In this document: positions 1-22,546 of the stretch, in pieces
Position numbering within the stretch: position 1 is the stretch's first letter
Layout of the letters: each line of letters begins with the position of its first letter
IMG/VR virus record: IMGVR_UViG_3300023507_000015
Span: 1-22,546 of that record
Length of the DNA: 22,546 bases
Origin: a virus
Strand: one strand, 5' to 3'
Notes under the pieces: model-generated
Databases searched by the model: none
Seen by the model: only the letters and a program-made list of their open reading frames with translations
Told to the model about the DNA's origin: nothing
Program-made: the position numbers and the translations under genes

Positions 1-101
1 TTTCACTTTGATTGTAGGGGGGAGAAAGCAAGGTGGGGACGTGTAGATAGTACCTACTTGTCCTTTAAAGAGACAGTTCTTTATATTGCAAGCAGACTAA
101 C

Positions 102-122
102 ATAGCATTTTATTGCTATAAT
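102..122 (+). promoter_or_regulatory. Extended -10 promoter overlapping an inverted repeat
   Basis: A perfect TATAAT at 117-122 is preceded by TGC at 114-116, giving an extended -10 element. No good -35 hexamer lies 16-18 bases upstream. The arms ATAGCA (102-107) and TGCTAT (114-119) form a 6-bp inverted repeat with a 6-base spacer that overlaps the -10, which is where a repressor or activator could act. Transcription would start near 129, just ahead of the strong AAAGGAGG ribosome site (about 141-148) of the first gene. The motif is seen; promoter activity and regulation are inferred. Confidence 0.45.
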
Positions 123-154
123 AAGAGAAGTTATAAAGAGTAAAGGAGGATGCT

Positions 155-448
155 ATGCTAAAAATACCAGTAAGCCAAACAACTACAGGTGATGGAAATG
201 CAACTTTCAATTACAGTTCCCTTAATTACGGAAGTGTACAGGTTACTTATAGTGGAGGGACAGGCTCAGTTAGTATTACAGTTTATGCCTCTAACGAGAA
301 GACACCTACGAATTGGGCTACTATAGGAAGTATATCTCTTGACACTACCACTACTACTGCGATCTATGACATCAAAGGGAGGTACAGACATATTAAGATG
401 GTGATAGATAGCATAACTGATGGTAGTGTAACAGCGGAGCCTTTCTAA
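155..448 (+). CDS. Small beta-rich phage protein, function unknown
   Basis: A 97-residue protein with a strong AAAGGAGG ribosome site before its ATG. It is rich in Thr, Ser, Gly and Tyr with alternating hydrophobic and polar residues, which suggests an all-beta domain. There is no signal peptide, membrane segment or cysteine. Its TAA shares a base with the ATG of the large adhesin gene that follows (TAATG), so the two are probably translationally coupled. The family is not recognised. A small capsid or fibre accessory, or a fibre-associated chaperone, would fit the position, but this is inference only. Confidence 0.7.
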   Translation: MLKIPVSQTTTGDGNATFNYSSLNYGSVQVTYSGGTGSVSITVYASNEKTPTNWATIGSISLDTTTTTAIYDIKGRYRHIKMVIDSITDGSVTAEPF

Positions 449-2349
449 TGTTTGAGTCTGCAAATATCACATCAAGTCAGATACAGAAAGCATACCTTGC
501 TGCTTCAGGGCTTGACGAGGGTGGTCCTTCTTTCCACACTCCTCTGACACACACCCTGAACTCTATTATAGGTTATGGCCCTGCAACTCTTACCCGCTCT
601 ACTACTGCAACCGTAGAAGACTTTGAAGGACGGTTGATAGAGGTTAAAGCAAACGAGGCTCGCTTTGCATGGGCAAGGCGGGTTGAGAACCTGCTTCAGT
701 ATAGTGAGGATTTTAGTAATGGGAAGTGGCTTAAAAGTAATGTTACAGTTAGCAGTGATGCTATAGATTCCCCAATTGGAAGTCAGACTGCTGATAAGGT
801 AAGTTTAACAGCGGTAAGGGGTATGTTAAGGCAGATATCAACTACTGTTCCTGATGGTAAGAAATTCATTGGAAGTGTATATCTCAAGGCAGGCTCTTTA
901 ACCAAAGCCCGTATAGGTATATTAGGTTCTTCAGGTGGTTTAGGATTTGTGTATAAAGATATTACTCTTACTACCACTTGGCAGAGATTTGCGATCACAG
1001 GTGATTTTACAGGTTTAACTGGGGGCGACTATGTGAGATTGCGTATATACCCAGGAGAGTACGATGTTGATTCCTCTGGTTATATATATGTTTGGGGGGC
1101 ACAAATAGAGGATGTCACCGGCCAGACCAATCAGAACCCAAGCGAGTATGTTTCAACTAATGTCCTCTCCGCTCCCTACCACGGAGCAGGTGTTGACGGA
1201 GTTAAGTATTTCCCCTATGAGAATGGCAATACCGTTGATGCCAATGGTGTTGTCACGGAAGCTCAAGGCCCTGCTATATCCTCTACGACTTTAAAGGGTA
1301 TCCACAGGGAGGGGCAGAGGACGAACTCTCTGCTTTATTGCAGGGATTTGAGTAATGCGGTGTGGAGCAACACAAACACCCCAGTTATTACACAGAATCA
1401 AGTTGGTATAGATGGAGTAGCCAATACAGCATGGACTATTGAGGATGATGGGGCAACCATTGAATATATATATCAAACACTTACAATCCCCGATGATAGT
1501 AATACACATACACTGTCTGTTTTCATTAAGAAGGACAATGATGAAACAAGGTTTCCAGAGATACAGTGTGTGCTAAAAGGTGGGACAACTCCTGTATATC
1601 ACATTGTTCAAGTTAATACCAAAACGGGTGCTTATTATAACAGGATTAATACAAACAGCGATCTAACCGAAATAGAAGATTGGGGTGATTGGTGGAGAGT
1701 AAAAGTTAATGCAACAAATAACTCAAGCGGGAACACTTCTTTACAGGTGAGTATTTATCCGGCCGTTACCACCACTTGGGGGACCACCGAAAGTGCTGCA
1801 ACAGGTTCAATTGTAATTGATTGGCCTCAAGTTGAGCTTAACTCCTCCTTTCCTTCCAGTCCTATCTATACTGAAGGCACTGCTGTTACAAGGAGTTCCG
1901 ATATTTTGACTTATCCAGACCAAATACCATACGGGACAGCCTCATACACACTGTATGCAGAAGTAGAATTTGTTACTTCGTTTCCTGCACCATCTCATTT
2001 TCTTAGAAGAGATAGTTTTGGTCCTTGGACTTACACTATATTTGGTTACAATGGCCCTACAGGTTTTACGATTGCAGAGTATGATGGGTCAATGGGGCAG
2101 AGTGTGCTAAAGGCAGTTACGATAACTGGAGGGCAGATGTATAGGGTTATCAGTCGTAAGAACAGTAATTATACTGTAGGATATGACGGTTCATTGTCTT
2201 CAGGAGGATCTGTTATATCTCCTCGGTTAGCAACTGAGATGTATGTAGGTTCGTCTTCTGCTGGTAATGCACTTTATGGTTACATAAAAAATATCAAGAT
2301 CTGGCGTAAGGCTCTTTCCGATGCACAGTTAGTGAGGGAGACATCATGA
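448..2349 (+). CDS. Modular phage adhesin / tail fibre-like protein with LamG-like end
   Basis: A 633-residue, low-cysteine, beta-rich protein that probably binds the host surface. Two related modules can be seen: residues about 81-237 begin NLLQYSEDFSNGKW, and residues about 293-482 begin NSLLYCRDLSNAVW. Each runs through a KADKVSL- or NTAWTIE-type strand and ends in a 'WGAQIE' or 'WPQVEL' strand followed by a Pro/Ser/Tyr-rich segment. This is the carbohydrate-binding-like module often repeated in phage fibres. Residues about 490-633 look like a concanavalin/LamG-type jelly roll ending in KIWRKALSDAQL. The gene ends in an ATGA overlap with the next. It lies upstream of the head genes rather than after the tail genes, and is AT-richer than they are, which suggests modular acquisition. 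Role and fold are inferred from sequence style. Confidence 0.75.
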   Translation: MFESANITSSQIQKAYLAASGLDEGGPSFHTPLTHTLNSIIGYGPATLTRSTTATVEDFEGRLIEVKANEARFAWARRVENLLQYSEDFSNGKWLKSNVTVSSDAIDSPIGSQTADKVSLTAVRGMLRQISTTVPDGKKFIGSVYLKAGSLTKARIGILGSSGGLGFVYKDITLTTTWQRFAITGDFTGLTGGDYVRLRIYPGEYDVDSSGYIYVWGAQIEDVTGQTNQNPSEYVSTNVLSAPYHGAGVDGVKYFPYENGNTVDANGVVTEAQGPAISSTTLKGIHREGQRTNSLLYCRDLSNAVWSNTNTPVITQNQVGIDGVANTAWTIEDDGATIEYIYQTLTIPDDSNTHTLSVFIKKDNDETRFPEIQCVLKGGTTPVYHIVQVNTKTGAYYNRINTNSDLTEIEDWGDWWRVKVNATNNSSGNTSLQVSIYPAVTTTWGTTESAATGSIVIDWPQVELNSSFPSSPIYTEGTAVTRSSDILTYPDQIPYGTASYTLYAEVEFVTSFPAPSHFLRRDSFGPWTYTIFGYNGPTGFTIAEYDGSMGQSVLKAVTITGGQMYRVISRKNSNYTVGYDGSLSSGGSVISPRLATEMYVGSSSAGNALYGYIKNIKIWRKALSDAQLVRETS

Positions 2350-2816
2350 GCATGAGGTTGAGGAGCAATCAAAGATTCCACAGGGTCCTGGCAGTTATTG
2401 CTGGATTTCTAACTGGGATCCTGCTCTCATTTCTTCTTGAAGCAACAGGTTGCGGGGGCAGTCCCAGGGCTGATTTCAGTGATGTTTCCATCCTGTATGA
2501 AGGTGAGCAGTACGGAGACCTTGAGGTTATCTGGTATGAGACTGCCGAGTGTGTCGGGGTTGATGTTTCAAGATTCAATCCTGTGCATATTGTAATAGTC
2601 AGTGACCTTTTTCCGTGTAACGGGTATGATTTTGTGAGGGCCTGCATGATATCTAACTATGTTTACATGGCTGAACCTATCCTGATGCAAAGCGAAGGTG
2701 CGTTGTATGCACACGAATTAGTGCATTACTTTACAGGGCTTGAGGACGATGCTCATAAAACAGCAGAGGTTTTTGCAAGGTGCGGAAATATCAGAATTGA
2801 GGGATTCAGCTTATGA
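2346..2816 (+). CDS. Membrane-anchored putative zinc metalloprotease-like protein (HELVH)
   Basis: A 156-residue protein with a basic N-terminus and a hydrophobic segment at about residues 13-32, ending in ATGC, so that Cys36 is a weak lipobox candidate. The rest appears exported: Cys69, 91, 100 and 146 could form two disulfides. Residues 123-127 read HELVH, the HExxH zinc-binding pattern of zincin peptidases. It is followed by YFTGLEDDAH, where Asp134 or His137 could be the third ligand. The protein is much shorter than most secreted metallopeptidases. It overlaps the adhesin gene by ATGA and is coupled the same way to the following membrane-protein ORF. Possible roles are envelope penetration, lysis or modification of the lysogen surface; none is established. 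I do not recognise a named family. Confidence 0.65.
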   Translation: MSMRLRSNQRFHRVLAVIAGFLTGILLSFLLEATGCGGSPRADFSDVSILYEGEQYGDLEVIWYETAECVGVDVSRFNPVHIVIVSDLFPCNGYDFVRACMISNYVYMAEPILMQSEGALYAHELVHYFTGLEDDAHKTAEVFARCGNIRIEGFSL

Positions 2817-2953
2817 GACTCATTGAATATACATCATGGAACGGCCTTCGGAAACCAGTCCTGAAAAGGCTGCTACTTTATGGCGTCTGGACAACAGGGT
2901 TGATATACATTGTCTTCTATCTTGCTGATTTGATAGGGAGGTTGACATGGTAA
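2813..2953 (+). CDS. Small single-span membrane protein (46 aa)
   Basis: The ORF starts at an ATG overlapping the previous stop (ATGA) and ends seven bases inside the next gene, so it fits exactly between two coupled genes. The 46-residue product has a basic N-terminal part (RKPVLKR) followed by one hydrophobic segment at about residues 19-41. Size and topology resemble small holins or inner-membrane spanin subunits, and the neighbour is a candidate envelope lipoprotein, so a lysis role is possible. No sequence family was recognised. The tight start and stop overlaps are the main evidence that it is real. Confidence 0.55.
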   Translation: MRLIEYTSWNGLRKPVLKRLLLYGVWTTGLIYIVFYLADLIGRLTW

Positions 2954-3369
2954 GCGTTATTCTGACGATAGATCCTATACAGGATGAAAAACTGCTTGAG
3001 GGTATCAAGGCACAGTTCATTGATTTCTACATCGTCAACGAGCGTAACGGCAGGCATCTTGTTGATGCGGTGGTGAAAGACCCTGCTGTGATCCCTGAGC
3101 TTGAGCAGATGTTACAGGCATACAATCCTGTAATAGTTGGCATGTGGAATCCTGATGGCACAGAGTATGGCACAGAGAAGGTAATTGCAGAAGATGGAAC
3201 TGAGGGGATTACAGGAACCCCTATATACCCTTTTGATAGTCAAGAGTATTTAGGTATGATGCCTGATGAGATTGTAACAGATGCAGATGGAAATGTAGTT
3301 TCGACTTTCCATCCTGCTCAGGCAAAAGAACTGCATAACTGGGCAGGGTGGAAGAAGAGGAGAATGTAA
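2947..3369 (+). CDS. Conserved-looking phage protein of unknown function (140 aa)
   Basis: A 140-residue soluble protein with no signal, membrane segment or cysteine. The first 60 or so residues alternate strands and helices (VSVILTIDP, KLLEGIKAQF, LVDAVVKDPAVIPELEQML), suggesting a small alpha/beta domain. The C-terminal half is looser and ends in a Trp/Lys-rich tail (HNWAGWKKRRM). It overlaps the 46-residue ORF by seven bases and lies in the adhesin block, so it may be a fibre accessory protein or chaperone. The family is not recognised. Confidence 0.65.
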   Translation: MVSVILTIDPIQDEKLLEGIKAQFIDFYIVNERNGRHLVDAVVKDPAVIPELEQMLQAYNPVIVGMWNPDGTEYGTEKVIAEDGTEGITGTPIYPFDSQEYLGMMPDEIVTDADGNVVSTFHPAQAKELHNWAGWKKRRM

Positions 3370-3379
3370 GGAGGGCGTC

Positions 3380-3454
3380 ATGGGTCAAAAAATGACACAA
3401 ACTGACACAGGAATATTCAGTTTTTTCAGGGAATCTGTTATAAATAAAGTATGA
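3380..3454 (+). CDS. 24-residue ORF, possible translational leader of com
   Basis: A very short ORF with a good GGAGGG ribosome site seven bases before its ATG. Its TGA overlaps the ATG of the Com-like gene (ATGA at 3451-3454), and that gene has no ribosome site of its own. It may therefore work as a leader whose translation delivers ribosomes to com. It contains two TGACACA copies ten bases apart (3393-3399 and 3403-3409). The product has no recognisable features; it could equally be a chance ORF. Confidence 0.4.
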   Translation: MGQKMTQTDTGIFSFFRESVINKV

Positions 3455-3630
3455 TGCAATTGAAAATGGCTGTTGCAGCGGATGCGAAGATTGCAAAGGA
3501 TCAGCACGAAATCAGGTGCCTGAACCCGCGATGCAGGAGGCTCCTTTTCAGGGGAGTTGTGCTTTATGCTGAAGTGAAATGCCCGAGATGCAAGCGGATC
3601 AGCACATTTGTGGCAGTAACAGAGAATTAA
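3451..3630 (+). CDS. com: Mu Com-like zinc-ribbon regulator (59 aa)
   Basis: A 59-residue protein with Cys23, Cys28, Cys44 and Cys47 arranged as CLNPRC then CPRC, around the signature segment RRLLFRG...EVKCPRCKR. This matches the Com family of Mu-like phages. In Mu, Com is a zinc-binding RNA-binding protein that opens the mom mRNA for translation so that phage DNA becomes modified. The first knuckle here is CX4C rather than the usual CX2C. The start is ambiguous: 3451 is coupled to the preceding ORF, and an in-frame ATG at 3466 has no ribosome site. A strong terminator follows. No mom gene is visible in the window, so the target is unknown. Confidence 0.72.
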   Translation: MMQLKMAVAADAKIAKDQHEIRCLNPRCRRLLFRGVVLYAEVKCPRCKRISTFVAVTEN

Positions 3631-3636
3631 GGCTGC

Positions 3637-3664
3637 AGCCTATCGCCTGTAGCCTTTAGCCTGA
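3637..3664 (+). repeat. Four-unit degenerate heptamer tandem repeat
   Basis: Four consecutive seven-base units follow the consensus AGCCTNT: AGCCTAT, CGCCTGT, AGCCTTT, AGCCTGA. They start just after a 10-bp palindrome, GGCTGCAGCC (3631-3640), and lie in the gap between com and its terminator. It is a non-coding short tandem repeat. Any function, such as affecting transcript stability, is speculative. Confidence 0.55.
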
Positions 3665-3685
3665 ATTTTTAGAGGCACTTTAGAT

Positions 3686-3723
3686 GCCCGATTCGGTCGA
3701 TACGGCCGGGTCGGGCTTTTTTT
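3686..3723 (+). terminator. Rho-independent terminator after the accessory block
   Basis: A 13-bp stem, with three G-U wobbles, pairs 3686-3698 with 3704-3716 around the five-base loop GATAC and is followed by seven T residues (3717-3723). This is a textbook intrinsic terminator on the + strand. It separates the adhesin/com transcript from the head genes, so head expression must come through antitermination, read-through or another promoter. Confidence 0.85.
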
Positions 3724-3748
3724 ATCAAATTCTTTTTGGAGGTGCAGG

Positions 3749-4042
3749 ATGCCGGAAAGATCAGTTGATATGAAGGCAGATGACGCAAAGATCGCCATTC
3801 TTGAACTGGATACTCCTGACGAGGTCCTTGCATTTATTGATGGCGAGGACAGAAAGACAGTTCTCAAGATTGCCGATGAGCGTCTGAAGGAGCTTGGCCA
3901 TGATGGCCTGAAGGACGGCCAGGACACGAAAATTACCGACGACTCAAAGGATTTCAAAGGCCCTGGCGTGGAAGGCAAAAAGGATTATGTCAGCGGTGAG
4001 GATGTGCTCAGGCAGCTCAGGGCAAAAGGTGTGAAGATATGA
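3749..4042 (+). CDS. Small acidic phage protein preceding the prohead protease
   Basis: A 97-residue, highly charged protein with a GGAGGTGC ribosome site before its ATG. Residues about 12-50 are predicted helical (AKIAILELDTPDEVLAFIDG...RKTVLKIADERLKEL); the middle is Asp/Lys-rich and likely disordered; a short helix (GEDVLRQLRAKG) ends the protein. Its TGA overlaps the protease start by ATGA. Small proteins of this kind often sit between portal or minor head genes and the protease, so a head-assembly role is likely. The family is not recognised. Confidence 0.65.
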   Translation: MPERSVDMKADDAKIAILELDTPDEVLAFIDGEDRKTVLKIADERLKELGHDGLKDGQDTKITDDSKDFKGPGVEGKKDYVSGEDVLRQLRAKGVKI

Positions 4043-5187
4043 AGACCGGGAAGGAGAATAGGGGCGGCATAGACTGCAAGGTATATGAGAAGACCTTTGA
4101 GGTCGGGAAGGCCTCCATATCGGGTGCCGAAGTTACTGATGAGGTCCTTGAGAAGATCAACCGCTATGCCCTGACATCGCTGTCTGAAGACGAGGTATAT
4201 GTCAGGAAATTCCTGCTTGCCCACAATGCCATCGACAGGGATAACGAGCGGTTTCCGGAGGAGATCCTCGAACAGTTTGCAGAAACCCTTCCGGGCAAGG
4301 GCTTGCTGATCGGGCATGAAAGGCGTGGCCCCGGCAAGGGGCTGTTCTTCGATGCTCTGACAGAGGAGATATCCCCTGAGCGATTCCTTGAACTTACCGG
4401 GGAAGCAGCCAAGCTCCCTGAAGGTATTGAGTCGGTCAGGGTTCTCTGGGCCTGGGCATACATGGTCAAGGCTGATTTCAATGCCGAGATCATGACGAAT
4501 ATAGATGCAGGCATTTACAGGCATGTCTCGATCGGGTTTCGTGCGGCTGACATCAAGCCGGTCAAGAAAGACGTCAACAGCACGCCTGACTACTGGGAAT
4601 ATGTACCGCCGGGCGAGGCCACAGAGGGGTCGTTAGTCTGGCTTGGCGCACAGCCTGGGGCAACAGCCCAGAAGGCAAAAAGGGTAGATGATCAGGAGCC
4701 TCAGGCTCCTGAGGATAACAAGAAAGGAGGAGATGACAATATGCATGAATTCCTGAAGAAACTTTCAGAAAAGCTCGGCAAGACCTTCTCTGAGGAGAAG
4801 GCTGCTGATGAGATCGTGGCACTTATCGGTGAGAAAGAGGCCCGGATCAGCGAGCTGGAAGACGAGGTCAAGGCACTTGAACCCCTTGCCGAAGATGGCA
4901 AGGCCTGGCGGAAGGACCTTGTTGACCAGTATGTCACCCTGAGGACGAAACTTGAGGAGATCCCTCCGGATGACGAGTCCAGTCAGAAACAGGCGAAGGA
5001 GATCGCCCAGGGCTTCCCGATTGATTTCCTCAAGTCCGAGGTCGAGGTGCTTCAGAAGAGGGTCTATGAGAAGTACCCGGCAGAGAGCCAGGTGAAAGGG
5101 AATGACCCTGAGAAGGACCGTGACCAGTCAAAGGACTGGCGTAAGAATAACCCACTGAACCCGAACAAAAAGAGAAAGGAGGACTAA
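4039..5187 (+). CDS. Prohead protease with C-terminal scaffolding domain
   Basis: A 382-residue protein expected to cleave scaffold and capsid N-termini inside the prohead. The N-terminal domain (about 1-205) carries a His in LIGHERRGPG (His93) and a Ser in RHVSIGF (Ser164), the expected His and Ser of HK97-type (S78) prohead proteases. The third catalytic residue is not assigned. After a linker rich in Pro, Gln and Lys (about 205-234), the C-terminal part is acidic and coiled-coil-like (EKEARISELEDEVKALEPL) with a Lys/Asn-rich tail, as in scaffolding proteins. It is followed at once by the cement and capsid genes, the usual order. A strong ribosome site inside the gene suggests that the scaffold is also made alone from 4741, like Mu I/Z or lambda C/Nu3. 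Confidence 0.85.
   Translation: MKTGKENRGGIDCKVYEKTFEVGKASISGAEVTDEVLEKINRYALTSLSEDEVYVRKFLLAHNAIDRDNERFPEEILEQFAETLPGKGLLIGHERRGPGKGLFFDALTEEISPERFLELTGEAAKLPEGIESVRVLWAWAYMVKADFNAEIMTNIDAGIYRHVSIGFRAADIKPVKKDVNSTPDYWEYVPPGEATEGSLVWLGAQPGATAQKAKRVDDQEPQAPEDNKKGGDDNMHEFLKKLSEKLGKTFSEEKAADEIVALIGEKEARISELEDEVKALEPLAEDGKAWRKDLVDQYVTLRTKLEEIPPDDESSQKQAKEIAQGFPIDFLKSEVEVLQKRVYEKYPAESQVKGNDPEKDRDQSKDWRKNNPLNPNKKRKED
4692..4730 (+). promoter_or_regulatory. Hairpin plus strong internal ribosome site before the scaffold start
   Basis: TCAGGAGCC (4692-4700) and GGCTCCTGA (4704-4712) form a perfect 9-bp stem with a three-base loop. Ten bases later lies AAAGGAGG (4723-4730), a near-ideal Shine-Dalgarno site ten bases before the in-frame ATG at 4741. 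The CTCCT in the right arm (4706-4710) could pair either with the left arm, leaving the site open, or with the AGGAG of the site itself, closing it. Bases and pairing are seen; the switch is inferred. Confidence 0.6.
4741..5187 (+). CDS. Nested in-frame scaffolding protein (internal start)
   Basis: An in-frame ATG at codon 235 of the protease gene, preceded by AAAGGAGG, would give a separate 148-residue protein identical to the protease C-terminus. It begins MHEFLKKLSEKLGKTF and continues with a charged coiled coil and a basic, Asn-rich tail. Those are typical scaffold features: helical, removable, no cysteines. Nested scaffold genes at the end of prohead protease genes are established for Mu (I/Z) and lambda (C/Nu3). 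The start site is supported by the ribosome site and by the domain boundary falling there; expression is not proven. Confidence 0.65.
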   Translation: MHEFLKKLSEKLGKTFSEEKAADEIVALIGEKEARISELEDEVKALEPLAEDGKAWRKDLVDQYVTLRTKLEEIPPDDESSQKQAKEIAQGFPIDFLKSEVEVLQKRVYEKYPAESQVKGNDPEKDRDQSKDWRKNNPLNPNKKRKED

Positions 5188-5190
5188 GAT

Positions 5191-5532
5191 ATGGCAACCG
5201 CAACGGTGAGAGACGGGATAAACCAGGTAAAAACCCTGAAGCTTGCCCACACCGCCGCCGTCTCGGCAGGTGATGTGATAGTGAATAATGGCCAGGTCTT
5301 AGTGGCTGTAAATGATGCCAGCGCCAGTGCCGACAATGCCTACATTTACAGGGGCAAGATTGAGGTGCCAAAGGAAGCCAACCTGGCAATTGCAGTCGGC
5401 GATGTCGTGTACTGGGATGCTACAAACGAAGTGGCCAACAAGACAAACACCAACACCAAGATGGGCATCTGCGTGGAGGCTTCTGCAGCTTCTGATACCA
5501 CAGTGGTCGTGATGCTCGGTGAGAACAAGTAA
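5191..5532 (+). CDS. DUF2190-like capsid decoration (cement) protein
   Basis: A 113-residue all-beta protein with the pattern of the DUF2190 family: AVSAGDVIVNNGQVLVAV, an internal strand set, VGDVVYWDATNEVANKTNTN, and a final GICVEAS...TTVVVMLG. Members bind the outside of the capsid and stabilise it, and their genes typically lie between scaffold and major capsid, as here. It has an AAAGGAGG ribosome site overlapping the end of the protease gene and only a three-base gap from it. No cysteine, signal or membrane segment is present. Confidence 0.8.
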   Translation: MATATVRDGINQVKTLKLAHTAAVSAGDVIVNNGQVLVAVNDASASADNAYIYRGKIEVPKEANLAIAVGDVVYWDATNEVANKTNTNTKMGICVEASAASDTTVVVMLGENK

Positions 5533-5547
5533 GGAGGTGAATGAGAC

Positions 5548-6501
5548 ATGAAACTCTTCGGAGAAAAGATATTCGACTGGGGGGCAATCAACGAGATCCC
5601 CCCATCAGACCGGAAAGAGGCGATCATCGCCCGTGTGAACGAGTTCATGGAGGAAATCGAGAGCAAGGAGATTACATCCCAGAAGATCGTCGGTACAGAC
5701 CCCAACCTGGGCGGTCCTGCACCGGTGGTCCTTGTACAGTCAGACACTCTTCAGGCCCCTGACAGGGGATATGAGATCCTCTTCGACGAGTTTGACATGA
5801 GGGAGAGCTCTTCCTCGTCTTTCGAGGTTCTCGACGTCACCGGCGGTATAACCTTTTTCCAGGTCGTAGAGGGTGAGGAGGCCAAGCTCTCACGGATACC
5901 CAAGACAGCCAAGACCGCTGTGAGCTATCTCAGGTTCATTGGCGGCTTTCCGATCCTTGACGACTGGCTCCGGTTCAACGAATACTACAAGATCGACCAG
6001 CTCACGGCAGACACCGTCAAGCGCTGGTGGGACAAGAAGGCGACCATTTTCTACGGTCTCCTGACAGCCCTTACCGGGATTGACGAGGCCTTCGACACGG
6101 ACGATGTGACCACTATCAACAAGGCCTGTGCAAACATCCTGAACGATCTGCAGGCAGCCGGTTATGCCGTTGATGAGAACTCCCAGTTCGTGATCACCTG
6201 CAACCCTCTTCTGAGGGCAAGGATTTTCAAGGCGATCAACGCCTCTTTCGTAAACCCAAACAGCAACAACAACCAGATCGTCTTCAACATCAGCGCCGTG
6301 ATAAGCACCACGAAGGTGGCATCAACAAATTACTGGGTCTCACTCCCGGGCGGGAAAAACCTCCGGGGCGAGTGGGATGACCTGAATATAAGGCCGCCAC
6401 AGCGGAACGAGCTGAAGCTGGGTGCTGATCACGTATGGACTGGTGCCTATAACGGGATCATAGCCGAGAAGAAACAGCACAGGAAGTGCGCCCTCTCCTA
6501 A
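5548..6501 (+). CDS. Major capsid protein
   Basis: A 317-residue protein placed directly after the cement gene and before the connector genes. The N-terminal 45 residues are charged and helical (DRKEAIIARVNEFMEEIESKE), and the C-terminal half contains structured strands and helices (FVITCNPLLRARIFKAINAS, LRGEWDDLNIRPPQRNEL), in keeping with an HK97-fold capsid subunit. The fold is inferred from size and position rather than from a clear family match. The ribosome site AAGGAGGTG spans about 5531-5539, so the ATG at 5548 is well spaced while the out-of-frame ATG at 5541 is too close. The SSSSS stretch at about 88-92 may be a flexible loop. Confidence 0.8.
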   Translation: MKLFGEKIFDWGAINEIPPSDRKEAIIARVNEFMEEIESKEITSQKIVGTDPNLGGPAPVVLVQSDTLQAPDRGYEILFDEFDMRESSSSSFEVLDVTGGITFFQVVEGEEAKLSRIPKTAKTAVSYLRFIGGFPILDDWLRFNEYYKIDQLTADTVKRWWDKKATIFYGLLTALTGIDEAFDTDDVTTINKACANILNDLQAAGYAVDENSQFVITCNPLLRARIFKAINASFVNPNSNNNQIVFNISAVISTTKVASTNYWVSLPGGKNLRGEWDDLNIRPPQRNELKLGADHVWTGAYNGIIAEKKQHRKCALS

Positions 6502-6504
6502 CCC

Positions 6505-6939
6505 ATGTCCAAGGTCAACACTGACGACATAAAGGCACTGGGCTTTACACCTGAGATGTTCGGGCTGGCGGATGACGCCAGCCTGGACATCTTTATCCAG
6601 CCGGTGATAGACGATGCGAGCGCCATGCTCAAGGGCATCCTTGGGGCATCCCTGTATGACTCCACCACACAGCCGGTTGCCTATCAGGTCAAGCGGGCTG
6701 AGGCCTGTCTCGTAGCGGGCGAGCTCATGCAGAGGAGGATCAACCGGATCCTGGGTAATGTCACCGGTGCGGGAGAGGAGATCAATACACGGAACGAGAG
6801 CAAACAGTTGGACAGATACAGGATTGAGGCGGAAAACCTGATCGCTGTCCTGACGGGGGATACGTCAGACGCTATCGGGATCAATACAAGCTCTCACTTT
6901 GACGAGACTTCCGAGCTGGGAGGGCTTGAGGTATGTTAG
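6505..6939 (+). CDS. Head-tail connector/adaptor-like helical protein
   Basis: A 144-residue mostly helical protein starting three bases after the capsid stop. The segment about 28-95 (LDIFIQPVIDDASAMLKGIL, then VKRAEACLVAGELMQRRINRIL) and the later helix ESKQLDRYRIEAENLIAVLTG resemble gp6- or gp36-type adaptors that join the portal to the tail. It has no clear ribosome site, so it probably depends on ribosomes finishing the capsid gene. Its stop overlaps the start of the next gene by seven bases. Family assignment is by pattern and position. Confidence 0.65.
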   Translation: MSKVNTDDIKALGFTPEMFGLADDASLDIFIQPVIDDASAMLKGILGASLYDSTTQPVAYQVKRAEACLVAGELMQRRINRILGNVTGAGEEINTRNESKQLDRYRIEAENLIAVLTGDTSDAIGINTSSHFDETSELGGLEVC

Positions 6940-7448
6940 ACATTCAGGTAACGGTTGAGGGGGAGAAGATAATCATCGAAGGTCTGGAATCCCTCGGTGA
7001 CAATATCAGGCCTGCCCTTCAGAGGGCATTGGCGAAGATGGGAAAGGGGATACACAGAGAGGCTTACGATTTTCTCTCAGGCCCCGGGGCTAAGGGAAGC
7101 AATGCCCCTGCAGGAGGCTATCCCGTGCCGGTAAGGACAGGCACCCTCAGGCGGCTCCTCGACTGGCTTGAGCCTGGGGAGACCAAAACAGTTGGTGCAA
7201 TGTATGATTGGCGGGATAAAAGTCTGATTACAAGTAGCGGCACCTTCAGCGCAGGCCCAATGGAGGCAATGGTCTATGACTCTGCAGAGTACGCAAGGGT
7301 GATCCATGAGGGCACACACACTTCAAGAGAATACGGCCGCAGACCATTTCTTGAGGACGCCCTTGAAAAGTTTAATTCAGAAGACCGTATCAGGAAGATA
7401 TTTGAGGGCGAGATAAAAAGGGAGATAAAGAAAAGTGGCCTTTCTTGA
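6933..7448 (+). CDS. HK97 gp10-like tail completion / neck protein
   Basis: A 171-residue alpha/beta protein with features of the HK97-gp10 family: an N-terminal helix with LQRALAKMGKGIHREAYDF, a central VPVRTGTLRRLLDW (the conserved 'pV.TG.Lr' element), a strand segment AMVYDSAEYARVIHEGT, and a C-terminal RRPFLEDALEKF. These proteins act at the head-tail joint or tail end during assembly. It is preceded by GGGAGGG and overlaps the neighbouring genes on both sides, which indicates coupled translation. Confidence 0.78.
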   Translation: MLDIQVTVEGEKIIIEGLESLGDNIRPALQRALAKMGKGIHREAYDFLSGPGAKGSNAPAGGYPVPVRTGTLRRLLDWLEPGETKTVGAMYDWRDKSLITSSGTFSAGPMEAMVYDSAEYARVIHEGTHTSREYGRRPFLEDALEKFNSEDRIRKIFEGEIKREIKKSGLS

Positions 7449-7869
7449 GAAATTCAGGGCGATCAAGGTGCGGCTTGAGAATAATCAGGCCCTTCAGCAG
7501 TTCTGCCAGGAAAAGTTTGGCAAACAGTTGAAGGTTCTGACTGTTTTCAAGCAGAGGACTGAAATACAGATGCACGACCTGCCGATTGTCATGATTACGA
7601 GGCCCCGGGTGAGACGTGAGCCCCAGGGCAACCTGAGCAAAAAGGAGCACAGCGTATTTCTTTATGCAGGCTTCATGAGCAACGACAGGGAGCAGGCCCC
7701 TGAACTCTCAATAGAATTTGAGGAGAAACTCGAAGAAGCGGTCAGAAGGAAGACAAGCCATCCTGATGACCGGTCCTTCTATATCGCTCCGGCGGATTCG
7801 TCCAATGACGAGGGAAGATTTCATCCTGTTTATTTCCTCGTCATTGAGTTTCTCATAAAGGACAGGTAG
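7435..7869 (+). CDS. Tail terminator-like protein (GTG start)
   Basis: A 144-residue alpha/beta protein between the gp10-like gene and the tail tube, the position of tail terminators that cap the growing tube. It has an initial helix (MAFLEKFRAIKVRLENNQALQQF), strands such as LPIVMITRP and HSVFLYAGFM, a central helix of charged residues, and a final HPVYFLVIEFLIK strand pair. The start is GTG at 7435, 14 bases inside the previous gene, with GGGAGA about nine bases ahead; the next in-frame start would remove the first helix. Function is inferred from order and fold pattern. Confidence 0.65.
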   Translation: MAFLEKFRAIKVRLENNQALQQFCQEKFGKQLKVLTVFKQRTEIQMHDLPIVMITRPRVRREPQGNLSKKEHSVFLYAGFMSNDREQAPELSIEFEEKLEEAVRRKTSHPDDRSFYIAPADSSNDEGRFHPVYFLVIEFLIKDR

Positions 7870-7897
7870 CACAAGAAACAGAAGGAGGAGAAGAGCC

Positions 7898-8059
7898 ATG
7901 GATGAAAAAAAAGTAGAAGTGAAATTGCTGAAGCAGCATACCCATGCCGGGAATGACTACGAGCCCGGCGATAAGATCAAGGTCAGGGAGAGCCAAGCGA
8001 AATGGCTTGCCTCGATCGGAGTGATCGAGAACACAGAAAAAGAGAAAGGAGGCAAGTAA
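7898..8059 (+). CDS. DUF7210-like small phage tail-region protein (53 aa)
   Basis: A 53-residue ORF with a strong AAGGAGGAG ribosome site ahead of its ATG. The core KVEVKLLKQHTHAGNDYEPGD...AKWLASIGVIE matches a short conserved phage family (LLK..THAG..Y.PGD....A.WL...G), which I recall as DUF7210, commonly encoded beside tail-tube genes. The fold is a small beta unit plus one helix. Its biochemical role is unknown. The Lys-rich tail ends four bases before the tail tube start, and the codons for KEKGG supply that gene's AAAGGAGG ribosome site. Confidence 0.75.
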   Translation: MDEKKVEVKLLKQHTHAGNDYEPGDKIKVRESQAKWLASIGVIENTEKEKGGK

Positions 8060-8062
8060 TAG

Positions 8063-8800
8063 ATGAGCGCAAACGATTACACCATAGGGAAGGGGAAGCT
8101 CCTCTTCAAGCCAGACGGCTCTAACGGGTTCAGGGATCTCGGCAACTGTCCGGACTTCAAGATCACTGTTGATACCGAGACGATCGATCATTTTTCGTCA
8201 CGTTCAGGGCTGCAGACAAAGGACATGGAGATTGTGAAGAAACAGACCGCCGTGGGGTCATTCACCCTTGACGAGCCGGTGATAGAGAACCTGCAGCTCT
8301 TTGTCATGTCCGGATCTCCGTCGGATATCTCCCAGTCTGCAGGCTCAACAACCGACCAGGCCGTGAACGGGTATCATGACCTCTGGATAGATCTCGGAAA
8401 GAAACAGATATCCAGCGTGGTTGTAACAGACTCCGGCGGCACAACCACATATACAGAGGGGACTGACTACGAGGTTGACACTGCAAATGGCCTCCTGAAG
8501 GTCCTTTCTGGTGGCAGCATCACCGACGGTCAGGCGCTCCTCGTTGACTACAGTTATGCCGCCGTGACAATCAAGAAGGTAGGCGCCGCCTCTGCCACCA
8601 CTGTGAAAGGGCACATCTACTTTGCAGGGGACCCTCCGGCAGGCAGAAAGCTGGACGTGAAGGGCTATGTATCACTGAAGCCCAACGGTGATATGTCCCT
8701 CATAGGTGATGACTGGATGGAGATCGGGTTCAGCATGGAGTTCCTGCAGAATTCCGCCTATTCAGGGCTGTTTGAGGTGATTGACAAGGGCGTGGTGTAG
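8063..8800 (+). CDS. Tail tube (major tail) protein
   Basis: A 245-residue beta-rich protein. It opens with the tail-tube pattern GKGKLLFKPDG....FRDLGNCPDFKITVDTETIDHFSSRSGLQTKDMEIVKKQTAVGSFTLDE, where an element such as 'G.P.f.it...e..dh.ss..G' is typical of tube subunits. Residues about 105-200 form an inserted beta domain with YTEGTDYEVDTANGLLKVL, and the final segment returns to the tube fold (MSLIGDDWMEIGFSMEFLQN). Subunits stack as hexamers to form the tail channel. Position after the terminator-like gene and before the chaperone and tape measure supports this. Confidence 0.85.
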   Translation: MSANDYTIGKGKLLFKPDGSNGFRDLGNCPDFKITVDTETIDHFSSRSGLQTKDMEIVKKQTAVGSFTLDEPVIENLQLFVMSGSPSDISQSAGSTTDQAVNGYHDLWIDLGKKQISSVVVTDSGGTTTYTEGTDYEVDTANGLLKVLSGGSITDGQALLVDYSYAAVTIKKVGAASATTVKGHIYFAGDPPAGRKLDVKGYVSLKPNGDMSLIGDDWMEIGFSMEFLQNSAYSGLFEVIDKGVV

Positions 8801-8810
8801 GGGGTGATGG

Positions 8811-9203
8811 ATGGAAGATGAACTGAAAACACTGCTTCCTGAGGAGATATACACCCTGGAGAGCGGGGAACAGGTCGTCGTCCGGCCTGTTCCCTTCGGA
8901 AAGATCAGGATTTTCTCAGAAGCACTGAGCCGCCTCTTTCTCCGTTTTGAGAAGGCAGACCTGAGCCTTGAGGATGTATCAGGGTTCAGCGAACTCTTTG
9001 AGGTAGCCACTGAGGAAGTGATCGGTATCATGGGGATAGTGCTTGATAAGCCCAGGGAGTGGTTTGACCGGATCAGCATTTCAGACGGCCTGGGGCTACT
9101 TGCTTTAATTGTTGAGCAGAACCTCACGGAGGAGGCCAAAAAAAGGGGCCTCGCCCTCTGGGAGAGGGTGAAAGGAGTCTTTCAGAGGCAGTCCAGCATC
9201 TGA
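8811..9203 (+). CDS. Tail assembly chaperone G (0-frame product)
   Basis: A 130-residue mainly helical protein between tail tube and tape measure, the standard place of the G/GT chaperones that coat the tape measure during tail assembly. It has an N-terminal beta part (LPEEIYTLESGEQVVVRPVPFGKIRIF) and helices to the end. Near codon 110 the message has an A7G4 run from which ribosomes could slip into the -1 frame. The ribosome site is GGGGTGATGG immediately upstream. In lambda, the unshifted G is made in large excess over GT; the same is inferred here. Confidence 0.8.
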   Translation: MEDELKTLLPEEIYTLESGEQVVVRPVPFGKIRIFSEALSRLFLRFEKADLSLEDVSGFSELFEVATEEVIGIMGIVLDKPREWFDRISISDGLGLLALIVEQNLTEEAKKRGLALWERVKGVFQRQSSI

Positions 9204-9445
9204 TAAGTGCAGGTCACAGATGGGAGGATATAAGAAATTACACCCCGGGTCAGATAAACCTCTTTCTGAAGGCAACAATAAGGGTTGAAAGGCGGCGTCT
9301 GGAGGAATTACTCCATGTGGTACACGTGGCCTCGCAGGGCAGCAGTAAGGATGTAAAGAAGTTCGTCCGTCAACTGAGGCCGCCGGTAGAGAAGGGAAGA
9401 GATGAGTTGCTCAGTGAAATAACTGGTAAAGGAAGTAATAAATGA
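9116..9445 (+). CDS. GT chaperone extension (-1 frame, made by frameshift)
   Basis: The -1 frame has no stop from 9116 to the TGA at 9443-9445. Its sequence looks like protein: EAVQHLISAGHRWEDIRNYT, then a helix with RVERRRLEELLHVVHVAS, then SSKDVKKFVRQLR. It has no start codon with a ribosome site of its own, and its end overlaps the next ATG (ATGA). If slippage occurs at the A7 run, about 111 residues of G are joined to 100 residues of this frame, giving a 211-residue GT protein. In lambda the T part recruits tail tube subunits. The open frame is seen; the fusion is inferred from the conserved arrangement in long-tailed phages. Confidence 0.75.
   Translation, partial: AEPHGGGQKKGPRPLGEGERSLSEAVQHLISAGHRWEDIRNYTPGQINLFLKATIRVERRRLEELLHVVHVASQGSSKDVKKFVRQLRPPVEKGRDELLSEITGKGSNK
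9138..9148 (+). promoter_or_regulatory. Programmed -1 frameshift slippery run (A7G4)
   Basis: Seven A residues (9138-9144) and four G residues (9145-9148) read in the chaperone frame as GCC AAA AAA AGG GGC. Slippage of tRNA-Lys on the second AAA by one base keeps full pairing and continues as AAG GGG in the -1 frame. The -1 frame is closed upstream by TGA at 9113-9115 and then open to 9443, so any shift must happen between 9116 and 9203, and this run is the only obvious slippery site there. Confidence 0.7.
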
Positions 9446-9603
9446 CAACTGCTGGCCATAGAATAAAGGTTGCTATTGCACCTAATGGCCTGAAAAGTAT
9501 GGTTAAGGGCATGGCGAATAATCTGGCGACCCAGAATGTCATTGCTAAAAAGAAGAGTTTTTCTAATATAGCGAGGAACATATATGGCCTCCAATATCCT
9601 TAG
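9442..9603 (+). CDS. Small ORF between chaperone and tape measure (53 aa)
   Basis: A 53-residue ORF that starts in an ATGA overlap with the end of the GT frame and has AAAGGAAG seven or eight bases before its ATG. It ends 20 bases inside the tape measure gene, in another frame. The product is basic and helical (GLKSMVKGMANNL, VIAKKKSFSNIARN) and starts MTTAGHRIKVAIAP. Coupled starts on both sides support translation. It may be a small tail protein or serve to couple chaperone and tape measure synthesis. No family recognised. Confidence 0.5.
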   Translation: MTTAGHRIKVAIAPNGLKSMVKGMANNLATQNVIAKKKSFSNIARNIYGLQYP

Positions 9604-12600
9604 TCTCATTTTACAGGTAAAAGAGCAGGGCAGTCAAGCATTCAGCAAGTTCAGGAATGGAGTGGAGCAGATATCTGCTGTCTCTAAGGCGTACCACGAG
9701 ACCCTGAACAGGCTTAATGGCACTGCCGATGCCTTCAGAGACAATCTCAGGCGTCTGGCTGGTATTGTGGGGGCGGCAGGGCTTGCCCGGTCGTTCGTGG
9801 AGATCAACTCATCTGCCGAAAAGACAAAACTGATGCTTGAGGGTCTTACAGGCTCTGCCGAGGAGGCATCAAAGGCATTCAACTGGATACTGGACTTTGC
9901 AACAAGTGCACCTTTTTCCATCGATGCCCTGAAAGACAGTTTTGTGAAACTCAAGACTGCCGGTATAGACCCAATGAGCGGGGGTATGCGTGCTCTTACC
10001 GATGCCGTATCTGCTATTGGTGGAAGTAATGAAGATTTGAAACTTGTTTCGATGGCAATACAGCAAATGGCAGGTAAGGGCGTTGTATCTATGGAGGAAC
10101 TCAGGCAGCAGATTGGCGAGCGGATACCCACCGCAATGAAGGCAATGGCAGAGGGATTGGGGATGACCATGTCTCAACTGAGTAAGGAGATCGAGCGGGG
10201 GAATGTCAGGGCATCTGAAGGGCTTGAGGCAATGTTCAGGAAGTTTGAAGAGTGGTATGGCGGACGTGGACAGAAAATGATGCACTCCTGGGCTGGATTG
10301 TTATCAAACATACAGGTTGCGTGGGAAAAGTTCGCCCTGGCGATTGGTGAGGCAGGGGTATTTGAGAAATTGAAGGGAATCATAGATGGTGTTCTGGAAA
10401 AACTTAAAGAAATGAAACAGTCAGGAGAATTAAAAGCCTGGGCTGACAGGATAGCACAGACGGTGACTGCCATTATACAGATATTTCAAACCCTTGCCGT
10501 TATGGTGGGCAAACTTATAGATGCCTTTGGCCCCTTTTTGCCTGTTCTTGCAGAACTGTTTGTCGGGTTCAAGGTGTTAAAGGGGGTGCTTGGAACATTG
10601 ATAGGAGCCCCCCTGCACCTGGCGAGAGAATTCGTGGCACTGAATGATGCGTTTAAGACCCTGATGGCAACTAATATAGGCTCATATCTCTTATCGATAG
10701 GAGAAACGCTGAAGGGGCAGGCAACTGCTTTCAATCTTTTTTATACAGAAGTTGGCGCAACAGTTAAAAGAATGGAATTCAGTTTTGGAAAACTTGCCCA
10801 GACTGCAGGTATGTTTGCTACTGCATTTTTTGCAGGCTGGGAATTCGGAAAGTTGATCAGACAGTTAAATGTTTTTGGGCTTTCTATTGGTGAATGGGCA
10901 GAGGTGGCCATGGCCTATCTGGACAAGTTTTTTACCTGGCTCGGCATACAGTGGCTCAAGGCCTGGAAACTGGCAAAAGAGGTACTGACAGTCGGTATGG
11001 CTGATACCTCAGGGATAGACAGGCAGATCGAGGCACTCCAGAGGCACCAGAAGATCATGAATGATGTTATCAGGGAAATCAAGGAGGGGAGCAAGGCTCA
11101 GGAGGATCACCAGAAGGCGATCAAGGGCACCACTCAGGCGATTGAAGACCAGGGCAAAGCCGCAGTGAAGCAGAAACTCTCCTATGAGGAGATGCTCAAA
11201 TCCATAAAGAAGGGCTCAGAACAGTGGATCACCCTCAAGAACCAGGAACTGAAGACCCTGAAGGCCCAGACGGACTACGAGATCGCCCTGGAGGAGAAGA
11301 AATACAAGGAGGGCAAGATCTCCCTTGAGGAGTACCTGAAGTTCCGGAAGGAGAAACTTGATGGGTATCTAAAAGAGGTGATCCGCCTCAAGGAGACGGA
11401 ACTGGAAAACCTCAAGAAGGCGCCTGAGCCGGATGTTGAGAAGATAAATGCCCTGACCGAGGAGATCAGGCAACTCAGGATAAAGGCGGCACAGGATGCA
11501 CTGAAGATAGATGCAGATATGAAGGCAGGCCTCCGGAAGCAGGAGGAGAACGCCTTTGCGTCGTGGAAGCAACTCCAGGAACTCCGCCTGCAGAGTTTGA
11601 AAGGGCGGATGGATCTGGAAAATACCATGGAGGAACAGGCAGTCAAGACCGGGGATATGCGGGAGTCAGAACACCTTGCCAGATCTCTTGCAAGATATAA
11701 ACAGTATTATGAAGAACAGATAAATATCAAAACCGAAACACTTGGCAGGATAGCAGAACTAAAGGGCACAGAAAGCCAGGAGTACCGGAAACTCTACTCA
11801 GAGCGAGAGGCCCTTCAGAGGGAACTCCAGATCAAAATCATTGAATCAGAGACCCGGATCGCTGAGGCCCGGATGACCGAGGAGGAAGAGGCACAGAAAT
11901 ATATAGCTGAACTCACTGATGACAGGGTGAAACTTGCCGAGACAGAGGCAGAGGAAAAACTCAGGAAGGTCCAGAGATACTATGATCAGGGGCTCATTTC
12001 CGCACGGCAGTACTCCGAGGCAGTCAGTGAGATAGAGGAGCAATTGACCGCCAAGCTCAACGCCGAGATCAGCGACAGGTCACAGCAGCTCACTCAATGG
12101 GCTGACATCATAACGCAACGTGTCCGGAGGATGTGGGACTCTGTAAACAGTGTCATCAGGTCTTCTCAGGATGATATCAGGCAATATTTCGGAGGGGCTG
12201 CCGAGGCTCTTTCCATCACTACCGAGCAGATGCGGTCACAAATACAGTCCTTCCTGAATGCAATAAATTCCGGCACCTATGAGACATTCTGGAGTGCCAC
12301 CCTCTTTGGCAGGAGAATGACCCAGATGGTCGGCACGAGCATCTATGAATGGGCACAACGTGTGACCGAATATGTCCAGTATGTCAAGAACCTCATGGCC
12401 TCACTGAGGGATACGATCCGGTCCTACCAGGAGCAACTCCTTCAGATGCGTGGCGACGAAGTGGCCCTTGTCGAGATGTGGTATGAGGAGGAGGTCCGGA
12501 AACTCAAGGAGAAATTCAAGGACCTTGAGGACTCCCCGGAATATCAGCAGGCCCTCCGCCTTCTCAGAGAACTCTATGAGGAGAAGCTCGAAAAGGCAAA

Positions 12601-13060
12601 GGAGGCGATGGAGGAGGAGGAAAATCTATGGGAAGATAACGAGGAGACGGCGAAGGAGAAATCAAAGAGCATGGGGGGAGCCATAAGCCGAAACATCATA
12701 AAGAACCTGAAGGACGCCGCCGATATGCTCAGGGCATTCAGGGGAGAGATGACCAGAGAGACCCCTGAGCCTTTCGGGGCAGGTGAGGCCGGAGGTGGCG
12801 GGATAGTTCCGGTTAATAAATGGGGTGAAGCAATAAACAGATTCAGGGAGGGTATTCAGCAGCCCTTTCAGGAGATAAAAAATGTACTTGGAGAGTTCGA
12901 GCTCGGCATAAACACGGATATGCAGATCAGGAAAGAGGTCAAACTGGATTCCTTTTTTCAGATACAGACTTTTGACATTGATACAACCAGACGCTGGCTG
13001 AAGGACACAGTATTTCCAGAATGGGAGAAATACATGAAGATGAAGGGGGTTGAATTCTGA
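9584..13060 (+). CDS. Tail tape measure protein
   Basis: At 1158 residues this is the longest gene in the window. Residues about 60-245 match the tape measure N-terminal domain (SSAEKTKLMLEGLTGS, APFSIDALKDSFVKLKTAGI, GKGVVSMEELRQQIGERIP). Hydrophobic stretches at about 290-345 and 405-425 may insert in the host membrane during DNA entry. From about 490 to 1060 the protein is highly charged Lys/Glu coiled coil with phage-typical repeats of EE and KK, then a less regular C-terminus that would face the tail tip. It sets tail length and leaves the tail ahead of the genome. The AT content is higher in the first half than in the coiled coil, hinting at mosaicism. The TGATG stop/start couples it to the next gene. 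Confidence 0.93.
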   Translation: MASNILSLILQVKEQGSQAFSKFRNGVEQISAVSKAYHETLNRLNGTADAFRDNLRRLAGIVGAAGLARSFVEINSSAEKTKLMLEGLTGSAEEASKAFNWILDFATSAPFSIDALKDSFVKLKTAGIDPMSGGMRALTDAVSAIGGSNEDLKLVSMAIQQMAGKGVVSMEELRQQIGERIPTAMKAMAEGLGMTMSQLSKEIERGNVRASEGLEAMFRKFEEWYGGRGQKMMHSWAGLLSNIQVAWEKFALAIGEAGVFEKLKGIIDGVLEKLKEMKQSGELKAWADRIAQTVTAIIQIFQTLAVMVGKLIDAFGPFLPVLAELFVGFKVLKGVLGTLIGAPLHLAREFVALNDAFKTLMATNIGSYLLSIGETLKGQATAFNLFYTEVGATVKRMEFSFGKLAQTAGMFATAFFAGWEFGKLIRQLNVFGLSIGEWAEVAMAYLDKFFTWLGIQWLKAWKLAKEVLTVGMADTSGIDRQIEALQRHQKIMNDVIREIKEGSKAQEDHQKAIKGTTQAIEDQGKAAVKQKLSYEEMLKSIKKGSEQWITLKNQELKTLKAQTDYEIALEEKKYKEGKISLEEYLKFRKEKLDGYLKEVIRLKETELENLKKAPEPDVEKINALTEEIRQLRIKAAQDALKIDADMKAGLRKQEENAFASWKQLQELRLQSLKGRMDLENTMEEQAVKTGDMRESEHLARSLARYKQYYEEQINIKTETLGRIAELKGTESQEYRKLYSEREALQRELQIKIIESETRIAEARMTEEEEAQKYIAELTDDRVKLAETEAEEKLRKVQRYYDQGLISARQYSEAVSEIEEQLTAKLNAEISDRSQQLTQWADIITQRVRRMWDSVNSVIRSSQDDIRQYFGGAAEALSITTEQMRSQIQSFLNAINSGTYETFWSATLFGRRMTQMVGTSIYEWAQRVTEYVQYVKNLMASLRDTIRSYQEQLLQMRGDEVALVEMWYEEEVRKLKEKFKDLEDSPEYQQALRLLRELYEEKLEKAKEAMEEEENLWEDNEETAKEKSKSMGGAISRNIIKNLKDAADMLRAFRGEMTRETPEPFGAGEAGGGGIVPVNKWGEAINRFREGIQQPFQEIKNVLGEFELGINTDMQIRKEVKLDSFFQIQTFDIDTTRRWLKDTVFPEWEKYMKMKGVEF

Positions 13061-16000
13061 TGGCTGGCCAGCAGGCGTATATATTTCAAAAAAACAATCT
13101 CCTTGAAGGGGCATCAGTCTCCGGGCCGGTCTTTCCTTCCAGCCACCGCCCCCTCGTGGTTGCAAAGAGAAAGCAGGGATACGGTTCACTCTCCGTCCTT
13201 GGCAACTACACAGGTGAGCAGGATGCTGTCTTTGAAGTCCAGATAGAGAAGAACACCAGTTCAGATGCTCCTGTCGTCTCGGAGCCGGTCTTTGTCGGTG
13301 CAGGCTCCGGTGAGATTACTGATCTTTCAGCCTCCGGGCTGGAGCCTCAGAGGATTGTCATCCAGTGCACTGATACAGGCAGAGAGAGCGGGACGGCCGA
13401 GGTTGAGATCCTGGGTTACAGATTCAGGGCGAAACAGACCGGCTCCCAGGGTAACCAGATAACTATTGAGATTGACCACCGGGGCCTTGAGTTCGTTGAG
13501 ACAACTTTTACGCTGCTGAATGCACTCCAGGCAGGCAGCAATGGCCTTACTGGTTCAGAGTACGACTGGGATACACAGGCGATCAATGGCGCTTTGGTGC
13601 CTGAAGACGCTCACCGGATCGCCTTTGAGGATGATCCGGTCAATGTCTACCGGCAGTACAAGAAACAGGAGAACGGGCAGTGGGTCTATTACTTCATTCC
13701 TGATATCCGCGTCGATTACCGGGCAGGCAGCAAAATCTATTTCGTCAACCTGGGGCGCACCGTCACGATATCTGACGGTGCAACAACTGAGACATATACC
13801 AACATCAAGACCATCGGTGAGCTCTGGGAACAGATCAGGGACAAGTCTTCGTTGATAGAACCGGTTGATCAGACCATCACGACCACACTGACAGAAGACA
13901 GCCCCTATCTCCTTGAACTAAATCTCACCACAAAGCCCTACAATATGCCGCCTGTGGAGGTTCCAAACGGCTCCGGCTATAACAACAATCTTGATGACAT
14001 TGTTGTTGATGACACCGCCTATACGGAACTGATACAGGTGGAGTGCAGGAATACTGATATTGTCGGCAGGGAAAGATGGAATGTCCGTGGTTCTGTAGGT
14101 GGAGAATACGGCGATTTCTACACAGGCGATATGATAGACCTCGGGCATGTCAAATTCCGGGTACCCGTAAAACTTCCGGAGATGCCCGGTGTCGCTGATA
14201 ATGACTGGTCATGGGAATATTCCCCGAAGGTATCCGGAAACAGCCCGGCCTTTGACGTGGAAGTGATGCTGGGCTCTGCCTCACGGCCGGCAATCTTTAC
14301 CCTTGAATACAAGAAAAACCCCGACTATATCGACCCGAATCAGGGAGCAACCGGCAGGCCCTCCGGTAATCTTGAGGAAACCTGCCTGACGGATTTTACG
14401 CCCAGCGGCGGCTGTGGCTCAACGATATCACAGGGAGGAGGTGAGGCATGTATGAACTGTCTGTTTGAAGACCCTGAAATATGGCTGAATTATCGTGAGA
14501 CCCAGAAATCCGAAGATGGCGAAATCACAGGCATGGTCTTGCATAGCGAATGCTACATATTGAATCTCTCTACCAATACGAGCTACTACCTGTACACTCT
14601 CTTCATTTCTCTCTTTGCTCGTAGAATCAAGAACCTCATAGGCGTGGCGCCTGATGATACCGTGATAGACCTGAACTCAAGGATGCAGACCCTCTTCAAC
14701 AACATGACAACTACCTTGACGACCCAGACTGCAACCGGCTCAAGCCCTTCGAGCGCTCTTGATGCCGCAAAGGTGCAGGCTTCTCAACTGGGATGGTCAG
14801 CCATTGTCTACAGCAGGTATCAGAGGACAAGCTCAAATACCTGGACAGTGTATTTCAATTCGGTAACGATAGACTGGAACGAGATCAGGAACCTCAAGCG
14901 GGATATAGAAAACACTGAACTGGCCTATGCGTATTGTTTAAAAAAAAATGACAGTGATGATCCTTCTGGCTGTTACAGGCAACTGGACAATGCAGAGTAT
15001 TACTGGGAGGTCAATGGCGGTTCGTACATGCCCGCCTTTACCGGCCTTCCCTACTACTCTGCCGTCCGTGATGCCACAGGACAGGTGGTGATCACAAAAG
15101 AGTTCGGCCTCTACATAGAAGAGCCGTCAGACGGTGCCTTTGAGGAGGGAGATACAATCACAATACAGATCGGCGACGGCGGGGGCTCTTCAATAGCCAG
15201 GACCTATCAGGTCGGCGACAGAATCCATCTCAATGTCTATGGCCCGCAATCAATCCGCCTCTCCGGTGGATCCGACGGCATTAATCAATACACCTGGCGT
15301 GTGCAGGGTGAGAAAGACTCTTTCCCTGACTATGCCATGGACAAGGATAACCCCGGGCTTTATACCTCAGACGGCCTCCGGTTCAGAATACTCAATGGAA
15401 TTATCCCCTTCGAAGTTGGGGATGCATTCGTATTTTCGATTGAAAATACCTTTTTCAGGTGGAGAAAGGATGGCGGGGCCTGGTCGGCACAGACTCCCCT
15501 GTCAGATGAGGCAATAACATTGTCAGATGGCCTGAGTGTTCTTTTTACAAGAGGGGTGGAGCCGTCCTTTGAAAACGGCGATCTCTTCGAGATACATGCC
15601 CTGCAGGAAAATGCCCCGTCTAATCTGATAACCCCTGATATGACTGCCTGGCGGGGCAATGGAACACTCACTATAAGCCTCGCCGCTTCAGGCGATGTTG
15701 ATACACTTGTCATCTCCGATCATAATATCCAGTCAAACTTTACCTTCCAGGCCGCAACGGACAGTGGTTTTACAAACATCGTCCACAACGAGACGATCTC
15801 TCCAACCGAGATAATCTGCAAGCGCTACAGTCCGAAATTCACAGCCCGGTACTTCCGGTTCGTCTTTACTGACTCGGATGTTCAGATCGGTCACATATTT
15901 CTTGGCACCGAGATGACACTCAGTCTCGATGCCGACAGGGTGACACCCTTCCGGGAGTTCTTCATAGACCGGACAGAGGGAGAGTCGCCCTTTTCGCTGA

Positions 16001-16260
16001 CGAGGTATCTGAACCGTGGATACAATGTTGAATATGCCTCTTTCATATTGAATGACGATTTCCAGAAACTGGACGAGATGATCCAGTACCTGAAAGAGAA
16101 TAATGACATGCCTTTCTTCTTTGTACCGAATACGACTTATACAGACGAGATAATGAAGGTGAGAGTAGATGCGGACAGGATCGAGATAGATTCGGATATA
16201 GACTATAACGCACCAAAGGGATCGAGGGCCTTCCGGCTCACCCTCCCGTTGAGGGGTTGA
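13060..16260 (+). CDS. Large tail protein, likely distal tail / tail tip component
   Basis: A 1066-residue, mainly beta protein immediately after the tape measure, where distal tail and tip proteins are encoded. It opens with MAGQQAYIFQKNNLLEGASVS and contains many Asp/Gly/Thr-rich strands. Residues 442-467 hold a cysteine cluster, CX9CX11CX2C, that might bind metal or form disulfides. Residues about 500-600 are helical, while the last 150 (YSPKFTARYFRFVFTD, VTPFREFFIDRTEG, FRLTLPLRG) look like a compact beta domain. An in-frame ATG at 14452 sits after a strong AGGAGGT site and could start a 602-residue product. The specific family was not recognised. Confidence 0.65.
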   Translation: MAGQQAYIFQKNNLLEGASVSGPVFPSSHRPLVVAKRKQGYGSLSVLGNYTGEQDAVFEVQIEKNTSSDAPVVSEPVFVGAGSGEITDLSASGLEPQRIVIQCTDTGRESGTAEVEILGYRFRAKQTGSQGNQITIEIDHRGLEFVETTFTLLNALQAGSNGLTGSEYDWDTQAINGALVPEDAHRIAFEDDPVNVYRQYKKQENGQWVYYFIPDIRVDYRAGSKIYFVNLGRTVTISDGATTETYTNIKTIGELWEQIRDKSSLIEPVDQTITTTLTEDSPYLLELNLTTKPYNMPPVEVPNGSGYNNNLDDIVVDDTAYTELIQVECRNTDIVGRERWNVRGSVGGEYGDFYTGDMIDLGHVKFRVPVKLPEMPGVADNDWSWEYSPKVSGNSPAFDVEVMLGSASRPAIFTLEYKKNPDYIDPNQGATGRPSGNLEETCLTDFTPSGGCGSTISQGGGEACMNCLFEDPEIWLNYRETQKSEDGEITGMVLHSECYILNLSTNTSYYLYTLFISLFARRIKNLIGVAPDDTVIDLNSRMQTLFNNMTTTLTTQTATGSSPSSALDAAKVQASQLGWSAIVYSRYQRTSSNTWTVYFNSVTIDWNEIRNLKRDIENTELAYAYCLKKNDSDDPSGCYRQLDNAEYYWEVNGGSYMPAFTGLPYYSAVRDATGQVVITKEFGLYIEEPSDGAFEEGDTITIQIGDGGGSSIARTYQVGDRIHLNVYGPQSIRLSGGSDGINQYTWRVQGEKDSFPDYAMDKDNPGLYTSDGLRFRILNGIIPFEVGDAFVFSIENTFFRWRKDGGAWSAQTPLSDEAITLSDGLSVLFTRGVEPSFENGDLFEIHALQENAPSNLITPDMTAWRGNGTLTISLAASGDVDTLVISDHNIQSNFTFQAATDSGFTNIVHNETISPTEIICKRYSPKFTARYFRFVFTDSDVQIGHIFLGTEMTLSLDADRVTPFREFFIDRTEGESPFSLTRYLNRGYNVEYASFILNDDFQKLDEMIQYLKENNDMPFFFVPNTTYTDEIMKVRVDADRIEIDSDIDYNAPKGSRAFRLTLPLRG

Positions 16261-16263
16261 GGG

Positions 16264-16611
16264 ATGCTCAGGATCACCGGAGAGGAGATGAAAAATATCC
16301 TCCAGGGCCAGCCCCCTGATCCGGTTGTGGTGTTTTACGGACATGATACTTACGAGTTCTCAGAAGCGGATTATCTTATTGAGATACCGGATCTTACAGA
16401 AGACCTCTCAGACTCGAAACGATATGAGGTTTCAAACATGACAGTTCGCCTCAGGAATAGAGGGTTCTTTTTTTCAAGGCTTTTCTTTTCAGATCCGCCC
16501 TTCAGGCGGGTGGTGGCGATCCGGTTCTGGGGGAGCCTTACCATTTTTCGCGGGGTGGTTTCAGGGTTTGCCTTAACACCAACAGAGGTAACATTGACCA
16601 TAACGGCATAA
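16264..16611 (+). CDS. Small beta-rich tail-region protein (115 aa)
   Basis: A 115-residue protein three bases after the large tail gene, with GAGGG touching its ATG. It contains PVVVFYGHDTYEFSEADYLIEIPDLTEDLSDSKRYEVSNMTVRLRNRG, an even pattern of strands, and ends in FRGVVSGFALTPTEVTLTITA. The strand pattern resembles short distal-tail or baseplate hub pieces, in which a hub is spread over several genes. This is inference from position; no family is recognised. No cysteine, signal or membrane segment. Confidence 0.6.
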   Translation: MLRITGEEMKNILQGQPPDPVVVFYGHDTYEFSEADYLIEIPDLTEDLSDSKRYEVSNMTVRLRNRGFFFSRLFFSDPPFRRVVAIRFWGSLTIFRGVVSGFALTPTEVTLTITA

Positions 16612-16623
16612 AGGAGGTCCAAG

Positions 16624-17247
16624 ATGGCAGAGATTTTTAATGTACACGGTCATGACGGGTCGGGATGGAATATCGCCATCGCCGATACCGACAAGATCGG
16701 CTTCAATGGTGCCAATTTCGGTGATTCCGTATCCGTCGGCGCCTTTCAGGACAGCACCCACAAGACGGATGCTAGCATGTCAACGGACGGCTGCACAACA
16801 AATCATATCCGTAACTGCAAATATGTATCAAAGACACAGGTCAGCCTGAACGGGGCAGCAGCGGTCACGCTTGACACATCGAACGTGGGGCAGAATGACT
16901 GCACTCTCCGGTGGCAATATCAGGACGATGCAGCAAACACTACACTCTCGAATTGTAAATTTTTCGCTTATGATGGCTCCACTCCCGCAAATCCGCCCTC
17001 TGGTGTGACAGTTCTGGCCTTTGAACATGACGGCAGTCAGATCAACAAGGACAGGTTATCTGACAATGCCGGTGACGGCGGGGCCTGGGATTCTGCAAAG
17101 GGGATCGGGGGTTCGGCTAACGCCCTTGTGTTGACAAACCAGGCGTCTGCAAGCATACACAACTTCTATATCGGGATATCCGTCTCACCAACCTCCCGGG
17201 GGCTCAAGACCGCATGCAGGTTCCGGCTTGAGTTTGATGTTCAGTAA
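16624..17247 (+). CDS. Putative virion structural protein (207 aa)
   Basis: A 207-residue beta-rich protein with its own strong AAAGGAGG ribosome site, suggesting higher expression than its coupled neighbours. The start MAEIFNVHGHDGSGWNIAI, the central NDCTLRWQYQDDAANTTLSNCKFFAYDGSTPANPPSGVTVLAFE and the end SASIHNFYIGISVSPTSRGLKTACRFRLEF follow a pattern I associate with phage tail-region structural proteins of unknown role. Four cysteines lie in exposed-looking loops. It could be a tail-decorating or tip subunit. Confidence 0.65.
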   Translation: MAEIFNVHGHDGSGWNIAIADTDKIGFNGANFGDSVSVGAFQDSTHKTDASMSTDGCTTNHIRNCKYVSKTQVSLNGAAAVTLDTSNVGQNDCTLRWQYQDDAANTTLSNCKFFAYDGSTPANPPSGVTVLAFEHDGSQINKDRLSDNAGDGGAWDSAKGIGGSANALVLTNQASASIHNFYIGISVSPTSRGLKTACRFRLEFDVQ

Positions 17248-17262
17248 GAAAGGGGGTTATCA

Positions 17263-17577
17263 ATGGTGACCATAAGAGACTGGAGGGCCCGGCTATGTTG
17301 CGGCCGGGTCCTGACCGGTAAGGATGCAGGCTCATTCGCAAACGTAAAGACCCGCTTCAAACTCTCCGATCTCTGGGTGGAGCTGAACGGCAGGGAATAC
17401 CATGCGCCCAGGATTCCTGGTCTGAAACACGAGGGGTTCGACTTTTATGTATCCATGTCCGTTGAGGGCTCCAGCCTCAGGGCTGTGTGTTACAAGTTGA
17501 TTACTTATTACAAGGGGTTCAGGCTTCAGAAGATGGTCTTTCCCGATGGAAGAGAGGAGATTCTGAGACTTGCTTAA
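17263..17577 (+). CDS. Small tail-region protein (104 aa), unknown
   Basis: A 104-residue basic protein with AAAGGGGG before its ATG. It has paired cysteines (LCCGRV), a central LWVELNGREYHAPRIPGLKHEGFDFYVSMSVEGSSLRAVCYKLI strand set and a short C-terminal LQKMVFPDGREEILRL. It overlaps the TTG start of the next gene by eight bases. A role in the tail tip is likely only because of the surrounding genes. No family is recognised. Confidence 0.55.
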   Translation: MVTIRDWRARLCCGRVLTGKDAGSFANVKTRFKLSDLWVELNGREYHAPRIPGLKHEGFDFYVSMSVEGSSLRAVCYKLITYYKGFRLQKMVFPDGREEILRLA

Positions 17578-19042
17578 GACCTTAGACAGGGATGCTGTAA
17601 TCAAATCCGAAAAGATGTTCTATCTGTGGGAGGAAATCCCGCATTCTCCTGAAACTATTTCAACGCCTTCTCTGTCCTTCTCTGGTGATGATGTCTACCA
17701 GCAGTATACCCTCCCTTTTTCTTTCCCTTTCTATGGGACGGGTTATAACAGCATGGGAATAAGCACAAACGGGTTTGTCGATTTCATACATCAGAGTGCA
17801 GATTATGACATTGACATCAGGGTTGGGAACTCTATTATCAGCATCTGGGATGTAGATCTGAGTTCTGCATCCTTCGGCAGCGTCGATGTAGAGAACAAGA
17901 CCGACAGGGTTGTGATCCAGTGGAAGACGGAAACTTATGATGATGCCGGTGATTCAACAAACGAGGAAAACATCTTTCAGATAGTTCTGTGCCAGAACGG
18001 AGAAATATACTTTCACTTCCTGAAGTTTGGCTGTTCGAACTGCTCCTATGAATATAAATTCAGCGGCAAAGGTGATATCTGGAACCAGACAGGCATCGCT
18101 GCAGGGGACGGGGATATGTATCTTCTCCTGTCCCGCGAACTGCAGGCCATGCCACCGGAGATTGGGGCTCAGAGGAGTTTCCGGATTGCTCCTGGACCGG
18201 CTGATCTCGATATCGGCGCTGTAGTATCAGGGGCAGGAGAATTTAACCGGGACGGCATCCTGAAAGGCGAAGGGCCGGCAGGCAGGGAGGCCCCGGGGAT
18301 CCTGAAGGGCAGCTCTCCGGGCACAGCCTACATAGATGCCATTCTTGACGGGACGGATCTTGTAGAAAGGGGTTTTCTCCTCCCTGGCAGAAACCTGCTG
18401 GAAGTTGACGCTCTGCTCAGGGCAGAACATGACGATATCCTGACAGGGCGGAGGCTATACCTTTCTGATCCATTGAATCTCAGGACATCTGCCGTGTATC
18501 GTTCTCCTCAGGAGATTTTCACTCTTCAATGGCTCTATGGGGATTTTTCCATGACCCAGGTCCCCTGCCGTGCAATTGATGATACCGGCACGCGCTATCA
18601 TGTTGCCGATCATCCGTGTCTTGAAGTGTCAAAAGTATATGTCGATGGTGCAGAGGTAACAGCAGGGTTCAGTATATATCTTTCCCGCGATGATGCCACA
18701 GGCCGGAGAATAACGCTTGTTGAGTTTTCAGAGCCTCAATATCTCAGGCAGGTGGCAGTGTCATGCAAGGGAAAACCAGACTGGCGGGGCCTCCTCATAG
18801 AATCACCGGCAGATATTATCAGGGATGTCTTTCTTGAGATGCAGGGCTACAGCCCTGATGTCATAGATGAGCAGGCCCTTTCTGAGTTCTATGCAGAGTC
18901 TATCCGGCGGAACATCCAGCTTTCAGTCAGGATTTCCGAACCTCTCACCGTCCGGGCCTTTCTCGACGAAATCGCCAGGAACATAAACGCTCTCTGGCTT
19001 ATCTCTGACGGCAGGAGCATCATGAGGTATGTTTCATGGTAA
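17570..19042 (+). CDS. Tail-tip protein with nidogen-like domain and RDxIL-G repeats (TTG start)
   Basis: A 490-residue protein. The start is TTG at 17570, with GAGAGGAG about ten bases upstream; its first residues (LKTLDRD) match the N-terminus of the next gene product (VKTTDRD), which supports this start. Residues about 30-205 have the pattern LPFSFPFYGTGYNSMGISTNGFVDF...VVIQWKTETY...FQIVLCQNGEIYFHF, like extracellular nidogen-type beta-sandwich modules. Residues about 225-295 contain repeats such as RDGILKG, GILKG and DAILDGTDLVERG. The C-terminal 190 residues are alpha/beta (IIRDVFLEMQGYSPDVI, FLDEIARNINALWLI), possibly hub-like. It overlaps the next gene by seven bases. Functions are inferred. 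Confidence 0.65.
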   Translation: MLKTLDRDAVIKSEKMFYLWEEIPHSPETISTPSLSFSGDDVYQQYTLPFSFPFYGTGYNSMGISTNGFVDFIHQSADYDIDIRVGNSIISIWDVDLSSASFGSVDVENKTDRVVIQWKTETYDDAGDSTNEENIFQIVLCQNGEIYFHFLKFGCSNCSYEYKFSGKGDIWNQTGIAAGDGDMYLLLSRELQAMPPEIGAQRSFRIAPGPADLDIGAVVSGAGEFNRDGILKGEGPAGREAPGILKGSSPGTAYIDAILDGTDLVERGFLLPGRNLLEVDALLRAEHDDILTGRRLYLSDPLNLRTSAVYRSPQEIFTLQWLYGDFSMTQVPCRAIDDTGTRYHVADHPCLEVSKVYVDGAEVTAGFSIYLSRDDATGRRITLVEFSEPQYLRQVAVSCKGKPDWRGLLIESPADIIRDVFLEMQGYSPDVIDEQALSEFYAESIRRNIQLSVRISEPLTVRAFLDEIARNINALWLISDGRSIMRYVSW

Positions 19043-20040
19043 AAACGACTGACAGAGACCTGATCCTCGAAGGCTTTACAAACTCAGAGAGGGATCTCAT
19101 CATCAAGGGGACCACTCATGATGAGAGAGAAACCGCTGTTATTATCCGTGGCAAGGCAGGATCAAATACATCCAGGGACTTCATCCTTGACGGGACTGAT
19201 CTTCTTGAGAGGTCAGGGATCACGGAAGGCAGGCCTCTCATTGAGGCAGAGGCCATCATCAGGGGGGAACTGCCCGTTGATACCCGGGTTGCCTACCGCT
19301 TCAAAGAAAAGGAGCTTGACGGCTTTACAATAACCGGCACACTTTCTGAAATAGTGAACACCCTGACTGTCCTCTTCGGATACAATCACTACCTGGGCCG
19401 CTATACTCGGGCCATCACCAAGAAAAACCCCGCTTCAGAGGCCATGTATGGGGCCTCACAGAAAACGATTGAACTCCCCATGGTTCAGGACCCGCTCACT
19501 GCAGGAAGAATCGCCTCAGATTCCCTCAAGGCCATGTCATGGCCATCATTGAGGGCATCTTTCAGCCATGACCTCAGGAGCGCCTTTCTTGAAACAGGTG
19601 ATATCGCCACCCTAACCCACTCTGCAGGCATCGGTATGAGCGGCTGGGTGGACAGGGAGGCAAGAATCATCAGGAAGGTTATCTCCCTTCCCAGAATCAA
19701 CTATACCGTTCAGATACCGCTCTACGACCAGGCGGATGACTCGTCGTTTTCCAGGATTGAGTTTGTCTCACAGGTTGAGACAATCTATGCGATTACTGAA
19801 GGCGGTCTTTCGATAGGCGGAGGAATCACTATATCGTATGAAGAAGGGATCGCAACCTTCACCGTCTATGCCGACGTTTCGGGCTCCCCTCCAATCGAAG
19901 GGGCACGATTAGAGATAAACGGAGTTGTCAAGTTTACCGACCAGAATGGCCAGGCACGTTTTCTCCTTGACCCCGGGACCTATACAGCATATGTCTCGGC
20001 AGCAGGGTATCAATCAGCCCAGTTTTCATTCGTTCTGTGA
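19036..20040 (+). CDS. Tail-tip / hub-like protein, paralogue of the preceding gene, with C-terminal Ig-like domain
   Basis: A 334-residue protein. Residues 1-80 are a run of short units: RDLILEG, RDLIIKG, TAVIIRG, RDFILDGTDLLERSG, EAIIRGE, closely related to the unit DAILDGTDLVERG in the preceding protein. Residues about 95-260 have alpha/beta content with EIVNTLTVLFGYNHYLGRYTR and ETGDIATLTHSAG, the second resembling parts of phage hub proteins. Residues about 270-334 form a compact beta domain (GARLEINGVVKFTDQNGQARFLL...GTYTAYVSAAGYQSA) typical of carboxypeptidase-regulatory or PEGA-like domains that often serve in surface binding. The final TGA shares a base with the next ATG. Confidence 0.65.
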   Translation: MVKTTDRDLILEGFTNSERDLIIKGTTHDERETAVIIRGKAGSNTSRDFILDGTDLLERSGITEGRPLIEAEAIIRGELPVDTRVAYRFKEKELDGFTITGTLSEIVNTLTVLFGYNHYLGRYTRAITKKNPASEAMYGASQKTIELPMVQDPLTAGRIASDSLKAMSWPSLRASFSHDLRSAFLETGDIATLTHSAGIGMSGWVDREARIIRKVISLPRINYTVQIPLYDQADDSSFSRIEFVSQVETIYAITEGGLSIGGGITISYEEGIATFTVYADVSGSPPIEGARLEINGVVKFTDQNGQARFLLDPGTYTAYVSAAGYQSAQFSFVL

Positions 20041-20936
20041 TGAAGAGATATCGCATAGGATTATCTCCCCTCTCCGGAAACCGGGACGGCCTTGATGCCC
20101 TCTTTACCCGGGGATACGATATCAACGAGATGCTCCGACTGAGAGAAAGGATGCTTGGCAAAGATCCTGATCCGAAACTGATTGGCATTCTCGGAGAAAT
20201 ATTGAGAGACTCGAATATCTCAAGAGCCAGCTTTCAATCAATCGGCCTTCATCCCCTCTTTGGTCTCACACCTGCAGTTGTCTCTCCCCTACCCCCTTCA
20301 GGGCCAGGGGAGAGGGACTTCCTCATGCTCGCGACAGGAGGGGATACATATCAGCCTGGAGACTGTTCTTTCTACGACGACTTTTCTTCTGTAACTCCCG
20401 AATCCTTCTGGAATGCTCCGGTCGGGACAGTCACATTCAACGGTGGGAGTGTTACGTTCGGCGATCCCAAGGGGACGACTGCAAATTATTACAATCACTA
20501 CCTTGAGAGCAAGGACGCATATGATGGTGATCTTGACATAGAGCTCTACATCAAAGATTTCAGCGAATTCACCGTTGATGCTGGTGCAGGCGATGAAGAC
20601 TACGAGGCATATATTGAACTCGTTCCTTCAGCGGGCTCCCCTTCTCCGGTGAGAGTGTTCAGGGGCATATATTATCCATATCAGACCAGTTGGAATTTTG
20701 TTGCCGGCGGGACTGGCGTCGGATCTGTTGAGTATCCCAGGACTTATGCCTATATCAAGCTGAGGCTCATAAGGAAAAACGGTATCGTTTCGTTCATGTA
20801 CTATCTGAACGGCTGGAATACATTAGGAACAGCCACCTACAACCATGAGGTAAAAATCCGGATCGGCCTGGAGTACAAGTCACATACACAGTTTTCTGGC
20901 ACTGCCGAGGTTGACGATATCTGCATCGTCTTCTGA
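20040..20936 (+). CDS. Phage protein with C-terminal lectin/LamG-like domain, probable adsorption protein
   Basis: A 298-residue protein starting at the ATG in TGATG; a GTG at 20037 would add one residue. Residues 1-78 are helical and basic (DINEMLRLRERMLGKDPDPKLIGILGEILRDS) and may attach to the tail. Residues 81-92 (PLPPSGPGERDF region) are encoded by a palindromic element. Residues about 105-298 look like a concanavalin-type beta sandwich (FYDDFSSVTPESFWNAPVGTV, IELYIKDFSEFTV, YAYIKLRLIRKNGIVSFMYYLNG, ending AEVDDICIVF), a fold often used for glycan binding. It is the last gene of the + strand operon. Receptor binding is inferred. Confidence 0.65.
   Translation: MKRYRIGLSPLSGNRDGLDALFTRGYDINEMLRLRERMLGKDPDPKLIGILGEILRDSNISRASFQSIGLHPLFGLTPAVVSPLPPSGPGERDFLMLATGGDTYQPGDCSFYDDFSSVTPESFWNAPVGTVTFNGGSVTFGDPKGTTANYYNHYLESKDAYDGDLDIELYIKDFSEFTVDAGAGDEDYEAYIELVPSAGSPSPVRVFRGIYYPYQTSWNFVAGGTGVGSVEYPRTYAYIKLRLIRKNGIVSFMYYLNGWNTLGTATYNHEVKIRIGLEYKSHTQFSGTAEVDDICIVF
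20282..20314 (+). repeat. REP-like palindrome inside a coding region
   Basis: CTCTCCCCT (20282-20290) and AGGGGAGAG (20306-20314) are perfect 9-bp arms, and the loop contains a smaller stem CCC-TTCA-GGG. The pattern resembles the CTCCCC...GGGGAG palindromes scattered through many bacterial genomes. It sits in frame at the linker between the two domains and encodes a Pro/Gly-rich stretch. The palindrome is seen; insertion as a mobile repeat is inferred. Confidence 0.55.
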
Positions 20937-20947
20937 AAGATTTTAAC

Positions 20948-20966
20948 TGTAGTCAAATGTAGTCAA
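20948..20966. repeat. Direct repeat TGTAGTCAA x2, possible integrase arm site
   Basis: Two copies of TGTAGTCAA lie at 20948-20956 and 20958-20966, exactly ten bases apart, one helical turn. They are about 75 bases from the tRNA-derived core and on the far side of it from the integrase gene. Tyrosine integrases use short, phased direct repeats like these as arm-type binding sites. The binding role is inferred. Confidence 0.45.
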
Positions 20967-20970
20967 CCCA

Positions 20971-21042
20971 CCCCTCAGAAACACCCCTCTTTAGAATATG
21001 AAAAAGCCCCGCAAAGCCTTGCGGGGCTTGGTTTCTGAGTGG
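20971..21042. repeat. Inverted repeat flanking the terminator next to attP
   Basis: CCCCTCAGAAAC (20971-20982) and GTTTCTGAGTGG (21031-21042) are inverted copies with one mismatch in 12 and enclose the terminator hairpin. The right arm includes the CCA end of the tRNA fragment. A direct repeat CACCCCTC (20969-20976 and 20982-20989) overlaps the left arm. The role is unknown; an extra recombinase site or a longer RNA structure is possible. Confidence 0.5.
21001..21029 (-). terminator. Minus-strand intrinsic terminator after the tRNA-Lys fragment
   Basis: A perfect 11-bp stem pairs 21004-21014 with 21019-21029 around an AGCC loop. Read on the minus strand it is followed by a T run, fitting termination of the tRNA restored after integration, and of integrase read-through. 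On the + strand it is followed only by GGTTTC, so it would work weakly for the tail operon, which has no other visible terminator. Confidence 0.8.
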
Positions 21043-21090
21043 TGAGCCGTGAGGGAATCGAACCCCCGACCCGCTGATTAAGAGTCAGAT
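21040..21090 (-). other. Phage attachment site (attP) containing the 3' half of tRNA-Lys(CTT)
   Basis: On the minus strand the sequence reads as a tRNA from its anticodon stem to CCA: anticodon stem CTGA/TCAG around loop CTCTTAA (anticodon CTT, Lys), T-arm with loop TTCGATT, acceptor strand ACGGCTC, discriminator A, and CCA (21042-21040). The D-arm and 5' acceptor strand are missing; the sequence before the anticodon stem is AT-rich and unrelated. Integration at the anticodon loop would rebuild a whole tRNA from the host 5' half and this 3' half. The integrase gene ends 27 bases away. The likely crossover is the seven-base loop 21078-21084. Confidence 0.8.
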
Positions 21091-21117
21091 GTGTGATATA
21101 TAAATTTTCTTTTAAAA

Positions 21118-22227
21118 TCAATTAGTTTCACCATTATTTTTTGAGTCGCAAAAGACTGCATCGTTCGGAGCCATATCAAGCCCTGCCTGTGCAAAAGCAT
21201 CCCTTTTATGTTGTAAAAGCACCTTGGTGTAAAACTCTGTAGTGGATATTTGTTCATGTCCCAGTATCTCCTGAATGGTTCTAAGATTGATGCCCTTGCC
21301 GAGCAGGTGTGTTGCAAGGCTGTGTCTTAGAAGATGGGGATTGATCTTCTTTGTGATGCCTGCCCTTTCCTTGGCCCGTCTCAGTGCCTTTCGGATATCT
21401 GTAACAGGTTTCCTCCTGTCCATAGGCGAAGGAAACAGCCACTCAGAGCCATTGGACCTTGCAAGAACAGCAAGTTCATGATAAAGCCATTCGGACATTG
21501 GAAGGATATCCGTCTTGCCGCCCTTCCTGTATATCTTCACCGTTCTGGCCTCCATGTCCAGGTCGGACCATTTAAGGTGTCGTGCCTCGTTGAATCTGAG
21601 CCCGAGGTTGAACAGCATCAGAAAAAGCACCCGGTACATCTGTGAATCTGCCGCCGCCATGAGCCGGACAGCTTCATCGAAGGTCAGGACGTTCGGTATG
21701 GGTCGCTTGTAGGGCAGTCTGTCCCTTTCAAGCTTCTTCGGAGGAGTTATACCTATAGTTTTTTTTGCCCATTTCAGAAAGGCGAAGAAGTAATCCAGCT
21801 CCTTGTTGATAGTCCGGTTTCCCCTACCTGCAGTTGTGGGGCTCTTCCCGCCGTCTGTTCCGGTCAGCTTCTGTTCTATTTCATGCTTCCTCTTTTTCTG
21901 ATAGAGCTGGAGTGTGGCATTTGTCAGATCCTGGATTTTCATATTTCCAAAAAAGGGGATGATGCAATTATGAAAGCAGTTCTTTTTGTCATGGTAGGTC
22001 CTCTCAGCCTGGTGAAGGCGGACATATTCGAGGTATGCTGGAACCAGAGTCCGGATGGGGTCTCTTGAAGAAGCCAGTGGGGATTTTTCTTTCTTTAATT
22101 GCTGTTCAATCAGCTTTGCCGTCTCTTCAGTTGTGCCCTCCGGAAGTGAAAACCGCCGCCGTTTTCCCTTCCGGCCATGGGGGTAGTAGTCTACTACCCA
22201 GTGCCCTCTTTCAAAGCGAGTGGCCAT
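21118..22227 (-). CDS. int: Phage tyrosine-type site-specific integrase
   Basis: A 369-residue tyrosine recombinase. The N-terminus (FERGHWVVDYYPHGRKGKRRRFSL) looks like an arm-binding domain, residues about 57-155 are the core-binding domain, and the catalytic domain carries Arg211 (GLRFNEARHLKW), Lys238 in the beta hairpin (GGKTD), His298 and Arg301 (HLLRHSLATHLL), His324 (LGHEQISTTEFY) and Tyr333, so all key residues are present. It would integrate and excise the phage at tRNA-Lys. It starts four bases after the stop of the upstream zinc-ribbon gene, with only a weak GGGTGA site, so it is probably co-transcribed with that gene. No excisionase is seen in the window. Confidence 0.95.
   Translation of the reverse strand: MATRFERGHWVVDYYPHGRKGKRRRFSLPEGTTEETAKLIEQQLKKEKSPLASSRDPIRTLVPAYLEYVRLHQAERTYHDKKNCFHNCIIPFFGNMKIQDLTNATLQLYQKKRKHEIEQKLTGTDGGKSPTTAGRGNRTINKELDYFFAFLKWAKKTIGITPPKKLERDRLPYKRPIPNVLTFDEAVRLMAAADSQMYRVLFLMLFNLGLRFNEARHLKWSDLDMEARTVKIYRKGGKTDILPMSEWLYHELAVLARSNGSEWLFPSPMDRRKPVTDIRKALRRAKERAGITKKINPHLLRHSLATHLLGKGINLRTIQEILGHEQISTTEFYTKVLLQHKRDAFAQAGLDMAPNDAVFCDSKNNGETN
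22181..22199. repeat. 19-bp perfect palindrome in the 5' end of int
   Basis: GGGTAGTAG and CTACTACCC flank a single T. The palindrome covers codons 10-16 of the integrase gene, encoding a WVVDYY stretch. It could be a protein-binding site that controls int, or an RNA hairpin (8-bp stem, three-base loop) that slows translation, or it may be a coincidence of codon choice. Confidence 0.5.
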
Positions 22228-22230
22228 GAA

Positions 22231-22533
22231 TCACCCGTGATGCCACCAGGAGCCGAAGCGTGCGGCAAGGTATCCCACGATCCCGCCGAGGGTAAGCAGC
22301 ACTCCGATTCCTGCAGTGGCACCGGCGGAACTGGATGACCCTGAGCCGGCAGCCATAAAAATCAGGAATATTCCCACGAGAAGCGCCATCACGCTTGCAA
22401 GGGTGAGTTTTTTCCACTTCTTGCCGGTGGCCTCGATGGTAACAGGGCTTTTTTGTGGCGCCCCGCATGAGGGGCAGCTTATCGCCTCTGTCGAGATCTC
22501 TTTCCCACACTCCTTACATTTTGTCAGTGCCAT
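22231..22533 (-). CDS. Zinc-ribbon membrane protein next to int
   Basis: A 100-residue protein with an N-terminal zinc ribbon (Cys6, Cys9, Cys20, Cys23 as CKECG...CPSCG), a basic linker (KKWKK) and two hydrophobic segments at about residues 43-62 and 71-91 separated by a Gly/Ser loop. The gene has a strong GGAGGG ribosome site at the very edge of the window and sits just upstream of int in the same operon. Similar proteins occur in prophages and bacterial chromosomes. A role in lysogeny, such as superinfection exclusion or membrane signalling, is possible but not shown. Confidence 0.8.
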   Translation of the reverse strand: MALTKCKECGKEISTEAISCPSCGAPQKSPVTIEATGKKWKKLTLASVMALLVGIFLIFMAAGSGSSSSAGATAGIGVLLTLGGIVGYLAARFGSWWHHG

Positions 22534-22546
22534 GGCATTACCCTCC

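Follow-up and report, generated by a model that had tools for sequence, protein, structure and literature searches.

A probable lambda-type G/GT tail chaperone frameshift with a tetramer slip site in an IMG/VR virus

We analysed a virus record of 22,546 bases (IMGVR_UViG_3300023507_000015, hereafter the window) and found two overlapping frames that very probably, as judged from sequence and homology, constitute a lambda-type G/GT tail assembly chaperone frameshift pair. This kind of frameshift is already known; the variant feature in the window is the slip site. The gene order is that of a lambda-type locus, both frames have homologues that all place T in the -1 frame of G, the position of the slip site is conserved, and T is under coding constraint. 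From these observations we infer that the shift is ribosomal, that it occurs at a useful rate, and what G and GT do. Most ribosomes would read G and terminate at 9203, and a minority would slip back by one base on an A7 run, with lysyl-tRNA on its AAA codons, and read on in the T frame as far as 9445, which would yield a GT fusion of ~211 amino acids (Table 1). By analogy with lambda, G would bind the tape measure protein and the T part would recruit tail tube subunits, so that the slip rate would set the G:GT ratio. Long-tailed phages widely conserve a low level of G-T frameshifting, and the product ratio in lambda is ~30:1 (PMC5009743); tail chaperone genes placed in reporters gave 6-7% frameshifting (PMC3711429).

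Table 1. Features of the G/T locus and its neighbours, in window coordinates.
Feature	Position	Strand	Basis
Major tail (tube) protein, expected to interact with the T part	8063-8800	+	phrog_807, E 1.7e-52
G, tail assembly chaperone, zero frame, 130 aa	8811-9203	+	phrog_1442, homologues, modelled fold
Predicted GT fusion, 211 aa, ~23.9 kDa, junction ...EEAKKKGPRPL...	8811-9442	+	conceptual translation with a -1 shift placed on the A7 run
T, -1 frame, reached only via frameshift; conserved part from ~9170	9116-9445	+	homologues, third-position bias, no standard start
Candidate stimulator 5' of the slip site: SD-like GGAGGAGG	9128-9135	+	sequence; function inferred
Slip site, an A7 run; GCC AAA AAA AGG in the zero frame; tetramer A_AAA at 9140-9143	9138-9144	+	sole A/T slip motif in the overlap
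Candidate stimulator immediately 3' of the slip site: RNA predicted to fold as a three-way junction	9148-9189	+	folding energy
Tape measure protein, expected to interact with G and GT	9584-13060	+	phrog_1292, E 1.1e-61; Pfam TMP_3, E 2.8e-29

The two overlapping frames have the tail tube gene on one side and the tape measure gene on the other, as in lambda-type loci. G matches the tail assembly chaperone family phrog_1442 with an E value of 1.4e-10. A structural model of G, built from a 21-sequence alignment (mean pLDDT 78.6), matches the fold of the DLP_5 chaperone best among viral proteins, and lower-ranking matches carry the names tail assembly chaperone or 'Pre-tape measure frameshift protein G'. 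Against solved structures the leading matches are YqbN (Z 5.8) and the HK97 tail assembly chaperone (Z 5.6), both modest. A small open reading frame of ~54 aa (9442-9606) lies between T and the tape measure gene; its ATG overlaps the T stop as ATGA, it overlaps the start of the tape measure gene, and it has no Pfam match.

The initial annotation had placed the end of the chaperone frame at 9203 and the opening of the -1 frame at 9116, and both coordinates are confirmed. The T frame is open over 9116-9442, with its stop codon at 9443-9445, and it stands in a -1 relation to G, with which it shares 88 nt. Random sequence of matched composition kept one given frame open for 109 codons in ~0.3% of trials, and had an A7 run within 88 nt in ~0.6%. 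Homology is the stronger evidence for the T frame. Its protein-like content, also proposed in the initial annotation, is borne out by T homologues and by the pattern of differences from relatives. In the T codons beyond the overlap, the window differs from phage L009 at 28, 26 and 53 first, second and third codon positions, and from phage L010 at 31, 21 and 51. Such a third-position excess is, at the level of sequence comparison, the mark of a translated frame; the second frame is thus conserved as a protein while having no standard start of its own. A helical domain is predicted for T with confidence (pLDDT 85.7), and a comparison of it with viral models gave no significant fold match. Among phage records, the T frame alone matches only Stenotrophomonas phages. 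The integrase has only weak matches on plasmid records, which indicate no host.

Relatives were reached by way of the tail tube protein and of alignments; single-protein scans (G or T against viral contigs, T against genome contigs) found nothing. Three close phages, L009, L010 and L011, each carry both genes, with G 57%, 46% and 40% and T 47%, 36% and 26% identical to the window, respectively. T lies in the -1 frame of G in all three. The codons aligned with AAA AAA of the window read ACT AAA AAA AAC in L009, GCA AAA AAA AAT in L010 and GTT AAA AAA AAC in L011, so that an A_AAA_AAC/T heptamer occupies the same two Lys codons. The A-run counts seven As in the window, eight in L009 and L011, and nine in L010. 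In L009 and L011 a TAA of the T frame stands directly upstream of the run, and the slip therefore cannot occur upstream of it. An alignment search recovered 36 IMG/VR loci with a T homologue, every one of which requires a -1 shift; +1 shifting is rejected, since all homologues show -1. A perfect A or T heptamer is present in 31 of 33 tabulated loci (26 T_TTT_TTY and 5 A_AAA_AAN), a set that leaves out the window and contains some nearly identical members. The other two, L071 (TAT_TTC) and L073 (G_TTT_TTC), have a tetramer only, like the window. L073 and its near-identical relative L072 share a slip site near 2957, which reads T_TTT_TTC in L072; a single base thus separates heptamer from tetramer in these near relatives, indicating that the heptamer can be lost. 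The comparison of homologues proposed with the initial annotation thus finds the -1 frame open, with an A-run in the nearest relatives and a T-run in distant ones, near the end of G.

Around the A7 run the G frame of the window reads GAG GAG GCC AAA AAA AGG GGC. A G4 run (9145-9148) follows directly, and CC-A7-G4 spans 9136-9148. Across the whole overlap, no X_XXZ_ZZN or Z_ZZN motif built of A or T occurs other than C_AAA_AAA, and the A7G4 run, placed by the initial annotation in the sole interval where a shift can work, accordingly contains the only A/T slip motif across these 88 bases. The annotation was also right that the in-phase motif is not the classic heptamer. In an X_XXZ_ZZN heptamer the P-site and A-site tRNAs both re-pair in the -1 frame, which they would not do here: on C_AAA_AAA, the P-site AAA would shift onto CAA, and on A_AAA_AGG the A-site AGG would shift onto AAG. 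Clean re-pairing is available to one lysyl-tRNA, on A_AAA, and to no two-codon heptamer. The window thus has a slippery sequence in the overlap and in the correct phase in the form of a Z_ZZN tetramer, and its nearest relatives have a heptamer on the same codons. The slip site of lambda gpG/gpGT is the heptamer GGGAAAG, unlike the A_AAA of the window. Tetramers in Escherichia coli need a stimulator; six were active and gave 0.26-5.6% frameshifting with a pseudoknot, and A_AAA was the weakest of the six even when that pseudoknot was strong (PMC4066793). A_AAA tetramers are nevertheless in use by IS elements (PMC4066793), and in a large set of phages the majority of annotated frameshift overlaps are without the classic motif (PMC10885494).

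Two candidate stimulators, neither of them noted in the initial annotation, flank the slip site. The first is the SD-like stretch GGAGGAGG upstream; L009 has the similar GGGAGGAG at the matching place, and no SD-like stretch is found there in L010 and L011. The second is the RNA predicted to fold into a three-way junction immediately downstream. Its predicted energy of -21.2 kcal/mol places it in the lowest 0.6% of the 45-nt stretches of the contig, but against dinucleotide shuffles it reaches only z -1.80, with 12 of 200 shuffles equally good. L009-L011 lack this junction, and a search for a conserved downstream stem in them found none. In IS911 the stimulator is a three-way junction (PMC5009743), which the structure predicted in the window may resemble. 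The window may hold both parts of an IS911-like composite stimulator, an SD-like stretch upstream and a branched RNA downstream, as sequence and as prediction, the latter at z -1.80 and not conserved. It is plausible from the sequence that these elements stimulate the slip. What counts against the frameshift reading is that the site is not a heptamer, that A_AAA is weak, and that the downstream structure is neither conserved nor far from its shuffled controls. We consider it a rather improbable proposal that the window phage lost its heptamer (AAA AAA AAY to AAA AAA AGG) and that its G:GT ratio is kept by the SD-like stretch and the three-way junction, or alternatively that RNA polymerase shifts at the A-run and the ratio is set during transcription.

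If RNA polymerase added one A, so that part of the mRNA carried A8, G would read straight into T and yield the same fusion (...AKKKGPRPL...). Such transcriptional slippage is conceivable because the relatives have A8 and A9; runs of 7-9 As occur across the clade of the window, slippage at 9-10 As serves dnaX, and shorter runs have also been proposed for it (PMC3711429). The A7 of the window is, however, below the length usual for A-runs (n over 7; PMC3711429), and what the family conserves is a heptamer phased for ribosomes, whether T_TTT_TTC or A_AAA_AAC; T6C runs are too short for the polymerase to slip on. Because of the A7 length and the family-wide phase, transcriptional slippage appears improbable as the source of the fusion. 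Elsewhere in the window, an A9 run (14940-14948) inside a long open reading frame (13060-16260) is long enough for transcriptional slippage.

Still less probable, to a degree that makes it hard to entertain, is a separate translation of T, in which ribosomes would initiate internally or by coupling on a non-standard codon such as CTG at 9158 or 9200 or ATA at 9203. CTG 9200 and ATA 9203 do overlap or abut the G stop, and the T frame of L009 has an ATG ahead of the conserved core. In the window, as the initial annotation had proposed, the second frame has no start of its own: CTG, ATA and similar codons are present, but there is no ATG, GTG or TTG from the opening of the frame to at least 9299. 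The conserved T part (RSLSEAVQHL) begins upstream of CTG 9200, most homologues have no suitable start, and the corresponding genes of phage Summit are annotated as a joined frameshift product. That the frame break stems from a sequencing error, or from a mutation that disabled a formerly uninterrupted gene, is barely credible: homopolymers are error-prone and the heptamer of the window is imperfect, but the homologues already contradict such a reading, with an identical -1 break at all other homologous loci, differences in T that fall mainly on third codon positions, and a confidently modelled T domain.

A prophage recovered in a phylum-wide search with G (L083) is a natural case of frameshift loss. 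Its G homologue (157 aa, 48% identical, reverse strand, ~1400-1870) is followed by a Minor_tail_Z gene where T would be, and a search for T in the L083 genome did not find it. At the slip position this prophage reads AAG AGA AAC, with no A-run; in this one case, the A-run and T are missing together. A further match, G388 (L084, reverse strand, ~1480-1870), was set aside because its G is truncated at the point where T should start. The match ends just before the slip position and the sequence past the break resembles a transposase gene, which suggests that an insertion may have cut G.

We compared the locus to known systems. In Stenotrophomonas phage Summit (CPT_Summit_015/016; Delepquintavirus) and in phages DLP_5 and DLP_3, T is homologous to that of the window (36-41% identity in the aligned part). 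Summit shares with the window the PHROG family of G, the order of tail tube and tape measure genes and the -1 relation, and its record annotates both the chaperone and the joined 'frameshift product'. It differs in having a G of 164 aa and, as slip site, T_TTT_TTT in GAT TTT TTT with no A-run. The DLP_5 and DLP_3 records carry in place of the T frame an annotated remnant of 40-42 aa (L003:3100-3222, L005:2100-2228). As in the window, lambda gpG/gpGT is a short chaperone with a low-level -1 fusion just before the tape measure gene (PMC5009743). The IS elements share the A_AAA tetramer (PMC4066793), but there the product is a transposase; and the stimulators of the window are predictions only.

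The analysis identifies a probable GT chaperone of a type that standard gene calling overlooks or cuts short; the DLP_5 and DLP_3 records are examples. The T family, in which most slip sites are T-runs, gains a clade with an A-run. Heptamer, tetramer and the loss of T altogether form a natural series, which bears on how slippery a tail assembly site must be.
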